Shown here: one piece after another, positions 1 through 64,000 of the stretch | How positions within the stretch are numbered: the stretch's first letter is position 1 | Layout: every line of letters starts with the position of its first letter | From: Physcomitrium patens | Taxonomy: Eukaryota > Streptophyta > Bryopsida > Funariales > Funariaceae | Reading direction: 5' to 3' | NCBI RefSeq assembly: GCF_000002425.4 | Contig: NC_037253.1 | Span: 10,965,065 to 11,029,064, forward strand | DNA: 64,000 nt | Notes under the pieces: model-generated | Told to the model about the DNA's origin: nothing | The model's input: the letters and a program-made list of their open reading frames with translations, nothing else | The model's database searches: none | Position numbers and translations under genes: made by a program

Positions 1-1
1 G

Positions 2-513
2 ATCCTCAACAAAGAACTTCTTACAATTATGGATTCTTTTCAAGAATGGCATCATTATCTAGAAGGCGCTTCTAGTCCAATCATCGTGTATACGGATCAC
101 AAGAACCTCGAATATTTTATGTCAGCATGCGTATTAAATCGTCGCCAAGCTCGTTAGAGCATGTCTTTATCAAGATTCGAGTTCATCATCACTTATCGGC
201 CAGGAAAACAACAAGGTTTATCCGATGCCTTGTCTAGACGTTCTTATCTTGCACCAAAAGGAGATGCAGCTTTTGAGCAACAAGGAACGGTTCTCTTGAA
301 GCCGGAACAATTTCATCTTCGAGCAATAAAATCAACATTGACTGTTGATTTAACTTTCCTTAAGCAAGTCCAGTTAAGTATGTCTTCAGACCCTTTTGTT
401 CATGATATGAAGAATAATTCTTCTAAATCTCATGATCCATCTAAATTTGAATTCAAGAACAACCTACTCTATTTCGAAGGACGCCTATATGTTCCAGAAG
501 GAGAAGCACGTTT
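2..513 (+). pseudogene. Family-A chromovirus copy A0: pol fragment, RNase H end to start of integrase
   Basis: This is the right-hand part of RNase H, the linker and the first residues of integrase from a Ty3/gypsy pol polyprotein that begins outside the window. In frame 2 it shows the Gypsy RNase H pattern: DSFQEW, then [10 protein letters not shown], then RRQAR and a LSDALSRR tail. A stop at 155-157 replaces the Trp seen at the same place in copy A1 (TGG to TAG). The frame then runs open to about 513, where a solo LTR has been inserted, and resumes at about 2198. The same segment is at about 29390-29905 in A1, which identifies the family. Confidence 0.93.
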
Positions 514-517
514 ACAT

Positions 518-2193
518 TATCGTGTTGTAACACAATTATACTGTGAAAATATAAAGAAAGAGGACTTTTATTAATGTTCAGTTATCTCGAATATTGGGAG
601 CAACGACCAATTCCAGTGCAAATACTGAGAGGCTAGGTTCAGTCACCCCGTTACAGTCAGCCGAGGCATACTGAAATGCTCCGTTCGATTCCAATAACGG
701 GAGTCAGCAGGAAGGGAAAGGACCAATTCACACGACGGGTGAGCCTGGTTTGAAGAGCCAATTGGATCCAATTTCAAGAATCCAATCCAGGTCCTCTTAC
801 CCAATATGAGACCTGAATTGGTCGAGCAACCCAATGCAGTCTAATTACGGAAAAATCCAGGTCTTACTACGGGCCTTAGCTAATCTAACGCGAAGGACCA
901 ATTTGATCCAATTACGGGAACATCCGGGTCTTATTACTGGACTTTTAGCCGATATGAGACCTGAATTGGTCGAGCGACTCAATGTGGTCCCAATTACGGG
1001 GTTTCCATTCTGTTTCAGGCTGTCCTCTTCTCTGTGCCGTTGCAATGAACGTTGTTTTCGGTAAAAGGATCTCTTAAAGGTAAAAATGAAAGAGAAAGCT
1101 CTGACAGCGAGAGCCAATTTTGGATCCAAGACGAAAGGAGCCAATTCCAGATCCAAGACAGAAGGAGCCAATTTTGGATCCAAGACGGAAGATTGAAGAA
1201 ATTCAAAGGCTAGGGTTTGAAAGAGGGGAGGATTAGGGTTAAAGGGGAAGAAGGTTAAGAAATGAGGGGGGGAGGGAGGGGAGGTTTTTTCAGATTGGGT
1301 TTTTGGATCGAAGAGCTAGCTTTAAGTTCTTTTTAAGGTCACTAGTTTGGTTTCATTAGGGTTTGTGAGGGGAGAGAAATCGCTCCTCAAACTCAGTGTT
1401 TATTTTGGTGTTTTGGATTTTATATAAAATATTGATGGTTTGCATTCTCAATCGGATTGTGCAAGTCGTGTAGCATCTATGGATCAAAATTTGGTATTGT
1501 CTGGATAGTTGGGTGTGCTAAGTGTATACAAAAATTTGTGTTAATCTAACAATGCAATCAAGAGATATCTGGGTTTTAGTACAAAGGGTTGTCGTAAGTT
1601 GGCAGTCTAGGATTGGATAGGATTTCTGTGATATCTGAAGATCTACTAGTTGCATCGATGTAATTTTTGGCTTGGTAATAGAAGATTTGGAGATCAAGCG
1701 GCTATTCAATTTTGAGTTGGAGTTAATGGTTGACAAAGGAGAAATCTTTTCTGGAGTTTCTACATCAAATTTCAAGGTTGTGGCCGAGTGTCATCAGTGC
1801 GGTTTTGGGGCGTTTTCTTGCAATCTGTAAGTTGGGTTGGGCTGAAATTTTTTGAGCATATAGAAGGCTTATATTGGTATTTGGGTGCAAAATTTCACAC
1901 TAAGTGGACGGTTGGATCAAAAGTTACAGCTTGTCAAAGCTCATTGGCTAGGGTTAGGGCTTGTTAAGAAAAACAAAAACAACTTAATTATAAAAGAAAT
2001 AAAACAATTGGAATATTGCATGGTTAAAATGACTATGAGGAGTGTTTTTAAATACTTGGAAATTGATATTTCAATTATATTCTTCATACATGGATAAAAT
2101 CTATTAGGGTTCTTTGTTATTTGCAAAAACAACTATACCTTCCACAGCCAGATACCCAGTGTATTCCCAAACAAGACAACACGTAATACGACA
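518..2193 (+). mobile_element. Solo LTR of family B/C inserted in A0 integrase
   Basis: A 1676-bp solo LTR begins TATCGTGTTGTAA (consensus TGTCGTGTTGTAA) and ends TAATACGACA, so the termini form the inverted pair TGTCGT/ACGACA. It is flanked by a 4-bp target duplication, ACAT at 514-517 and ACGT at 2194-2197 (one mismatch), and the host pol frame continues directly across it. Its first 500 bp match the reverse complements of the LTRs at 53193-54302 and 58012-59121. Its second half instead matches the LTR at 39390-40640, so at least two LTR subfamilies exist. It is longer than the 1110-bp LTRs partly through internal duplications (an imperfect repeat at about 720-1000 and a 27-bp triplication). 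Short ORFs inside are not genes. Confidence 0.9.
1111..1191 (+). repeat. Three tandem 27-bp units inside the solo LTR
   Basis: Units start at 1111, 1138 and 1165, each beginning GAGCCAATT and containing GATCCAAGAC, with a few substitutions between them. The homologous LTRs near 53840 and 58650 carry a single unit in reverse orientation, so this is a local expansion. Repeated peptides in ORFs on the minus strand here are a by-product. Confidence 0.85.
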
Positions 2194-2197
2194 ACGT

Positions 2198-3445
2198 ATT
2201 CTTCAAGCTCGTTACGACTTCCCAACAGCAGGACATTTCGGATATAATAAGACTTTGGAACTGATATCTAAGGATTTTTGGTGGCCTCAAATGTAGAAGG
2301 CAGTCAAAGATTTTGTACAATCATGTGATGTTTGCTCAAGATCAAAAACTCCTCGTCATCGAACTTTTGGACTTCATCAGCCATTATCCATTCCAGAACA
2401 ACCATGGTCTTCTGTTTCTATGGACTTCATCATGGATCTTCTAATCTCAGGTTCTTATGACTCTATATTCGTGATAGTAGATCGTTTTACCAAGATGGCA
2501 CATTTTGTACCATGTACAAAATCTATCACAGGTGAAGAAATATCTAAGCTCTTTCTTGACAATATCTATCGCTATCATGGATTACCCAAGGATATTATAT
2601 CAGATAGGAGAACTCAATTTGTATCAAGATTTTGGCGGACTCTTTTCAAGATTCTTAAAGTGGATATAAAACTATCTTCGACATTCCATCCTCAAACTGA
2701 TGGATAAACGGAGTGTGTTAATCAAATTTTGGAGGAATATTTAAGATGTACCATTAATTACCAACAAGATGATTGGACAACTCTCTTGCCATTAGCAGAG
2801 TTTGCTTACAATAACATTGTACACTCTTCTACAAAACAAACACCTTTCTTTGCTAATTATGGTTATCATCCACGACTTGATACTTTTGACTTTTCAAAAA
2901 TTGATAATCTTGCTGCGAAAGATTTAGCAATTCATTTATTCAAGCTACATACAACGATGAAGGCACAGTTAAAAGACGCTCAAGAACAACAAAAGGCCAA
3001 TGCGGATGTCTATCGAAAGGAACAATCATCATTTGTCTTGGGTGATAAGATATGGCTACTTCGTTGCAATATCAAGACCACTCGTCCTTGTGACAAGTTG
3101 GACTATCGAAGGTTGGGACCATTTTCTATTTCTGCACAAATCAATCCAGTTGCATATCGTTTACATCTACCAGAGTCAATAAAAATCCATCCTGTATTCT
3201 ACGTGTCTCTTTTTGAACCATACAAGACAGTGGACATACCAAGAAGACGACAAGCTCCACCTCCTCCTATAGAAGTGGACAATAATGAAGAGTTTGAAGT
3301 AGAAGAAGTCTTAGATTCAAGGCGGCGTCAAAATAAATTGAAATATGTTGTCCATTGGCACGAATATGGTATTAGTGAACGCACATGGGAGCCAATAAAG
3401 AATCTTACAAATGCAACAAAGGCGGTGGAGGCTTTTTATCGATGA
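2198..3445 (+). pseudogene. Family-A copy A0: integrase with C-terminal chromodomain
   Basis: This continues the A0 pol frame after the solo LTR. The zinc-binding region keeps GHFGYNKTLELI and CDVCSRSK, but the first His of the HHCC motif appears as Tyr (QARYDFP). The catalytic core shows MDFIMDL (first Asp), DIISDR (second Asp) and TECVNQ (Glu). A GPF/Y-like module (RRLGPFS) follows, then a chromodomain beginning FEVEEVLDSRRR with WHEYG and TWEPIKNL. Stops at 2294-2296 (Trp codon) and 2705-2707 (Gln codon) inactivate it. The chromodomain marks a chromovirus; in such elements it directs integration to particular chromatin. Wording of the core is close to fungal Tcn1/Tf-like integrases. Confidence 0.93.
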
Positions 3446-3560
3446 CATCCATCAAAATCAAGATGAAAACCTTCTTTATAAAAGAAACAACATCTAGGCA
3501 AGATAACATTCTACTTTCAATTCTTGTTTGTAGCTTCATTGTAGTAGTGGCACTCAGGAG

Positions 3561-3983
3561 ATGGAGAACCAAAAACCAGTGGATTCAACTCAAGAACCTA
3601 CATTTGCTGACCTGCCGGACGAGACATTACGATTGTCACAACCTCCAAGACGATGCAATCGAGATGAAGATCTTCAAGAACGACATGTTCATCCTCGAAT
3701 AGATGGCGAGATACAATGTGTTTGGTATCACGATTTGGGAAGGGACTTCCGATGTTTGGTGATTTAGCTAGAGGTAGGAACAACTCTTGATGGTGTTCCA
3801 AATATTCTATTTGAAGGAAGTTATGAAGGCCTCAACAATGATCAAATTACTGGGTGCTCTTCCCGCCCTGGTATGGGACACTATCGATGGTTGAGAGGCC
3901 CTATCAATTATCTTCGAAGAGAACAAAGATCAGAGTATGTGGCGAATATAATTCGTCGCATCATAGATTTTCTCAACATATGA
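3561..3983 (+). pseudogene. Family-A extra ORF after the chromodomain (A0 copy), unknown function
   Basis: A 423-bp frame starts with ATG 115 bp after the pol stop and ends TGA just before the polypurine tract. It has exactly the length of the A1 copy at 31260-31682, with no indel between them. One stop at 3765-3767 (TAG where A1 has TTG) interrupts it. Visible features are an Asp/Leu-rich start (FADLPDETLRLSQ), a basic stretch (RRCNRDEDL), a middle with GRDFRCL and LEVGTT, and an end with GHYRWLRGPI, basic residues and FLNI. I see no signal peptide, membrane segment or zinc motif and recognise no family. Related sequence lies at the same place in A1, A2, A3 and A5. Confidence 0.7.
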
Positions 3984-4010
3984 TGACGGCTCCTCGTGGA
4001 ACTCGTTCCT

Positions 4011-4021
4011 AGAAAGGGGGG
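4011..4021 (+). other. Polypurine tract of A0
   Basis: AGAAAGGGGGG, then TAA, then the 3' LTR. The same arrangement precedes the A1 3' LTR. It would prime plus-strand synthesis. Confidence 0.8.
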
Positions 4022-4024
4022 TAA

Positions 4025-4564
4025 TGTCATAGATATACTCATATAAGCTAGTAATTATATATACAAGTAGGTAATAGTAAATTAATTCTATAGTATTTAA
4101 TATGGAAGCTTCCTAAAAGCTTAATAGATGCTGTTTTGACTTCATAGGTATCTTTAATTGACTTTTTGGATTAAAAACATGGTCAACAAGTTGGCCATGT
4201 GCCACATATGTTGTTAGCTTGAAGATTAAGCTAATTATGTGGCCCACACGTAGAAAAACTTACCTTGTAAATTAAGGCATGTGTCCTACAAAGTCAACAC
4301 ATATTGGAGGTCCTATAGAACGTCGCCATATAGCCGCTTGTTAGATAGTATATATAGAGACAAGAATGAAGCCTTCTTCACTCTTGTCAACTCCTTTCTT
4401 GCTTCTAGTCTAGTTTCAAGGGTCTCTAGTTTTCTTGTCTTTTTGCAATAGCCATTTCAGTTTCTCTTTCAATATACATATTTATTTATTTATATTTTGT
4501 TGCCTTTCTTTGAGTGAAGGTCACTTGTCTGGATTGTTTTTTTATTGAATTCTTGTCCTTGACA
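4025..4564 (+). mobile_element. 3' LTR of family-A copy A0
   Basis: A 540-bp LTR starts TGTCATAGATATAC and ends TCCTTGACA. It aligns along its length with the A1 LTRs. It holds a TATATATA box (near 4352) followed by a hairpin whose arms read about GACAAGAATGAAG and CTTCACTCTTGTC. The second arm contains ACTCTTGTCAA (4379-4389), the segment complementary to the family-A primer site. The right flank (TAAAG onwards) belongs to other DNA. The 5' LTR lies left of the window. Confidence 0.93.
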
Positions 4565-4682
4565 TAAAGCTACTCAGTTCTATAGGAGATTTTAGTGATC
4601 CAATAGGAATGTCAATACCAAATTCTCTTTTGTTCCCTTCTACTCTAGAAGAAACACTTATGATATGTACAAATCTCAATGT

Positions 4683-6199
4683 AATTAGCATTTCAATCCA
4701 ACAATGCTGGCTGTAGAGATAACATATACTATGGTAAGCTTTGGATTATCATCCACAGATTCTTGAAGAAAGAAGGTCAGTATAGAACTCCAATATATGA
4801 TATGATGGTATTTTTTACTTTGTGCTACTTCCGCCAAGGTCTTGATTACGTTTTTAAGTTGACAACGGAATTGGTTGATATTGCTGGCCACTTTCAAATG
4901 ATTTCCAGCAACTCTAGTAACTTTTCTATCATATCCTCGGGAACGTTGTCGAGGTAGAGAGAATTTGCCTCAAGAAATCACTGAGCTCCTTGCTATCACT
5001 AATTGCTCAATCAAGCTTTAAAATAAGGGAAGTCCTAAGTTTATATATAAATTTTTCTTTTTTGGAGCAATTACACCACATACATAAGCCTCAAGTAACC
5101 AACAACATCCAAAGTATGATAAAATCCTCTAAAACCTTGTATATCCTTATGTGGAAAAAATTTCAAACTTCAATACCTCATATCTCCTGATCCGACTATC
5201 CAAAATTAGTTAAATTTTACATGAAATACTAATGTATTCTTATCAACTTTCATAACAAATTTCAACTATAAATTCAATGCAGATCTTATGATATCACTAA
5301 ATTCCTAATAGTAGCTTCAAATCCTAGTTTTTATACACCCATGTACAATTGTTTTCATATTTCACAAATTAAACATTCAATTCCCACAAAGTTTATATAT
5401 ATAGTTTTTTAACACAATTATCTACCTTTTCCAAAACGTTTTAGCCAAAAATTCATCCTAAAATTCAAGATATGGCTCCAACCATTACTATGAACAAAAT
5501 CTCTTACTTAGTGCCTTTGATTTGGATGCATTGACTTCAACCCTCTATAACTTCTTCATCCAAACTCCAAATTCATTAAAAAGTATATAAAAAGTGTGAT
5601 CGAAGCAGTGCTTTCTTCAACCATAGTCGCCAATATTTTTTTGCTTTGTGTAAACATGTGTTATGCCCCAAAGAGTGACAATAGGTATGAAATTGACACC
5701 TTAACTTTGAGCACCAATAACTCCTTCATATAGACTCCAAATTATACAAAATTTGCACCCAATTTGTATCAAAAAACCTAAAATTGATGATTCTAGCCTC
5801 CAAAATTCGAATGACTTAGAGAAATAAACCCTAATCCCTAATAAGGCCTCGGGCAGCCTCCTTGAAGCCCATTGGACATGGCCTTTGACCAATAGGAATG
5901 AAGATTTCCATTCCTTGCTTTCATCCAACCATGCCTTGCTTTCATCCCTCCCAAAAAGCCTCCTATTAGTTAAGAATTTCTTCTTTAAGTTCTAATCTCC
6001 TATCAAAGCTTCATACTAAACATTTAGGTCCTATAATTTTTTGAATGTTATAATTAAAAAAGATAAAATTCAAAACAAAGTTTCTTAAATCCACTTTCTT
6101 TAAATTAATCTATTAATCATTCTAACATACACTAAGACTTATGAACATATTATATGTTCTAATTAATTTTTACATACTATAAGCAATTACAGTACGACA
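4683..6199 (-). mobile_element. Solo LTR of family C, reverse orientation
   Basis: The stretch 5450-6199 aligns with the reverse complement of the LTR at 41695-43027. Both share the segment around ACCCTAATCC, GGCCTCGGG, AGCCCATTGG and GACCAATAGGAATG, and the end ..TAAGCAATTACAGTACGACA. A perfect 4-bp duplication ATGT lies at 4679-4682 and 6200-6203. The left end is degenerate and its assignment rests mostly on the duplication. Minus-strand coding-like sequence occurs on both sides, which supports a clean insertion. Confidence 0.75.
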
Positions 6200-6203
6200 A
6201 TGT

Positions 6204-7043
6204 CTTCTATGACTAGAGTCTCTACGACATCATAACTGTCCTTGACTATAGTTGAAGACTTAGGTTCGTCTTTACTATTCAAAAGAGAGTCACTTGAACC
6301 ATTAAAAAATAATGCCAAATTTTGGTAGACTTTGTTTTATCAAATCCTTCAAAATAGCTACGACTTGATTAGACTTAACAACCTCTTGATTGATCCAACT
6401 TACTTGTGATTACTCATGAACTTCAAAACTATTCTTGTAGCAAGGATAGGGACTGCCTTTACTTTAGAAACATCCTTTTGCAATTTTAGATGTATCAAAA
6501 AAAGACTTGGATTATCAGCCCCTGACGCTTCAACGACAATATCAAAGATATCTTCACATGCACTAGATCTTTGTTGAGACTCTTGAACTCCTACTTTGAA
6601 TGTAGATCCACCTTGATACTAATCGTCATTGGAGAAAGCTAAGTTATGAAATGAGTCAAATTTTTCAATTGGTATAATCCTTTTTTGAATGTGATTATAT
6701 CTGACATGTTTAGGTCTAGTGGACAAAACCTCTGAAGTTGGAGAGGCATTTGCACACTCCGGACTGATTCTTTGTTATTATTGCACTTCCACTTTGAAAA
6801 GCCTAATCCTATAATCTTTAGTAAAATCATCAATTGTGGCCTACATCTCTATATTTCAATGGGAGTATCCATAAATTCGTTTGTATTTAGTTGCTTTCCT
6901 AATTGACTTTTGACATCGGAAGTTCCTTGAGCAGAATGATCCCTATTTGCCTCCATATCATTTGACTCATCCTCTAATCCATTTCCATCCTTCTAAAGCA
7001 ATCCATGACTTTTGGATGAGTGAGTTGGACATAATAAATTCAT
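6204..7043 (-). pseudogene. Unidentified coding remnant, not assignable to any family here
   Basis: Read on the minus strand from an ATG at 7043, long frame segments without random stops can be linked. The first runs to about 6857 (start MNLLCPTHSSKSHG; later DESNDMEANRDHSAQG). A second, after a frame change, runs from about 6843 to 6420 (start ATIDDFTKDYRIRLF; later PTSEVLSTRPKHV and EDIFDIVVEASGADNP). A third runs from about 6411 to 6204 (NQEVVKSNQVVAILKDLI, then SKDEPKSSTIVKD). A few in-frame TAA/TAG codons replace likely Gln or Trp codons. A possible GTAAGT donor is at a frame change near 6404. Coding-like sequence may continue at 4678-4565, beyond the solo LTR. I recognise no domain; it could be a captured or decayed host gene or an unfamiliar element. 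Confidence 0.4.
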
Positions 7044-7620
7044 ACTAAAGAATTATGTTTATGTTGTTTCCAACTATCTAACTCCATCTAGCCTTGATCA
7101 ATTTGCATCTTTAAGGAAAACACACAAACATACTAGAATTGGGTACAGCACTCTAACACGCAAAACTTCTTTACTCACTTCCCTTGTAGATATTTGTATC
7201 ATTTGCATCATAGATTCTTGTCCTCAATAACTCACAATTTGTGTACTAACTTTACACTTCTAGACAACCTTGCATCACAACTAGTACATCCATTTTTTGT
7301 ACATTTTGAACTCTTTAATACCAAAATATATACATAAGTGTCTATGAGTTGATAAAAGTGGACAATGAAGATAGTAGAATGCCAACACTCCAATGCCAAC
7401 AAACTTCTTTAAAATCCAATTGTCAATCAACAAATTCTCTATGAGAACTAACTAAAAACTTGAATCCAAGCCATGCATTCTACAATACTTCAACTCAAAA
7501 GATCTACTAAACAGTGACAATTATTGTTTTTCAAAATTATCCTTAGATCTGAATAGCAATTAATTAATAAGATCTTCTTAATTCTAATAGGTGTTTCATA
7601 CAAGTTCCAAAAAATCAAGA

Positions 7621-7663
<43 letters not shown>

Positions 7664-8816
7664 AAAAAAATATTTAGTATATTTCTTATTAGAAGTTTTA
7701 AAATATTATTCTTCTCATTTTTTTATAATATTTTAAACAAAGCTATACCTCAATTACTGCCATAACTTCAAGAGTTTTCAACAATTTTAAAATTATTTTC
7801 TAGCAAGATTGTAAATTAAGCCAAGATAATTTTATTTAGATGAATTCTTAAAAATTTAGTTAAATTATTCCATTAATGTAGCTTAAAATATGTAAGAATA
7901 AAAAATATATATAATTAATAATAAATTCTAAAAATCATTACTATGGTTTTAATTAAATTTATTTAGTATATAATTCTTAGGCTATTTTATTAAAAATAGA
8001 AAAAAATTCTTTGATAGCCAATAATTTTTTATCTAAAAATTAAAATTCATCTAAAAAATATATAAATTATTTAAAAAAATAACTAATTATCTAATTATTT
8101 TTAAAAAAATTATACAATTATATAACAAAATATAAATTTAAAAGTAGATAAGCTTTAACCATTAAGATATAACAAAATTCCTCAATAAGCTAAAGAATTT
8201 GTTCAAGCTAAACATATATTTAAAAATCTCATAGAAAATTCTACAATTGTGTAAAAATTGAAGAATAAAAATAAAATGATAAAAATTATAAATTTATAAA
8301 ATATTAGATGTTAAATTAAAAATAAGATTAGATATAAGATTGGAAACAAATTAAGACTTACATTGTTGTACAACTTGTGTTTATAATACTAAAATGCTTC
8401 TTGATTTGTTTTCTTATTTATCCTATGGCAACTTTGTCTTTTAAATATCTCAAAAAAAGGATTTGAAATCTAAATTATATTCTATAAATCTATATGATTT
8501 TTAGATAAATTGTCTTAAAAGATTAATAAATTATATATATATATAATACCATAGAATATTTTCAAATATTATGAAAATATTTTAGAAAAATTTAAGATAC
8601 CATTTAATAAAACTAAAATTCTATAGAATATTCTAATAACTTCATTGATATCTAAGTATCAGCAAAAAATAGTCCACAATTCTAAAGAATTTTAAAAAGA
8701 ATAAAAAGATTCTAGAATAGTTTAAAATATGTTATATGTATATGTATATATATATAAATACATACTAGCAAAAACATTTGCCATTACAAACAATTATCTT
8801 TGATACATTCCTTTAT
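7044..8816. other. AT-rich stretch with no recognisable gene
   Basis: No homology to the retrotransposon families of the window and no convincing reading frame. About 7080-7215 has a short open minus-strand frame of about 38 codons starting at 7211, which I cannot support as a gene. The part after 7660 is very AT-rich. Confidence 0.6.
7623..7660. repeat. (AT)19 microsatellite
   Basis: Nineteen uninterrupted AT dinucleotides, followed by GC and an A run. Confidence 0.98.
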
Positions 8817-9480
8817 TGTCACGTTCTGAAAAAACTGATATAAGAATACCTTGGGCATCTAGTTATAGAAGATAAATTGTATTTGCAATAAACAAAGAGC
8901 CTGAAAATCCAAATAAAATTCTAAAAAATCATAATTGAATCTTAGTAATTATAGTCAAATCTTAATAAAATCTTAAAGAATCTTTTGAAATTCTAAAAAA
9001 ATTATTAGATAATTTATTAAAAAATATCGAAGAAATCATTAAAAAAATTAATATAAATCTTAAAGAAATTATAAAGAAATCTTTAGAAATACTAAATAAA
9101 AAAAATAAAAAAATTCTATAAAAAAATCAATAGAAGCTATAAAGAAACTCTAAAGTATCCTCAAATAAATCCTAAAAATGTTTCAATAAAATCTTAAGGA
9201 AATTCTAAGTAGAACATAAATAAATCTTGATAAATCGAAAAAATATTCTAAATAAATCTTAAATTTTTTTTAATAAATCTTAAAATAACCTTAATCAAAT
9301 TTTAATTAAATTCTTAAAAAAATCTTAAAGATAATCTATAAATTTTAATAAATTATTAATAAAAAATTGAATAATTTTTAATAATATTCTAAAGATATTT
9401 TACAAAAATTATTAAAATATCAAAAAATATCCTAAAAAATTCTTCATTTCAATCCTAAAATTATTTTACAAATATCAATT
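8817..9480 (-). repeat. Degenerate family-B LTR end running into A/T-rich low-complexity repeats
   Basis: From 8817 the sequence TGTCACGTTCTG, then ACCTTGGGCATCTAGTTATA, resembles the reverse-complement LTR terminus seen at 58012 (TGTCGTATTACG, then GCCGGGCATCTGGCTGTAGG). After about 8900 it turns into many imperfect copies of a motif like AAATCTTAAAGAAATTCTA, with irregular spacing. The LTR match is short, so the rest may be an expansion inside an old LTR or unrelated simple sequence. Confidence 0.45.
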
Positions 9481-11540
9481 AAACCTTATTTGAGATCTAA
9501 TGGAGCTTAAACAATCTTGAGGCAATCTTAAAATCTCAATAACTACTAATTAGTTATTGATCTTACTTAATAAATTTTACACATTAAAATCTAATGGTTA
9601 AAAATAAACAACTTAAAGAAGAATCCAACTTTCTAATTGGAAAAAAAAACTCTTTAATTACTTAGATATTGGCTATCTTTTTTCTCCAATTTTGGTATTG
9701 ATCTTCTAGTAATAATAAATTCTTATTGAATTATTGAATTTCACCCAAAATTATCAAAATTATTAAAAACTAAGTTTATAACCTGCTCACAAAAAAAATC
9801 TTAAATTCTATTTGCAGATTATTCAAGATTAAAGAAATCCTTCTTAATCCTTGAAATCCAAATTCCAAGACCTTAATTCAATTGGATTTTTAATAGTTTT
9901 TGATCTATTCATTAATTTAATATTAAATATATAAAATAAATTTAAGTCTAAATTTTTTTACTTATTAATATACAAAAATACTTAAATATGTTTAAAATAT
10001 ATATACTATCTTTAATTTTTCAAAACTCCAAACCACTTAAAATAATTTTTACTTTAAAAAGCTCTCAAAAATTCAATATTAATCCAAAATACTCATAATC
10101 AATATCCAATCTAATTTTAGTAAGTATTTTTCTCTAATCTTGCTATTCAATTAACGAATGACCTTTAGAGTTAGTATAAGAGCACAATTTTATACCTCAA
10201 GGTTTGGTTTCAACCTTGGTTCATAACTAGTCGACTTTAGATACTGATTTATAGCTTTCTAAGGTAATATTTGTTAGAAAATATTTTTTTATCTTCTAAA
10301 GATGTATCTATTTTTATTTTTTAATCTATTTTATTTTATTTTATTTATATTTATGTTTATCATATTCTTATCTTTCTTAAATCTCATGTTTCCATATTCA
10401 TTTGTTTTTACATTCCTCAATTCTCTTGTTTTTATATTTCTTTATTCCTATATATCTAAAATTCTTCCAATTCACTTTTTTTACAATATTGTCTTATGTA
10501 AAAATTAACTTGAAGATGCATTAGATATTTTAAAATAGAAATATTTAATTTTATCATAAATTTTGATTTACAATCCAAAACAATGCACAAGATGTTAAAA
10601 AAAACCTTTTAATAATTGTGAATAATCTAAATAAGCTTTTAATTATTATATTTATATTCTATCAATTTTTTTTAAATTCTAAAAATATCTTGTATTATAA
10701 CAAATTCTAATTAAATTTAAAATAATATTCAATAAAATTTCAAAAAATTCTACTAAAATTTTAATCAAATTCTATTATATTTTGATCAAATCCTAATCAA
10801 ATACTAATCAAGTTTGAATCAAATATTAAATAATTATAATCAATAATTATTAAATTTTATTAAAATATTAATAAAATAATATTAAATTTCTATTAAAATC
10901 TTAGTAAAGTTTTCATCAAATTCTAAGAAATCATGACCAAATTTTAATCAAATTCTAATGGAAAATTTTGATCCTTTAATGAATATATCCTTCTAAGATT
11001 CTACCAAAACTATCCATTGATATCTTATCTAATATAAAAATATTTCTTTAATATATCCTCTATACTTCTAAGATCCTTTCTTCATGCTTCTACTTTATCT
11101 TTTGATCTTTTCTAATACTAAGAACCAACCGTTTAATTATTACAAACTTATCTAAGGTAATATCTTTTATAAGATAATTTATTCTACTTTTATTTTTACT
11201 TACTTACTTTAATATTCCTACTTTGCTATTCATCAAAGGCTTTCAATTCTAATACCTTTGTCAATATTTGATATCTATCTTTTATTAACACCTTTATTAA
11301 TATATAATATTTATTTTTTACTAATACTTTTATCAATATATAATGTTTGTCTTTTACTAATGTCTTTTCGAACATGTGATGTCTATCTTTTACTAATGCA
11401 TTTATTAAAAAATCAATAAGTATATCTTTTATTATACAATCACTTCAATTTCAATCTTTTTTTTATAAAGTGATGTTGAATGTTAATATGCTTTGTCCTT
11501 AAATAATGTTTTGGAAGCTTTGCAAAAATAAGTTATCCTT
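9481..11540. other. Very AT-rich, no gene seen; degenerate AATCAAATTCTA-like repeats at 10690-10970
   Basis: There is no recognisable coding or LTR homology. At 10690-10970 imperfect repeats of about 12 bp (ATCAAATTCTA-like) recur. A T-rich open frame at 10302-10508 encodes only Phe, Leu and Ile runs and reflects base composition. Confidence 0.6.
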
Positions 11541-11549
11541 GATTATCAC

Positions 11550-12680
11550 ACTTCATTGAAGTTGCTTCCAATTGCACTATTCTAATGTCATCTAAAAGTT
11601 GAATTAGCCATATTGCTTCTATTGCACCATAGCTAACTGCTATATACTTTGTTTCTATTATGGACCATGCAATTATTGGTTATCTCTTGCAATTCTATGA
11701 AATAGCTCTTACTCTAATAAAAATATATATTATATTATTAATCTTCCATCATTTGTATCTTTAGCTCAATTTTCATTATAATAACCATATAAAATAATGT
11801 TATTACTTCTAAGGTCTAATTTGAAGTATAAAGTATCTTTTAAGTGCCTCATGATTATTTTGATGGTTGTCAAATGGATTAGTCCAACGTTTGACACATG
11901 TTGATTTACAACACTCATTGCATATATAAGATCCATTCTTATGCTAATCATTGTATATATAAATGAACCTATGACCTCTTTCTATAAGACACCTTGCATT
12001 TGATTTTTAATTTCAACAAACTTTTCATTTTTGATCTTCATCAACTTCAAATTAGCATTCAAAGATATTCCAATAGGCTTATACTCTTCTATGTTGAGCC
12101 ATTTTAATACCTCTTCAATATACTTTCTTTAGCTCATTATGATGGTCTTATTAGCTCTTTCAATTCATTTATCTCATATATATATATATATTTTTAAAGT
12201 TTACTTTCAACTAATCCATCATCTTTAAAGTATTGGTTAAGATGATCAAATCATTAACATAGATGACGACAATGAATAAAATTTCATTTGGTTGCATCAC
12301 ATACATAGAATGATTAGCTTTATTTTTTACAAATCTTCTACAAATAAAAAATATGTCAATACATTGGTACCATATCCTTGGTAATTTTTTGAATCCATAG
12401 AAGAATTTTTTTAATTTACAAATAAGATATTGCTTGCCTTCTTCAACAAATCCTTAAAATTAATTTATGTAGATATCATCTTTCAACTTTCTATTATAAA
12501 AGATGTTTTTATATTGATTTGATATATCTTTAGATTCTTTGCTACTTCAATTGCCATAATGGTTATAATTGTGGTGAATTTGGCTATAGAAGCATATGTC
12601 TCATTGAAATCAATATCAACAATTTGCAAGTATCTTTTGGCAACTAATCTAGCTTTGTATCTCAAAACTTTGCCTATTGC
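11550..12680 (-). pseudogene. Ty1/copia relic: reverse transcriptase and RNase H
   Basis: Minus-strand fragments match copia pol. RYKARLVAKRYLQ and DFNETYASIAKFTTI (12665-12485) correspond to the copia RT start. Near 12290-12240 the catalytic YVDDL appears as YVNDL. MDLIYAMSVVNQHVSN and IMRHLKDTLYFKL (11951-11766) belong to the RT/RNase H linker. SYGAIEAIWLIQLL (about 11640-11580) is the RNase H end. Many stops and frameshifts separate the pieces. No flanking LTRs were recognised. It is oriented opposite to most elements of the window and looks old. Confidence 0.85.
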
Positions 12681-13329
12681 ATTCTTTTTGGTTCCAAATA
12701 CCTACTTATAATTAATTAAAGCTTAATTTAGTAGAAATTTAATAAATTTTTAAGTTTAATTTTTAATAAGAGATTTATATTCTTTTTTCATCGCCTTCTT
12801 TTATTTCATAGCATTTGTAGACTTCATTAGATTACACAAACTCAATGTTCCAGCAAGAAATATAACATGAGTATGTTCTTCACTTACTTAAAGAAAAATA
12901 TGATTTGTCCATCATTTTCTAAGTTTTTTTTTTTTTTTTTTTTATTTATTTATTTAGAATTATCTCCTTTCACTTAAAAAAGTTTCATCTTCATATATTT
13001 TAAAGTCTCTTATAGGTTTTTTTTTCTTAATAATTATTTCTTCAAATTTAAAAGTTGATACTCTCTATTATCATCATCTTTAATATCTTGATTGACTTTA
13101 TTTCTGATTCTAGCAATTATAGACACACTTTGATCTACCTTCTTTGGCTCTTCATTTTGATTTGTATTTCTACCATCTTTATTGTCATTATTTTTTATTA
13201 TTTTTGCTAAAATTAAAGATGTGTCCACAAACACACTATTATTTTTACTTGGACATAATTCTAAGTACTCACAAGTGCTCTTTTATTTAAAAAATTATAC
13301 ATTAAAATTCTTAATATTCTTCTTCTTTT

Positions 13330-13990
13330 ATAAACTCATTAATCTATATGCCTTGATATTTTTATAATATGCAACAGATATATATTTTATTTTTTTTATA
13401 TCAAATTTGGATCTCATATAATTTAATACCTTTGTATAAGCAATGTATCCAAAAGTCCTTATATCCAAAAGTCTTTGTATAATACAAGATTTTTTGCTAA
13501 TCCAAGCTTTTTTTTTAGAATCATTGATGTGAATGTACTTGTAGGGCACATATTCCTTGTATACACTGCATTTATTATAGCTTTTGCCTAATATTTATGT
13601 CCAAGATTTTGTGCATGATATATATTTTTTTTCATTTCTATAATGATATGATTTATTCTTTTAGCAACTCTATTTTATTGTGGAATATAAAGAATAGAGA
13701 TTTGTCTTATAATGTCTTGAATCTTCAAGAATTTATCAAAATACTTTGACATATATGTACTTCTATTATCCCTGCACAATACTTTAATCTTAAATTTACA
13801 TTACTTCTCTACAAGTGTGTTAAATACCTTACACCTTAAAAAATACTTACTCTTAGCATTAAAGATATAAATCTACATCTTTCTCAAGAAATCATCAATA
13901 AATATGATAAAATAATCTACTCCTCTTATTAATAGTATTTTCATCAATCCACAAATATAAGAATGTATAATCTCTAATAATTTGCTAATA
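13330..13990 (-). pseudogene. Ty1/copia relic: integrase
   Basis: Still on the minus strand and upstream of the RT relic, IFIDDF (about 13910-13880), an IPQ-N-VAKR-N-like stretch (near 13690-13650) and HAQNLG (near 13615) match the copia integrase core. The end of integrase follows at about 13480-13330: IRTFGYIAYTKV, MRSKFDIKKIKYISV and KAYRL. The order IN then RT is the copia order. The left edge in element orientation is cut by the LTR beginning at 13994, so gag and protease are absent. Confidence 0.8.
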
Positions 13991-13993
13991 CAT

Positions 13994-15135
13994 TGTCATA
14001 TTATGTATTTTCTTATTTGAAAATGCATCAAGCACTTGACTATAGAAGATGAAGTTATATGTTACAATTATCTAAAAAATCTTAATAGATTTCAATCATT
14101 AATAAGAAAGTAATTTGAATTTTAATGCAAAAGGACTTAAAATCAATACAAAGTGCTCAAAAACACTCTTCTTAATTATCTCAAGTAAATACAAATTTTA
14201 ATTGTATCGTTATTTGCTTCTATTTTATAACTTCCAATTTTTTCTTCAAACCCTAATCTTAAGCAATGAGCTTCAATTAGTTGTAATTCTTGATCTAACC
14301 ATCTAATTGGTACAAAAATTTTCATAATAGTGAAATAATATGTCTTCTATATGCTAAGAAAATTTTAATTCAATCCAACTTTAAAATTATAAAAAAAATG
14401 TAAAAGAACTACACTAATATTTCTTGGCTACCAACTTGAAGGTTATTAATGAAGTTTAAGCAATAATTTCTCTGTCTCCAACTATTAACTTCAGCTCCAA
14501 ATTGATATATAGCTTGATATTTCAATCTATTAAAACAATGCCAAATTTTTCTTAATTCCAATAAATACATCTTAAAATATTGCAAAAATTCTATCCAACC
14601 TTAAACTGCCAACTTTTGGTACTTTCTTGCACTAACAACTAAATATCTTCCAATTGCATTATTAAAATAATAAAAAATTTAATACACAATTAGCACATCT
14701 ATTCAACTATGTATTAACAAATTTTGAATTATAGATGTCATTTGCATCTCACAAATCAGCCAATAGTACCAACGCTAATTTTATTACATAAATTCAAAGT
14801 CATCAATACAAACTGTGACTTTGCATAATGATTGTAAAGTCTTTTTAAAATCTATGAAAGCTAGCTTTATAACTTTAAAAAAAACTTGAAGTTAGCTCTT
14901 TGATCTAATTCTCTAATCTCCAAAATTTTCTTTACTTTATTCTAAGCAGCTATTTTTGTAGCTAAGGATCTGATTTTAATCTCGATCTACAAAGGATTGT
15001 TCCTTGGATATCAATTCAATCTTTTTTAGGAATTTTTTATGACAACTCTATCTTTAATTTTATTTTGGAGTTAATTATATTAAATATTTATTCAATCTAC
15101 TTCATTTCTATTAATTTATGGACTTTCTAAGGTAT
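13994..15135 (-). mobile_element. Degenerate LTR of family B/C, reverse orientation
   Basis: It begins TGTCATATTATGTATT and continues with AAGCACTTGACTATAGAAGATGAAG, which matches the LTR at 40647 (reverse orientation). The next 300 bp also match, including the CTAATCTTAAGCAATGAGCTTCAA-like stretch and the following GTTGTAATTCT. The far end is lost where copy A5 abuts it at 15136. It interrupts the copia integrase, so it is younger than the copia relic. No gene is seen inside. Confidence 0.7.
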
Positions 15136-15684
15136 TATCAAGAACAAAAATTCTATAAAAGCAAATAAATAAGTGAGATTTTTTCAAAGAAGTATGAAAA
15201 AATAGAAACAAGGAAGTATATATATTAAAAAGAAACTAGAATGACTATTGCCAAAAGTCAAAAAAACTATAGATTCTTTAAATTAGACTAAAAGCAAGAA
15301 AGAAGTTGATAAGAATAAAGAAAGCTTCACTCTTATCTCTATGTATACTATCTAACTATGAGCTACATGGCAACATTCTATAGGACCTTCAAAATATATT
15401 GACTTTACATAATGCATATTTTAACTTGTATGGCAAGTTTTTTATATCAATGCCATATAGTTAACTTGTTCTACAAGCTATCAACATTTATGGTATGTGA
15501 TTAACTTGTTGATGAAATTTTTAACCTATTAATTAATTATAAATACATGTAAAATCAAAGCGGCATTTATGAAAAATTTTAAAAATATTTTTTAGAAGAT
15601 ATTATGAAATTAATTTATATTTACTTACTTCTACCTATTCATATTACATAGATAATAATTACAATAAATATATATCTATGATAT
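15136..15684 (-). mobile_element. 3' LTR of family-A copy A5
   Basis: A 549-bp LTR in reverse orientation. Its + strand begins TATCAAGAACAAAAATTC (consensus TGTCAAGGACAAGAATTC) and ends ATCTATGATA. It keeps the TATA-proximal hairpin near 15308-15345. Its length equals that of the A2 5' LTR. It is followed on the + strand by A5's extra-ORF region. Confidence 0.9.
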
Positions 15685-15729
15685 TATTCCTTTGTCTAAG
15701 TACAAGTTCTATAAAGAGCGATAATCACA

Positions 15730-16131
15730 TATTGAGGAAGTCTAAGATGCAACAAATTGTATTTTGCCGCATACTCTAAGATAATTGATAGGTCCTCTCA
15801 GCCATCAATAATGTTACATTCGAAGATAAGAAGACCACCTTCTTATTTGATCATTGTTGAGACCTTCATAACTTCCTTCAAATAAAATATTTATAATACT
15901 ATATAGAGTTGTTCCTACCTCCAATAAAATCACCAAATATTAAGACTCCCTTCTCAAGTCGTGATATCAAACATGTTATATCTTGCCATGTATTTGAAGA
16001 AAAATATGTCATTCTTGAAGATCTTCATTTCTATTACGTCGTCTTAAAGGGTATCATAATTACAATGTCTTGTCCAATAAGTCAACAAATGATGGTTTTT
16101 GACTTGAATCTAATGGCTATTGTTTTTCCAT
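15730..16131 (-). pseudogene. Family-A extra ORF (A5 copy), decayed
   Basis: The minus strand from about 16131 to 15730 aligns with the 423-bp extra ORF of A0 and A1, between the chromodomain and the LTR. The start codon position, the segment equivalent to GRDxRCL-LEVGTT and the GHYRWLRGPI-like segment can be followed, with stops and small indels. A + strand open frame at 15909-16181 is the antisense of this region and is not a gene. Confidence 0.6.
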
Positions 16132-16279
16132 CTCTTTCACACTCTAATTATATAGAAGCTATAAACAAGACTAGAAGGTAGAATACAAGCATTTCTAAAT
16201 TGTGTTTCTTTTATAGCAAAGGTTTGCTATCCTTCATCTTGATTTTAATAGATGTCATTGATAAAAAGCATTGATCTTC

Positions 16280-19200
16280 TCTATTACATTATAAGACTTT
16301 ATGTTGACCCTCATATATGTTTGCTAATATTGTATCTATGTAAATGAATAAGATGTTCCAACCTAAGTTGATGCTATCTTAAGTCTAAGACTTCTTCCAT
16401 CTTAAGTTCTTCATTATTACCTGCTTCTAAAGGAGGTGGTGGTATTTGTCTTCTTTTTGAAATATTCACTATCTTATGTAGCTCTAAAACACATACATGA
16501 AATATGAGATGGATTTCTATAGACTTCAATAGATGTAATCAATAAGTGAGTAGATTGACTTATTTATAAATTGAAAATAGTTGAAGGCTATAGTAATCCA
16601 ATTTATTATAAGAGCAAATAGTTTTAATATTACAATGAAGTAATCATATCTTATTACCAACATAGAAATGACATTATTTTTTGTGATAGGCATCTACGTT
16701 GCTCTTTTATTATTCTTGAGCCTATTTTAGTTGAACTTTTATTATTGCATACATCTTAGTTAAATGATTTGTTAAATCTTTCTCCATGTAATTATCAACT
16801 TTTGAAAAGTCAAAAGTATCAAGTCATGGATGATAATCATAATTAGCAAAGAAAGATATTTATTATATAGAAAAATGTACCATATTATTATAAGCAAAAT
16901 TTGCCAATGGCAAAAGAATTATCCAATTATCTTATTGGTAGTTGATAGTCTACCTCAAATACTACTCTAAAATTTGATTTCATGCTTTATTTGTCCATTA
17001 TTTTGGAGATTGAAAGTCAAAGTTAGTTTCATGTCTACTTTTAAAATTTTAAAAATTATTTTCTAAAATCTTAATATAAACTAAATTTTTCTATTTGATA
17101 TAATATTTTTAAATAATCTATTATAGCAATAGATATTTTCAAAGAAAAGCTTGATTGTTTCTTCACTTGTGAAAGATTTTGTATATGGTACAAAATGTGC
17201 CATCTTAGTAAAACGATCTACTATTACAAATATAAAGTGATAAGAACTTAAAACTAGAAGATTAATAATAAAATTCATAGAAACAAAAGACCATGGTTGT
17301 TCTAGAATGTACAATGGCTAAAGAAGTTCATAAGATCAATGACAAGGAATTTTCGATCTTAAACAAATATCATAAGATTGTACAAAATCTTTTATTGCCT
17401 TCTATATTTAGAGCCACTAAAAATATTTAGATATTAGTTCAAAAGTCTTATTGTATCCAAAACATCTTGTTGTTGAAAGTTGTGAAAAGCATGAAGAACA
17501 CATAATTGAGCTTTATCTTCTAAAACATATAAGTGCCCCTTAAAATATAGTAGATTGTTCTTGAATTCAAACTTAAAAGTAACTTGAGACTTTAAAGGAT
17601 TTTTCTTGATATCACAAATAAGAATATTAAAAGAAATACTTACTTAATGAAAGTTGAATTAACAATTTGTGTTTATTTTTTTTTTTAAAGATGAAGATAT
17701 TTTAGTTTCAACAAAATTATTTGTTATTGATCAAAAGAAAAAAAAAAAATTATACAAAATAAGATTTTTTAGGAATTGCATGTAATAAACCTTGTTGTTT
17801 TTTTGTTTGATAAGTGATCTTAAATTTGAATCTTAACAAGGACCTACTCCAGCAAGCTTGGCAATGATTCAAAATATGTATTGACATAAAATATTTAAGA
17901 TTCTTTTGATTTATATATATAGTGACTAGATTAAGAGCGCCTTCTAGATAATGGCATTATTCTTCAAATAAATCTATGATTGCAAGAAGTTTTTATTATA
18001 GATCTTGTAGTTGATTTTAATTACTGAAAAAAATTTGGAATAAAAATTTACTAAGTGAATTTTATTATTTCTTTCTATTTATGATAATATGGCATCTATA
18101 GTAAAATCTATTATATTTTTTTCAATAAAAATGACTTAGAAAAGTCAATGTAATACAAAATTGATGCAAAAACAAAGTTCATCTTCAAAGCTTCAAATAT
18201 TACTCTCACTTCTTGCTTCTATTGAAGTTTGTTTTTACAAATCAAATGTATAAGTAGAGTTGCAACTTAAGAGAAGTTTTTAATAAAGATTTGATAATAA
18301 TTAGCAAATCTCAAAAAACATTGGATATCTCTTACCATTTTTGAGTTCTTTTAATCCATAATACTTTGAACTTTCTTGAGATCAATCATAAGTTTATCAT
18401 TTGAAATAATGTATTTTAAGAAGTCAACTTGAGTAGTGTGAAATATAAATTTATTTCATCTTAGTATAGAATCTCATATCTCTTAGTTTTTGTAATACAT
18501 GACAAACATAAAATTTATATTCTTTTGTGTTCTTAGAATAGATTAAAATGTCATTTAGATAACAAACAACAAAATTGTCAAATAATTCTCAAAAGACATC
18601 ATCCATTAGATGTTAAAAAGTTGTTGATACATTTGTAAGTCCAAAAGACATAATATTATATTCAAAATGTTTGTACTTGGTTCAAAATACAATCTTCTAT
18701 TCATCTCCTTCTTTGATATATATTAGACTGTATGTCTGTCATAGATCTATTTTTGTATAGATCCTAAACTAATTGAACTAATCAAAAAGTCTAGATATTA
18801 AAGGTAGTGGATACTTATTCTTGATGGTGATCTTGTTGAATCCTCAATAATCAATATACATCCATAATAATCCATCTTTTTTCTTTACAAATAAAATTGG
18901 AACTTTGCTGGAAATTTGAAATGGCATATGAAGTTCTCAAATAGATTCTCTTGAATATATTCTTTAAATTCAATCAACTCATTTTGTGATAAACTATAGA
19001 TTGGTCCAAATGGCAATTGAGTTTTTTGTAGAAGGTCAATTGAATAGTCATAGGAATGATGTTTTAGAAGAATATTTATATTTTTTTTTTCAAACATATC
19101 TTTAAAATCTTAATATTGGCTATGAATGCCATTTGAAGACTTTTCACTATTAGAAATAAATGTGGCATAAATGACATAAGGAGTTTTTTTTTGTAGCATA

Positions 19201-19740
19201 CAAAAAAGTTCTTGTAGTTAAAAATAAAAGTTTGGTTATAATAAGCTTATGAATTTTTATTTGATTAATTATATTTTTAATTATACTTTCAAAAAAGTCA
19301 AGATTACAAAAAATCTAATTTATTTGAAGATTATATTTTTTAACCACAATAAATCTAAAATGACTAAATTAAAAAGAGATCTTATGATATTAAATATTAT
19401 AAAACCACTATAACCATTAATTACTATTTTTAAAAGAAATGTTTCATAAATAATATCTATAAAAGAAAAATGAACCACTATCTATGACTTCTATATGAAT
19501 AAATTTATTTTCTTTATTAAAAATATGATATGTCTTTTAACAAATATTTTATTTAAAAAATAAGTTGAAGCTCTTAAATCAAGCAAGAAAAAGGCTTTGT
19601 GATATTAAGATTTTAAACTAATATCTATTATAAAACAAAGAGGAGATTTTGAAGAAAGAATAGAACCCTTATTATATTTTGTATAAGGTTTCAACCGCAT
19701 GATTTCTATTGTAGTTGGATAAAATTATTTTCTAACTTAT
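16280..19740 (-). pseudogene. Family-A copy A5: pol (protease to chromodomain), decayed
   Basis: On the minus strand the order from high to low coordinates is protease (about 19700-19200), RT start (19097-18885: IYSLSQNELIEFKEYI, then ENFICHFKFPA), RT core and RNase H (about 18880-17800), integrase (17660-16750) and chromodomain (about 16480-16300). Integrase shows VIVDRFTKMAHFVP and YNRLFKNIISNRK at 17314-17081. Stops are frequent throughout. The copy is clearly older than A1. Confidence 0.85.
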
Positions 19741-19749
19741 TGCCTTCTT

Positions 19750-19951
19750 TGATAGTCAAACTTCTCATTTTATGATTGTGTTGCTTCATTGAATAATATT
19801 GAATACTATGCTTTGATTTTTTTACAATATAAATACAATCCTTCTTTACAACAATAAGTATTTTCTTGCTCAGTGAGAAGTTTAAAATATATCACAATAA
19901 TTTATATATCCTCTACTTCTAAAGGTATGTATTGAAAAGTTATTAGTTTTG
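19750..19951 (-). pseudogene. Family-A copy A5: gag zinc-knuckle end, truncated
   Basis: The minus strand reads LLTEQEN-like residues and then a CCHC knuckle region equivalent to LCLYCGEPKHTAQHC of A1, ending with the shared CTACAATAG stop context. Gag is cut off at 19951, where the A3 LTR begins; the N-terminal part of A5 is not found in the window. Confidence 0.75.
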
Positions 19952-20340
19952 TGTCATGGATATACATAAATATTTTAATAAATATCTATATAATTAGATA
20001 GAAGTAAGTAAAAATAGATAAAAATAGATTAATTTAATAATACCTTCTAAACAGCTTCTTGAAAGCTTTATAGATATTACTTTTACTTTATATGTGTTTG
20101 TAGTTGATTAATAGATTAGAAACTTGGTCAACAAGATTACCACATGTTGGTAGCTTACAAAATAAGCTAACTATGTGAAGTAGATATAAAAAACTTGCCT
20201 TATAAGTTAAGATATGTGTCTTTTAAAATCAACTTATTTTAGAGGTTTTATAAGACATTGCCACATAGTTTTCAATTGAGAGTATATAGAGGCAAGAGTG
20301 AAGCCTTCTCCATTCTTTTCAATACCTTTGTGATCTTTAG
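19952..20340 (+). mobile_element. 5' LTR of family-A copy A3, left part
   Basis: It starts TGTCATGGATATACATA and aligns with the first two thirds of the other family-A LTRs. It stops at 20340 because copy A2 is inserted here. The remainder is at 35738-35881. The A2 target duplication is TTTAG (20336-20340) and TTTAT (35733-35737). It carries a TATATAGAGG box and a decayed hairpin. Confidence 0.9.
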
Positions 20341-20889
20341 TGTTACAGACATATATATTTACTTCAATAGTTACTTATAAGATTAAGTAGAAGTAGGTAA
20401 ATATAAAATAATTTCATAAAGTCTTCTAGAAAAGCTTCCTAGAAGCTTCATAGACATAGTTTTGACTTTAGATGTGTTTGTAGGTTAGAAACTTGGCCAA
20501 AAAGCTAACCATATATTGGTAGCTTGTGGAACAAGTTATCTCCATATAATAGCTTATGAAATAAGCCAACTACGTGGTGCATACATAGATAACTTACTTT
20601 GTAAGATAAGACATGTGGCTAGCAAAGTCAACACATGTTAGAGGTCTTATAGGACATCACTATATAACTCTTAATTAGATAGTATATATAGAGGCAAGAA
20701 TGAAGCCTTCTTCACTCTTATCAACGCCTTTCTAATCTTAGTCTTATTTCAAGACTTTCTAGTCTTCGTGTGTTTGGCAATAGCCATTCTATTTAATATT
20801 ACATCACCTTTTGAGTGACTTTCTAGTTCTCTTCAGTGATAGAAGAGTGTATTGAGGATTCTCTTTCTTTGAGATTCATGTCCTTGACA
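20341..20889 (+). mobile_element. 5' LTR of family-A copy A2
   Basis: A 549-bp LTR starts TGTTACAGACATATATA and ends CTTGACA. A TATATATA box lies at about 20686, followed by a hairpin with arms near GGCAAGAATGAAG and CTTCACTCTTATC. The segment CACTCTTATCAA (20713-20724) pairs with the primer site at 20892-20903 in 11 of 12 positions. Confidence 0.92.
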
Positions 20890-20891
20890 AT

Positions 20892-20903
20892 TTGACAAGA
20901 GTG
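20892..20903 (+). other. Putative self-priming primer-binding site of A2
   Basis: TTGACAAGAGTG lies 2 nt after the LTR end. It is complementary to the R-region segment of the family-A LTR. No tRNA-like TGG-start primer site is present. Confidence 0.65.
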
Positions 20904-21126
20904 CTAATACATTCTTTCTATCTTGTTTTAAAAGTGAGTAGATTATTTCACTTCTATTGTTGTGTTTTGAAGGTTGCAGACTACCCACCTTTAAACAAAA
21001 AAATATTATTTTTTAATACTGATCTTTTCCTTAAAGAAAGTAGATTATTCCTCTTTATAGGATTTATTTTTAGAAGTTATTGATCACCCTCTTCTAATTT
21101 AACTTTTGAATTTGTTTGAGTTGTCT

Positions 21127-22175
21127 ATGGAAGGAAAGATTATGGATGCTTCTTTCAACGGAAGTGAGAATAGATTTGCAACTATGGCAGATCTTCATGA
21201 GCTTATCAACACTCTAAGAGTGGAAATATCATGTATTTTTAATGTGAATCATGGAAGTACTATGCCTACACTTATGGAAGAAGTTCAAAGTCTACAACAA
21301 AAAATTGTGCAGTTGAAAGAAGCAAGTAGATCAACGTCACAACCAAATCTAAGGAGTTTTGTTTCTACAAGTATGATAGGGACAAGGATTAGTATGCCTG
21401 AGAAGTTCGATGGAACAAGATCAAAATTTTGAGGATTTTTATAACAAGTCAAACTCTATCTAAGGTTGCATCCTTTTCAATATCTTGATGGATTTATCCA
21501 AGTCGGATTTATAGATGCATTACTATCAGGAAGTGCTCTCGCTTGGTTTGCACCTTTAATGGAAAAGATTCATGACTCTTTTATGATTTGAATTCATTCC
21601 TAGAAGTATTTATGGCCATATTTGGAAAAAGTGATCCAGAACGAGTAGTAGAGACCAAGCTTTTATCCTTGTGGCAAGGATCATGATCAACCACTACATA
21701 TGATGTCGAATTCCAAAATCTTGCTTATGACATGGATTGGAAAGACAAAGCACTTATTAACCAATTTTGATATGAATTGAAGGATAGTGTCAAAGATTTG
21801 TTATTAACAATGTCGAAAGTAGAATATTTGAAATAATTTATTACTCAAGCGATTGCATGCGACAATCATTTATTTGAAAGATGTCAAGAACAAAGATTTG
21901 GTTGGAGAGTAACAAGTCAAGTAATGGCGACAGCTCCCAAGTTTTCTGAAACATATTCATCAAAGCCAAAACTAATGCAAATTGATATGATACGTTTTAA
22001 ATCTCTCACAAAGCAAAAAAAGACTCGATGTTGCTAAGAAGGCTTGTGTTTATATTTTGGAGAAGTTAAGCACACTGCTCAATATTGTCTAAAGAAGCAA
22101 CTCAATTACAAAATGAAGAACACGATTACCAAAGAAGATAATGTGTCAGAAAATAAGTTTTTCCAACTACAATAG
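21127..22175 (+). pseudogene. Family-A copy A2: gag
   Basis: The first in-frame ATG gives MEGKIMDASFNGSENRF and a coiled-coil-like helix (LHELINTLRVEI, VQSLQQKIVQLKEA). The capsid part follows PEKFDGTRSKF, with QVKLYLRLHP-like and SGSALAWFAPL segments. A knuckle region lies at about 22050-22110, and the end is CAATAG at 22170-22175. Stops occur at 21430-21432 (the TGA shared by A1 and A3) and elsewhere. The N-terminus differs from that of A1, so A2/A3 and A1 are distinct subfamilies. Confidence 0.85.
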
Positions 22176-24956
22176 GGACTGTGCGACTGGAATCATGTGC
22201 AATACCTAGTAAAGGTCCTACCCTCTCTTTAGATTCCTCACCTTGTTTTATAATAGAAGTATAAATATAAAATATTTAAGATCTAATAATCACAAAGTCT
22301 TTGCCTTATTAGATTCAGGAGCCTCAACATGTTTTATAGAGAAAGATTTTGCCAAAAATAAAAAAAATACCTTTAGTGAAAAAAGTTAAATCCGTACATG
22401 TAGAAATCATAGATGGTCGTTCGTTGTCTTCTGGAAATGTTACCCATAAAATTATTCCTTTAGATGTAGCAATTAAAGATCATAACAATATAGTAGTATT
22501 TAATGTAATAAAATCTCCTTCTATTTTGATTATTTAAAGATTATCATGGCTAGAAAAATATAGCCCTCAAATAGATTAGATTTCTCGTAACCTTAACTTT
22601 TTTGATAGTATAATCCAAGATTGCGTTAGCACAGTAGAAGTACATAAGTCCAATATGTCCAAACTTTTACTAGTAGGTGCAAAAGCTTTCATGTATGCTG
22701 CAAAAGAAGGATCATCTTTTGCTATATATGCTACACCCATTTCTAATGATAAAACAACATCGAGTGGTATTCCTAAGCAATATGAAGAATTCCAAGATAT
22801 TTTTTAAAAAAAGAATGTAGATATTCTTCTCAAACATCGACCTTATGATTGTTCAATTGATCTCCAAGAAGGAGCTCAACTACCATTCAGACCAATCTAT
22901 AGCTTATTGCAAAATGAGTTGGTTGCATTAAAGCAGTACATTGATGAAAATTTGGAAAAGAACTTCATACGCCATTCTAAATCTCCAACCGGGGCTCCTA
23001 TCTTATTTGTGAAAAAGAAAGATGGATCTTTGTGAATGTGTATGGATTATCGAGAACTCAACAAGATCACCATCAAAAATAGATATCATTTACATTTGAT
23101 TTCAGGACTTCTCGATCAACTCAATCAAATAAAGATCTATACCAAAATAGATCTATGAGATGCATACAACTTAGTTCCTATCAAAGTGCATATGAAGGTG
23201 ATGAATGGAAGATTGCTTTTCGAACTAGGTATGAATATTTTGAATATAATGTCATGCCTTTTTGACTCACATATGCACCAACCACTTTTCAACATCTTAT
23301 GAATGATGGTTTTTGTGAATTTTAGATGATTTTGTTGTTTGCTATTTAGACGACATTCTAATCTACTCTAAGAACAGAAAAGCATATAAACTTCATATTC
23401 GTCGCGTGTTACAAAAACTTAGAGATATAAGATTATATGCCAAGTTGGAAAAGTGTATATTCTACACTACTCAAGTTGACTTTTTAGGATACATCATTTC
23501 CAATGAAGGCCTTATGATGGATCCAAAAAAGGTTCAAATTATTATAGATTGAAAGATTCTAAGAACAATACGAGATGTGCAATGCTTTTTGGGCTTTGTT
23601 AATTACTATCAAATCTTCATCAAGAATTTTTCTCAAGTTACAACTCTACTTATATGTTTGACTTGTAAAGACAAAGTTGAGTGGAATAAAGAAGTAGAAG
23701 CATTATTTGATGTTTTAAAGAAGGAATTTATTTCTGCACCAATCTTATATTGCGTTGACTTTTTTAAGGCATTTTTTATGGAAAGAGACGTGTCAGATTT
23801 TGCTATAGGTGCCATATTGTCACAAATGGAAATAGATGACAAACTCCATCCAATAGCTTTCTATTTGAGGAAGTTTTCAGCAGCTGAGATTAATTATGAG
23901 ATCTAGAATAAAGAGTTTCTTACAATCGTGGATTCATTTCAAGAATGGCATCATTATCTAGAAGGCATCTCAAGTCGAGTTACCGTATATATAGACCATA
24001 AGAACCTCGAGTACTTCATGTCAGCATGTGTCTTGAATCGTCGTCAAGCTTCTTGGAACATGTCTTTATCTAGATTCAATTTCAAGTTGACTTATCAATC
24101 TGGAAAACAAGAAGGTCTATGTGATTTTTATTTTACTTATTCTACAATTTCTTTCAGAATAAACCTGTACAGGAAAATTTGAATACAGGGAAAGATTAAG
24201 TGCATGAGTTTTACTTATTAAGGTCACACAATTAATTATTTTCCAAACCACTAAAACACTAAGAAATACTACGATACTTTCTTCCAGTAACAATACTCCT
24301 TCTTTAGTTGATAACAATAGTGTGCAACTCTGCACTCTCAAAATACTACTCAAAATACAATAATTTCCATCCAACACCAGGAATAACAGATTCACTCCAA
24401 TCAATCTAAATTCACATAATTTCTTTAATCATAGACTTTTTCTGTTGAAACACACACAGCTCTCAATAAACAACAATCATAATCTTCTAATAACTCTTCA
24501 TATAATTCAATCACTCAGTACTCCAATTACATAATCAATAACTAATAAATGAATCTCTGATTTATTCTACAGACTCACTTTTCAAAAACTATAAAGAAGG
24601 AGATGCATCTTTGATCAACAAAGATCAATTCTCTTGAAGCTCAAGCATTTTCATCTTTGAGCTATAAAATCAACATTGACTATTCATTCAACATTTATGA
24701 AGCAAATTCAATCAAGGATGTCCTCTAATCCTCTTGTTCACGATATCAAGGATACTTCCTCTAAGTCTTATGATACTTCCAAGTTTGAATTCAAGAATAA
24801 TCTATTATACTTCAAAGAATGCTTATATATTTCAGAAGGTGAAGCTCAATTACATGTTCTTCAAGCTCGTCATGACTTTCCAATAGCAAGACATTTTGGG
24901 TACAATAAAACTTTGGAATTAATATCCAAGAATTTTTGGTGACCGCAAATGTCAAA
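22160..24956 (+). pseudogene. Family-A copy A2: pol, truncated in integrase
   Basis: The fragments follow the family order. Protease: LDSGASTCF near 22313 and HVEIIDGRSLSSGNVTH at 22400-22450. RT: KKKDGS near 23015 and YLDD near 23343. RNase H: RDVSDFAIGAILSQ at 23790-23830 and [10 protein letters not shown] near 23985. Then the linker and the start of integrase at 24676-24950. Several stops and frameshifts are present. The RNase H end is split by an LTR fragment at 24120-24594. At 24957 the sequence switches abruptly to family-D integrase, so the rest of A2 integrase and the chromodomain are missing. Confidence 0.88.
24120..24594 (-). mobile_element. LTR fragment of family D, reverse orientation, inside A2
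   Basis: Its reverse complement matches D-family LTRs: the end GTAGAATAAGTAAAA, the upstream CAGGTTTATTCTG (compare 62350) and the middle AATAAATCAGAGATT (compare 46010). The D-LTR 5' portion is missing, and about 30 bp of A2 at the junction is also lost. No gene is inside. An ORF at 24117-24404 is spurious. Confidence 0.8.
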
Positions 24957-25904
24957 GGTAGTCATTTGGACAATTGTGGAGGACATTTTGCGAGTGATAG
25001 CACCGCACGTAAGGCTTTAATGGCTGAATACTGGTGGCCAATAATGTTTTTAGATACACACCAATATGTTTGTCATTATGATCCTTGTAAACGAATTGGT
25101 CGCCCTACTGGAACTTCTGCAATATCCTTGGTACCAATTTTGGCACAGGTACCATTCGAAAAATAGAATATTGACTTTGTCGGACCAATTGCACCTGCCT
25201 CTCAAAATGGACATAAAAATTATATTCTAGTAGCCACTGATTATGTCACCAAATGGGTAGAGGCCATGACAACAAAAACTGATAATGTCAATATCGTAGC
25301 AACATTTTTATATGAGAACATTATCACTCGTTTTGGCTGTCCGAAAGAATTGGTTAATGATCGCAACACACATTTTTTTAATGCCACAATTGAAGCATTA
25401 ACTGCAAAGTATGAGATCAAGCACCGCAAAACTACACCTTATCATCCACGAGCCAATGGGCAGATCAAAAAGACAAACGGTATCCTATACAAGATCTTAA
25501 CAAAGACTATTTCAGGAGCGGGAACCAATTCGGACACTAAATTGTTGGGAGCTTTATAGGCGTACCGTACTACATATAAAATAACTACCAATTCTATCCT
25601 ATTTCAATTAGTATACGGCCAAGAGGTAATTCTACCAATTGAATTGGAAGTCCAAAGTTTACAAATTGTATTGGATGAACCTATGAGAGACAAAAAATCT
25701 CTTCAATATAGGTTAGTCTAATTGGAAAAATTGGATGAAACTCGGACTACGGCTCCCTTGATCATGGAAGCTACACAGTGCCACAAAAAGAGTTATTACG
25801 ACAGTAAGTTATGGCCAAAATATTTTATGCCCAATGATTTGGTGCTACTTTATGATAGCCGCTTTAACAACTTTCCCAGTAAATTTCAAGTACGATGGCA
25901 TGGG
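24957..25904 (+). pseudogene. Family-D copy D1: integrase, 5' truncated
   Basis: Athila/Tat-like integrase begins inside the zinc domain (HLDNCGGHFASD, YWWPIMF). It continues through the core (NIDFVGPIA first Asp, LVNDRNTHF second Asp) to the C-terminal part (LEVQSLQIVLDEP, YFMPNDLVLLYDSR). The expected catalytic Glu of NGQxE is Lys (AAA at 25467-25469). Stops are at 25164-25166 and elsewhere. The D1 LTR, gag, protease and RT are missing upstream. The frame is interrupted at 25904 by element A1 and resumes at 32290. Confidence 0.88.
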
Positions 25905-26465
25905 TGTCACGGCCATAATCATGTAAGTTAATAATTACATATAGAAATAGGTAGAAGTAAGTAAAAGTAGATAAAAGTAAGTTAATTCTATAATATTTAA
26001 TATAGAAGCTTCCTAGAAACTTCCTAGACACTGCTTTGACTTCATAGGTGTCTTTAATTGACTTTTTGGATTAGAAACGTGGTCAACAAGTTGGCCATGT
26101 GCCACACATGTTATTAGCTTGAAGATCAAGCTAACTATGTGGCCCACACGTAGAAAAACTTGTCTTGTAAGTCAAGGCATGTGTCCTACAAAGTCAACAC
26201 ATATTGGAGGTCCTATAGAACGTCGCCGCGTAGCTCCTAGTTAGATAATATATATAGAGACAAGAGTGAAGGCTTCTTCACACTTGTCAACTCCTTTCTT
26301 GCTTCTAGTCTAGTTTCAAGGGTCTCTAGTTTTCTTGTCTTTTGGCAATAGCCATTCTAGTTTCTCTTTTCAATATACATACTTATTATTCATATTTTGT
26401 TACTTTTCTTTGAGTGAAGGCTTACTTGTCTGAACTGTTTTTTCATCAAGTTCTTGTCCTTGACA
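25905..26465 (+). mobile_element. 5' LTR of A1 with promoter
   Basis: It starts TGTCACGGCC and ends CTTGACA. TATATATA at 26249-26256 is a plausible TATA box and would place the RNA start near 26280. Directly after it lies an inverted repeat, GACAAGAGTGAAG and CTTCACACTTGTC (consensus CTTCACTCTTGTC), with a 4-nt loop. The second arm coincides with the predicted RNA 5' end. Confidence 0.93.
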
Positions 26466-26467
26466 GA

Positions 26468-26478
26468 TTGACAAGAGT
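26468..26478 (+). other. Putative self-priming primer-binding site of A1
   Basis: TTGACAAGAGT starts 2 nt after the LTR. It is exactly complementary over 11 nt to ACTCTTGTCAA in the 3' LTR (32099-32109) and, with one mismatch, to 26279-26289 in the 5' LTR. In Tf1 and sushi elements the first 11 nt of the RNA prime on such a site. Confidence 0.7.
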
Positions 26479-26677
26479 ACACTTACAATATCAGAGCTTT
26501 GTTTTTTCTTGAGTAAGAGTGGATTACCCCTTTCTCTTGACAAGACATAAGCGTATTAGAAGTTTGTGGATTACCCACTTCTAAACTGATATTGTTCTTA
26601 GTATCTTCTTTGTTCTCAAGTCTTTCTTTTCTTTTGTCTTGAGCAATATCAAACAAATTTTTCTTCTTAGTGTCATT

Positions 26678-27682
26678 ATGGCAGAGCTTGTTGAAATGAA
26701 GAGTGCAATGGCACAAATGCAAGAGCAAATGAGGGAGTTAATGCTTGCGATGCATCAACTCAATTCACCAACACAGGAAAGAACAAGAATAGCAGAAAGT
26801 GGGGATATAGAGATGATCGGAGCTGCTTCAACATCTACAACAAATCATGTTCTTTCTCCAATTGTACAACACCCTATAAGCACTAGAGAACCAAGAATTG
26901 CCTTACCTGAGAAATTTGATGGTACGAGATCAAAGTTTTGAAGGTTCATCAATCAAGTACAATTGGCAATTGAACTTCAACCGCAAAGCTATCTAACTCT
27001 AGGATCACAAGTCAGGTTTATTGGCACTCTACTTTCTGGTTCTGCATTATCGTAGTTTTCGTCTTTTCTTGAACAACGAAATCCAATATTGGAAAATTTG
27101 GAAGCTTTTTTGGCGGAGTTTCGATCTATGTATGGTGAATACGATGCAACTCGTGTTGCAACAAATAAGATCCAAATTCTGCGACAAAGAAATTGCTTAG
27201 TAACAGTATATGCTTCACAATTTCGACAACTTGCAATTGACATTAAGTGGGATGATGCTGCACTCATCAGTCAATTTTTTTATGGATTGCAATACGAAGT
27301 AAAGAAATTGATGCTGAACTTACCTGATCCTCAAACTTTGAGTCAAGCAATCGATTTTGCGGTAAAATGTGATAATCGACTTTTCGAATTTCGATCCGAG
27401 AATCATTCACGGGAACCTCAACGTTATTACTCAATGGCAACATCAACATCTTTGCCAAACGTACATTCGGAAGTAGAAGACATGCAAATTGACGCGGTAC
27501 GTTTTAAACCCCTAACTGAGCAAGAAAAGATTCGTCGTCGTCAAGAAGGATTATGTTTATATTGCGGAGAACCTAAGCACACTGCTCAACATTGTCCAAA
27601 TAAAAGACGCAACTATAAAATGGAGGGTACGACGGTCAAAGAAGACAACATGTTGGAAAACGGATTCGTCCAGCTACAATAG
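26678..27682 (+). pseudogene. A1 gag (capsid and CCHC nucleocapsid)
   Basis: The ATG at 26678 gives MAELVEMKSAMAQMQEQM, a helical Met/Glu-rich start. Capsid follows: LPEKFDGTRSKF, QVQLAIEL and later QILRQRNCLVTVYASQFRQL with FFYGLQ. The nucleocapsid has one knuckle, CLYCGEPKHTAQHC (CX2CX4HX4C). Stops interrupt it at 26939-26941 (TGA, probably from an Arg CGA, also present in A2 and A3) and at 27054-27056 (TAG for Trp). The terminal TAG is at 27680-27682. Gag would form the particle and bind RNA. Confidence 0.93.
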
Positions 27683-30600
27683 GGACCGTGCAGCTGGAAC
27701 CTTATACAATTCCTAATAAAGGTCCTATCCTCTCCTCAGAACCCTCTCCTTGTTTTATAATAGACTTATATTTAGGACCTAAGAATTACAAAGCCTCTGC
27801 TTTATTAGATTCGGGAGCCTCAGCATGTTTTTTAGATGAACAATTTGTTAAAAGTCGTAAAATACCTTTTATACAGAAACCTAAACCAGTACATGTAGAA
27901 GTCATAGATGGTCGTCCCTTGTCTTCTGGAGATGTCACTCATGAAACTCATCCTATAAAAGTAACAATAGACGGTCATGATAGCTACATAGCTTTTAACA
28001 TAATTAAATCCCCGTTCAATCCAGTTATTTTAGGTTTATCCTGGCTAGAAAAATATAACCCTCGAATAGATTGGAATTCGCATAAACTTGACTTTTCCCA
28101 AAGTATTATTAATAGTTCTACCAACCAAGTAAAAAATTATAAGTCTAGTATAGTAAAACCCGTATTGATAGGTGCAAAAGCATTTATACATGCAGCAAAA
28201 GAAGGATCAACTTTTGCTATTTATGCTGCACCTATTTCTGAAAACGTAAAGACTTCAAGTAGCATTCCAAGTCAATATCAGGAGTATCAAGACGTTTTTG
28301 AGAAAAAGAATGCAGATATTCTTCCTGAGCATCGTCCATATGATTGTTCAATCGACCTCAAGGAAGGAACTCAGCCACCATTTGGACCAATTTACAGTTT
28401 ATCGCAAGATGAGATGGCTGAACTCAAGACATATATTGACGAGAATTTAGCGAAGAATTTCATACGCCATTCAAAATCTCCAGCAAGAGCTCCAATTCTA
28501 TTCGTAAAGAAAAAAGATGGATCTTTACGAATGTGTGTTGATTATCGAGGACTCAATAAGATCACAATCAAAAACAGGTATCCATTACCTTTGATATCAA
28601 GACTCCTTGACCACTTGAATCAAGCTAAGATCTATACAAAAATAGATCTAAGAGGAGCATATAATCTAGTACGGATCAAAGAAGGAGATGAATGGAAGAC
28701 TGCGTTTTGAACCAGGTATGGACATTTTGAATATAATGTCATGCCCTTTGGACTCACGAATGCACCAACTGCTTTTCAACATCTCATGAATGATGTATTT
28801 CGTGAATTCTTAGACAATTTTGTCGTCTGCTATCTAGACGATATCTTGATCTATTCTAAGAACGTCGAAGAACATGAAATACATGTTCGTCAAGTATTAC
28901 AAAAACTTAGAGATGCAGGATTGTACGCCAAGATGGAAAAGTGTGTATTTTACACTACTCAAGTTGACTTTTTAGGATACATCATTTCAAATAATGGTCT
29001 CATGATGGATTCTAAGAAAGTCCAAACAATCATGGATTGGAAGATTCCAAGGACACTAAGAGATGTCCAATGTTTCTTGGGATTTACCAATTATTATCGG
29101 ATCTTCATCAAAGATTTCTCACGAGTTGCAGCTCCACTTACACGCTTGACTAGTAAAGATAAATTCCAATGGAATCAAGAAGCGGAAGCAGCATTTGAAG
29201 CCTTGAAGACATCGTTTGTCTCTGCACCAGTCTTATATCGTGTTGACTTTTCCAAGGCATTTTTTATGGAAACAGATGCATCAGATTTTGCCTTAGGTGC
29301 AGTTTTATCACAAATGGGAACAGATGACAAACTTCATCTGATAGCTTTTCATTCAAGAAAATTCTCAGTAACCGAGATCAATTATGAGATCCACGATAAA
29401 GAACTTCTTGCGATCGTGGATTCCTTTCAAGAATGGCGTCATTATCTAGAAGGCGCTTCTAGTGCAGTCACTGTGTATACAGATCACAAGAACCTCGAGT
29501 ATTTCATGTCAGCACGCATGTTGAATCGTCGTCAAGCTCGTTGGCGTATGTCTTTGTCAAGATTCGAGTTCATTATCACTTATCGGCCAAGAAAATAACA
29601 AGGTTTGTCTGATGCCCTATCTAGACGTTCTTATTTTGCACCAAAAGAAGGAGATGCAGCTTTTGAGCAACAAAGAACGGTCCTCTTGAAACCGGAGTAA
29701 TTTCATCTCCGAGCAATGAAATCAACATTGACTGTTGATTCAACTTTTCTCAAGCAAATCCAGTCCAGTATGTCCTCAGATCCTCTTGTTTTTGATATCG
29801 AGAATAATTCTTCCAAGTCTCATGATCCTTCTAAGTTCGAGTTCAAGAATAATCTATTATATTTTGAAGGACGCCTATATGTTCCAGAAGGAGAAGCACG
29901 TTTACGTGTTCTTCAAGCACGTCATGACTTTCCAGCAGCAGGGCAATTTGGATATAATAAGACTTTGGAACTCATATCAAGAGATTTTTGGTGGCCACAA
30001 ATGTGGAAGTCAGTCAAAGACTTTGTACAATCATGTGATATTTGTTCAAGATCAAAAATTCCTCGTCATCGACCTTACGGACTTCTTCAGCCATTACCTA
30101 TATCAGAACAACCATAGTCTTCTGTTTCTATGGATTTCATCACAGATCTTCCAAGCTCAAGATCTTATGATTCTATATTTGTGATAGTAGATCGTTTCAC
30201 CAAGATGGCACATTTTGTGCCATGTACAAAATCTATCACAGGTGAAGAAACAGCTAAGCTTTTCATTGATAATATCTATCGCTATCATGGATTACCTAAA
30301 GATATCATATCGGATAGGGGAACTCAATTTGTGTCAAGATTTTGGAAGACCCTTTTCAAGATTTTAAAAGTGGACATAAAGCTATCTTCGGCTTTCCATC
30401 CTCAAACTGATGGACAAATAGAGCGCGTAAACCAAGTCTTGGAGCAATATTTAAGGTGTACTATCAACTACCAACAAGATGATTGAACAACCCTTCTGCC
30501 ATTGGCAGAGTTTGCTTATAATAATATGGTACATTCTTCCACGCAACAAACACCTTTCTTTGCCAATTATGGCTATCATCCACGACTTGATACTTTTGAT

Positions 30601-31165
30601 TTTTCAAAAGTTGATAATCCTGCAGCAGAAGATATGGCAAATCGGTTGTCAGAGTTATATGCAATAATGAAGACGCAATTGAAGGAAGCTCAAGAACGAC
30701 AAAAGATAAACGCAGATCTATATCGTAAGGAGCAACCACAACTCAACGTGGGTGATAAGGTATGGCTACTTCGTCGCAATATCAAGACTACTCGACCTTG
30801 TGATAAGTTGGACTATCGTAGGCTTGGCCCCTTTTCTGTTTCTGAACAGATCAACCCAGTTACATCTACCGGAGTCAATGAAGATCCATCTTGTATTCCA
30901 CGTGTCTCTTCTTGAACCATATAAGACAGTGGATATACAAGGAAGAAGACAAATGCCACCACCTCCTATAGAAGTAGATAATAATGAAGAATTTGAGGTG
31001 GAAGAGATATTAGACTCAAGGCGGCGCCGAAATAAGCTGGAATATCTTGTTCATTGGCACGGATATGATATTAGTGAACGCACATGGGAGCCATCCAGGA
31101 ATCTAGCAAATGCATCAGCTAAAGTCAAAGTTTTTCATCAACGACATCCATCAAAACCAAGATAA
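27619..31165 (+). pseudogene. A1 pol: protease, RT, RNase H, integrase, chromodomain
   Basis: The frame is -1 relative to gag and overlaps it by 64 nt (27619-27682). Protease has LLDSGASACF (Asp codon at 27808). RT has [16 protein letters not shown] and YLDDILIYS (28831 onward). RNase H has ETDASDFALGAVLSQ and [10 protein letters not shown]. Integrase keeps ARHDFP, CDICSRSK, MDFITDL, IISDRG and a Glu at 30421-30423. The chromodomain is FEVEEILDSRRRR to TWEPSRNL. Stops are at 28708, 29596, 29698, 30115 and 30484; each is one C-to-T or G-to-A change from Arg, Gln or Trp. An 11-bp deletion near 30859 shifts frame before the chromodomain. A0 retains those bases. Confidence 0.95.
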
Positions 31166-31259
31166 AAATCTCTCTTATAAAAGAGACAAGATTGAGGCAA
31201 GATAACATTCAATTTCCTATCCTTGTTTGTAACTTCTTTGCATTTGTGACGCTAATTAG

Positions 31260-31682
31260 ATGGAGAGCCAACAACCAGCGGATTTAACTCAAGAACCTTT
31301 GTTTGCTGACCTGCCGGACGAGACATTACGATTGTCACAACCTTCAAGACGACGCAATCGAGATGAAGATCTTCAAGAATGACATGTTCTTCCTCGAATA
31401 GATGGTGAGATACAACGCGTTTGGTATCACGATTTGGGAAGGGACTCCCGATGTTTGGTGATTTTGCTAGAGGTAGGAACAACTCCTGATGGTGTTTCGA
31501 ATATTCTATTCGAAGGAAGTTACAAAGGCCTCAACAATGATCAAATAACTGGGTGGTCTTCCCGCCCTGGTATGGGACACTATCGATGGTTGAGAGGCCC
31601 TATCAATCATCTTCGAAGAGAACAGAGATCAAAGTATGTGGCGAATACAATTCGTCGCATCATAGATTTCCTCAACATATGA
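31260..31682 (+). pseudogene. A1 extra ORF after the chromodomain, unknown function
   Basis: A 140-codon frame starts with ATG 94 bp after the pol stop and ends TGA 27 bp before the polypurine tract. One stop, TGA at 31380-31382, replaces CGA of A0. Features: an acidic/Leu N-terminus (FADLPDETLRLSQ), a basic patch (RRRNRDEDLQE), then VWYHDLGRDSRCLVIL, a middle LEVGTTPDG and ILFEGSY, GHYRWLRGPINHL, RREQRS and a hydrophobic end IIDFLNI. Conserved position, length and reading frame across copies suggest it was translated. I do not recognise a family. It is unlike env proteins: no signal peptide or transmembrane segment is visible. Confidence 0.72.
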
Positions 31683-31709
31683 TGACCGCTCCTCGTGGAA
31701 CTCGTCTCT

Positions 31710-31720
31710 AGAAGGGGGGG
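31710..31720 (+). other. Polypurine tract of A1
   Basis: AGAAGGGGGGG, then TAA, then the 3' LTR at 31724. Confidence 0.85.
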
Positions 31721-31723
31721 TAA

Positions 31724-32284
31724 TGTCACGGCCATAATCATGTAAGTTAATAATTACATATAGAAATAGGTAGAAGTAAGTAAAAGTAGATAAAAGTAAG
31801 TTAATTCTATAATATTTAATATAAAAGCTTCCTAGAAACTTTCTAGACACTGCTTTGACTTCATAGGTGTCTTTAATTGACTTTTTGGATTAGAAACGTG
31901 GTCAACAAGTTGGCCATGTGCCACACATGTTGTTAGCTTGAAGATCAAGCTAACTATGTGGCCCACATGTAGAAAAACTTGCCTTGTAAGTCAAGGCATG
32001 TGTCCTACAAAGTCAACACATATTGGAGGTCCTATAGAACATCGCCACGTAGCCCCTAGTTAGATAATATATATAGAGACAAGAGTAAAGGCTTCTTAAC
32101 TCTTGTCAACTCCTTTCTTGCTTCTAGTCTAGTTTCAAGGGTCTCTAGTTTTCTTGTCTTTTGGCAATAGCCATTCTAGTTTCTCTTTTCAATATATATA
32201 CTTATTATTCATATTTTATTACTTTTCTTTGAGTGAAGGCTTACTTGTCTGAATTGTTTTTTCATCAAGTTCTTGTCCTTGACA
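31724..32284 (+). mobile_element. 3' LTR of A1
   Basis: 561 bp, the same length as the 5' LTR. It contains the TATA box near 32068 and the hairpin with arms GACAAGAGTAAAG and CTTAACTCTTGTC. ACTCTTGTCAA at 32099-32109 is the perfect complement of the primer site at 26468-26478. Confidence 0.95.
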
Positions 32285-32289
32285 ATGGG

Positions 32290-32403
32290 CCATATCGGGT
32301 GGTGAAAGGTTTCTCTAATGGTTCAGTTCAATTGAAAGATTTTCTGGGAACCCACTTCATAACTTACGTTAATGGAAACCGATTATGTCTATATTATACG
32401 TAA
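32290..32403 (+). pseudogene. D1 integrase C-terminal end after the A1 insertion
   Basis: It continues the D1 frame: PYRVVKGFSNGSVQLKDF, then a C-terminus ending LCLYYT and TAA. It parallels 59360-59472 in D2. About 340 bp without a recognised gene follow before the 3' ORF (32404-32741). Confidence 0.88.
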
Positions 32404-32741
32404 ACTCGGGACGAGTTTACTCAGTGGCGAGAGGGAGTCTCCATAATAATGATTATCTGACAGGATTGAAAAGGTTATGATAGCTAGAAAACGATTGATG
32501 GTTAGTTTTGGGTACTAAAACTGACTAGTCAAGAAATTAGACATTCTTGATTAGACATGAGAATAAGGTACACTGGATTAGATGTTCTTGATTTGGACCT
32601 CGAGTAAGTAGTTAGGAGCGGGGCACTCATAGAAGGTTTCATTGTTGTAAATTTCAGACATTGTGCTTTGAATTGTAAGCTTTATGACAGTAATCAGCAA
32701 TAGTGTTAGCGCAAGGAAGTATTGAGAGTTTCATTTTTACA

Positions 32742-34402
32742 ATGTCAACGGAAAGAGCGAAGAAAGCACCAGAACGATCGGAAAGTCATTGCAATGTGAG
32801 GTCTAAGTGCGATATGGGATCGCAATCTCTTGTAGTTATCACCACCATGGAACCGATGAAGTTAGATATCTGTTGGTCATTGAAAAAGGCAAAAAGATTT
32901 TAAAAATGTACAGTTATTTACGTTTTTGCGAGGATCGGATAAACTACTACAAATTGATGTAGAACGAGTGGCAGAATATATAGAAAATTATGATCCAGAG
33001 GATGGTTCGAGTGTGGTAAGAGGAGTCTTGATTGGGATAGATGAGAATATCTTATACAAGGTCTTGTATCTACTAACCGGAGAGCTTGAGGTAGGAGGAG
33101 ACTCGTCAAATGATTTCAGGCCATGAAGCTACTTCAAAGTAGAAATGTCGTCTCTCGAGCAAAATCAAGGATAGAAGGTACAAAAGGCACTTACGTCCGA
33201 ACTTATGGAATGGATGCGGTTCGTTCAGAAGCGGTTAGCATTGAATCGACATATCACCTACATAGCGAAGCGATTACTATTTTCCACGATAGGAACACTG
33301 GAAGGCATGGTATTCAATTGGGCAGTTTATGTGGCCACAAAGATACACGCAAAAATGGGAGCTAAGCAAAAGACGGAGAAGTTTGCTTCACTATTATGTT
33401 TCAATTATGTAAACTCAGTGATTGAGTATACATTGAAACAGGAATCTCAACCAGTAGTTCCAAGTTTATAAACGGGAACATTTAGTCTAGGAGTAATGGT
33501 GTATGAAGTGGGAGAATCCCGTACAGTTGCAGAACAAGAAGCAAGATCAATATCTACACCCCAGCGAGTTCCAATTTGGCCGATAATAGAGATGACAACA
33601 CTAATATCAATTCCAAAGAAAAACAATCAATTAGGATTTCAACGGGGTATAATAGAAGGGTGGAATCTTAAGGAAGTTATATTGGGTCAAATTTCTCAGC
33701 TGCAACTTACGGTGAGTAAGCTTGAAGATGAGGGTAGCTTAAAAAGGCAAGTAGAAGCGAGCAAGAAAATAATCTTGGATCAAAATTACAAAATCAGGGA
33801 ACACGAACAAGACATCAAGATAGAATCGAAATCCAAGATGCGAGTGAAGTATGAATTGGATGAGAAAGTGGAAAACTGGTCAAAGGAGAAATAGAGGATT
33901 CAGCATATCCTGAAAAATCAAAAGCAAGAATTACTACAAATTTGCAAATCATACAGATTGGAACATGAGAAGATGAACGCTGAGTTGAAGATGGAATAAG
34001 AGAAGAAGGAGGCATTGGAGCTTGAAAAGAAACAATTGGGTGACCAATATCGAAACAAAACGGATGAGCTACAGGTAGAAATTGTTGTTTTGAAGGAAAT
34101 AGTAATGAAATTGGAGAGTGATTTGATCAGTATTGGTCAGTCACAAACAATTGCCTCAATGAGAGTAAGAATTGGAAAATTGGAGGAGAAATTACAACAG
34201 GAGCAGCAACAATTGGAAGCTAAAGATGCTAGAAATCCTCCAATTGGAAGCTCAAGTTCAAGAATTGGGAGCCTATACTGAAGATTTAATATCTCAATTA
34301 AGGGCAGAGATTCAAGACAAGTTGAAGGAAGAAGATATAGTATTGGAACAAGACCAAATGGAGCCAGCGCTAGAAATCGAAGAGATTGAACAATCCAGTT
34401 AA
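32742..34402 (+). pseudogene. Family-D 3' ORF (D1 copy): plant transposon-protein-like region plus long coiled coil
   Basis: An extra ORF of about 550 codons lies downstream of integrase on the sense strand. It starts MSTERAKKAPERSESH. A central part has LRGSDKLLQIDVERVAEY, WMRFVQKRLALNRHITYI and ASLLCFNYVNSVIEYTL. The C-terminal third is rich in Glu, Lys and Gln with heptad spacing (SKLEDEGSLKRQVEASKKII, LEEKLQQEQQQLEAK). The central layout resembles the putative plant transposon protein (Transposase_32-like) region found in Tat/Athila 3' ORFs; I recall this rather than having tested it. An extra A near 32890 shifts frame, and stops occur near 33124, 33469, 33892 and 34000. D2 has the same ORF at 59811-61469. 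Confidence 0.75.
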
Positions 34403-34483
34403 AAAAAAATAAAAAAAAAAAGATTGGTTTTTGTTTATCAATACTGAGTTTGCGGAGATGTTGTTCAGTTAGGAGTGGGACTA

Positions 34484-34794
34484 TGTAGAATAAGTAGTTA
34501 TTTTACATAATGAAGATACCTAGTGTATAGTATAAACAGAGATAGATAACTACTGAAAAGGTGGTTTAGTAGGTAGAATGGATGAATAATGAGAAAAAGT
34601 AGTTATCATCTATAGTATAGGAATTGGTATCTCAGGGTAGTATAAAGAGGATGGGAGAGGGGAAGAAAATGCCAGACTGCGATAGTACTGAGCCAGGGAT
34701 AAGCTTGGTACTATCTCTTCTTCTTAGTTTTATTGTTTCTTTTCTGTTAGTATTTTTTTTTGAAGGTTTCTTCCAGAATAAATAAACAATTACA
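34484..34794 (+). mobile_element. 3' LTR of D1, internally deleted
   Basis: It starts TGTAGAATAAGTAG after an AGGAGTGGGA tract and ends CAATTACA. At 311 bp against 740 bp in D2, it lacks about 430 bp between GTTAGTATT and GAAGGTTTCTTCC. It is followed immediately by a reverse family-C LTR piece. Confidence 0.85.
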
Positions 34795-35041
34795 GTGACT
34801 CTAAATATTTAGAAGTTACTAACAACCAAAATCAATCTTAAAAGCTACTATCAAAAGAAATTAAAGTTATACAAATTCTATAGTAATCTATTTAAACACT
34901 CTCTTCTCAAGATAATAATCAAATTATATTCTACAACCAACTAAAATCTAATAACATGGTGTAAGCCATGTTATTTAGTAAATTATATATTAAGTACATA
35001 ATTACATTATTTTCATATAGTAGCTAAATCACAACACGACA
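34795..35041 (-). mobile_element. Family-C LTR fragment, reverse, in A2
   Basis: Its reverse complement matches the first 250 bp of the LTR at 41695 (TGTCGTGTTGTGATTTAGCTA..., then TAATGTAATTATGTACTTA). It abuts ACGT at 35042-35045, followed by A2 sequence. Its other half was lost together with the left part of D1. Confidence 0.85.
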
Positions 35042-35305
35042 ACGTATTTGATATCACAACCTTGGAAGAGACTCTTCATGTTTAATGATTTTATTAGAGG
35101 TAGGAACAACTTTTGATGGTGTTCCAAATGTTTTATTTGAAGGAAGTTATGAAGGCGTCAACAATGATCAAATAACAGGGTGCTCTTCTCGCCCTAGTTT
35201 GGGACACTATAGATGGTTGAGAGGACCTATCAACTATCTTTGAAGAGAGCAAAGATCAGAGTATGTAGCAAATACATATTCGCCGCATCTTGGACTTCCT
35301 CAACA
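35042..35305 (+). pseudogene. Family-A extra ORF (A2 copy), 3' part
   Basis: It keeps the extra-ORF frame well: LGRDSSCLMILLEVGTT, then NVLFEGSYEGVNNDQIT, then GHYRWLRGPINYL. One TGA replaces CGA, and a frameshift occurs near the end. The 5' part was removed with the insertion and deletion to its left. The frame has survived in a copy older than A1. Confidence 0.65.
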
Positions 35306-35732
35306 TAGTTAGAAACAAGTTTGTAGGTTAGAAACTTGGCAAAAAAGCTAACCATGTATTGGTAGCTTGTGGAACAAGTTATCTCTATTTAGTAGCTTAT
35401 AGAACAAGCCAACTACGTGGCACATACATAGATAACTTGCCTTGCAAGATAAGACATGTGGCTAGTAAAGTCAACAGATGTTGGAGGTCTTATAGGACAT
35501 TGCCACATAGCTTTTAGTTAGATAGTATATATAGAAGTAAGAATGAAGCCTTTTTCACTCTTATCAATATCTTTCTAGTCTTAGTCTTGTTTCAAGACTT
35601 TCTAGTCTTCTTGTTTTTGGAAATAGCCATTCTATTTAATATTACATCACCTTTTGAGTGACTTTCTAATTCTCTTCAATAATAGAAGAGTGTATTGAGG
35701 ATTCTCTTTCTTTGAGATTCATGTCCTTAACA
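35306..35732 (+). mobile_element. 3' LTR of A2, 5' truncated
   Basis: It joins the end of the extra ORF at a short shared CATAGTT, losing about 120 bp of LTR and the polypurine tract. The rest aligns with the A2 5' LTR and ends CCTTAACA. CACTCTTATCAA is at 35556-35567. The TSD TTTAT follows. Confidence 0.88.
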
Positions 35733-35737
35733 TTTAT

Positions 35738-35881
35738 TCTTGTTTCAAGACTTTTTAATTTTTTTGTTTTTGACAATAGTCATTCTAATTTAATATTATA
35801 TCATCTTTGAGTGACTTTCTAGTTCTCTTCAATGATACAAAAGTGAATTGAGGATTTTCTTAAAAATTCATGTTCTTGACA
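35738..35881 (+). mobile_element. 5' LTR of A3, right part
   Basis: This completes the LTR begun at 19952-20340 and ends GTTCTTGACA, directly before the A3 primer site. Confidence 0.88.
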
Positions 35882-35883
35882 GT

Positions 35884-35895
35884 TTGATAAGAGTG
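35884..35895 (+). other. Putative self-priming primer-binding site of A3
   Basis: TTGATAAGAGTG, 2 nt after the LTR, as in A1 and A2. Pairing with A3's own decayed R segment (CATTCTTTTCAA near 20311) is 10 of 12. Confidence 0.55.
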
Positions 35896-36104
35896 CTAAA
35901 TTATTATTTTTATCTTATTTTAGAACTGAGTGGATTGCCTCACTTCTATTGTTGTATTTTGAAGGTTAATGACTATCCACTTTTAAATAAATAATCTTCT
36001 TTTCTAAAATTGATCTCTTCTTTAAAGAGAGTAGATTATCCCTCTTTACAAAAAAATTTATTTGATATTAGAAGTTGTAGATTACGTTCCTTTAGTTTAA
36101 CTTT

Positions 36105-37165
36105 TTGAATTTATTTGAGTTGTCGATGGAAAAAAAGATTATAGATGCTACTTTTTATAGAAGTAAAAATAGAATTACAACTATTATAGATCTTCATGAG
36201 CTTGTCAATACTCTAAAAGTAAAAATTTTAAATATTTTCAATGTGAATTATAGAAGTACTATTCCTATGACTATGAAAGAAGTTGAGAGTTTGTAGTAAG
36301 AAGTTGTGCAATTGAAGGAAGCAAGTAGATTGATCTTACAACTAAATCTAGGAAGTTTTACTTCTACAAGTATGATGGAAGAAGAATTAGTATGCTTTAG
36401 AAGTTTGATGGAATAAGATCAAAACTTTGAAGATTTCTACAACAAATCAAGTTCTATCTAATGTTGCATCTTTATCAATATCTTCATGGATTTACTCAAG
36501 TTGGATTCATATGCGCACTTTTATCAGAGATTACTCTCTCTTGATTTGAACTTTTAATGGAAAATGATTTATGAATCTTTTATAATTTGAATTCATTCCA
36601 AAAAGCTACATTTGGAGAAAATGATCAAGAAAGAATAACAAAGATCAAGCTCTTATCTTTATGACAAGGATCACAATTAACTATCATATATGTTGCTAAA
36701 TTTCAAAACCTTACTTGTGACATGGACTAGAATGAGAAAGTCTTTATCAATCAATTTTGATATGAATTGAAGGATAATATCAAAGATTTGTTATTAACAA
36801 TATCAAAGGTAGAATCTTTGAAATAATTTATTGTCAAAGCTATTGCATACAATAATCAATTATTTGAAAGATGTTAAGAATAAAGAATTTATTAGAGAAG
36901 AATAAGTCAAATAATGATGATAGCTCCTAAGTTTTCAAAAACTTATTTATCGAGACCAAAATCAATGCAAATTGATATGATGTGTTTTAAATTCTTTACA
37001 AAGCAGGAAAAGATTTGACAATGTTAAGAAGGCTTATACTTATATTATGGAGAAGCTACATACACTGCTCAATATTATCTACAAAAATAATGCAACTACA
37101 AAATAAAAAACATGGTTTCCAAAGAAAACGATGTATCAAAAAATGAATTTCTTCAATTATAATAG
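36105..37165 (+). pseudogene. Family-A copy A3: gag, decayed
   Basis: It follows A2 gag closely: MEKKIIDATFYRSKNR, LHELVNTLKVKILNIFNV, then the capsid and a decayed knuckle region near 37030-37100. The TGA after SKL (about 36427) matches the TGA in A1 and A2. Many further stops. It ends in a TAATAG equivalent to the CAATAG of the other copies. Confidence 0.82.
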
Positions 37166-37169
37166 AGAC

Positions 37170-39385
37170 CCTACAGCTAGAATCTTGTATAATTCCTTAT
37201 AAAGGTCCTATTTTCTCTTCAAACTTCTTATTTTGTTTTATAATAGAAGTTTATTTAAGACCAAAAAATCACAAAGTCTTAGCTTTTTTAGATTTTTATA
37301 AAAAACAAGAGATATTGTTAGTCAAGAAAATTAAACATGTACATGTAGAAGTCATAGATGATTTTTTGCTATCTTTTGGAGATTTTGTATGAGATTTTTT
37401 CTTAAAATGTAGTAATTAAAGATCATAATAGCTTAGTAATATTTAATGTAATAAGATCTCCATTTAATCCAATTATTTTAGGATTATCTTGATTAAAAAA
37501 ATATAATCCTCAAATAAATTGGATTTCTTATAACCTTAATTCTTTTGATAGTTTAATCTAAAGTTTCATTAATCAAGTAGAAATACATAAGTCTAGTACA
37601 TCCAAATCCTTACTAATAGGTACAAGATCTTTTATGCATGCTGCAAAAAAAGGATTATTTTTTGTTATATATGTTACATCTATTTTTAATATTGAAAAGC
37701 TGTCAAGTAATATTCTTAGCTAGTATCAAGATTTTTAAGACGTTTTTTAAAAAAAAAATCCAAATATTCTTTCAGATCATTATCTTTATGATTGCTCTAT
37801 TAATCTTCATGAAAGAACTCAACCACCATATGGACCAATCTATAACCTATCACAAAATAAGTTGATTGTATTCAAGAAGTACATTAATGAAAATTTGATT
37901 AAGAATTTCATATGCCATTCTAAATCTCCAATTGAAGCTCCTATCTTATTTATGAAGATAAAAGATGGATCTCTACAATGTGTGTAGATTATTGAAGATT
38001 CAAAAAGAAGACTATCAAGAATAGATATCCTCTATCTTTGATTTTAGAACTTCTTGATCAACTCAATCAAAAAAAGATCTATACAAAAATAGATCTATAA
38101 AGAGCATATAATTTGGTATGTATTAAATAAAGAGATAAATAAAAAAACTATATTTTGAATCATGTATGGGTATTTTGAATATAATGCTATGCCTTTTGGA
38201 CTCACAAATACACTAGCTATTTTTTAACATTTAATGAATGATTTCTTTTGTGAGTTTCTTAATGATTTTGTTGTTTGTTATTTGGACAACATCTTAATCT
38301 ACTCTAAAAACACAAAGAGCATGAAGTTTATGTTTTTAGTGTTTTATAAAAACTTAAAGATACAAGATTATATATCAAGTTAAAAAAAGTGTGGATTCGA
38401 CACTACTTAAGTTGACTTCTTAGGATATATCATTTCCAATAAAAGACTAATAATAGATCCGAAGAAAGTCTAGATTATCATGGATTATAAGATTTCAAAA
38501 ATAATAAGAGATGTATAATGTTTTTTGGACTTTGCCAATTAGTAGCAGATCTTCATCAAGAATTTTTCTTAAGTTACAATTATACTTACATGTTTGACTT
38601 ATAAAGACAAACTTGAGTGGAAAAAAGAAGCCAAATCATCATTGGATGCTTTAAAAAAAAGTTTATTTTTACATCAATTTTATATTATATTGACTTGTCT
38701 AAAGAATTTTTTATAAAAACAAATGTATCAAACTTTGTATTAGATGCAACATTATTACAAATAAAAGCAGATGACAAATCCCATCTAGTAGCTTTTTATT
38801 CCTAAAAATTTACAGTAGTCAAGATCAATTATAAGTTCTACAATAAAGAACTCTTTACAATCATAGATTTACTTTAATAATGGCATCATTATTTAAAAGG
38901 CACTTTAAGTTCAATCATTATATGCATAAATCATGAGAACCTTGAATATTTTATGTCAGCACGTATTTTGAATCATTGCCAAGCTTGTTGGAACATGTCT
39001 TTATCAAGATTTCATTTTAAGATCATTCATTAATGTAAAAAATAATAAATTTTGTTGAATGTCCTTTTTAAACATTCTTATCTTGTCCCAAAAGAAAGAA
39101 ATGTATCTTTTGATTAAGAAAGAATATTTTTCTTGAAGCTAAAGCATTTTCACTTTTGAGCAATAAAATTAACATTAACTGTTGATTCAATCTTTGTGAA
39201 GCAAATTCAATCAAGTATGTCCTCTAATCCTCTTATCTATGATATTAAGAATAATTCTTCTAAGTCTCATGATACTTCCAAATTTGAGTTCAAGAACAAC
39301 CTACTCTATTTTGAGGGATAATTATATATTCTAAAAGGTGAGGCACAATTACATATTCTTCAAACTTGTCATGACTTTTTAGTAG
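37170..39385 (+). pseudogene. Family-A copy A3: pol, protease to start of integrase, decayed
   Basis: It can be followed through protease (HVEVIDDFLLSFGD near 37340), RT (MKIKDGS near 37950; MPFGLTNT near 38190; YLDN for YLDD near 38278), RNase H (KTNVSNFVLDATLLQ at 38720-38765) and the integrase linker (DPLI/YDIKNNSSKSHD at 39230-39270). The catalytic YLDD Asp changed to Asn. At 39390 it is interrupted by an LTR cluster and resumes at 43783. Confidence 0.82.
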
Positions 39386-41694
39386 CCAGTGTTGTGTTGT
39401 GATATAACTATATGATAAAAATATATCTAAAAATGATTTTTTAATTAATATTCTATTACCTTAATTCAACAAGAATTCAATATATTTTAATAAGGCTTTT
39501 ATGATAGCATTTTAGCATATTATCTTGACTTAATAGAAAATACATAAAAATTATTATTTTTATCTTCTAGGATATAAAAACTCTTTTACTACCTTAGAAA
39601 GGCCATAAATTAATAAAATCAGGATAGAAGGGATAAATGGTTGCTATGGTTGATATAAAAATTAAATTAAGGATAGAATCAAGCTAAAAAATCTTTAAGA
39701 TAGGTTAGATTGATATCCAAAGGTTGACTATTTGTGAGACAAGGTTGAAATTAGACATCTAGCCACAAAAATGATGACCTAAGATAAAATATGAGAGATT
39801 TGGAAGATTAGTGATAAGAATCAAAGAGCTAGCTTTAAGTTCTTTTTAAAGGCATAAAATTTTGTTTTTGTAGGATTTGTGAAGACTTTGAAATTTTTGT
39901 TCAAAATGAGGGTTTATTTTAGTGATTTGGATATTATATAATACAATTAGGACTAGCACTTTTAGCTAATTTGTACAATTGGTATAACATCTATGGTTCA
40001 AAATTTGGTACTGTCTAAATTATTAGCTGTGTTAAGTATATCTAAAATTTTGTATTAATCTAATGGTGTCGTTTTTAGCACAAGAAGATTTTGGAAGTTG
40101 ATAATTTTGGATTGAGTAGGATTTCTATGATATCTGAAGATCTATTAATTGGATTAAGGTGAAATTTGGCATGGTTTTGAAAGACTTGAAGATCAAGCTA
40201 TAATTTGAATTGAAATCAATGATTGGAGAAGGAAAAATCACTACTAGAACTTTTGCATCACCTTTCAAATTAGCGGCCAAGTGACATCAGTATAATTTTT
40301 GGAGGTTTTTTTTAGAATATATTAGTTGGATTGAATTGAAATTTCTTGAGCATGTAGAAGGCTTACATTAACAATTACATACAAAATTTTACATCAAGTG
40401 GATGGTCAGATTAGAAGTTACAGCTTGTTAAAGCTCACTGATTAGAATTGGGATTAAATCTAAATTGCTTAAATATGAAAGTAACAAGGTAATTGGGATT
40501 TATGTGTGATTAAAACTACTAAGAAGAGTGTTTTTTAGTACTTTTGAATTAAAATTTGGATTATATTCTTTTCATATAATTAAACCTATTAGGATTTCTT
40601 GGATACTTGTAAAACACAACCTCACCTTCTACAACTACATGCCCGATGTTGTATTACATGCTATCTTGCTTGACAATACATCGGCGTCTAGCTATGGAAG
40701 ATAAAACAATGTTTTGTAAGTATCCAGGTAGGCTAGTGGATTTCAACCATCTAAATACAAATTATTTCGGATTTCAATATAAAAGCTTAATTCCAATACA
40801 AAGTGCTTAAAAATACTATTTTTAATAACTTCAAGATATTATAAGCATAAAATCTTTTGTTATTTGTTAGTTTTTATTTTTTATTTTTTTATTTCATTAT
40901 TTTATTATTTTAATTTTAATTTTATTTTATTTTATTTTTAATCCTAACTCTAGATAGCGAGCTTCAACAAGTTGTAATTCTCAATGTGACTGTCTGATTG
41001 TTGTAAATTTCTACCACTAGTGTCTTTGCAAGCCTTCTAAATGCTCAAGAAGTTTCAATCCAATCTAACTTACAGGTTGCAAGAAAATGTCGTTAATCCA
41101 CACTGATGTATCTTGACCGCCGCCTAGAAGTCTTCAACTTACCATGCCAAAAGTCACCTTATTTCAATCAGTAGATCTCCAGATATTATAGAAACCCTAA
41201 ATAATCCCAATCTGCTAACTTCCAATATGTCTTTATACTAATGGTCAAATATCCTCTATCTGTTCCATCAGATTAACACAAACTTTAGCATGCACTCAGC
41301 ATACTCAACCCTCTAGTCACCTCTAAATTTCAACCATAGAAGTTTTTCCAATTTCACAAAACAGTCAAGAGTACTAGCCATTATTTTATTGCAAAAAATC
41401 CCATTCACCAATACAAATACTAACTTTCAGCAACGATTTCAAAAGTCTCCCAAATCCTATGAAATCCAATTCTATACCTTTTGAAGGAGCTTGAAGCTAG
41501 CTCTCCGACTCCAAAATCCTGATCTTTGAATGCCCCTTTTCTTATCCTTTCCTTCCTTTTAACTCCGTGTGGTCTTCTTTTCTCTTGCCTTGGATTCCAA
41601 ATTGGAACAATCGACGGCGCTTTCTCAGAATTCCTGTTTCTAAGCGGATCTTTCCACAGAAAGAACGTTTGTTTTGAAATGGCATAGAAAATGA

Positions 41695-43027
41695 TGTCAT
41701 GTTGTGGTTCGGCTACTATATAAAAATAATGTAATTATGTACTTAGTATATAATTTATTAAGTAACATGGTAAGAGCCATGTTAGTAGATTTTAGTTGGT
41801 TGTAGAATATAATTTGATTATTACCTTGAGAAGAGGTTGTTTAAAAAGATTACTATAGAATTAGTATAACTTTAATTTTCTTTTGATAGTGGCTTTTAAG
41901 ATTGGTTTTGGTTGATAGTAACTTCTAAATATTTAGAATCACCTTTGTTAGACATTGGTGATCTTTGAAAACTTCTTTTGGTTCTTCTATTTAGTGTTTA
42001 GAGCATAAATTATGTAAATCTTATAAGAAAAAGGATTGAAGAAGGATTTTGGTAGAAAAGGGAGTAATTAGAGCACCAATATAGATGAATGGAGATGAAT
42101 AATGAAAATCTCCATTCCTATTGGTCAAAAATCTTGACCAATGGGCTTTGAGGAGGTTTCCCGAGGCCATATTAAGGATTAGGGTTAGTTTCTTGAGGCC
42201 ATTCGAGTTTTGAAGGCTAGGGTCAGAAGGTTTAGGTTTTTGACTATGGTTTTGGTGCAAGTTTTGTGTCATTCGGGGTTTTTATGAAGAAGTTATAGGC
42301 GCTCAAAGTTAAGATGTTAGTTTTGGACCTACTGTCACTCTTTTGGTCATAACGCACGCATACGGATAGCAATTGAAGATCGCCGATAGCGATTGGAGAA
42401 AGAACTTTTGCGGCTATACTTTTCACATACTACTTACTGGATTTCAAGTTGGCATGAAGGAGTTATTGGATTTTGACGTAAGCACATGCAATCTAAGGGT
42501 AGTAAGTAAACCGATTTACTAGTGGTTGTCTCTTGAGCTATATCTTGAGCAATTTGACAAGGTTTTGGCTCAAAATTTTAGGGAATGTGTAATTTCATGT
42601 TAATAAACTTTATGCATAAGTTTAATGACATTTGGAGTTTTGAGTTTTGAGATATAAGGAAAATAGTTTTTTAGTTGATTGTAAATTAGGGTTTAGAGTG
42701 ATTTCTAGGGTTTCTTAGATGCTAGAAGATCAGGTGTGAATTTACCATTGCTTTTTTTTGTGGTCAAAGTTAAAGGTGAATTCTACCTATCCTATAAATT
42801 TGAGACAAATTGAACGGTTAGATCAATAGTTATAATTTTCTAAAGTTTGGGGCAAGAAAACCCTTCGCGGGAAAAAATGTTTTGAAGGGATTTTGTTATA
42901 TTTGGAGTTTTATACAAAAATAAAGGAGTTTTGGAAGCTAAGACAAGAATCATATAAAGGTTTAAGCTACACTCTCTACAGCTAGATACCTAGTATATTT
43001 TTAGATAGCAAATCAAGCCATACGACA
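41695..43027 (+). mobile_element. Inner solo LTR (iii) of family C
   Basis: A 1333-bp LTR, TGTCATGTTGTGG to CATACGACA, flanked by a perfect ATGA duplication (41691-41694 and 43028-43031). The sequence of LTR ii reads on directly across it. Minus-strand ORFs inside (42021-42426) have no recognisable domain. Confidence 0.92.
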
Positions 43028-43374
43028 ATGAAACAGCTTGAAATGGAACCAAAGCCTCCATATTTGGGACCTCATTGGGTTGTCCAACCAAGTCAGGTCT
43101 CATACTGGGTATGAAGCCCATACTAAGACTTGGATTGGATGTCTCTATAATTGGGTCAAATTGGCCCTTCGAATCAAGCTCACTCAAATGTTTAATTGGT
43201 CCTTTCTCTTTTTGCTAATTCTTGGTAAGTACAGCTTGGATACATTCGACTCGATTTATCGAAGAATCTTCCGAACCTTAATTTATCCTGTAATTTTTCC
43301 TTGGCATGGGATTTGCTGATCCCATTTATTAAAATTAGACAAAGCATTACATTGCTATTAAGTATGCCTTGACT

Positions 43375-43600
43375 GCTCGCAATTCCTTCATACTGGCACA
43401 TAATCATCATTGGCTTTGGGATTGGAACATTCATTGGCATAATGACCAACCTATCTGCAACGAAAATGACGAAGTGGTCTTCCTACACCCTCATCATGCA
43501 TATTGGATGTCTCCACCGGTATGTACCTACTAGGCTTGTTCCATGTAGGGTTGAAAAATGATCTTGGTTGTCTCATTGGTACGGAGGGTACTTGGTTCGA
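43375..43600 (-). pseudogene. Captured fragment of family-D gag zinc-knuckle region inside LTR ii
   Basis: The minus strand encodes SFFNPTWNKPSRYIPVETSN, then RPLRHFRCR and a knuckle GHYANECSN, then NDDYVPVCRNCEQS. D2 gag has the same order at about 49150-49340 (HPTWNRPSRYIPVYTSN, RCRQIGHYASKCPN, DDYAPMC). The LTRs at 53193 and 58012 lack this segment at the equivalent place. The nucleotide match supports shared origin. Confidence 0.85.
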
Positions 43601-43782
43601 TGTCATTGGTGGGGTGACATTAACTGATCTTGAATATTGGCACTGGAATTGGCCACTGTTTCTAACATCCAAGATGACTAAATATTAATAATATCTTTTT
43701 TATTTATATTTTCACTATATAGCCGTGTTACAACACGACACCGGTGCATTTCCAAACAAGACAATACATAATATGATACTAG

Positions 43783-44990
43783 ACATTTTGGATACAAGAA
43801 GACTTTAGAGCTAATATCAAAAGATTTTTAATAGCCTCAATTGTGAAAAGTAGTCAAAGACTTTGCACAACTATGTGATATTTATTCAAGATGCAAAACT
43901 CCTCGCCATTGACCTTATGGACTTCTTCAGCCATTACTTATTTTAGAACAATCATGGTCCTCTATTTCTATAGATATCATTATAAGTTTTTTAGTCTTAG
44001 GTTTGTATGATTTTATATTTGTGGTATTAGATTATTTTACCAAGATGGTTTATTTTGTACCATGTACAAAAACTATCATAAGTAAAAAAATGGCTAAGCT
44101 TTTTTTTGATAACATCTATTGCTATCATTAATTATCTAAAGATATTATATTGGATAGAAAAATTTAATTTATATTAAGATTTTAGAGAACTCTTTTTAAG
44201 ATTTTAAAGGTAGATATAAAGCTTTCTTTGGCTTTTCATTTTGAAATTGATAAGCAAATAAAACAATTAAATTAAGTTTTTCAGCAGTACTTGAATTGTA
44301 TAATCAATTATGATTAAGATAATTGAACAATTTTTTTATCATTGGTAAAGTTTATATATAGTAATTTGATACATTCTTCTATTTAATAAATACTTTTTTT
44401 TGCTAATTATGGTTATTATCAACATCTTAATACTTTTGACTTTTTAAAAATTGATAATCCTATAGTAGAAGATTTAGAAAATTGTTTGTCAAAGCTATAT
44501 GCAATAATGAAGGCACAGTTATTAAGAGCTTAAGAATGACAAAAAAATTAGTACAAATGCCTATTGTAAGGAACAAGTACAGTTTAATGTGACTGATAAG
44601 ATATTATTACTTTGTTGCAATATCAAGACTACTTGTTATTAAAACAAGTTGGAGTATCATAGGCTTGGACCTTTTCCTATTAGTGAATAAGTCAATCTTA
44701 TTGCTTATAAATAATATATATTGAAATCTATAAATATCTACTTCATATTTTACATGTATTTTCTTTAGCCATATAAGACAATGAATATCTTGAGAAGACA
44801 AATGCCACTTCCTCCTATAGAAGTCGTTATGATCAAGAATTTGAGGTGGAAGAAGTCTTAGATTCAAAGCGATGCCAAAATAGGTTGGAATATCTTATTT
44901 ATTGGTGTAGATATGATATTAATGAATGCACATTTGAGCCAATAAAGAATCTTCGAAATGCAATAAAGAGAGTTGTAGCTTTTCATTGAT
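43783..44990 (+). pseudogene. Family-A copy A3: integrase and chromodomain, decayed
   Basis: After the LTR cluster the family-A frame resumes: a zinc region with CDIYSRCK-like residues, IDIIISFL, DYFTKMVYFVP, then NYGYYQHLNTFDF and a chromodomain FEVEEVLDSKRCQ with CTFEPIKNL. It is heavily mutated. The order and spacing match A0. Confidence 0.85.
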
Positions 44991-45114
44991 GACATCCATG
45001 AAAACCAAGATAAAAAATAATAAATCTTTACTACAAAAGAAACAAGATCCATGGAAGATAACACTCTACTTTCTATCCTTCTTTATAGCTTCTATGTATT
45101 TGTGACTCTAATAA

Positions 45115-45541
45115 GATAGAGAATTAAGAACCAATAGATTTAACTCAAGAGCTTTTACTTACTGACTTATTGAATAAGACATTACAATTATCACAACCTT
45201 CAAGATGACATAATCAAGATTAAGATCCTCAAGAATAATATGTCCTTCCTTGAATAGATGGAAAAATATAATATATTTGATAAGACGACTTTGGAAGAGA
45301 CTTCCAATGTTTGGTGATTTTTTTAAGGATAAGAACAATTCTTAATAATCTTCTAAATGTTTTATTTGAAAGAAGTTATGAAGGCTTTAATAATGATCAA
45401 ATAACAAGATGGTTTTTTCATCTTGATATAAGACACTATCGATGGCTTAAAGGTCCTATCAACCATTTTCAAAGAAAATAAAGATCAAAATATGTGGCAA
45501 ATATAATTTGCCGCATCTTGGATTTCATCAATACATGGTGA
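45115..45541 (+). pseudogene. Family-A extra ORF (A3 copy), decayed
   Basis: The sequence aligns along its length with the extra ORF of A0 and A1, between the chromodomain and the LTR. The start codon is ATA. Segments equivalent to RLPMFGDF and GRDS-RCL are recognisable only through the nucleotide alignment. Length is close to 423 bp. Confidence 0.55.
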
Positions 45542-45579
45542 TCGCTTCTTGTGGAACTTGTCTTTAGAAGGAGTCATAA

Positions 45580-45685
45580 TATCATATATATATACATACG
45601 TGCTCTATTATATATCTATATGATTAAATAGAAGTGGATAAAAATAAATAAAAATAGATTAATTTCATAATATCTTCTTCTAGAA
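45580..45685 (+). mobile_element. 3' LTR of A3, truncated
   Basis: It starts TATCATATATATATACAT and continues like the other family-A LTRs for 106 bp. It is then replaced by a family-D LTR at 45686. Confidence 0.8.
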
Positions 45686-46412
45686 TGGGTAGAATTTTTT
45701 TTTTGTAAGATATGGATAAAGTAGATTAATCAGTCTTAGGATTATCAATTCAATAGGTCAGATGATTGAATTACTTGTAAAAAATAATTAAGTAAGGAAT
45801 AACAATTAAAATTTGGAATTTCAAAAGTAAAGCATAAGTAAGTTGAAGAAGATATTGGAGGGACCAAATTGTAATAGTCATGAGCCAAGATAAGCTTAGT
45901 GCTATCTCTTTGTCTTCTTTGTTCTCTTTGTTTTCTTTGTTCTCTTTGTTTTCTTTGTAATTAAAGAGTAATGGATAGTTTTTGAATACTGTAAAGTGGA
46001 TTGTGGAATAAATCAGAGATTGATTTATGAGATATTGAGTATGTAATTGGAATACATTGTAATTGAATTATTATGAGAAGATATTAGAAATTTGTTATTA
46101 CATTCTATGGAAGATTGATTTTGGATGGAAGATTGATTCTGGATGGAAGATTATGATTGTTGTTAATTAAGAGTTGCGTGTGTTTTGACAGAAGAAGTCT
46201 ATGGTTACAAAAATTATGTGAAGCGAGATTGATTGAAATGAAAGATTATTATTTCTGATATTAGATAAAATTAGTATATTTTGAGCGGTCTTTTGAGAGT
46301 GTAGGATTACATATTATTGTTATTAATTGATAAACGAGTATTATTAGTGGGAGAAAGTATTATAGTATTCTTTGGTATTTTTTATGGTTTGAAATATGAT
46401 TAATTGTATGAC
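45686..46412 (+). mobile_element. LTR of family-D copy D3, left part
   Basis: It starts TGGGTAGAATTT and contains segments shared with the D2 LTR (ATAAGCTT.GTGCTATCTCTT) and with the LTR fragment in A2. At 45906-45955 a short TTCTTTGTTCTCTTTG-type tandem repeat occurs. It ends at 46412, where D2 is inserted, and continues at 62294-62394. No gene is inside. Confidence 0.8.
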
Positions 46413-47152
46413 TGTAGAATAAGTAGTTATTTTCAAAATGTAGATATCTAGTGTATAGTGTAAATAGGGATAGATGACTGCTGAAAAGATGGTTCAGTAA
46501 GTAGAATGGATGAATAATCAGGAAAAGTAGTTATCATCTGTAGTATAGGAGTTGATATCTCGGGGTATTATAAGGAGGATGGGAGGGAGGAAGAAAATGC
46601 CAGACTGTGATAGTATTGAGCCGAGATAAGCTTGGTGCTATCTCTTCTTCTTAGATTTGTTGTTTCTTTTGTATTAGTATTGATTCTAGTAAAGAGAATT
46701 GATTTAATGAATCAATGTTTGATTTACAAAGTTGTTTATGGATCATTGTTTATCAATTGTTGTGAAAGATTGATGATGTATAGAAGTTCCTAATCACTGT
46801 TTATTGCAAGATTGTGAGTTCAATAGAGAAGAATTTTAATCGAAGGAATTGTCTCGATCAGATTCTATGGATTGAAAGTTGTTTGTTCCAGGGTTTGGGT
46901 TATGCTTGTGTGTTCATAAATTACACAAGGTATTGAAATTGATGTCATGTTTGTTATCGTATTGATATGAGAAAGTGGATAGTAGGAGGAAAAGTTAAGT
47001 ATTCTTCGGTATTGTAAGCATTCAGCAGTAGCGGTTAATTATGTGACCCTAACAATTGGAGTTCATATACATGGTCTTTCCCTATATTTGAATTCTCCTA
47101 TGTGGGTTTATATTGGGAGGTTTCTTCCAAAATAAGTAAAACGACAATGACA
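46413..47152 (+). mobile_element. 5' LTR of D2
   Basis: It starts TGTAGAATAAGTAG and ends CGACAATGACA. A candidate TATA box (TATTATAAGG) lies near 46567. Confidence 0.92.
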
Positions 47153-47155
47153 TTT

Positions 47156-47174
47156 TGGTGCCACTGCCAAGGAT
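47156..47174 (+). other. Primer-binding site of D2
   Basis: TGGTGCCACTGCCAAGGAT starts 3 nt after the LTR. It resembles the Athila/Tat primer site for tRNA-Asp (TGGCGCCGTTGCCGGGG) with several changes. The first ten bases are shared with D3 at 62400. The exact tRNA is uncertain. Confidence 0.7.
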
Positions 47175-49460
47175 TGACAACATTATTGAGTGTTAGGAAT
47201 TAACTGCCAAAGCAGTAAAGGAGATTAGGAAGCAAACTCAATAGAAATAATGAAAGAGTATGGTTATTAAGAATGATAATTTAACAGCAAAGAAAATAAA
47301 GCAATCAAAGGAAAGAACAGAGAGATCGCAAGCAAGAAATTTGTTGCGTAATGAGGGAGATCATAAATTAAAAAAAGAAGCATCGATAAATTTGGATTAA
47401 GCCGTGGTTGCATGCCTATCGACATATTCAATCGTATCCAAAAGACGATCGACCTCTAATATTTTAGAAGTACATACTGTTAAAGAAATTATCAAGAGTA
47501 CTCGTGGGAAGCATTGCTAATAGTCCAGCATACCTCTCGAAGCCGTTAATGGAAAACAAGGAAGGCATAGAGGAATTAGATACCTCATTGGGTATTTTTC
47601 TAATTAGAGATACATCCGATTCTTACAAGACTGATTCTGAAGATCGACATAAATGACTTGCAAATAAAGACCAATTCAGAGTATATCAAAACCTATTGTT
47701 TTCACCTCATATTCAACTAGTAAAATTATTTGGGGATAATAACAATCAATTGGAAAGGCCTAGAAGTCCGAAAAATACTTTTGTGGGAGACAGTTTTTAT
47801 TTTAATAAGGAATTGAGCAGAACACCAACATCTTTAATGGCATCCAGAGGACCAACAGTTCCAATTATAGTCCAAATGGGTGCGACGAGAGATCGCACAA
47901 CTAGCGTGGCTCCATTATCTACTTTTAGAGGTTTACTAGGAGCCGATCTAGATCAATATTTGTCACAATTCTTGACTGTATGTGTAGCCAATAATGGCAG
48001 AACTGAAGATATTTGGTTAAGATGGCTACCAGCAACATTAAAAGACACAACATTTGAATGGTATAATCGCTAGTCCGTCGGTCAATTTCTTAATTGGAAG
48101 GCATTAAAAAATATATTTTTAACCCATTTTTAATTAATTGGATTTGAAGAGTGACATAGGAAAAGATTGATGAATAGCAGAATGGTATCAGGAGAAGTGG
48201 TACAATCATATTATGGCCGAGTAGTACATATTCTTAGTAAATGGCCAAATAACCAAATGCCTCATTCATTTATTTTGTCAATGTTAATTAACGGACTTTA
48301 CCCAACAGAATTAAAGTTATTCGTGAAGGAGGCTCAACCGACCACTGTTGCTTCCTCAATAGCATGAGCAAAGGTGTGGGAAGAATGTCACTATGACCAA
48401 TTCTTAACCACTGGAGCTATAATGATTCCATCTCAAGCAAGTTACCCAATACCAACTTGGAGTGAAACTGTGAGCAGTTACCCAAGAATGCTGGATTATG
48501 GTACAAATCTTAGTGTTAATCCACAAGGAGTAGTGAATGCTGTTCCATTGCAGAATATACCACTAACAATTGCAGTCTTGTATTCCCCATACTCCTTATA
48601 TCAAAAAGTAGTACGCACGAAAGAGGTATCAAGTGAAATTGGACCAAAGGATCCAAATGAGGCTTTATTGATAACTTTGACAAAGAAAATGGAGGAACTG
48701 GCTGTCAACTTAACAAAAGTCAAGAAAAAGAGGCATAAACCAACTAATATGCGTCTCAATGTCTCGTGGAGCAATTGTAAGTGGCAAGGTCATTTAGTAA
48801 TAGAATCTCCTTCACCACCCCAAATGACTGTACAATATATCTTTTGTGGGAGCAAGCATATTACCACCAACTATTGGAATTTACGGAAGCAACAACAACT
48901 CAATAACTTGATAATGACCCAACCGACTTTGTGGGATGTTAATCAAATTTATATAGGAAATAGGTTTGGCTAGAATGAGAATTGTTCTAGTAAGTCGAAT
49001 AGAAATTTTTCCAAATTTCAAAATTTGGTATACAATCAGGAATACGGAACCAATGCTCAAGGAATGATACAAAATCAGCAAGGATATTCCCAATATCAAC
49101 CCTTTTAGTAATCAAATTCTGATTCTGTAGTACCAACTGGACAACCAGGATCATTTATCCATCCAACCTGGAATAGGCCAAGCCGGTACATCCCAGTATA
49201 TACCTCCAATATTCGTGACGGTGTTGAAAGGAGACCACTTTAATGTTATCGTTGTAGACAGATTGGACATTATGCTAGTAAATGTCCCAATTCAACAGCA
49301 AGCGATGACTATGCTCCCATGTGTGGAAATTATAAGCAATCAGGATATACTTATCAGCAGTGCAATGCCTCATTTAATTTCAATAATCGAAATCAGCAAG
49401 TTCAATTGCAGAGTAAATCAAAGGAGAATAATCGAGGTCCATAAGATTCATCAGTAAATC
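47175..49460 (+). pseudogene. D2 gag (capsid and two zinc knuckles)
   Basis: Up to about 47690 is leader or a badly broken N-terminus. The capsid domain is clear at 47930-48370: DLDQYLSQFLTVCVANNGRT, EDIWLRWLPATLKDTTFEWY, then VVQSYYGRVVHILSKWPNN and LINGLYPTELKLFVKEAQP. Nucleocapsid at about 49240-49370 has CYRCRQIGHYASKCPN, then a second decayed knuckle. Stops at 48071-48073 and several later places are mostly Gln or Trp codons changed to TAG/TAA/TGA. This is the Retrotrans_gag type found in Athila/Tat elements. Confidence 0.9.
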
Positions 49461-52400
49461 AAGTAGAATGTGTGCATATCATACTTACAAAGGCACAGCA
49501 AAAAAGAAAAGACCCAATTCCACAATTGGAGGAACCAATTTCTAAGGAACAATTAGACTCAAATTCAATAACCATATTTGGATCATCATCATCATTGGGA
49601 CCTGGATTATCAAAACAGCCCAATGATGGTTCTAGCATGAGACTATTGATCCAACATGAACCAATTCTATTACCCTCAAAGGACAAGGAGTGGCCTTACT
49701 CACTAAAAGACCCTCTCAGGATGAAATAGTATGAAATAGCTTGTTTAGCTATTTCGATGTCAAACTTTGTGAAGCAAGATAAGCTATTGATAGGGATTAA
49801 AGTGAAGTCCATGAAAAAGAAGAGGGCTTTGAGAATCACTACAAATATGGAACCGTATGATATATTGAAGGATTTGGATGAAATCAAACTGTCAATCTCA
49901 ATGAAGCAATTATTAGCGGTTGGGCCAGAATGTCATTCTATGTTGAATTCTTCGTTAATACAATGAAGAGCTCGATCTAAGGAAGTTCAAAAAGTCAGTT
50001 TGAAGCCCGATCTAGGAGCACCGACTATTGATGTATCCATCGTTGGAGTCCTTATTTCTAGAGTTCAAGTGGATGAGGGCTCAAGTGTAAATTTAATGAC
50101 TGCAAAAATAGTGGAAAATCTGGATTTAGCTCAGTTGTTACCGATGTCGTTGATATTAAGAATGGCTCACCACATTTGAGTCAAGCCTATGGGTATTCTT
50201 CGCAGTATTGACACTGCTATAGCAAGGATTGTATATAAAATTGATTATATCATTTTTAGGTTACAAAGTTCCACATTATCATATCTAATTTTGTTGAGAC
50301 AGCCATAGTTATACTAAGCTAAAGCTAAAAATAACTAGGGGTGTGGAATGCTTATTGTCAAAAAGAGAAGAAAATAATGGTTTTACAAATGTACCCAGTC
50401 CAATATCATGAAGAATCTCAAATTCTAGGTTCGGAAGTGACATCTCATGAAGAAGGTCAATCTGAGGATAACCATGATGAAATTACTAATGTAATGTAAG
50501 TCGGAAATGATCCAATTTGCATACGTAAGGAAGAAGTATGCTACCAATATCGAAGACTCGGAGAATATTTTTTTCATTTGGAGGATGCAGCAAACTCCGA
50601 TCATACTATTGCCAAATGGATGAACAATCTTGCAGTCAATAAAGTTAGCACATTGGAACCAAAATTGGGTAGTTCCTATATGTTACATAATATAAGATAT
50701 TTAGATTAAAAGAAGAAAATTAAATCAGAGGTTGTAGAAGACCCTATGTATCAATCCATTAATCTGGGCACCAACGAAACGCCACAGCTAATTAAAATAT
50801 ATGCCGATATTATCGGTACAGAATTGGATGCTTAAAAAAAGTTTTTTGTCTGTCACAAATCTGTCTTTGCATGGTCGTATGTGGATTTGAAAGGGATTCC
50901 AACCGACGTGTATGAGCACTACATTATTTTTGAAGAGGGTGTTACGCTAGTTCCTTAAAGAAAACATCGGCTTAACCCAAAATATTTCCTTTTAGTGAAA
51001 GAAAAATTAGATAAACTTCTCGATGTGGATTTTATTTATCTTGTTCCGCATAGTGCATGGGTGTCGCGAATCGTTATGGTACTGAAGAAAAATGGAAAAA
51101 TCAAGATATGTCAAGATTTTCGAAAGTTAAATGCGGCTACTAAAAAGGACTATTTTTTGATACCATTTATAGATAGTATTTTGGACGCAGTAGCCGGACA
51201 TGAATGTTACTCATTTTTGGACGGATTTTTGGGGTATAATCAAATTAAAATTACTGAAGAGGATAAGTTGAAGACTATGTTTACCACAAATTGAAATACA
51301 TTTGCCTATAAAGTAATGCCATTTGGGTTATGTAATACCTTGGCTACTTTTCAACAGGTAATGATACAAGTATTTCAAGATTATCTACGTTTATCAATAG
51401 AGATATTTCTGGACGATTTTTGCACATTTAGCACAACGGCTGAACATCTAGCATGTCAGGATCACTGTTTGAATCAATGCGACAAGTATGGGATATCTCT
51501 AAATTTAGAGAAGTATCAATTTGGCATACCATCAAGAAAGCTATTGGGACACATTGTCTCTGTTGAAGATATCGCTATGGACCTCGATAAAGTTACTTAT
51601 ATATTAGGTTTACCAAAGCCAGATACAGTGTTGAGAGTGCGCAGTTTCATTGGCCATGTCACCTACTATTGACATTTTATTGAATCTTTTGTGGTTATCT
51701 GTCAATTGTTAATCGACTTATTAAAGAAACCTTCATCAGACGGATCTAACCCAATATGGACTGAAGACTGTACTTTTGCATTCGATGAATTGAAATGGAA
51801 ATTGGTATCTGTCTCAATTCTTGTAACACCTTGTTGGACAAAACCATTTCATGTCTATGTGGACACGTCCAATGTTGCTATTGGATCCAATTTTGATCAA
51901 AAGGATGAAAAAAGATTAGATCATCCCATATATTACGTGAGCCGATAATTTGTTGCTACAGAACAAAATTATAATACTACCGAACAAGAAGTCCTTGGCA
52001 TGATCTACTTTGTACAGAAATTCTGCCACAATGTACTTGGATATCCATTTGTGTTCCACATTGATTATGATGCGCTTAAGTACATGATAAATAAACCTCA
52101 ATTGAGCGGACAAATTGCTCGATGGGTGTTACATCTCGAAGAATTCAACTTTACGATTAACGTTCGACTTGGCATGAAACATGCCAATGTAGATTACTTA
52201 TCTCGTTTATCTAATATACTAGGTAATGAGCCGATAAATGATACTCTTTTGGATGCACAACTATTCGCTGTGGATGTCATTACACTTGAATATGGTGAAT
52301 TGATCCAATATCTAACATTTCAAACTTTTTCCATTTCTTATAATGAACAATTAAAGAAGCATCTGATTTTAAAAAGTGTGTCATATACCATGGTTGGTGA

Positions 52401-53188
52401 TGCCTTGTACAAACAAGGGCGGGATGGAATTTTACGCCGTTGCATCTTTCAAAGTGAAGTTCGTACAATTTTGGAAGGATGTCATTTGGACAGTTGTGGA
52501 GGACATTTTGCGAGTGATTGCACTGCACGTAAGGCTTTAATGGCTAGATATTGGTGGCCAACAATGTTTTCGGATGCACACCAATATATTCGTCATTGTG
52601 ATCTTTGTCAACAAATTGGTTGCCCTACTGAAACTTCTGTAATGCCATTGGTACCAATTTTGGCACAAGCACCATTCGAAAAATGAGATATTGACTTTGT
52701 AGGATCCATTGCACCTGCTTCTCAAAATGGACATAAACGTTATATTCTAATAGCCACCAATTATGTTATCAAATAGGCGGAGGCCATGGCAACGAAAATT
52801 GATAATGCCAATATTGTAGCAATATTTTTATATGAGAACATTATCACTCGTTTTGGCTGTCCAAAAGAATTGGTTAATGATCGTAGAACACATTTCATTA
52901 ATACAATAATTGAAGCACTAATAGCGAAGTATGATATCAAGCACCGCAAAATTACACCTTATCATCCACGAACCAATGGGCAAACAAAAAAGACCAACAG
53001 TATCCTATGTAAGATCTTAACAAAGACTATTTCAAGAGCAGGAACCGATTGAGACACTAAATTGTTTGCAGCTTTATTGGGCATACCATACTACATATAT
53101 AGTAACTACCAATTCTACCCCATTTCAATTGGTATATGGTTAGGAAGTAATTCTACCAATTGAATTGGAGGTCTAAAATTTACAAATT
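49461..53188 (+). pseudogene. D2 pol: protease, RT, RNase H, first part of integrase
   Basis: Protease lies near 50010-50120 (APTIDVSIVGVLI, VDEGSSVNLMTA; the usual DGG is DEG). RT runs 50990-51672: SAWVSRIVMVLKKNGKIKIC, MPFGLCNTLATFQQVM and FLDDF. RNase H runs 51740-52210: FHVYVDTSNVAIG, EQNYNTTEQEVLGMIYFVQK and HANVDYLSRL. The integrase zinc domain is at 52470-52620 (CGGHFASDCTARKALMARYW, HCDLCQQIG). The core has IDFVGS and LVNDRRTHF; the catalytic Glu is Lys (52987-52989). Element B interrupts the frame after 53188. Stops at about 51292, 51670, 51946 and 52684. Confidence 0.92.
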
Positions 53189-53192
53189 ACGT

Positions 53193-54302
53193 TATTGTAT
53201 TACGTGCTATCTTGCTTGAGAACGTGTCGGGCGTCTGGCTGTAGGAAGTAGTATGGAGATTCGCTAATATTCAAGCAGTCTATCAATTTTTTGACTGTTG
53301 GAATATAAACGATTGCAAGAATACATCGTAAATCTATACAGATGTCCTTCGACTACTCACCAAAATCCTTTTTCTCCTAGCTGGTAGGTCTCTAGACATT
53401 ACACAGAATCCCGAACAATCCAATCTGCTAATCTCCGGTACCGCTTTATACTCACGACCTTGTATTTACTGATTGTCTTGTTAGATTAACCCAAAAATTT
53501 TCATTCACTCTGCATACTCAATCCTATAGACACCCTTTTAATTCTTCAATCACAAACGTAACTTTGATTTCACAAAACAGTCAAGAGTAATCACACCCAC
53601 TTCATTAAAACCCTGATTCACTAGTACAACACATCGACCTTTCAGCATTAATCGCCAGAAGTTCCTTTTCTGACTCCTATCCAAAAACCTTGTATCCTCC
53701 CTTTTTCTTAACCTCCCTAATTATCAAATCTCTTAATCCTCTCCTCCACCCTAATCATTTCTGAATGTTTATTTTTTCTCCGCTTTCAAATCCTAGCCTC
53801 TGAATTTCTTAATTTTCCGTCTTGGATCCAAAATTGGCTCCAATGACAGAGCTTTCTCCTCCATTTTTTTTCTTTTAAAAGGTTCTTTTTTCAGAAATAA
53901 CATTCCCTGAAACGGCACAGAGAACAGGAAAATCTAAAATAGAATCAAAACCCCCGTAATCGGGACCACATTGAATCGTCCGATCAAATCACGTCTCATA
54001 TTGGCTAAGAGGCCCGTAGTAAGACCTAGATGTTCCCGTAATTGAGTCAAATTGGTCCTTCCCGTCAGGCTCACTCAGTCATTGATTTAGTCCTTTCGAT
54101 TTTGTTGACCCCACTATTAGACTCGAACGGAGCATTTCGTTACTACTAAGTATGCCCTGACCGACTGTGACGGGGTGTCTGAACTGGCCCTTGAATATTG
54201 GCACTGAAATCGGTCATTGCTCCCAATATTCGAGGTGACTGAACATTAATAAAAGTCCCTTTTTTTTATATTTTCAGGGTATATTCGTATTACAACACGA
54301 CA
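53193..54302 (-). mobile_element. 3' LTR of element B
   Basis: 1110 bp. The + strand begins TATTGTATTACGTGC and ends TTACAACACGACA; in element orientation it starts TGTCGTGTTGTAA. Confidence 0.92.
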
Positions 54303-54314
54303 TCCACTCCCTCT
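54303..54314 (-). other. Polypurine tract of element B
   Basis: In element orientation AGAGGGAGTGGA directly precedes the 3' LTR. It lies only about 100 bp after the RT frame ends, so nothing else fits between RT and LTR. Confidence 0.75.
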
Positions 54315-54416
54315 GAACCTATGCATCCTCCGGTATGCACCAATTTATCTAATTGTTGTTTGATTTATAATATATTTTCTACGTCTTTGTCCAGTTCATC
54401 TTCGTCACCTTCTCTG

Positions 54417-54953
54417 CTATCCATTTATAGGAACATCATCCAAAAAAGGTATAATCTTCTCCGGAATGAAATCTCTCAATATCTTATTCATCCCATTCAT
54501 CATATGCGCAATTGAGTTGGTCGCGCCTTGAGGAAGAGTGCACATTCTAACCAATCCAAGTGGTGTCCTCATCATCGTCATATCTCCACTTCCTTTGGCA
54601 AGTTGAAATTGATCATAATCTGAATACAAGTCACCCATTGAATAGATTGCCCTTCCTACAAATGCCTCAGCAAATTCATCCACAATAGGTCCAATTCTTG
54701 CATTCCTGACAGTTACTGCATTCACTGGTTGCATATCTTGAATAAAACATAGTGACCCATTCTTCTTAGGTACCGTAAACCATCGACTAGAATACAGCGC
54801 AAATGAGGGTTCTAATATTTTCATCTTCATCTTTTCTTTTAATAGTTCCACCAATTTAGGTAAATATGCCCTCGATACTGGAATTGGTCTTAGATTCCAA
54901 GATACATGTAGTACAGTGAAGATAACCATAGGTGTTATAATATTCGGATCCAC
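54417..54953 (-). pseudogene. Element B reverse transcriptase, truncated, fungal-like
   Basis: RT begins near SWNLRPIPVSRAYLPKLVEL and shows SSRWFTVPKKNGSLCFIQDM, QPVNAVTV, then LYSDYDQFQLAKG, TPLGLVRMCTLPQGATNS and FLDDVPING. FLDD is the catalytic YxDD equivalent. The wording (RWF-KKNG, QPLNAVTI, TPLGL-R-T-LP-G-TNS, DDVPIKG) is that of Ty3/gypsy elements I know from basidiomycete fungi. The frame stops at 54417. About 30 further codons in another frame (REGDEDELDKDVENIL) precede the polypurine tract. RT thumb, RNase H and integrase are missing. Confidence 0.85.
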
Positions 54954-54992
54954 ACACCCAATTTCATAAGATTCGAAGGCAAACGATCTACC

Positions 54993-55472
54993 TTATTTAG
55001 CCAACATCTTTTTGAAGCAAGTAATTTCTTCTAGCAATACAGAACCATCAGAACCAATCTTCAATTCTTCAAAAGTCTCTTTAGTAAACTGATGTCCAAT
55101 TCTCATTGGATCTCTTAAACTTACTTCTTTTGATGCTTCTCCCATTTGTTCCTTAGAATCTTTTAATAACGGTCCGACAACAGGCTTTACCTTCTTATCT
55201 ATCGTTTTATATCTCATCTCTACAGTGACTTCTGGTGCTTGAAAAGATTCAAGTATGGTATAAACCTCTCTTGAATGAATCTCAACAATCTTATCATTAT
55301 CCCCTAACCCAATAAATGTAATCAATTCCAATGAATCTTCTAGTCCATTTTCTTCATAAAGACCTAAAATCCTCTCATCATCTTGCAAGGTACCTAACTT
55401 GCGTAATTCTCTTTCAATATTATATAATCTTTTTCTTTTTTTTCTTTTAAAATCATCAACTTTCTTATACAT
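54993..55472 (-). pseudogene. Element B pol linker upstream of RT
   Basis: A basic start (KKVDDFKRKKRKRLYNIE), an acidic middle, then RYKTIDKKVKPVVGPL and FEELKIGSDGSVLLEEITCF. The last two have counterparts just before RT in fungal gypsy elements (KY-TVAKKVRPV and LKIG...LL-EE...F-EML). A stop at 54993-54995 separates it from RT in the same frame. It is part of the gag-pol polyprotein and not a separate gene. Confidence 0.75.
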
Positions 55473-55567
55473 AATATTTCCATTTTCTAAAATACCAATA
55501 AAACTCGCATCAAAGGCACCTTCATCTCGCGAGAGTACCTCCTCTTTTGTACCTCCATAATCTCGCT

Positions 55568-56050
55568 TTATAGTCGTACCTCCCCAAAATCCTTAAATCC
55601 TTCAACAATCTTTGGCAATGGTTTCTCCCTCAACCTATTTTGATTCCGTTCATGGTTAGGAGGTACTATTAAAAATTGTACAGCTTTTCTCCCATCTTCG
55701 CTACGTATCCTTGTATAAGCAGAACCATCATCAAGTACTTTTGTTTCCATCCGTATTTCCGTAATATAAGGTTGTTCTAAAATCAACGGATAAGACGTTG
55801 TATCTTCAACAAAGAAATGTTGCTCCGTCACAACATCCCCAATCCAAATTTTGACATCTGGACAAGCTCCATATAATTTACCCTATGTGTTATTAGTTGC
55901 TCGTATTGCCCATCCATGTTCCATATCAATTGGTCATTTTTGCTTCTTATAAAGATCTTTAGACATAAGATTTATTTCAGAACCATGGTCGATTAAAGCA
56001 ACAATTGGTTCTTCTATATCTCCTACTTTCACCAATACCTCAATAGTTAC
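55568..56050 (-). pseudogene. Element B aspartic protease
   Basis: The region reads VEVGDIEEPIVALIDHGSEINL-like at about 56030-55970, giving an active-site D-H-G in place of the usual D-S/T-G. Then come KLYGACPDVKIWIGDVV, EDTTSYPLILEQPYITEIRM and DGSAYTRIRSEDGRKAVQFL. The second half is at 55831-55568. Stops are near 55938 and 55880. The arrangement (active site, then a PLILGxPF-like motif) is that of retropepsins. Confidence 0.75.
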
Positions 56051-56056
56051 CCTTGC

Positions 56057-57907
56057 CTAATGCTTTCGAGTATAATGGCTCAAAGTTTCCATTTCCTTAT
56101 CACTATAATCTTTGAAATGTACTCGTTGATTATACCTATTCTTTTTATTTGTTGGTTGCTTGTAACCAATATCAACCTCTTCTTCATCTTTATATATTCT
56201 TGTATCAATAGCATGACTCATTCCAGTTTCACCCATTAATTGCCTCTTTCGCTTAATGTTGTCAATGATAACATCATGAAACTCCTTTTTTGTAATTCCC
56301 AAAACTTCTTTCAATGTGAATTCGACCTTAGCATTTAATATACGTTCTTCCAACACCCCTTTCAAATTTGTTATCGCTTCAATGTCAAAAAGTACCTTAT
56401 AAGCAATTGATTTGTCCTTATCTTTTATCTCCTTTGTTTTTTCTTCCAATGATGCTGAGGTATCTTTTACAAGCAATTCTTGTGAAGCTGCCTCCCGAGC
56501 CTTGTCTCCTCGAGTTTGCCTCTTAGAAGAATTTCCTTCTCTCGTATCATCAAAATTTCCTCGTCGCTTTTCTTTCATCAAAGCTTTGTGTTGGCTCTTA
56601 GTAATATATGCATGAACTGAAAGAGACTCAACAGGATCCTCCAAACCTGTTGCACCTCGTATTGTAGCTGCAGTCCTCAATAATGCTTCTCGAGGTAATT
56701 TCCCTTCTTGCATTGTAGAAATGGCAGAAGCCCAAAACTCACTAGTTTCCGTACTTCCACCAAGGTCATCATCTACTCTAGCACCATAACTTGCACTTTC
56801 TTAAACTGCTGTTTCATGCTCTTTTAAGTAATCTTGAACCAATGCTCTCATTTCTCCCTTGCCAAAATTGGTTTGAAGAAGTTCCTCCCTATCTTTTAAT
56901 GCTATCTTTCCATCTTTCCAGCAAATAATTCCTTGCCGTATCATATTATTAAATTCATTGCAATCTTTCCTAGTGTGTGAAGCGTCATCACACCAAATGC
57001 ATCTTTGTACATACCCTTGTTTTGAATCATTCTTCAAATTATTTGTAGAAGTATTTTCTTCAAGTCTTACCAATTTGATTTGAAGATCTTGCATTCCTCG
57101 TATAATTTCTTCCATCCCCATATCTGCTTTCTTTGATAAGAATGTCGAAGGTTGAACTGTAGGCATTGTTGGTGGTGTTGTACGTATTGGAGCTTTGGGT
57201 GCTTGTACTGTTTTCAAAATATTGCTCCTATCCTTCCTCCTTTCTCTTTTTGCAAGCAATCCGACCGCATCTTCAACGTTCTTCTACTTTGTTGTCAATC
57301 CTTCATCTTCTTCTTTATCTTCAAGAAGGAGTTCCAATTTCTCTTGCAATTCTCCATCAGAAGCTTGAAGAAATACATCAACTTTGTTTGGCTCCAATGT
57401 CAATTTTTCTACCTTTGATAATTGAGAGTACTGCCTCTCAAATTCCTTTAGTAGCTCTGTTGCTTGCAAATTCTTATTAGGCTGTTCAATCCATTCCAGA
57501 AACAGCTTTTTAGTAATGTGATAAACATCTTCCAAGAAATATTCGTCTTTCAATGCATGTGGAAAAACCTTCCATGAATTCCCATAATGATCCGTAATCG
57601 ATGGAATATGGTCTTTTACCTATGGTATCATGGCAAGTCTAAATAATTCAACCATTTTCTTCTCAAAAACTTGATTTAACTCCATTTCACAAACATAACA
57701 TCTTAAATACCTTGAAATATTCCTTCCATCAAATTGATCAATTTTATTGACCACTGCTTGTAATGCTTTGGTTGTCAAAGCTTCCTTTCGATCATTGCTT
57801 TGCTGTTGTTGCATTGATAATGAAAAGGCTTGAAACATACTAGCAATAGAAAGATCCATGTGCATACCTTGTCCTTTAGAAGAACCTCCACCAAAAACTC
57901 CTCCCAA
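56057..57907 (-). pseudogene. Element B gag with zinc knuckle
   Basis: The frame begins near GGVFGGGSSKGQGMHMDL (no ATG is visible at the start) and continues with a helical part (IDQFDGRNISRYLRCYVCEM, KLFLEWIEQPNKNLQATELL, LSKVEKLTLEPNKVDVFLQA). A knuckle CIWCDDASHTRKDC (CX2CX4HX4C) follows at about 57010, then a long charged region rich in Lys and Glu to 56057. Stops are at 57620, 57284 and 56801. DGRNISRYLRCY matches the start of gag domains known from fungal gypsy elements (FDG-ni--fL--Y). Confidence 0.82.
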
Positions 57908-57989
57908 AGATCCTTCAAAATTTTTATTTTCGTTCTCTATAAAAATAAAAATAAAATCAAACGAAATCTAATACCTTCCACCTCAAGCT

Positions 57990-58007
57990 TTCACGTCGGG
58001 TTCACCA
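57990..58007 (-). other. Primer-binding site of element B, tRNA-Trp
   Basis: In element orientation TGGTGAACCCGACGTGAA begins 4 nt after the 5' LTR. Its complement, TTCACGTCGGGTTCACCA, equals the 3' end of plant tRNA-Trp with CCA over 18 nt, as I recall that tRNA. Confidence 0.85.
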
Positions 58008-58011
58008 CTTA

Positions 58012-59121
58012 TATCGTATTACGTGCTATCTTGCTTGAGAACATGCCGGGCATCTGGCTGTAGGAGGTAGTATGGAGATTCGCTAATATTCAAGCAGTCT
58101 ATCGGTTTTTGACTGTTGGAATGTAAACAATTGCAAGAATATATCGTAAATCTATACGGATGTCCTTTGACTACTCGCCAAAATCCTTTTTGCCCCAGTC
58201 GGTAGGTCTCTAGATGTTATAGAGAACCTCGAACAATCCAAACTGTTAATCTTCAATACCGCTTTATACTCACGACCTTGTATCCACTGACTGTCTTGTT
58301 AGATTAATCCAAAAATTTTCATTCACTTCGCATACTCAATCCTATAGACACCCTTTTAATTCTTCAATCACAGAAGTAACTTGGATTTCACAAAACAGTC
58401 AAGAGTAATCACATCCACTTCATTAAAACCCCGATTCATCAGTACAACACATCGACCTTCCAACAATGATCGCCAGAAGTCTCTTTTCTGATCCCTACCC
58501 AAAAACCTTGTATCCTCCCTTTTTCTTAACCTCCCTAATTCCCAAATCTCTGAATCTTCTCCTCCACCCTGACCATTTTTGAATGTTTTTTTTCTTCTTC
58601 CCTCTCAAATCCTAGCCTCTGAATTTCTCAATCTTCCATCTTGGATCTAGAATTGGCTCCGCCGACAGAGCTTTCTCCTCCATTTTTTGCCTTTAAAAAG
58701 GTTCTTTTTTCAAAAACAACGTTCTTTGAAATGGCACAGAGAACAGGACAGCCTGAAATGGAATAGAAACCCTCGTAATCGGGACCACATTTAGTCACCC
58801 GACCAAATCAAGTCTCATATTGGCTAAGAGGCCCATAGTAAGACCTGGATATTCCCGTAATTGGGTCAAATTGGTCCTTCGCGTCAACCTCGCTCAATCA
58901 TTGATTTAATCCTTTCGATTCTGTTGACCTCACTATTGGACTCGAATGGAGCATTTCATTTCAGGTAAGTATGCTCTGACCGACTATGACGGGGTGTCTG
59001 AACTAGCCCCTGAATATTGGCACTGGAATCGGTCGTTGCTCCCAATATTCGAGGTGACTGAACATTAATAAAAGTCCCCTTTCTTTATATTTTCATGGTA
59101 TACTCATGTTACAATATGACA
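58012..59121 (-). mobile_element. 5' LTR of element B
   Basis: 1110 bp, the same length as the 3' LTR. The + strand begins TATCGTATTACGTGC and ends GTTACAATATGACA. Confidence 0.92.
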
Positions 59122-59125
59122 GCGT

Positions 59126-59472
59126 TGGATGAACGTATGGGAGATAGAGAATCTCTTCAATATAGGTTAGTCTAATTGAAAAAATTGGATGAAACTCGGG
59201 CTACAGCTCTCTTGATCATGGAAGCTATACAGTGCCGCAGAAAGAATTATTATGACAGTAAGTTACAGCCAAAATATTTTATGTCCAATGATCTGGTACT
59301 ACTTTATGATAGCCGCTTTAACAACTTTTCTGATAAATTTTAAGTACGATGGCATGGGCCATATCGGGTGGTGAAAGGTTTCTGTAATGGTTCAGTTCAA
59401 TTAGAAAATTTTTTGGGAACCCACTTCATAACACTTGTTAATGGGAATCGATTACGTCTATATTATACATAA
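59126..59472 (+). pseudogene. D2 integrase C-terminal part after element B
   Basis: It continues the D2 integrase: LDERMGDRESLQYRLV, LEKLDETRATALLIMEAIQ, KYFMSNDLVLLYDSRFNN, WHGPYRVVKGF and a terminal LRLYYT before TAA at 59470-59472. Stops occur at about 59174 and 59341. About 340 bp without a recognised gene follow before the 3' ORF (59473-59810). Confidence 0.88.
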
Positions 59473-59810
59473 ATCCGAGATATGTTTACTCAGTGGCGGG
59501 AGGGAGTCTCCATAATAATGATTATCCGACAGGATTGAAAAGGTTATGATAGCTAGGAAACGATTGATGGTTAGTTTTGGGTACTGAAACTTACTAGTTA
59601 AGAAATTAGACATTATTAATTAGACGTGAGATTAAGGTACACTGGATTAGACGTTCTTGATTCGGATCCTGAGTAAGCAGTTAGGAGCGGGGCACTCATA
59701 GAAGGTTTCATTGTTGTAAATTTCAGACATTGTTCTTTGAACTTTAAGCTTTACGACAACAATCAGCAATAGTATTAGCACGAGGAAGTATTCAGAGTTT
59801 GATTTTTACA

Positions 59811-61469
59811 ATGTCGATAGAAAGAGCGAAGAGAGCACCGAAACGATCGGAAAGTCATCGCAATGTGAGGTCTAAGTGCGATCTGGGATCGCGATCTCTT
59901 GTAGTTATCACTAACATGAAACTGATGAAGTTAGATATCTATTGGTCATTGAAAAGGCAAAAAGATTTTAAAAATGTATAGTTATTTACATTTTTGCGAG
60001 GATCGGATAAACTACTACCAATTGATGTAGAACGAGTAGCAGAATATATAGAAAATTATGATCCAGAGGATGGTTTGAGTGTGATAAGAGGAGTCTTATT
60101 TGGAATAGATGAGAATATCTTACACAAGGTCTTACATTTATCATCCGGAGAGTTTGAGGTGGGAGGAGATGAGTCAAATGACTTCAGGCCAAGAAGCTAC
60201 TTCAAAGTAGAAATGTCATCTCTCGAGCGAAATCAAGGATAGAAGGTACAGGAGGCACTTACGCCCAAACTTATAGAATGGATGCGATTCGTTCAAAAGC
60301 TGTTAGCATTGAATCAGCATACCACCTACATGGCGAAGCGGTTATTGTTTTCCACGATAGGAACAATGAAAGGCATGGTATTCAATTGGGCAGCTTATGT
60401 GGCCACAAAGATATATGCAGAAATAGGAACTAAGCGGAAGACAGAAAATTTTGCTTCACTATTATGTTTCAATTATGTAAACTCAATGATTGAATATACA
60501 TTGAAATATGAATCTCAACCACTAGTTCCAAGTTTACAAATGGGAATAGTTAGTCTAGGGATAATGGTGTATGAAGTGAGAGAATCCAGCAGAGCAGTAG
60601 AATAAGAAGCAAGACCAATATCTATACTAGAGCGAGTTTCAATTCAATCGACAATAGAGATGACAACACCAATACTAGTTCCAAGGGGAAGCAACCAATT
60701 AGGGTTTCAATGGGGTGTAACAAAAGGGTGGAATCTTAAAGAAGTTATATTAGGTCAAATTTCTCAGCTGCATCTTACGGTGAGTAAGCTCAAAGATGAG
60801 GGTAGCTTAAAAAGGCAAGTGGAAGCGAGCAAGAAAATAATCTTGGAGAAAAATTGTAAAATCAGAGAATACGAACAAGACATCAAGGTAGAATTAAAAT
60901 CCAAGATGCGAGTGAAGCGTGAATTAGATGAGAGAGTGGAAAACTGGTCAAAGGAAAAACAGAGGTTTCAGCATATCCTAGAAAATCAAAAGCAAGAATT
61001 ACTACAAACTCGCAAATCATACAGATTGGAACAAGAGAAGATGAACGCTGAGTTGAAGATGGAATAAGAGAAGAAGGAGGCATTGGAGCTTGAAAAGAAA
61101 TAATTGGATGATCAATATCGAAACAAAATGGATGAGCTATAGGTAGAAATTGTTATTTTGAAGGAAACAGTAATAAAATTGGAAAGTAATTTAGTTAGTA
61201 TATGTCAGTCATAGACATCTATTTCAATGGGAGTAAGAATTGGAAAATTGGAGGAGAAATTGCAATAGCAGTAACAACAACTGAAAGCTAAAGATGCTAG
61301 AATACTCCAATTGGAAGCTCAGGTTCGAGAATTGGGAGCGCATAATGAAGATTTAATAGCTCAATTAAGGACAGAGATTCAAGATGAGTTGGAAGAAAAA
61401 GATATAGTATTGGAATAAGACCAAATGGAGCGAGCACTAGAAATTGAAGAGATTGAACAATCCAGTTAA
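59811..61469 (+). pseudogene. Family-D 3' ORF (D2 copy): plant transposon-protein-like region plus coiled coil
   Basis: One frame of 552 codons runs from ATG at 59811 to TAA at 61467-61469, broken only by point stops (first at 59979-59981) and without net frameshift. That makes it the better guide to the ancestral frame than D1. It contains LRGSDKLLPIDVERVAEY, WMRFVQKLLALNQHTTYM, KGMVFNWAAYVATKIYAEI and a heptad-rich C-terminal third (LKRQVEASKKIILEKNCKI, FQHILENQKQELLQTRKSY). It probably oligomerises through the coiled coil; the function is unknown. Tat/Athila elements often carry an extra 3' ORF. Confidence 0.8.
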
Positions 61470-61535
61470 AAAAAAAAAAAAAAAATGATTGATTTTTGTT
61501 TATCAATACTTTGTTTGCAGAGATGCTGCATAATT

Positions 61536-61545
61536 AGGAGTGGGG
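61536..61545 (+). other. Polypurine tract of D2
   Basis: AGGAGTGGGG, then CTA, then the 3' LTR. D1 has AGGAGTGGGA in the same place. Confidence 0.75.
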
Positions 61546-61548
61546 CTA

Positions 61549-62288
61549 TGTAGAATAAGTAGTTATTTTCAAAATGTAGATATCTAGTGTATAATACAAA
61601 TAAGGATAGATGACTGTTGAAAAGGTGGTTCAGTAAGTAGAATGGATGAATAATCAAGAAAAATAGTTATCATTCATAGTATAAGAATTGGTATCTCGGG
61701 GTATTATAAGGAGGATGGGAGGGAGGAAGAAAATGCCAGACTATAATAGTATTGAGCCGGAATAAGCTTGGTGCTATCTCTTCTTCTTAATTTTCTTGTT
61801 TCTTTTGTGTTAGTATTGATTCTAGTGAAGAGAATCGATTTAATGAATTAATGTTTGATTTACGAAGTTATTTACGGATCATTGTTTATCAATTTTTGTG
61901 AAAGATTGGTGATGTATGGAAGTTTTCAATCACTGTTTATTGCAAGGTTGTGAGTTTAGTGAAGAGAAATTGTAATCAAAGGAATTATCTTGATCAGATT
62001 TTGTAGATTGGAAGTTATTCATTCTAGGGTTTGGATTATGCTTATGTGTTCATGAATTACACAGGGTACTAAAATTGATATCGTAGTTGTTATCACATTG
62101 ATATGAGAGAGTGGATAGTAGGAAAAAAAGTTAAGTGTTCTTCGATATTATAAGCATTCAGCAGTAGCGGTTAATTGTGTGATCCTAACAATTAGAGCTC
62201 ATATACATGGTCTTTCCTTGTGTTTGAATTCTCCTATACGGGTTTATTCTGGGAGGTTTCTTCCAGAAGAAGTAAAACGATAATCACA
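61549..62288 (+). mobile_element. 3' LTR of D2
   Basis: 740 bp. It starts TGTAGAATAAGTAG and ends GATAATCACA, aligned with the 5' LTR throughout. Confidence 0.92.
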
Positions 62289-62293
62289 ATGAT

Positions 62294-62535
62294 CCTAACG
62301 TGTAAGCTCATGTGGTTAGTCTTTCCTTGTATTTGAATCTCCTTCTACAGGTTTATTCTGAAAAAAATTTGTAGAATAAGTAAAATGAAAACCATATTTT
62401 GGTGCCACTATTGGAGATCGATAATAGTATTGAGTATTTGGAATTAACTGTCAAACAAGTAGTTTTGGATGTTACACAAAGAAGTTATAAAATCAAAATT
62501 GGTTTGAAAGTGAAGAGTAATGTGTAATTAGAATG
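62294..62535 (+). mobile_element. D3 LTR right part, primer site and short internal remnant
   Basis: 62294-62394 completes the D3 LTR (GTAGAATAAGTAAAATG near its end). TGGTGCCACTATTGG from 62400 is its primer site, followed by leader sequence related to 47175-47230 of D2. D3 then stops; family-A sequence begins at about 62536. The rest of D3 is not in the window. Confidence 0.75.
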
Positions 62536-64000
62536 AAAGTATTTTCATCTTTAAACAAAAAAATCAATATTCTTTATTGATTTAATCTTTTTCAGGCAAG
62601 TTCAATTAAATATATCCTGTGATCATCTTGTTTATGATATTAAAAATAATTCTTCTAAATCTAATAATACTTCTAAGTTTGAATTTAAAAACAATTTGTT
62701 CTATTTTAAAGAATGCTTATATATTCTAAAAGACAAAGTATAATTATATATTTTTCAAGTTCGTTTTAACTTCCTAGTTGAAAGAAATTTTAAATACAAT
62801 AAGATTTTGAAACTAATATCTAGAGATTTTTAGTGGCTTCAAATATAAGAGGAAATTAAAGACTTTGTAGAATCATGTAATATTTGTTCAAGTTCAAAAT
62901 ATCTTTGTCATTAATCTTATGGATTTTTTCAGCCATTATTCATTTCAAAATAATTATGATCTTTTGTTTCTGTGGATTTTATCACAAATCTTTCAGTCTT
63001 AAGTTCTTATGATTCTATATTCATGATAGAAAATTATTTTACTAAGATGGAATATTTTATATAATATATAAAATCTATTACAAATAAATAAATAATTAAG
63101 CTTTTTTTTGGTAATATCTATCACTATCATCAATTACGTAAAGATATTATATTAGACAAGAAGACTCAATTTATATTAAGATTTTAAAATATCTTTTTTT
63201 AGATTCTAAATATAGATATAAAATTATCTTTGGCTTTATATCTTTGACTTGATGGACAAATAAAGTGCATAAATTAAGTTTTGAAGTAATATTTGAAGTG
63301 TATCATCAACTACTAACAAGATGATTAAGCAATTTTTTTGTCCTTGGTAAAATTTGTTTATAATAAAATAGTAAGTTTATTTATTTAATAAATATCTTTT
63401 TTTAATTATAATTATCATTTATTATTTGATATATTTGATTTTTAAAAATTTTATAATTCTTTAAATAAAGATTTAGAAAATTATTTATTTGAGCTAAATA
63501 CAAGAATGAAGGCTCAATTAAAAGAAGTTCAAGAACAAAAAAAATTAATGCAGATTCCTATCACAAAGAATAACCTCAATTCCACATTAGTAATAGGCTA
63601 TGGATATTTTGTTCTAATATCAAGATTGTTTGCTCTTAAGATAAGTTGATTTACCATATACATGGACCATTTTTTATTAATAAAAAATTTAATCTAATTA
63701 TATATTAATTATATCTATTAGAGTCTATAAATATCTATCTTATATTTTATATATCTCATCTTAAGCCATATAAGACAATGAATATTTTAAGAAGAAGACA
63801 AATGCCATTGTCTCCTATAGAAATGGATAATAATAAAAAATTTGAGGTACAAGAAATCTTAAACTTAAGGTGGGATCAAAATAAGTTGTAATATCTTGTT
63901 TATTAGCATGGATATGATATTAATGAATGTACATCAAAGCTAGCAAAGAATCTTGCAAATGCAATAAAAAATGTCAGATTTTCATCAGTAACATCCATCA
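62536..64000 (+). pseudogene. Family-A copy A4: integrase and chromodomain, strongly decayed, runs off the window
   Basis: It aligns with A1 from about 29710 to 31148. Recognisable pieces are KNNSSKSNNTSKFEFKNN at 62645-62695, the zinc region near 62760-62890, SYDSIFMIENYFTKMEYF near 63005-63060 and a chromodomain FEVQEILNLRWDQ near 63840. Stops are very frequent, making it one of the oldest family-A copies. The window ends in the spacer before the extra ORF. Confidence 0.82.

What the first reader, a model, noticed from the sequence alone, without database searches (positions are those of the whole stretch)
26249..26478. Tf1/sushi-type self-priming signal in a plant chromovirus
Family A lacks a tRNA-type primer site. 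Two nucleotides after the LTR in A1, A2 and A3 lies TTGACAAGAGTG or TTGATAAGAGTG. The R region just downstream of the TATA box contains the complement. A1: 11 of 11 with the 3' LTR (32099-32109), 10 of 11 with the 5' LTR. A2: 11 of 12 with both LTRs. A3: 10 of 12. The segment sits about 32 nt after the TATA box, where the RNA should start, as in Tf1 where the first 11 nt of the RNA prime reverse transcription. I know of self-priming in fungal and vertebrate chromoviruses, not in plant elements.
Basis: partly seen in the sequence, partly recalled or inferred. Interest (0 to 1): 0.88.

Follow-up and report, generated by a model that had tools for sequence, protein, structure and literature searches.

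The report
Self-priming signal in moss retrotransposon family
A very abundant jumping element of what is probably a moss genome carries, just after its first long repeat, an 11-base site complementary to the predicted first 11 bases of its own RNA, as in yeast Tf1, so it probably starts DNA copying from its own RNA end instead of a tRNA; this had already been predicted in print for this clade of moss elements.

Summary
Element A1 (LTRs 25905-26465 and 31724-32284, duplication ATGGG) has TTGACAAGAGT two bases after its 5' LTR. The complement ACTCTTGTCAA lies in R, 31 nt after the TATA box: 11/11 in the 3' LTR, 10/11 in the 5' LTR. Genome-wide, 3006 oriented loci carry the exact R-LTR end-2 nt-PBS arrangement; the reversed pattern gives 0. 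Between two subfamily groups with different leaders, R and PBS keep 0.89 identity against 0.57 on average (0.88 in neutrally chosen copies). None of 45 sampled 5' LTRs has the TGG needed by a tRNA 3' end within 30 nt. Self-priming as in Tf1/sushi elements is the best reading.

Against it: no R/PBS covariation (p 0.41), as both sites hardly vary; the RNA start is inferred; plain folding favours the pairing in 23 of 45 copies and not in A1.

It is not new for plants: Neumann et al. 2019 predicted self-priming for Tcn1-clade chromoviruses of mosses and club-mosses. The host is probably Physcomitrium patens and the family probably RLG1 (inference). A conserved U3/R hairpin that could hide the 3' primer copy is the freshest lead.

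The parts
25905..26465 (+). A1 5' LTR (TGTCAC...TTGACA), 561 bp
   Evidence: (97.5% identical to 31724-32284)
31724..32284 (+). A1 3' LTR, 561 bp
25900..25904 (+). target-site duplication ATGGG, left copy
   Evidence: a paralogous stretch spanning the insertion point without A1 lies at 59125-61817
32285..32289 (+). target-site duplication ATGGG, right copy
26249..26256 (+). TATA box TATATATA, first T 31 nt before the self-primer
   Evidence: by eye; distance 31 in 41 of 45 5' LTRs
26280..26290 (+). R segment, proposed self-primer and RNA 5' end (10 of 11 complementary to the PBS in this LTR)
   Evidence: the RNA start is inferred
32099..32109 (+). same R segment in the 3' LTR, 11 of 11 complementary to the PBS
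26466..26467 (+). 2-nt spacer between LTR end and PBS
   Evidence: GA in 34 of 45 5' LTRs
26468..26478 (+). PBS TTGACAAGAGT, complementary to R
26259..26288 (+). hairpin at the U3/R border: left arm 26259-26271, loop 26272-26275, right arm 26276-26288 overlapping the self-primer
   Evidence: z -3.0; 3' LTR copy z -3.3; 79 distinct LTR segments average 11.5 of 13 paired
26489..26497 (+). TATCAGAGC, 9 nt shared with the usual plant initiator-Met tRNA site; rejected as the PBS
   Evidence: cross-group identity of 26487-26497 only 0.335 and 0.236; the TGG for the tRNA CCA end is missing
31710..31720 (+). candidate polypurine tract AGAAGGGGGGG, followed by TAA and the 3' LTR
   Evidence: by eye
27056..27682 (+). 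gag ORF piece (Retrotrans_gag)
27619..28710 (+). protease and start of RT; ends at an in-frame stop
28711..29598 (+). RT and RNase H piece
29701..30486 (+). integrase zinc-binding domain and core, split by a stop
30992..31144 (+). chromodomain with aromatic-cage residues
20714..20724 (+). A2 R segment, 10 of 11 complementary to its PBS
20892..20902 (+). A2 PBS
35557..35567 (+). A3 R segment (rearranged copy)
35884..35894 (+). A3 PBS
4380..4390 (+). R segment ACTCTTGTCAA in the 3' LTR of another family-A copy (LTR about 4025-4564)

Best explanation
Family A is a Ty3/gypsy chromovirus of the Tf1/sushi-related Tcn1 type that primes minus-strand DNA synthesis with the 5' end of its own RNA. Shown: the 11-nt complementarity, its fixed place 2 nt after the LTR and 31 nt after TATA, its conservation, and the lack of a tRNA 3'-end site in the copies examined. 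Inferred: the RNA starts at the A of ACTCTTGTCAA; its first 11 nt fold back on the PBS; the element's RNase H cuts after about nt 11; RT extends the freed 3' end through U5. The last three steps are taken from Tf1.
For: PBS and R complementary and correctly placed in A1 and in 3006 oriented genomic loci against 0 for the reversed control (the tool calls its counts lower bounds); a further 101 loci carry the fully paired A-T variant. 40 of 45 sampled 5' LTRs pair at 10 or more of 11 positions counting G-U, and 26 of 45 at 11. PBS position 12 is A in 34 of 45 while the base before R is C in 44 of 45, so complementarity mostly stops at the predicted RNA start. In 17 elements with paired LTRs, the 3' LTR R is ACTCTTGTCAA in 16, including the three whose 5' R has a mismatch, so those mismatches arose after insertion (two mispaired rows of 19 dropped). 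R 0.896 and PBS 0.886 cross-group identity against a mean of 0.566 (45 copies); 0.885, 0.881 and 0.568 in 22 copies (20 not chosen by the motif, plus A1 and A2), where the PBS is the best-conserved 11-nt window after the LTR, the next one not overlapping it being 0.789. TGG within 30 nt of the LTR in 0 of 45. Scrambling R in silico abolishes predicted R:PBS pairing (0.49 to 0.001). Chromodomain and RT/RH/IN content; the three rows of the 120 best RT hits that show an organism are fungal, e.g. Rhizopus delemar 60%.
Against: No covariation between R and PBS. Genome-wide 301 loci have the R-A/PBS-C mismatch against 101 fully paired R-A/PBS-T; the fourth cell, R-G/PBS-T, did not complete. In the subset of 20 (18 neutrally selected copies plus A1 and A2) only 2 are perfect Watson-Crick and 6 with G-U; many look decayed, but only some could be dated. 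L009-L048 were chosen for the motif, and all 45 passed a filter of at least 7 of 11 PBS matches, so PBS figures lean upward. The full pretzel structure is not established: an extra PBS-adjacent duplex appears in 17 of 45 forced folds. The unforced fold of A1 and A2 does not favour R:PBS (0.0 each), and the fold energy of the A1 leader is not below shuffles (z 0.26). RNA start unmapped.
Confidence: 0.82

Rival explanations
1. A tRNA or tRNA fragment primes: either initiator-Met tRNA at the displaced TATCAGAGC of subfamily 1, or an internal (half) tRNA at TTGACAAGAGT.
For: TATCAGAGC at 26489-26497 matches 9 nt of the usual iMet site (the iMet site is recalled). Half-tRNA priming is predicted for some plant Ty1/copia lineages (PMC6317226).
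Against: The three bases that should pair with CCA are CAA, not TGG, and TGG occurs within 30 nt of the LTR in 0 of 45 copies. Subfamily-2 leaders lack the motif and the segment is poorly conserved between groups, 0.335 and 0.236. No tRNA set of this genome was obtained, so half-tRNAs were not excluded directly.
Confidence: 0.08
2. The R:PBS pairing is a real long-range RNA structure that closes the 5' UTR for packaging, dimerisation or translation control, but does not prime.
For: The leader repeats the same motif: a second TTGACAAGA at 26537-26545 in part of subfamily 1, with which R pairs in the plain fold of A1, and a PBS-like left hairpin arm at 26259-26271.
Against: It would leave the element without a known primer; the position just after the LTR and the 11-nt length at the RNA start are those of Tf1 (11 nt recalled; layout in PMC10085805 passages).
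Confidence: 0.07
3. The match is a by-product of a hairpin or promoter palindrome: R is conserved because of the U3/R hairpin, and the PBS resembles it by descent or chance.
For: The hairpin is strong and conserved, and the LTR end itself reads TTGACA.
Against: The PBS lies outside the LTR and is the best-conserved 11-nt window after it (0.881 against 0.789 for the next one not overlapping it); chance of an 11/11 complement in the LTR is about 3 in 5000.
Confidence: 0.03

Closest known systems
Tcn1-clade chromoviruses of Physcomitrella/mosses (PpatensLTR1/2; probably RLG1)
   Same: Chromodomain Ty3/gypsy element, high copy number; self-priming already predicted for the majority of the clade (PMC6317226; PMC2864245; PMC7466625; passages).
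   Different: Nothing known to differ; identity with RLG1 rests on copy number, domain content and genome size, not on a sequence comparison.
Tf1/Tf2 (S. pombe), Tj1 and sushi elements
   Same: 11-nt self-primer at the (here predicted) RNA start, PBS just after the 5' LTR, chromodomain in Tf1, Tf2 and Tj1 (PMC10085805).
   Different: Priming is shown experimentally in Tf1; the three-duplex pretzel (PMC10085805) is only partly visible here.
SM-Tcn1 of Selaginella
   Same: Same clade in a non-seed plant.
   Different: Its describers found neither a tRNA site nor self-priming (PMC2864245).
TAR lineage (Houba, Osr-1), Ty1/copia
   Same: Self-priming also predicted (PMC6317226).
   Different: Ty1/copia, not Ty3/gypsy; no chromodomain (recalled).

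Membership tests
Tf1/sushi group (including Tcn1) | Ty3/gypsy pol with chromodomain | tested here: met
   RVP_2, RVT_1, RT_RNaseH, Integrase_H2C2, rve, Chromo above their cut-offs; SH3_Tf2-1 just under its cut-off
Tf1/sushi group (including Tcn1) | RT groups with Tf1/sushi, not with seed-plant chromoviruses | tested here: inconclusive
   3 of the 120 listed hits show an organism, all fungal; most rows have no name; no tree built
Tf1/sushi group (including Tcn1) | PBS near the 5' LTR complementary to R, no tRNA 3'-end site | tested here: met
Tf1/sushi group (including Tcn1) | Self-primer is the exact RNA 5' end | not testable with these tools
   31 nt after TATA in 41 of 45 fits; no RNA data held
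Tf1/sushi group (including Tcn1) | Three-duplex (pretzel) structure | tested here: inconclusive
   one PBS-adjacent duplex in 17 of 45 forced folds
Tf1/sushi group (including Tcn1) | RNase H cleavage frees the primer | not testable with these tools
   biochemical; RNase H domain present
Plant Tcn1 clade | Chromodomain with aromatic cage | tested here: met
   F, W, Y of the query align with Y, W, Y of the chromodomain of PDB 2dnt; which positions form the cage is recalled
Plant Tcn1 clade | Host is a moss or club-moss | tested here: inconclusive
   470.4 Mb genome is nearest to P. patens (~480) among 16 mosses tabled in PMC13120521; no tool named the host
TAR (Ty1/copia) | Ty1/copia domain order | tested here: not met
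   RT-RNase H precede integrase

The most novel reading that the evidence does not exclude
The U3/R hairpin is a self-discrimination device. The sequence GACAAGAGTGAAG between TATA and the RNA start pairs with R, but it is transcribed only at the 3' end of the RNA. There it hides the 3' copy of the primer sequence, so the PBS can pair only with the 5' end, which lacks that arm. This would solve a problem that every self-primed LTR element with R at both ends should face.
Probability: 0.2. Interest if true: 0.55.

Novelty: already known. Interest (0 to 1): 0.36.

Why it matters
Self-priming in plants has, in the papers I could see, been predicted but not shown. This family has thousands of copies with the exact signal in a genome that is probably that of a tractable moss, where the likely same family (RLG1) is transcribed in non-stressed protonema (PMC7466625). 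That makes the prediction directly testable from endogenous RNA and cDNA, and would show whether a fungal-like priming route works in a plant cell.

Tried and rejected
Covariation of R and PBS: none. Covariation of hairpin arms: p 0.21, Watson-Crick only p 0.05. Initiator-Met site: rejected. Relatives in viral contigs: no pattern match with the RT piece, 26 pattern matches but none confirmed with an RT alignment. tRNA genes in the window: none. The genome-wide 2x2 table is incomplete: G-C 3006, A-T 101, A-C 301; G-T was asked and never answered. One search counted the A-T pair without orientation or LTR end (171 loci). The regex that sorted leaders misfiled L074, moved by hand to subfamily 2. 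One sequence (L010) was cut at the wrong place and is not used. The R finder picked wrong stretches and was replaced. One search failed on a type error and was rerun. One search, a first conservation run on 29 copies, was superseded. Papers: PMC6317226, PMC2864245, PMC7466625, PMC4600332, PMC10085805, PMC3350952 and PMC11899658 seen as passages; PMC13120521 as passages and its figures-and-tables section; PMC3344888 in a search listing only; the Levin and Butler papers not seen (recalled or cited by others). The statement that the kind is known rests on passages found through searches; supplements of PMC6317226 could not be read, so whether this very primer sequence is printed there is unknown.

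Full report
What is there. A1 is an LTR element at 25905-32284 inserted with a 5-bp duplication ATGGG; a paralogous stretch that spans the insertion point without A1 lies at 59125-61817. Its LTRs are 561 bp and 97.5% identical. Its pol is split by several in-frame stops, so A1 itself is dead. Pfam finds gag, protease, RT, RNase H, integrase zinc-binding and core domains and a chromodomain. Of the 120 RT hits listed (of 7688), the three that show an organism are fungal (Rhizopus delemar twice, 60%; Endocarpon pusillum 56%); most rows carry no name. The chromodomain aligns with CDYL and HP1-type chromodomains, with F, W and Y at the cage positions (positions recalled).

The signal. The LTR ends TTGACA at 26465. 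Two bases later comes TTGACAAGAGT (26468-26478). Its complement stands at 26280-26290 (10 of 11) and, in the 3' LTR, at 32099-32109 (11 of 11). It starts 31 nt after the first T of TATATA, where a plant TATA promoter would start the RNA (typical spacing recalled). Shuffled LTRs reach 11/11 in 3 of 5000 cases, and none reaches 10/11 at that place.

Genome-wide. The window is a stretch of contig C1 of a 470.4-Mb genome. TTGAYAAGAGTG occurs 18176 times against 111 for the reversed pattern. The oriented pattern R, 145-175 nt, LTR end, 2 nt, PBS occurs 3006 times when exact and 0 times reversed. The fully paired variant with A in R and T in the PBS occurs 101 times, and the mismatched variant with A in R and C in the PBS 301 times; reversed controls are 0 in both. 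The R-G/PBS-T count did not complete. Of copies with A in R, 101 of 402 have T in the PBS; in my sample of 45, 10 of the 36 copies with G in R and C or T in the PBS have T. The conditioning differs, but nothing points to compensation.

Sample of copies. I fetched loci in two ways: around exact TTGAYAAGAGTG (L009-L048, biased for the motif) and around a neutral U5 anchor (L049-L108). With the window this gave 141 LTRs, 64 with a leader-like flank. I kept 45 whose PBS place matched TTGAYAAGAGT at 7 or more of 11 bases; 20 of them are 18 neutrally chosen copies plus A1 and A2. The filter favours a conserved PBS. In the neutral-plus-window part it dropped 10 of 30 listed rows: A3, LTRs whose flanks look unrelated, and two (L097, L098) that look like true 5' LTRs with a deletion at the junction. 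Pairing is 11/11 Watson-Crick in 20 of 45 (2 of 20), 11/11 with G-U in 26 of 45 (6 of 20), and at least 10 in 40 of 45 (16 of 20). Exchanging PBS sites between copies changes nothing (p 0.41 and 0.74), so there is no covariation. The variants at the two most variable pairs are mostly C-T and G-A changes. In 17 elements with both LTRs (90.9-99.4% identical) the 3' R is exact in 16, including the three whose 5' R is mutated (two of 19 rows paired neighbouring LTRs and were dropped). So these mismatches are decay after insertion.

Two subfamily groups. Group 1 (A1) and group 2 (A2, A3 and other copies) differ in leader and spacer (mostly GA against AT/GT). In a gapped alignment of 35 and 10 copies R scores 0.896 and the PBS 0.886 cross-group identity against a mean of 0.566 over 331 windows (ranks 17 and 24); the iMet-like TATCAGAGC stretch scores 0.335. 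With only the neutrally chosen copies and the window, L097 and L098 put back (13 and 9 copies), the figures are 0.885, 0.881, 0.568 and 0.236; the PBS is the best window after the LTR, and the next one not overlapping it scores 0.789 at 26517. Higher still are the U5 hairpin TGGCAATAGCCA, which was my anchor, and the bases just before R. PBS base 12 is A in 34 of 45 while the base before R is C in 44 of 45: in most copies complementarity ends where the RNA should begin.

No tRNA site. A tRNA 3' end needs TGG in the template. It is absent from the first 30 nt after the LTR in all 45 copies. The iMet-like stretch of group 1 lacks it, and group-2 leaders lack the stretch. Half-tRNA priming was not tested against a tRNA set.

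RNA folding. Unforced folding gives the R:PBS helix a mean probability of 0.49, at least 0.5 in 23 of 45 copies, and 0.001 after scrambling R. The window copies A1 and A2 score 0.0; in A1 the plain fold pairs R with the second TTGACAAGA at 26537-26545. The A1 leader as a whole is no more stable than shuffles. With R:PBS forced, a PBS-adjacent duplex with sequence just after the primer appears in 17 of 45. A pretzel structure like that of Tf1 is thus possible but not shown.

Hairpin at the U3/R border. Between TATA and R stands GACAAGAGTGAAG, which repeats most of the PBS in the same sense and makes a 13-bp hairpin with R. Its fold is clearly better than shuffles in four of the five usable window copies (z -2.5 to -3.7; the fifth -1.2). 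79 distinct segments average 11.5 of 13 pairs, without significant covariation. If the RNA starts at R, this hairpin exists only in the 3' copy. I propose that it hides the 3' primer copy; this is inference.

What is known. Neumann et al. [quoted passage not shown] P. patens elements PpatensLTR are placed in that clade (PMC2864245, passages), and PpatensLTR2 appears among the elements of a tree that includes Tf1 and sushi-ichi (PMC10085805, passages). RLG1 is the most abundant family of P. patens, with an integrase chromodomain and 5092 complete elements, transcribed in protonema (PMC7466625, passages). Genome size (P. patens ~480 Mb in the table), copy number and domains make P. patens and RLG1 the likely identity; no tool named the host.

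Verdict. Real, strong and functional-looking. Very probably self-priming, already predicted for this clade, so known in kind. 

Noticed in passing
26259-26288 and most family-A LTRs examined: A conserved 13-bp hairpin at the U3/R border whose left arm repeats most of the PBS and whose right arm contains most of the self-primer.
   Followed up: partly
26537-26545: A second TTGACAAGA in the leader of A1 and part of subfamily 1 (others have TTGATAAGA or further changes), about 70 nt after the PBS.
   Followed up: partly
26343-26354: Highly conserved small hairpin-like TGGCAATAGCCA in U5 of both subfamily groups; role unknown, and its conservation is overstated because it served as my anchor.
   Followed up: no
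26489-26497: TATCAGAGC, 9 nt of the usual plant initiator-Met site (recalled), about 23 nt after the LTR in subfamily 1 only; perhaps coincidence or a relic.
   Followed up: yes
25671-25904 and 32285-34754 versus 59125-61817: A1 is inserted into another repeat of which a second copy (about 89-90% identical) lies in the window; the 5-bp overlap of the two alignments is the duplication ATGGG.
   Followed up: partly
15138-19939 (minus strand): An older relative of A1 (about 72% identical) whose R reads ATTCTTATCAA.
   Followed up: no
19954-20340: A family-A LTR interrupted some 20-30 nt after its R segment by the start of the A2 LTR (about 20341).
   Followed up: no
L027, L058-L063, L065, L068: Similar family-A LTRs with the same 3' flank CATCCTTTCC at nine places in C1 1.94-2.42 Mb: perhaps an LTR carried inside another repeat.
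   Followed up: no
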